Assembly (NCBI GenBank): GCA_030836965.1
Contig: JAUPLM010000417.1
Span: 1 to 10,724 of the forward strand
DNA from: Thermodesulfobacteriota bacterium
GTDB taxonomy: Bacteria > Desulfobacterota > Desulfobacteria > Desulfobacterales > RPRI01
DNA length: 10,724 bases
Direction of reading: 5' to 3'
In this document: piece by piece, positions 1-10,724 of the stretch
Numbering within the stretch: position 1 is the stretch's first letter
How the letters are laid out: each line of letters opens with the position of its first letter
Translations under genes and position numbers: made by a program
Notes under the pieces: generated by a model
Told to the model about the DNA's origin: nothing
Database searches by the model: none
Seen by the model: only the letters and a program-made list of their open reading frames with translations

Positions 1-44
1 AAATAATCCGCAATCTTTCCCGCCGCGCCGGTTTTCAGATTCAT
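1..44 (-). CDS. RND efflux permease, N-terminal fragment (runs off the window)
   Basis: Only the first 14 codons are present, reading MNLKTGAAGKIADY. Its ATG overlaps the stop of the preceding membrane-fusion protein in an ATGA arrangement (stop at 41-43, start at 42-44), which suggests translational coupling. A short polar start with an AGKIA-type segment just before the first membrane helix is common in AcrB/CusA/HAE-type permeases. The order TolC, adaptor, then this gene is the usual layout of a tripartite pump. The identity rests mostly on position, since no transmembrane helix or catalytic residue falls inside the window. The substrate cannot be inferred. Confidence 0.7.
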   Translation of the reverse strand, partial: MNLKTGAAGKIADY

Positions 45-1207
45 GATGAAGCCTCCACTCGCATACCGTCTGACGTGTTCTGCGGCGGATTCAACAGATA
101 CCGGTCTCCGGATTTAAGTCCGGAAAGGATTTCCAGAGATTTGCCGAAGGACTTGCCTGTCCGTACAAGCCTGAAGCGCGCTTTTTTTTCACCATCAACG
201 ATAAAGAGACCTGTCAACTGCCCCTGATAAACCAGCGCGGAAGAGGGCACGGATAATACGCTTATCTCTCCCGAAGGTAATCTAACGCGGGCGTACATTC
301 CGGAATGAATGTTTTCATCCGCCGGCAAGGAAACCTTAATCAGGAAAGAACGTGTTTTTGCATCCGCTGCCGGAGCTATTGCGGTGATCTTTCCTTCAAG
401 TAAAAGATCATTTGAAGCAGGAACGGTTATACCGACTTTCTTTCCGATGCCGGCATTCTTTACATGTGCTTCGGGAATAACCAGCTCAATATAGCTGCCT
501 TCAGTTCCTTCAATCCCCAGAAGAGGCATTCCTGGAGATGCGAGATCTCCCGGCTCCGCCATTTTTGCAGTGATATACCCGTTATAAGGGGCATATATCG
601 CGGAATCCCTGTTAAATGATTTCGCGTACGATAAAGCGGCTTCCGCCTGCTTAACCCGATGACCTGCCGCCTGAACCATTGCTTCAGCCTGTGAGAGAGC
701 CGCTTCAGCCTGACTGTTCCTTGCCTCTGCTTCTTCAAATTCCTGCCTGCTTGCCGACTCTTCTTTTAAAAGACTCTGATAACGCCGGTATGTAGCGCCC
801 GCAAGCTTTGCCCCCGCCCTGGCTGAATCGGCTCCTGAGCGAGCTGCTGTGTGCGCTCTGACTGCTTCCGCAGCAGCCTCTTCAGCCTGCTGTAATTGCG
901 CCCCGACCTGGCTGTTATCAAGAAGAACCAGAATTTCCCCTTTTTTTACAAAATCACCTTCTCCGGCATTTATTGCCTTTACCGCCGCCATCAGCTTGCT
1001 TGACAGGGTGCTGGACGTTATCGCACGGACTGTTCCCATCGCTTCAAAGATAAGCGGCTGCTTTTCAATCCGCGCTTCAGAAACCTGAGTATTTATTACT
1101 CCTGACATTTCCTTTTTTGAGTTGCCGGGTTCTATTTCCCCGCCACAGCCTGAAAAGGCGATGACCAATAAAAATATTATGATATTTGACGCTCTTCTTT
1201 GAAGCAT
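41..1207 (-). CDS. RND efflux periplasmic adaptor (HlyD/AcrA-type membrane-fusion lipoprotein)
   Basis: This 388-residue protein should bridge an inner-membrane RND permease and an outer-membrane channel. The N-terminus has basic residues, a hydrophobic stretch and a lipobox-like FSGC, so Cys21 is the probable lipidation site. A barrel-sandwich (lipoyl-like) half with the GDFVKKGEILVLLD signature lies at about residues 84-97. An Ala/Glu/Gln-rich coiled-coil hairpin follows at about 100-195, then the second lipoyl half (IYAPYNGYIT) and beta-barrel and membrane-proximal domains to the end. The start has a purine-rich AAGGGG site that overlaps the tolC-like stop 12 bp upstream. It overlaps the next gene (RND permease) by 4 bp. 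Family assignment is firm, but the exported substrate is unknown. Confidence 0.93.
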   Translation of the reverse strand: MLQRRASNIIIFLLVIAFSGCGGEIEPGNSKKEMSGVINTQVSEARIEKQPLIFEAMGTVRAITSSTLSSKLMAAVKAINAGEGDFVKKGEILVLLDNSQVGAQLQQAEEAAAEAVRAHTAARSGADSARAGAKLAGATYRRYQSLLKEESASRQEFEEAEARNSQAEAALSQAEAMVQAAGHRVKQAEAALSYAKSFNRDSAIYAPYNGYITAKMAEPGDLASPGMPLLGIEGTEGSYIELVIPEAHVKNAGIGKKVGITVPASNDLLLEGKITAIAPAADAKTRSFLIKVSLPADENIHSGMYARVRLPSGEISVLSVPSSALVYQGQLTGLFIVDGEKKARFRLVRTGKSFGKSLEILSGLKSGDRYLLNPPQNTSDGMRVEASS

Positions 1208-1219
1208 TTCGGATTCCCC

Positions 1220-2590
1220 TTACTGTAAAATCTCATTTATGGTTCCTGCGGCAAGAGCAAGCTGGATTGAGGCGGTATTGTAATCGTGCAGCGCCTTCAG
1301 GTTGCCGGTGCGGGCTTGTTTAAGGGCTGCTTCGGCATCCAGAAGAGAGACGATTGCGTATAAACCGTTTTCATACCTTTTCCGGACAATACGGAGGTTT
1401 TCTTCAGCCTGGACAACGGATTCCTGCGAAGTCTTTATGCGTTTACGGGAACTCAGGGCATGGTAGAATGCCTGGCGAACCTGAATATCTATTCCAAGCT
1501 CGAGCTCCTGCCTGATTGCCTGAATTCTGCGGAGAGAGGCGCGCGCTTCCTTTGTTTTGCCGGATATACGTTCCCCGCTGAACAAATTCAGCTTCATCAT
1601 TGCTCCAACCATGTAGTTGTCCGCGGTATCGCTGAAATCCTCAGAGTTGATTTCATAATTGCCGACCAGGTGAAGTGTCGGCAAATGTCCCGCCAGTGAC
1701 TTGTCGATTTCTTCTTTGGCCATCAACTCCCGGGTAAGCAATTGCTTTAAATCTTTCCGGTTTGCGAGCGCTTTTTTAGTCCACTTTTCCACCGGCTCTT
1801 CTATTTCTTCTCCCTGCTCAAGTCGCGTCGATGTCCTGAATGGAGAACCGGCCGGAATTCCCATGGCGTTACAGAGCATTGCTTTTGCAACTATCAGGTT
1901 GCTTTCCGCCGAAAAGAGTTCCTGTTCCAGTTCCGAAACCCTGACCTGCGCCCGGAGCAGGTCACTTTTAACTACGAAACCATTTTCATATCTTGATCGC
2001 ACCATGTCCGAATGAGATCCGGCTGTTTCGAGCACCTGCCGGATCAGGTTGAGATTCTCTTCTGCGATAAGAAACCCGAGATAAGCCATGCCGGTCTGGG
2101 CGATTATCTCCTCACGGGTTCTCTGAAGCATCAGCTGCGATGCCTGACTTTCAGATTCCGCCTGCTTTAAGCTTATCCATGTTTGTCCACCGTCAAAGAG
2201 AGTCCAGTCCAAAGTTACGCTTGTAATAAAATTATTCATTACATCGGGATCATTCAGTCTGGCCGGATCAAAGTCGGATTGAGCTATTTTTTCCTGGTTC
2301 AGCTTCGTCCCGAATGCCCACATTGGATTGGTTGTTCTGCCGTAGGTTTCATTCAGATAAATCTGAGGAAGGAGCCCGGAACGGGCCTGAGTTATACGCG
2401 CATCGGATTCATCCGTCTGAAAAGATGCTGCCTTTGCCCTGGGGTTGCTTTCAAGGGCTTTTTTTATCGCATCAGAAAGAGAAAGAAGGTCTTGACTCTC
2501 TTCTTTCTCCGACGGAAAAGCAAAACCGGAATAGAAAAAAACTGAAAAGAGCATACTGGCCAGACAGATTTTGACTGTAAACGACTTCAT
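1220..2590 (-). CDS. TolC-family outer-membrane efflux channel
   Basis: This is the outer-membrane channel of the tripartite pump encoded with the two genes downstream. From the start at 2590 it is 456 residues, a normal length for the family. It has a signal peptide (MKSFTVKICLASMLF and onward) and two repeated outer-membrane-efflux halves. The first begins near LSLSDAIKKALESNP and the second near KWTKKALANRKDLKQL. Long amphipathic helices rich in Gln, Ala and Glu and the repeated RYENG motif (SRYENGFVVKSDL, KRYENGLYAIVSL) are typical of TolC. A 9-codon longer frame opens at 2617, but that ATG has no Shine-Dalgarno site, whereas 2590 has GGAG seven bases upstream. It starts 74 bp after the giant oxidase-cytochrome gene and is probably cotranscribed with it, perhaps at reduced level. 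Confidence 0.94.
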   Translation of the reverse strand: MKSFTVKICLASMLFSVFFYSGFAFPSEKEESQDLLSLSDAIKKALESNPRAKAASFQTDESDARITQARSGLLPQIYLNETYGRTTNPMWAFGTKLNQEKIAQSDFDPARLNDPDVMNNFITSVTLDWTLFDGGQTWISLKQAESESQASQLMLQRTREEIIAQTGMAYLGFLIAEENLNLIRQVLETAGSHSDMVRSRYENGFVVKSDLLRAQVRVSELEQELFSAESNLIVAKAMLCNAMGIPAGSPFRTSTRLEQGEEIEEPVEKWTKKALANRKDLKQLLTRELMAKEEIDKSLAGHLPTLHLVGNYEINSEDFSDTADNYMVGAMMKLNLFSGERISGKTKEARASLRRIQAIRQELELGIDIQVRQAFYHALSSRKRIKTSQESVVQAEENLRIVRKRYENGLYAIVSLLDAEAALKQARTGNLKALHDYNTASIQLALAAGTINEILQ

Positions 2591-2597
2591 TCTTCTT

Positions 2598-2601
2598 CTC
2601 C
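2598..2601 (-). promoter_or_regulatory. Ribosome binding site choosing the TolC start at 2590
   Basis: The minus strand reads GGAGAAGAAGAATG, which puts GGAG seven bases before the internal ATG. The longer frame starting at 2617 is preceded by a pyrimidine-rich stretch with no such site. The downstream start also gives a cleaner signal peptide. Confidence 0.6.
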
Positions 2602-2650
2602 ATGCAGTTTTTTTCATGCAAGAAGGTTTAAGACCCTTGTATAAAACCCA

Positions 2651-2664
2651 TTTCCGGATGGAAA
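2651..2664 (-). terminator. Weak hairpin after the multihaem oxidase gene, possible attenuator
   Basis: Directly after the stop of the 910-residue gene the transcript would read UUUCC-AUCC-GGAAA and then UGGGUUUUAU. This is a 5-bp stem with a 4-base loop and a short U-run. The stem is AU-rich and the U-run is broken by GGG, so at most partial termination before the efflux genes is expected. Confidence 0.25.
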
Positions 2665-5397
2665 CTAGTGAATATTTCTAAATATCGCAAGCATGTTCGG
2701 ATGATGAATTTCTTCAGTCTTATCCATGGTGTGGCACAGCTTGCAGTTTTTATTTGCTCCTATAGGGTAAGCGTTTTTCTGGTATTGTAGGGGCTGGAAA
2801 TTATCCCTGTTGTTTCCGAATATATTCGTTGCAGGATATTCCGCATGAGAAATTCCATGACATGCCGGACACATTATCCCGACTTCATCCGAACGCGAGC
2901 TGTAGAGTGATCTTTTATCCTTTGTCCAGACATTTGGCGGCGACTGATCCGTATCAGGAGGATTGAAACCGGTATGGCAATTCAAACAGTCGGGCTGGTT
3001 TACCCATGCTTTTCTCGGTTCAATCTGTTTTACATTATCTACAGCTCTCGGCCTGAGATGTTTCATGAGCCTTTCCGCCTCACCTTTGCCCTCTTTTCTT
3101 TCAGAGACAAGGAGGCTTAAGGCATGATCCTCCATTTTTCCATGACAGTTTGTACAATCAAGGCCTATTCTGCTGTGAATGCCCCTGTAGCTTTTTGTGA
3201 ATCCGGATGACGGATGACAGTTGCTGCACGGATCAGGATCATCAGCAGCGATATAATTTGCATGGAAACCATGTATGGCAGCTGAAAGATTTAAATGTTT
3301 TGATTTTTCCCCGGTCCCCGTCTGCTCTCCCGCATGGCAGTTCGAACACATCCTGGGATTACCTTTTCCAGACAGGGATTCAAGATTGGTACGGTTTAAC
3401 CGGTCATGGGTCTTTAAAATATCAAGCGATGTTTCGTCAGAAAGACCGGTTATGTTCTTTATACCCCAGTTTCCGCCATGGCAGTTCCGGCAACCCATTT
3501 CCGTAGATACCGGCACAGATACTCCTGTTGAGCAAAGCAGCTCTCCCGTTCCGGTATCCCTTGCTTCGACATAAACAACCGGAAACGGCACAAAGGAGCC
3601 ATCATCCCTGTAAGGTATGACCGGAAGATCGACAGCTGAAAAAGCCATAAGACTTTCATCAAAAACCATGTCGCCGGTTGTTTTCCTGCCGGAAAATCCT
3701 TCATTATCATTTATACGTCGGCCATAAAAAGATTTGGAATATTGCCAGAAATCGGAATTTGAGGAGGGTGTATTGAACCCTTCTTCGATCCGGTAAGAGA
3801 TGCGCAGGTTTCCTGTAACAATTTCAGGTGTTTTTCCCCTCTTAATGAGTTGGGCATAGATTGTATTTCCTGGCTGTGAAATACTGAAAAACTGGTTGTT
3901 GTCGGATATGAAATGCATTCCTTTCCCGCTCCATGCAAGCAGAACATATTTATTTTTCGCGGGATCGAAGAGGGGGATTTTGGGTTCTGTGGGGGTGATG
4001 GAATATTCTGAACGCAGTTCTTCTTTCTTGCCGTTAAGCTCGTTTACCAAATACGCGGCAAGAGCCTTTTTTTCTGCATTGGTTCCGGGAAAAGGCGGCA
4101 TAAATTCATTTACTTTACCCATGCCGTTTAACATAGACTCCATGCCGTATTGCGAATATTTTCCTGTCGCAGCCTTGATATCATTCATAAAACCGCCTGC
4201 GGAATGACAGGAAATGCACATGAGCCTGAATATTTCACGCCCGGACCGGACCTGGTTTTGTTCATCGATCTTTTTAGTGAGAACCCACCTCGAAGTTTTT
4301 AATATCCCGTTATTGATCATGAAATCCATATCTTTTTCGGAAACGGAATTGGAATAAATACTCCCGTATATTATGTAAGGCCTCCTGCCCGCCTCCCTGA
4401 TCCATTCAAAAGAACCTATGTATAAAATACCCATGACAAAAAGAGATATGGTTACCCCTTTTTTAACTGAATCGGACATCCGGATTGACATAAATATTCC
4501 AGAAATAAAAATAAGCGGGGATATAATAAGGAATATTTTGACAAGAGGCGGTATTTCCGGTGAGAGTTTTAAAATCATCAGTTTTTGAGGTCCGGGAAGT
4601 GAGGAAACATACCACCATGCCGAAGCAAGCAAAAACAGAAACGGAATAAGGAGCCACCTTGCACAGTATTTTTCCAGGGAATTTCTCAAGGTTTTTTCTT
4701 TTACGACAGAGGAAGTTATAAATCCGAAAAGCCCCGCAAGCATGAAAGCCATGAATGTTCTGAAAAAAAGAGACGGCCAGAAAGAGGGATTGAAAAAACC
4801 GTCCCAGAAGTTTCCGCTTGAAAGCCACTTTCCGGGAGTCAGCATAAAAGAAATTATGCCGTTTATTACAAAAAGAGAGAGCCAGCCGAAACCAAAATAG
4901 AGCCAGCCGATTCTAAGATGATCCTGTTTGTTCATTTTTCCGAAGGTGTAAAAATAGATAAAAAGCGAGACTATCTCTACAAGGAAAAAAACCCATTCAG
5001 TTGCCCAGCCGAAAACAAAATTATGCACGAGAATTGAAGTTGCGGCAGGATTCAATAAAGAGATTGCAAACCATATTCCGACACCTGTTATGGCTCCGAA
5101 AACCATTGTTACAAGAAGAAAGAATTTTGTATGCCTTCTCGTATATTCCAGAATATCGGCTGAATTTTCCCTGTATCCCTTCATTTCCGTAAGCACCAGG
5201 AAGAGGCCCCCTCCTACGGCAAAATGGGCTACGTAAACATGAATCACGGCAATAATGGCGATCAGGGTTCCGCCTCCAAAAAAACCGAGATCCCATACAG
5301 GATAATTTACGATATAGTTATCAAGCATTATTAAACCAAATCCAACAGCTCCGAAAAAGAGCTTTTTTATCACTACTCCCCTTGCCGGGGCGGGCAT
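2665..5397 (-). CDS. CydA-like (cytochrome bd superfamily) membrane subunit fused to an eight-CXXCH cytochrome c
   Basis: This is a 910-residue chimera. Residues about 30-370 form a multi-helix CydA-like core. His53 fits E. coli His19 (HVYVAHFAVGG, with Glu71 at the same +18 spacing), Glu134 and Glu141 fit the Glu99/Glu107 pair, and REAGRRPY (Glu335, Arg338) fits the EYGRQPW motif. The His186 position is Arg213 and no Q-loop is present. Residues about 382-455 form a monohaem class I cytochrome c (CISCH at 394-398, with Met433 in MPPFPG as likely sixth ligand). Residues about 470-635 lack haem motifs. Seven more CXXCH follow, with first Cys at 636, 684, 724, 748, 804, 843 and 885. The core is presumably in the inner membrane with the haems in the periplasm. 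The likely role is reduction of O2 (or a similar acceptor) with electrons from c-type cytochromes. The start is uncertain: ATG 5397 has a weak AGGG site, GTG 5373 follows AAGGGGAGTA, and ATG 5328 (MLDNYIVNYPVWD) matches where CydA usually begins. The longer forms add a KK-plus-hydrophobic signal anchor. Confidence 0.88.
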   Translation of the reverse strand: MPAPARGVVIKKLFFGAVGFGLIMLDNYIVNYPVWDLGFFGGGTLIAIIAVIHVYVAHFAVGGGLFLVLTEMKGYRENSADILEYTRRHTKFFLLVTMVFGAITGVGIWFAISLLNPAATSILVHNFVFGWATEWVFFLVEIVSLFIYFYTFGKMNKQDHLRIGWLYFGFGWLSLFVINGIISFMLTPGKWLSSGNFWDGFFNPSFWPSLFFRTFMAFMLAGLFGFITSSVVKEKTLRNSLEKYCARWLLIPFLFLLASAWWYVSSLPGPQKLMILKLSPEIPPLVKIFLIISPLIFISGIFMSIRMSDSVKKGVTISLFVMGILYIGSFEWIREAGRRPYIIYGSIYSNSVSEKDMDFMINNGILKTSRWVLTKKIDEQNQVRSGREIFRLMCISCHSAGGFMNDIKAATGKYSQYGMESMLNGMGKVNEFMPPFPGTNAEKKALAAYLVNELNGKKEELRSEYSITPTEPKIPLFDPAKNKYVLLAWSGKGMHFISDNNQFFSISQPGNTIYAQLIKRGKTPEIVTGNLRISYRIEEGFNTPSSNSDFWQYSKSFYGRRINDNEGFSGRKTTGDMVFDESLMAFSAVDLPVIPYRDDGSFVPFPVVYVEARDTGTGELLCSTGVSVPVSTEMGCRNCHGGNWGIKNITGLSDETSLDILKTHDRLNRTNLESLSGKGNPRMCSNCHAGEQTGTGEKSKHLNLSAAIHGFHANYIAADDPDPCSNCHPSSGFTKSYRGIHSRIGLDCTNCHGKMEDHALSLLVSERKEGKGEAERLMKHLRPRAVDNVKQIEPRKAWVNQPDCLNCHTGFNPPDTDQSPPNVWTKDKRSLYSSRSDEVGIMCPACHGISHAEYPATNIFGNNRDNFQPLQYQKNAYPIGANKNCKLCHTMDKTEEIHHPNMLAIFRNIH

Positions 5398-5407
5398 AAC
5401 GACCCTG

Positions 5408-5485
5408 AGAATACAGTAGCCGGGAGTCGGGAGCCGAAATAACTACGGCATTGATCTTATTCTGTATTCTGACTTCTGTAATCTC
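5408..5485. repeat. Degenerate heptanucleotide repeat block with flanking inverted arms
   Basis: This lies in the 136-base gap between the two CydA-like genes. On the plus strand two runs of 7-base units are visible. One is GCCGGGA-GTCGGGA-GCCGAAA (5419-5439) and the other is TATTCTG-TATTCTG-ACTTCTG-TAATCTC (5458-5485). A 9-bp inverted repeat, AGAATACAG (5408-5416) and CTGTATTCT (5462-5470), could fold the GC-rich run into a loop. No open frame in this stretch is convincing. It may be a dispersed short-repeat element or a processing or attenuation structure. Confidence 0.6.
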
Positions 5486-5533
5486 ATATAAAGGGCACAA
5501 AGATCTCGAAGAAACAAAAAACAAATGAAATTA

Positions 5534-6601
5534 TTATGTTTTTATCGAATGAACGCATTTTATCATATAAATTACAGCTGCAATCCCGATTATCAGGGAA
5601 GCAAAGAACACTATCATAGGTGAATACTGGTAAATAACTTTCAGTTTTTCTATGGAAAAATAAGGTTTGAGAAAGGCTGTCCTGACCATATCCCTCATTA
5701 TTACCATGAAAAACACGGTGACTAACACTGAAAATGCTGCTGGCCGGACCTTGTTTTTATAACCGAATATCAGGGAAAGGCCGGCAGCAATCAAACCTGC
5801 CAGAAAGACCATTGTGCCTGTAGTGTCTTTTCCCATGAAAAGAAGCATAATATCTTTCGGCAGGCTTATGAAAAACCATATTCCTGCTAAAACCTGAAAA
5901 AGCGTGGCATAGAAAAATATTTTCATCCCGGTTTTTACATTCAAATCAGCATCTGCCGAACCGCTTTTCTTTTTTTTCTGCCATGTTATCGCTATAAACA
6001 GGCCGCTTATTGCAACAGACGCTGTTACAAAGTGAATAAAACGGGGAAGCAGTGTCGGCTCAGACAGGTTTAATACGGTTCCGGAGGGTCTATCAAAATA
6101 CTGTGTCCATGAAGCGGGGAAGAGCATCATGGTCATGTTGTTCGTATAGAAAAAAGCTGTGATTGTAAGAAGCAGAACAGTCAGGCCGATAAAATACACA
6201 CGGGCGAATGCGAGTTCCTCGAATTTGAATTTGTAAATATATGCGCTGTAATATGCAATAATAAGAATAAAAATTACGGAGATCCAGAAAACCGCCATCA
6301 ATATGGAACTCGTATAAAAAAAGTTTCCGTAAAGAACCTGCAGAAACAGCAGGGGTGCCACCCCGAAGTTAATGGTAAAAGCTATTACAAAGGTTGTTTT
6401 TTCGGATATCTCTTTTTGGAGCGAAATCGTGCTGCGTTCCGGGAACCTGTTCAATCCGCTGAAAAAAGCTATGATCGCTGACCCGAGCATTATATTCATT
6501 AAGAGAATGTGGGCCATGAAGGTTATAATCAGCAGTACTTTGAACCATACCCAGTGAACAGGGATAGTATCCGGTGACGGGATAAGCGCCGCTATGTCCA
6601 T
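5534..6601 (-). CDS. Small CydA-like membrane subunit (CydA-prime type) of the bd-superfamily complex
   Basis: This 355-residue, very hydrophobic protein has about eight or nine membrane helices. Helix 1 contains AHILLMNIMLG, whose His31 aligns with CydA His19 at the same spacing to the following Gly. The segment LPRFIHFVTASVAISG places His190 at the CydA His186 position. A late RDMVRTAFLKPYF resembles the GRQPW region, with Asp304 and Arg307. Counterparts of the CydA Glu99/Glu107 pair are absent. This makes it a CydA paralogue rather than a typical CydB. It starts 13 bp after the DVU0298-family gene, with an AAGG site in that gap, and precedes the 910-residue CydA-like gene, so the two probably form one complex. 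Homology to CydA was judged by eye from motif spacing, so an unrelated partner subunit remains possible. Confidence 0.72.
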   Translation of the reverse strand: MDIAALIPSPDTIPVHWVWFKVLLIITFMAHILLMNIMLGSAIIAFFSGLNRFPERSTISLQKEISEKTTFVIAFTINFGVAPLLFLQVLYGNFFYTSSILMAVFWISVIFILIIAYYSAYIYKFKFEELAFARVYFIGLTVLLLTITAFFYTNNMTMMLFPASWTQYFDRPSGTVLNLSEPTLLPRFIHFVTASVAISGLFIAITWQKKKKSGSADADLNVKTGMKIFFYATLFQVLAGIWFFISLPKDIMLLFMGKDTTGTMVFLAGLIAAGLSLIFGYKNKVRPAAFSVLVTVFFMVIMRDMVRTAFLKPYFSIEKLKVIYQYSPMIVFFASLIIGIAAVIYMIKCVHSIKT

Positions 6602-6614
6602 ATGATAAAAACCT

Positions 6615-7319
6615 TCATTGTGGTACCCGGCTCATTTTTTCGCTAAGTATTTCATTTACAATATTTTTTATCATGAACCTGTTTATGATACCATCAGAAT
6701 AAATCTTTACTACCGAATCATCATTTTTTAGAGGCAATAAAAAATATCGTGCTTTTACGGGATCTATCGCTCCGAGCGCCCATGCTGAAAGGCCGCGAAG
6801 CATCACATCGCCGGACTCAAGGAAGGAAATAAGGAGAACGAAGGAATCCCTCACAAGATGAGGCTTTGCTATCGCTATTCTTCCTATTCCCCAGATAACT
6901 CCCTGCTGAAGAACTTCGTTTTCCAGATAGTTTCCGTCTATATTTATATAAGATATAAGGATGCGGTTGTATTCTTCACCCAGCCGCATATTTCTTGCAA
7001 TAATCTCTCCCATTGCTTCGGGAGAGCCCCATCCGATTCCACCCGATTCGTCGTTTAAATTCCACATGAGGCGGCGCATGACGACACGCGCGGATTCAAT
7101 ATCAGCATCAGCAAGAGAAGAAACAACATCTCCCATTGCTGTGACGGCACGCCATTTAATCAGTTCATCTATATTATACAGACATGAAAAAAGATGATTT
7201 ACAACCTGCCTTCCTGGAAACCGCCGGATTTCGGAAAGCCGTTCATGAAAATCTTTTCCGGAGAGAATTTCAAAGATCTTGCTTTTTAATCTCCTTCCTC
7301 CGATTCTGTCGGTATCCAT
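6615..7319 (-). CDS. DVU0298-family HEAT/armadillo-like protein
   Basis: This 234-residue soluble protein has no signal peptide or membrane helix. It is built of helical repeats with HEAT character (KWRAVTAMGDVVSSL at about 55-69, LQQGVIWGIGRIA at 137-149, LRGLSAWALGAI at 174-185). The block RRLMWNLNDESGGIGWGSPE at about 82-101 is the hallmark I associate with the DVU0298 family of sulfate-reducing and related bacteria. Its function is not known to me; HEAT repeats usually serve as protein-binding scaffolds. It is the first gene of the cluster encoding the CydA-like pair, and the 13-bp gap to the next gene suggests a link with assembly or regulation of that complex. The predicted ATG has no Shine-Dalgarno site and lies 28 bp from a MITE-like element. 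A strong SD-like sequence sits inside codons 7-10, so the true start is uncertain. Confidence 0.82.
   Translation of the reverse strand: MDTDRIGGRRLKSKIFEILSGKDFHERLSEIRRFPGRQVVNHLFSCLYNIDELIKWRAVTAMGDVVSSLADADIESARVVMRRLMWNLNDESGGIGWGSPEAMGEIIARNMRLGEEYNRILISYINIDGNYLENEVLQQGVIWGIGRIAIAKPHLVRDSFVLLISFLESGDVMLRGLSAWALGAIDPVKARYFLLPLKNDDSVVKIYSDGIINRFMIKNIVNEILSEKMSRVPQ
7291..7301 (-). promoter_or_regulatory. Strong SD-like sequence inside the start of the DVU0298-family gene
   Basis: The minus strand reads GGAGGAAGGAG followed by ATTAAAAAGCAAGATC. This is the best ribosome-binding sequence in the neighbourhood, but no ATG, GTG or TTG follows in frame at usable distance; only TTA, ATC or ATT codons do. 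It may be a relic of a lost start, support a non-standard start, or be chance purines in Gly-Gly-Arg-Arg codons. Confidence 0.35.
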
Positions 7320-7347
7320 GCTTTATATCAATATTCCATTTATACCC

Positions 7348-7563
7348 GGCAGGGGTAATGGGCTATGGCATTCCGCAAGAATGCGATTCAAACTTAGCCA
7401 ACGGCAGCAAATTCACTCCCATGAAATCCGGGCAGCCCCAGTGGATATACACCCACGAAGCCATGATTTTGTCTTTGCCTGTCTCTCTTTGTTGACAATC
7501 AGGGGGTGTTGATATGATTCCTTAAAAATCTCTTACGGAATGCCATAGCCCATTACCCCTGCC
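7348..7563. mobile_element. MITE-like or internally deleted IS element with perfect 28-bp terminal inverted repeats
   Basis: The left arm (7348-7375) begins GGCAGGGGTAATGGGC and ends TATGGCATTCCG. The right arm (7536-7563) is its exact reverse complement. Allowing one mismatch the arms extend inward to 33 bp (to 7380 and from 7531). The interior of about 150-160 bases holds no complete gene and no transposase that I recognise. I see no clear target-site duplication just outside the arms. The element fills most of the gap between the ferredoxin gene and the DVU0298-family gene. The overall size and arm length fit a miniature inverted-repeat element. A large stem-loop with a regulatory or termination role is an alternative. 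Confidence 0.65.
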
Positions 7564-7576
7564 AAACTTAATCGGA

Positions 7577-7768
7577 TTACTTTCCATCCCAGGAAATGCA
7601 ATCAGAAGGACAGTTCTTAATAGCTTCATCAACCTCTTTTTCAGGATAGGCCGGGAGCTCGGTAATTTCAATATATCCGGCGCTGCTCAATTTGAAAACA
7701 GAGGGAGCAACCTCTATGCAGATGCCGCAAAGTATGCAGTCGCCAAGTTCAACAACCGGTGTTTTCAT
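7577..7768 (-). CDS. Small single-cluster [4Fe-4S] ferredoxin
   Basis: This 63-residue cytoplasmic electron carrier has the motif CILCGIC (Cys11, Cys14, Cys17), with the fourth ligand in NCPSDC (Cys53 before Pro54). Cys57 is a spare cysteine. The length, acidic character and VFKLSSAGYIEI middle are typical of monocluster bacterial ferredoxins. It begins 9 bp after the flavodiiron gene stop, with an AGGA site overlapping that gene's end, so the two are almost certainly cotranscribed. It may feed electrons to, or take them from, the redox partners of the flavodiiron protein or the FMN oxidoreductase in this operon. No clear rho-independent terminator follows; the inverted-repeat element begins 13 bp downstream of its stop. 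Confidence 0.9.
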   Translation of the reverse strand: MKTPVVELGDCILCGICIEVAPSVFKLSSAGYIEITELPAYPEKEVDEAIKNCPSDCISWDGK

Positions 7769-7777
7769 TCGCTGTTT

Positions 7778-8962
7778 TTATCCTGTTATTGCTTTTCCCG
7801 TCTTTTTTCCCAGCTCGATGCAGGCTTCCATGGATTGATCATCCGGCACATATTGAACTTTTACACCCGGATCAATGATTTCGATACCCATAGATTCCAG
7901 TTCGGTTTTAATAAGATTCACCGATTCTCCGCTCCATCCGTACGAGCCGAAGGCAGCCCCGATTTTATTTTTCGGCTTAAGGCCTTTCATATATGTCAGA
8001 AAATCGCTGACAGTCGGAAACAGGCCGTTATTCAATGTGGGAGAACCGACTATGATCGCCTTTGCATCCAAAACCTCGGTCATTATATCGCTGCGGTTCC
8101 ATTTTCTAAGATGCATCGGTTTTGCTTCTACTCCATGCTCACTCAGGCCTGCAACAATCGCTTCAGCCATCTTTTCGGTGCTGTGCCACATGGTATCATA
8201 TATGACTACGGCCTTATTCTTTGCCTCCTGTCTGCTCCAATTAATATAAGCATTGATTATTTTTCCGGGATCTTTGCGCCATAATACACCGTGATCGGGG
8301 CATATCATATTAAATTCGAGTTTGAGGTTAGTTACCTGTTCAACCAGTTTTAAAATAAGCGGCGAATAGAGCAGAAGAATGTTTGCAAAATATTTTTTTG
8401 CGTGGGGCATTACGGCTTCACCTATCATGTCATCGAACTTTTCCTGTCCTGCATAATGCTGGCCGAAAGCGTCGCTTGAAAAAAGAATTTTGTCTTCTTT
8501 AAGATAGGAGAACATGCTGTCCGGCCAGTGAAGCATTCTTGTTTCGAGAAAAGTTATAGTTCTGCTTCCAAGACTAAGCTCTTCGCCGTTTTCAACCGGG
8601 TGATAATTCCATTTCTGCCTGAAATGGCGGGAAAGATTTTTTTGGCCCATTTTCGAACAGAAGAGAGGCTTCTCTTCACCGATTTTGTGCATTACACGGG
8701 GCAGGCCGCCGGAATGGTCCATTTCTGTATGATTGCTGACGACATAGTCGATTTTTTTGGGATCTATTATTTTCGATATATTGTCGATGAGCTGATCGGC
8801 AAAATCGGCTTTAACAGTGTCTATCAGGACTGTTTTTTTGTCCAGAATCAGAAAAGCATTGTAGCTTGTTCCATGGTCGGTTGTATATCCATGAAAGTCT
8901 CTGATGTTCCAGTCATTGACTCCGACATCATAAATGTCTTTTGCTATCTTTACCGGTTTCAT
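7778..8962 (-). CDS. fprA: Flavodiiron protein (FprA/Roo-type O2 or NO reductase)
   Basis: This 394-residue class A flavodiiron protein has a metallo-beta-lactamase-like diiron domain followed by a flavodoxin domain. The diiron ligands are visible: HTEMDH gives His78, Glu80 and Asp82, then His145 (LHWPD), Asp164 (SSDAF) and His224 (PDHG). The flavodoxin part from about residue 250 carries FMN-binding stretches YDTMWHSTEKMA (255-266), SPTLNNG (307-313) and FGSYGWSGE (338-346). Family members reduce O2 to water and/or NO to N2O in the cytoplasm of anaerobes, usually with rubredoxin as donor. A rubredoxin gene lies 121 bp upstream on the same strand. The start has a good AGGAAAGAG site. Sequence alone does not tell whether O2 or NO is the preferred substrate. 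Confidence 0.95.
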   Translation of the reverse strand: MKPVKIAKDIYDVGVNDWNIRDFHGYTTDHGTSYNAFLILDKKTVLIDTVKADFADQLIDNISKIIDPKKIDYVVSNHTEMDHSGGLPRVMHKIGEEKPLFCSKMGQKNLSRHFRQKWNYHPVENGEELSLGSRTITFLETRMLHWPDSMFSYLKEDKILFSSDAFGQHYAGQEKFDDMIGEAVMPHAKKYFANILLLYSPLILKLVEQVTNLKLEFNMICPDHGVLWRKDPGKIINAYINWSRQEAKNKAVVIYDTMWHSTEKMAEAIVAGLSEHGVEAKPMHLRKWNRSDIMTEVLDAKAIIVGSPTLNNGLFPTVSDFLTYMKGLKPKNKIGAAFGSYGWSGESVNLIKTELESMGIEIIDPGVKVQYVPDDQSMEACIELGKKTGKAITG

Positions 8963-9083
8963 TTCTCTTTCCTGAAAATATTTTATTGATGGTTCCGGGC
9001 TCCCTTTTCACGATCAGGGTCGGAGATAAAATCAACTCAAGTCCCGGAATTTATGATTTACCCGTTTATCATATCTTCCAAAT

Positions 9084-9242
9084 TTATTCTTTTTCAAAAT
9101 CATCTTTTGGAGCACCGCAAACCGGGCATTCCCAAGTATCCGGAAGGTCTTCAAATTTTGTGCCCGGATCTATACCGTTATCGGGGTCGCCTGCTGCGGG
9201 ATCATAAACGTATCCGCATACCTTACATATGTACCTGTCCAT
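9084..9242 (-). CDS. rub: Rubredoxin (52 residues)
   Basis: This short gene encodes a complete rubredoxin, [20 protein letters not shown] at the N-terminus and [17 protein letters not shown] at the C-terminus. The Fe(Cys)4 ligands are Cys6, Cys9, Cys39 and Cys42, with the usual aromatic residues (Tyr4, Tyr11, Tyr13, Trp37). A perfect AAGGAGG (9248-9254) lies five bases before the ATG at 9242. A second ATG directly upstream (9245) would add one Met but leaves only two bases of spacing. As an electron carrier it most probably serves the flavodiiron protein encoded next. It lies 30 bp after the FMN reductase-ArsC fusion gene. Confidence 0.96.
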
Positions 9243-9272
9243 CATAACCTCCTTGTTTTAACTTTTTTAAGT

Positions 9273-10238
9273 TTAGAGTTTATCTCTCAGTTCAATTATT
9301 TTATTTTCTATATCATCGCGAACGTTTCTCATGAATTCGATTGATTTACCGGCAGGATCAGGAAGATCCCATGTTTCGGTTCCGGCTCCCGGCACAAATG
9401 GGCATTCTTCCCCGCAACCCATGGTTATAATAATATCAGGTTTTTCTTTTGAAATTGCCTGCTCTATTGATTTGGGTTTGCGAAAGCCCATATCTATCCC
9501 TTTTTCCTGCATAACTTCAACCATAAGCGGGTTTATTGCATCGGCAGGAGCGCTCCCGCCGTTTAAAGCATCTATTTTGTCTCCCGCAATATATCGGGCG
9601 AACGCGCTTGCAATCTGGCTTCTGCATGCGTTTTCCCTGCAGGCAAACAGGATTTTTTTTCTTCCGATATAGGGCTTTAATAGATTACCTGCGGCTTCCC
9701 TGATATCTTCTCCAACAGAAGAATGCTTTTCCATGTCGCCGCGAGTTTCTATCTTCCTGTATGTCAAACTTCCTTCGAAACTGGCGCCGACAGCATCAAA
9801 AAAATATTTGGCGGTAAGCTTCATGCCTTCAAACAGATTTGCTCCTTTTGTTGCTCCAAGGGCAAGAAGAAAACCACGTCTGTTTTTACGGCCGGGATCA
9901 GTAAGATTCAGCCTGTATTTGCGTGCCCATAATGTCTGGCACCGGTCTATCAGAGCCTTTGTCTGTGCCGGAGCATTGTAAAAAAAAATGGGGGTTGCAA
10001 GAACAACGATATCCGCCTCGCGAAAAAGAGGATAAATTTCATTCATATCGTCGTCTATGGGACAGGTCCCTTTCTTTTCGCACACGCTGTATTCCATGCA
10101 GGGAATGATATTTTTTTTGGCAATCTCAATTATATCTGTACTGACACCTGCTTTTTCAACTTCGTTCATGAAAGATGAAAGAAGAAACTCTGTATTTCCT
10201 TTTTTTCTGGGACTACCCATCAGACCGAGCACCAGCAT
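9273..10238 (-). CDS. Flavodoxin-fold NAD(P)H:FMN oxidoreductase fused to LMW-phosphatase/ArsC-type arsenate reductase domain
   Basis: This 321-residue, two-domain cytoplasmic protein is an unusual fusion. Residues 1 to about 185 match the NADPH-dependent FMN reductase/iron-sulfur flavoprotein family: GSPRKKGNTEFLL (8-20) binds FMN phosphate and TPIFFYNAPAQTKALIDRC (82-100) is the second hallmark. The cysteine region reads CMEYSVCEKKGTC (Cys47, Cys53, Cys59), so one position of the classic four-cysteine cluster is Tyr50. Residues about 193-321 form a low-molecular-weight phosphatase fold with the CX5R loop CRENACRS (Cys200, Arg206). The MGCGEECP pair (Cys275, Cys279) and DLPDP (Asp294 as likely general acid) are as in thiol-relay arsenate reductases. 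A flavin domain could regenerate the relay, but this is inference. It has a GGGAG site and starts 12 bp after the c7-type cytochrome gene. Confidence 0.9.
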   Translation of the reverse strand: MLVLGLMGSPRKKGNTEFLLSSFMNEVEKAGVSTDIIEIAKKNIIPCMEYSVCEKKGTCPIDDDMNEIYPLFREADIVVLATPIFFYNAPAQTKALIDRCQTLWARKYRLNLTDPGRKNRRGFLLALGATKGANLFEGMKLTAKYFFDAVGASFEGSLTYRKIETRGDMEKHSSVGEDIREAAGNLLKPYIGRKKILFACRENACRSQIASAFARYIAGDKIDALNGGSAPADAINPLMVEVMQEKGIDMGFRKPKSIEQAISKEKPDIIITMGCGEECPFVPGAGTETWDLPDPAGKSIEFMRNVRDDIENKIIELRDKL

Positions 10239-10250
10239 TATTAAATCTCC

Positions 10251-10589
10251 CTATTTTACATGACAGCTCTTGCAGGTTACAGGGCCGGTTTTTAATCCGG
10301 CATTTGTTTTTTCACGGTGGCACTTCTGGCAGTTGTTCATGATTTTTTTCTTTTCCAGTTTCCCCTCATCTTTAAGCTTCTGGATAATTCCTGCCGTCTG
10401 GGGAAAAAGGCTGTGGCACAGGTTGCAGTCGACGAGAACTTTTTGATGGAGATGATGCTTCATCGGAACATTTCCTGTTGTCCCGCCGGGAATAATAATC
10501 TCCTTTGCTCCCTTATTCTGCGCCCATAAAAGAGTTGAAAAAAGAAGAACAGCTGCCGCAAACAGGATCAAAGTCGCTGTTTTGTGCAT
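10251..10589 (-). CDS. Periplasmic triheme cytochrome c (c7/class III type)
   Basis: From the start at 10589 this is a 112-residue preprotein. A signal peptide (MHKTATLILFAAAVLLFSTLLWA) ends near Ala23-Gln24, leaving a mature protein of about 9-10 kDa. Three CXXCH motifs bind haem c: CNLCH (55-59), CQKCH (87-91) and CKSCH (106-110). His45, His46 and His48 in KHHLH and other histidines could be sixth ligands, as in bis-His c3/c7 cytochromes. It probably shuttles electrons in the periplasm. The adjacent bd-type genes and the multihaem CydA-like protein in the next operon are candidate partners, but none is proven. The longer frame from 10622 (11 extra residues) lacks a ribosome site, so 10589 is preferred. 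Confidence 0.9.
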   Translation of the reverse strand: MHKTATLILFAAAVLLFSTLLWAQNKGAKEIIIPGGTTGNVPMKHHLHQKVLVDCNLCHSLFPQTAGIIQKLKDEGKLEKKKIMNNCQKCHREKTNAGLKTGPVTCKSCHVK

Positions 10590-10596
10590 AATCAAA

Positions 10597-10601
10597 TCCT
10601 T
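10597..10601 (-). promoter_or_regulatory. Ribosome binding site choosing the cytochrome c7 start at 10589
   Basis: AAGGA on the minus strand lies seven bases before the ATG at 10589. The upstream in-frame ATGs at 10622 and 10619 have no comparable site, and they would put a polar segment before the signal peptide. Confidence 0.6.
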
Positions 10602-10650
10602 AAAATTAATATGCTTCATCATATAAAAGATCTTTTTAAGTCACTTTTCC

Positions 10651-10724
10651 TTAGAAAAGATTATATGTCCAGGCCTGGTATGAAATCACGGCCGCTATGA
10701 AAATAATAAATACAACCAGCATAA
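10651..10724 (-). CDS. C-terminal end of a membrane protein, probably cytochrome bd subunit II (CydB)
   Basis: Only the last codons lie in the window. The readable frame ends with a hydrophobic helix and ISYQAWTYNLF before a TAA at 10651-10653. A YQxWxYxxF ending after a last transmembrane helix is how I recognise the C-terminus of CydB-type subunits. Two other frames of the same strand meet stops early. The gene would enter from beyond the right edge and be followed 61 bp later by the c7-type cytochrome. The call rests on about two dozen residues and on the oxygen-defence context, so it is tentative. Confidence 0.55.
   Translation of the reverse strand, partial: MLVVFIIFIAAVISYQAWTYNLF

Follow-up and report, generated by a model that had tools for sequence, protein, structure and literature searches.

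The locus

The window, a stretch of 10,724 nucleotides from the genome of a Thermodesulfobacteriota bacterium, contains an open reading frame of 910 amino acids at 2665–5397. The original prediction gave this frame without its strand, which is the minus strand; the plus strand of the same interval is full of stops. All residue numbers of the main protein follow the 910-residue frame. Nearly all of the listed homologues are 844–891 residues long and have their first residue at the position of Met24 (coordinate 5328) or slightly after it, so the real gene probably occupies 2665..5328 and encodes 887 residues. A longer product starting at Met1 is possible, because an AGGG can be seen by eye a few bases upstream of that codon. 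The main protein begins with a CydA-type core (residues 24–369; 4291..5328, minus strand), predicted to have eight transmembrane helices. A monohaem cytochrome c domain follows (residues 382–450; 4048..4254), with its CXXCH motif at 394–398. After a haem-free stretch (about residues 454–636; 3490..4038) the protein ends in a heptahaem tail (residues 636–889; 2665..3492) with CXXCH motifs at 636, 684, 724, 748, 804, 843 and 885. In hydropathy windows, merged by eye to give these eight helices, the loops facing inwards are positively charged and the C-terminus lies outside, in agreement with a periplasmic location of the c haems. An extract of PMC8951039 gives canonical CydA nine helices.

The Pfam profiles Cyt_bd_oxida_I (44.5 bits, cut-off 26.2), Cytochrome_CBB3 (28.5 bits, cut-off 27), Cytochrome_C7 (35.4 bits, cut-off 24.8) and, within the tail, MtrC/MtrF II-IV (36.5 bits, cut-off 30) all match the main protein. 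The residues singled out in the original prediction (His53, Glu71, Glu134, Glu141, the REAGRRPY motif at 334–341 and the eight CXXCH motifs) are all present in the frame. Residue shuffles (n=20,000) yielded a mean of 0.01 CXXCH motifs and never more than one, so that eight motifs in a protein of such composition are not due to chance. A phmmer search of 7,997 candidates of 0.55–1.75 times the query length returned 2,738 homologues at E 1e-3 or better; architectures were seen for 120 of these, which are 743–913 residues long and contain exactly eight CXXCH motifs in a single chain in every case. Two genes fused by sequencing error are ruled out by these homologues, and loci in other genomes likewise bear out the single polypeptide that had been proposed.

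Read from the 5′ side, the window carries the 3′ end of a canonical cydB (10651..10722, at the window edge, with 23 codons to the first stop), a triheme cytochrome c7 of 123 residues (10251..10622), an FMN reductase–ArsC-like fusion, a rubredoxin (9084..9245, recognised by eye and by similarity to an ORF of genome G161), a flavodiiron protein (7778..8962), which provides a context of O2 or NO handling, a ferredoxin-like ORF, a HEAT protein of the DVU0298 family, the gene for a partner subunit, the main gene and efflux genes; each feature given with coordinates is on the minus strand. A congener of the host has cydA, cydB, c7, FMN reductase, flavodiiron, HEAT, partner and main genes in one run, and G161 has the same cluster with no c7 match and no main gene. 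In the genome from which the window comes, a contig that carries canonical cydA breaks off 96 residues into cydB, so cydAB is probably the neighbour of the main-gene cluster here too. Conservation of the c7 and flavodiiron neighbours is confined to close relatives (6–7 of 80 loci from other genomes). Besides the partner, no neighbour recurs at more than 12 of the 80 loci, and c7 is the only multihaem cytochrome among neighbours recurring in at least five. A TolC-type efflux protein recurs at 7 of the 80. No Rfam family matches at gathering scores anywhere in the window.

The CydA-type core

The fate of the haem ligands was followed in 238 relatives (121 long, 105 short, six three-haem and six divergent forms), with 12 truncated rows excluded and one long row lacking its N-terminus, with 18 further canonical CydA sequences and that of E. 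coli as the reference. His53, Glu134, Glu141, Glu335 and Arg338 of the window core correspond to His19, Glu99, Glu107, Glu445 and Arg448 of E. coli, and these are kept in all 238 relatives wherever the row has a letter. Extracts of PMC6853902 assign Glu445 and Glu99 of the E. coli enzyme to haems b595 and d, and His186 and Met393 to haem b558. Both of the b558 ligands are absent from the window protein, and among the 238 relatives a His is found at position 186 in none and a Met at position 393 in two. The loop before helix 7 is short, and the columns of E. coli Lys252 and Glu257 are empty in 238 of 238 rows, which upholds the earlier observation that no Q-loop is present. At the level of aligned residues, the ligands of the oxygen-reducing haem pair are kept; b558 has lost its two axial ligands, and the quinol loop is gone.

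Profile alignment of the core with canonical CydA (probability 90.3 over 161 columns) spans the first half of the core only, where it pairs His53, Glu134, Glu141 and His160 with His19, Glu99, Glu107 and His126; the Glu445 match consequently rests on MAFFT alignments. Together with the kept oxygen-site ligands, this alignment supports the CydA-like fold of the original prediction. The conserved Trp441 of CydA appears to be either lost to an invariant Glu331, as ungapped spacing places it, or moved to Trp332, as a second alignment has it; a third alignment differs again.

The haem-c motif at 394–398 and Met433 are present in all 238 relatives. With the b558 ligands absent, the quinol-fed His/Met haem buried in the membrane would be missing; in its stead helix 8 is followed by a covalent haem c, whose likely Met ligand is conserved. 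We infer that this periplasmic haem c may take over the work of haem b558.

The partner subunit

The partner gene (5534..6601, minus strand) encodes a protein of 355 residues in which His31, Arg187, His190, Met299 and Arg303 are conserved. The Pfam CydB model found no match among 48 partner homologues at E 5. In profile alignment the partner scores 94.0 against the CydA core of the window family and 0.2 against CydB, the latter a weak negative test since hhalign gives canonical CydA against CydB a score of 1.8 although the fold is common to both. On the Pfam result and the two profile scores, CydB is rejected as the identity of the partner. As judged by its profile, it is a CydA paralogue, here called CydA′, and not a recognisable CydB. 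Its alignment with canonical CydA reaches a probability of 16.7, and because this is low the His match between the two is weak.

Core and partner travel together. Of 297 Desulfobacterota genomes, 52 have the core and 53 the partner, with both present in 51. The two genes lie within 700 bp of one another in 49 of these pairs; in G155 they are on two contigs and in G161 they are 1.8 Mb apart, the partner having stayed in the flavodiiron-type cluster. A partner profile search of 15 long-form genomes recovered the partner in every one. At the 80 loci a partner match is present at 68, and of the 12 loci without one, four begin no more than about 230 bases from the end of a contig. The association extends to short-form relatives on plasmids of Thermus, Methylosinus and Agrobacterium (three of four matches opened), where the partner adjoins at 133–177 bits and scores at most 4 bits against canonical CydA and CydB.

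The monohaem domain and the heptahaem tail

The monohaem domain is of the His/Met type, with the conserved Met433 as its likely sixth ligand. A haem c follows helix 8 in every relative tallied, and the long form adds seven CXXCH motifs to it. In the tail, eight further conserved His residues (664, 709, 712, 741, 758, 851, 898 and 899) are candidate sixth ligands. A sequence search of solved structures up to E 1 found none that resembles the tail.

Relatives of the tail also exist as stand-alone multihaem cytochromes of 479–607 residues (L107, L108, L109 and L118). BLAST aligns them with the tail from residues 451–459 to 867–877 at about 30–42% identity, and all seven tail CXXCH motifs find counterparts; the candidate ligands His741, His758 and His898/899 are not conserved in these proteins. 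None of the NCBIfam models scores above its cut-off on them. One stand-alone cytochrome, with ten CXXCH motifs, adjoins the alpha subunit of a TAT-type formate dehydrogenase at a single locus. This neighbour is the main reason for thinking that the tail may take electrons from periplasmic dehydrogenases.

Distribution and history

The 80 loci were kept from at least 550 confirmed genome–contig matches, and many of the rows compared are metagenome-assembled genomes. A recognisable main ORF is present at 77, with eight CXXCH motifs in 71 and fewer in six. Four of the six are at contig ends (L012 with three motifs, L072 with five, L058 and L067 with six each), and two (L056 and L063) are of full length with seven. 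By taxonomy the loci comprise Thermodesulfobacteriota (51), Myxococcota (8) and Pseudomonadota (5), these last mostly under Delta- or Proteobacteria titles, two each of Bacteroidota and Ignavibacteriota, one each of CSSED10-310, Eiseniibacteriota, Nitrospirota and Spirochaetota, and eight without a label. Carriers of the long form include the cultured Desulfogranum mediterraneum DSM 13871 and Desulfonema magnum. Within the 297 Desulfobacterota genomes the profile matches in 64: 13 have the long form, 39 have the core type or parts of it, and 12 have nothing but tail-like cytochromes. Eleven of the 13 long forms run end to end, that of G213 having a TGA within the matched region; the other two are in pieces within one frame. 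The main protein was found in 10 of 25 relatives of the window's own genome.

The main protein is not the sole oxidase of its hosts, a possibility ruled out by canonical cydA in all 12 good-quality long-form genomes examined and in the window's own genome. In three of 14 locus genomes (G304, G306 and G308), which may be incomplete, canonical CydA was not found; in G304 the Pfam CydA model missed the long form too. COX1 was not found in G306 and G308, and G304 has a COX1 fragment only.

A tree built from 53 cores places every one of the 34 long forms in a single branch of 43 (94/98, just under the mark set for the tool), in which nine short forms are nested. The three-haem forms lie outside it, as does one of the groups of short forms. 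Nine long forms, mostly from other phyla, make up a nested group (100/99). The long/short label changes three times on the tree, most simply as one gain and two losses, and the well-supported branches force two changes. It looks, on this topology, as though the tail was added once and lost later.

A second tree, of 36 rows and 193 columns from the four-helix core and with a bootstrap not fully settled, placed the protein within the wider superfamily. It included 12 chosen CydA-like chains from Nitrospirota, the phylum of one of the 80 loci, six canonical sequences and 18 haem-c fused chains. Three groups were obtained, canonical (100/100), Nitrospira-type (86/80) and haem-c fused (99/97), with the window protein in the last, among its 18 rows. 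The phylogenetic check proposed with the original prediction thus recovers a haem-c group apart from the quinol-type and Nitrospira-type chains, within a set made up of our own rows only. Murali, Gennis and Hemp reportedly defined the OR-C family of the cytochrome bd superfamily in 2021, a label which we take to mean a c-type haem in the CydA chain and no quinol site. Published extracts divide the superfamily into three families, qOR, OR-C and OR-N (PMC10839748 and PMC12342949 among the citing sources). Since the tree group matches this scheme, the main protein is filed as a probable member of OR-C.

A proposed mechanism and its alternatives

The reading favoured here, with a probability of about 0.7, is that the main protein and CydA′ form a two-subunit CydAA′-type bd oxygen reductase for which periplasmic c-type cytochromes, instead of quinol, would be the source of electrons. 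Periplasmic cytochromes (c7, c3) would reduce the heptahaem tail, and a periplasmic formate dehydrogenase or hydrogenase may feed the tail through them. Electrons would pass from the tail to the monohaem, standing in place of b558, and from there to the b595/d-type pair, where O2 would be reduced to water. The protons for this reaction would come from the cytoplasm by way of the residue matching Glu107, which the title of a cited reference places on the route by which protons arrive from that side. The core keeps its first haem c in all forms, and the tail would be an exchangeable module for electron input. To name the electron donor is guesswork, because c7 and flavodiiron genes accompany only 6–7 of 80 loci and the formate dehydrogenase link is seen at one. 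Such an enzyme would probably serve anaerobes that also possess a quinol-fed bd oxidase, by removing O2 and perhaps by supporting respiration. The part of the original prediction in which electrons enter through c haems on the periplasmic side instead of from quinol is thus upheld by the sequence.

It is attractive to consider, albeit tentatively, that kin of the sulfate reducers possess a quinone-independent, energy-conserving form of O2 respiration. Electrons from formate or H2 would travel through c3 or c7, the heptahaem wire and a covalent His/Met haem c in place of b558 to CydAA′, with protons taken from the cytoplasm, the input module (one, three or eight haems) swapped on an unchanged core, and CydA′ perhaps with a b haem bound at its own His190. 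Equally tentative is the suggestion that the same chemistry serves to scavenge O2 or NO with no useful yield of energy, as the detoxification oxidase of a strict anaerobe. The window cluster, with its flavodiiron protein and rubredoxin and, in close relatives, canonical cydAB, would suit that role, as would the partner of G161, which remains in the flavodiiron cluster 1.8 Mb from the main gene. However, that cluster is conserved in close relatives only, the two-gene module persists in other surroundings, including a Thermus plasmid in its short form, and the Glu107-type residue of the proton path is kept.

It is unlikely that quinol enters through CydA′, making the complex a quinol oxidase that also contacts periplasmic cytochromes, or a quinol:cytochrome c oxidoreductase working in either direction. 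The main chain lacks the Q-loop, the partner has no loop of Q-loop length, and its low-probability alignment with CydA leaves the His match weak. A terminal substrate other than O2, be it NO, peroxide or a sulfur or nitrogen compound, appears rather improbable. The hosts are mostly sulfate-reducer kin, and the three-haem relative L110 adjoins a gene of the octahaem tetrathionate-reductase family (TIGR04315, 533 bits), both of which would fit such a substrate; however, the O2-site ligand set is kept in every readable row and characterised bd enzymes reduce O2. The reverse, outward-facing option of the original prediction, in which electrons would exit the cell envelope via the tail to an outside acceptor, is rejected as very improbable: the MtrC/MtrF II-IV match and the lipobox-like start, seen by eye, of the stand-alone relative L109 speak for it, but no inner-side electron entry was found (quinol loop and b558 ligands being absent), the O2-site residues are invariant where readable, the tail forms part of a protein of the inner membrane, and among neighbours recurring at five or more loci c7 is the one multihaem cytochrome.

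Should the favoured CydAA′ reading be true, many sulfate-reducing and related bacteria would possess an unrecognised O2-consuming route from the periplasmic cytochrome pool, with a bearing on the survival or oxygen use of ‘anaerobes’ at sediment surfaces. Of the 120 listed homologues, 17 are named ‘cytochrome ubiquinol oxidase subunit I’ at NCBI and six ‘cytochrome bd-type quinol oxidase subunit 1’ at JGI, with most others unnamed; these names conflict with the loss of the quinol site and of the ligands to haem b558. The family lends itself to comparing different electron inputs on a single bd core, and since a Thermus thermophilus plasmid carries a short relative, the core could be studied in a genus amenable to experiment.

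Comparison with known systems

With CydAB, as encoded by E. coli cydAB and in the window's own genome, the main protein shares the core profile and the active-site residues. It differs in having neither a Q-loop nor the His186/Met393 pair, and in its partner, CydA′ rather than a recognisable CydB. The outer-membrane cytochromes MtrC and MtrF, ten-haem lipoproteins, are likened to the tail through the II/IV profile only; the main protein is a fusion with membrane helices and has eight CXXCH motifs. The stand-alone tail-like cytochromes are closer to the tail, having seven CXXCH motifs in register with it; unlike the main protein they have no CydA core, and their starts look secreted or lipoprotein-like by eye.

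In extracts of PMC10839748, PMC12342949 and PMC3578206, the OR-N CydAA′ of Nitrospira and Nitrospina resembles the present pair in lacking a quinol loop and in consisting of two CydA paralogues, and is thought to use cytochrome c. The Nitrospina CydA is described there as having extra helices where the Q-loop would be. The Nitrospirota chains differ from the main protein in that all 12 chosen lack CXXCH and that the His at position 186 is kept; they lie close to separate cytochrome genes and form their own tree group. Thus the features of OR-N, namely chains without a fused haem c, extra helices and a group of their own, are not those of the window protein.

A CydA homologue that has, like the main protein, a periplasmic cytochrome c domain has been proposed to reduce O2 with periplasmic electrons; a CydA homologue occurring without a complete bd oxidase is also described (extracts of PMC10030654 and PMC12093952). 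The likeness is by description, and the extracts mention neither a heptahaem tail nor a CydA′ partner. Our literature search found no description of a CydA/eight-haem fusion, and the paper defining OR-C may already contain it.

OR-C itself, as its label is taken here, shares with the main protein a CydA core without a quinol site, the oxygen-site ligands and a haem-c motif in the CydA chain. The main protein may be set apart from it by eight haems in one chain, seven of them in a tail homologous to stand-alone cytochromes.

Variants of the module and its possible counterparts

The module pairs CydA-c, a CydA-type core with fused haem c, with the CydA paralogue CydA', and its composition varies between genomes. 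In two Halodesulfovibrio MAGs (L056 and L063) the relative of the eight-haem main ORF is full length and carries seven CXXCH motifs instead of eight. In another locus, L110, a three-haem CydA-c and its CydA' are directly followed by a gene (positions 7933-9435 of that locus) whose product, an octahaem cytochrome, belongs to the tetrathionate reductase family (TIGR04315, 533 bits). The one-haem CydA-c occurs with CydA' on plasmids of Thermus, Methylosinus and Agrobacterium (L172, 4384-6950; L173, 3983-6604; L174, 4010-6573), where the existing annotation reads "(c-type) cytochrome c" and "hypothetical protein" or "cytochrome C".

A cytochrome resembling the heptahaem tail is found in locus L118 (238-5124), in a genome which also possesses the long oxidase. 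It has ten CXXCH motifs, combines a tail-like section with a class III cytochrome section, and adjoins a formate dehydrogenase-N alpha gene.

Other features of the window

Next to the gene for CydA' in close relatives lies a HEAT-repeat gene of the NCBIfam DVU0298 family, found in the window at 6615-7319 (reverse strand; 241.7 bits). Between it and a ferredoxin-like ORF (7577-7768, reverse strand) is a 216-bp repeat (7348-7563) whose 33-bp inverted ends are 97% complementary. Since part or all of it is matched at 20 other sites in the genome, at 70-86% identity and leaving out hits to the arm only, this element appears to be a mobile repeat of a small, non-coding kind.

A fusion of an FMN reductase-type domain and a low-molecular-weight phosphatase/ArsC-type domain (9273-10238, reverse strand) is present in the six loci which retain the flavodiiron protein and its neighbours. 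At the window edge, a reverse-strand frame (10651-10722) matches canonical CydB in its C-terminal region and stops some 15 residues sooner than in relatives; CydB-like residues continue beyond this stop, with one further stop among them. Either this CydB is shortened at its end, or the assembly contains an error here.

Possible relation to unfused gene sets

In Nitrospirota, two gene sets (L162, 1009-4728; L163, 462-4172) comprise two adjacent CydA-like chains and one separate monohaem cytochrome, and perhaps represent an unfused counterpart of the fused CydA-c/CydA' module.
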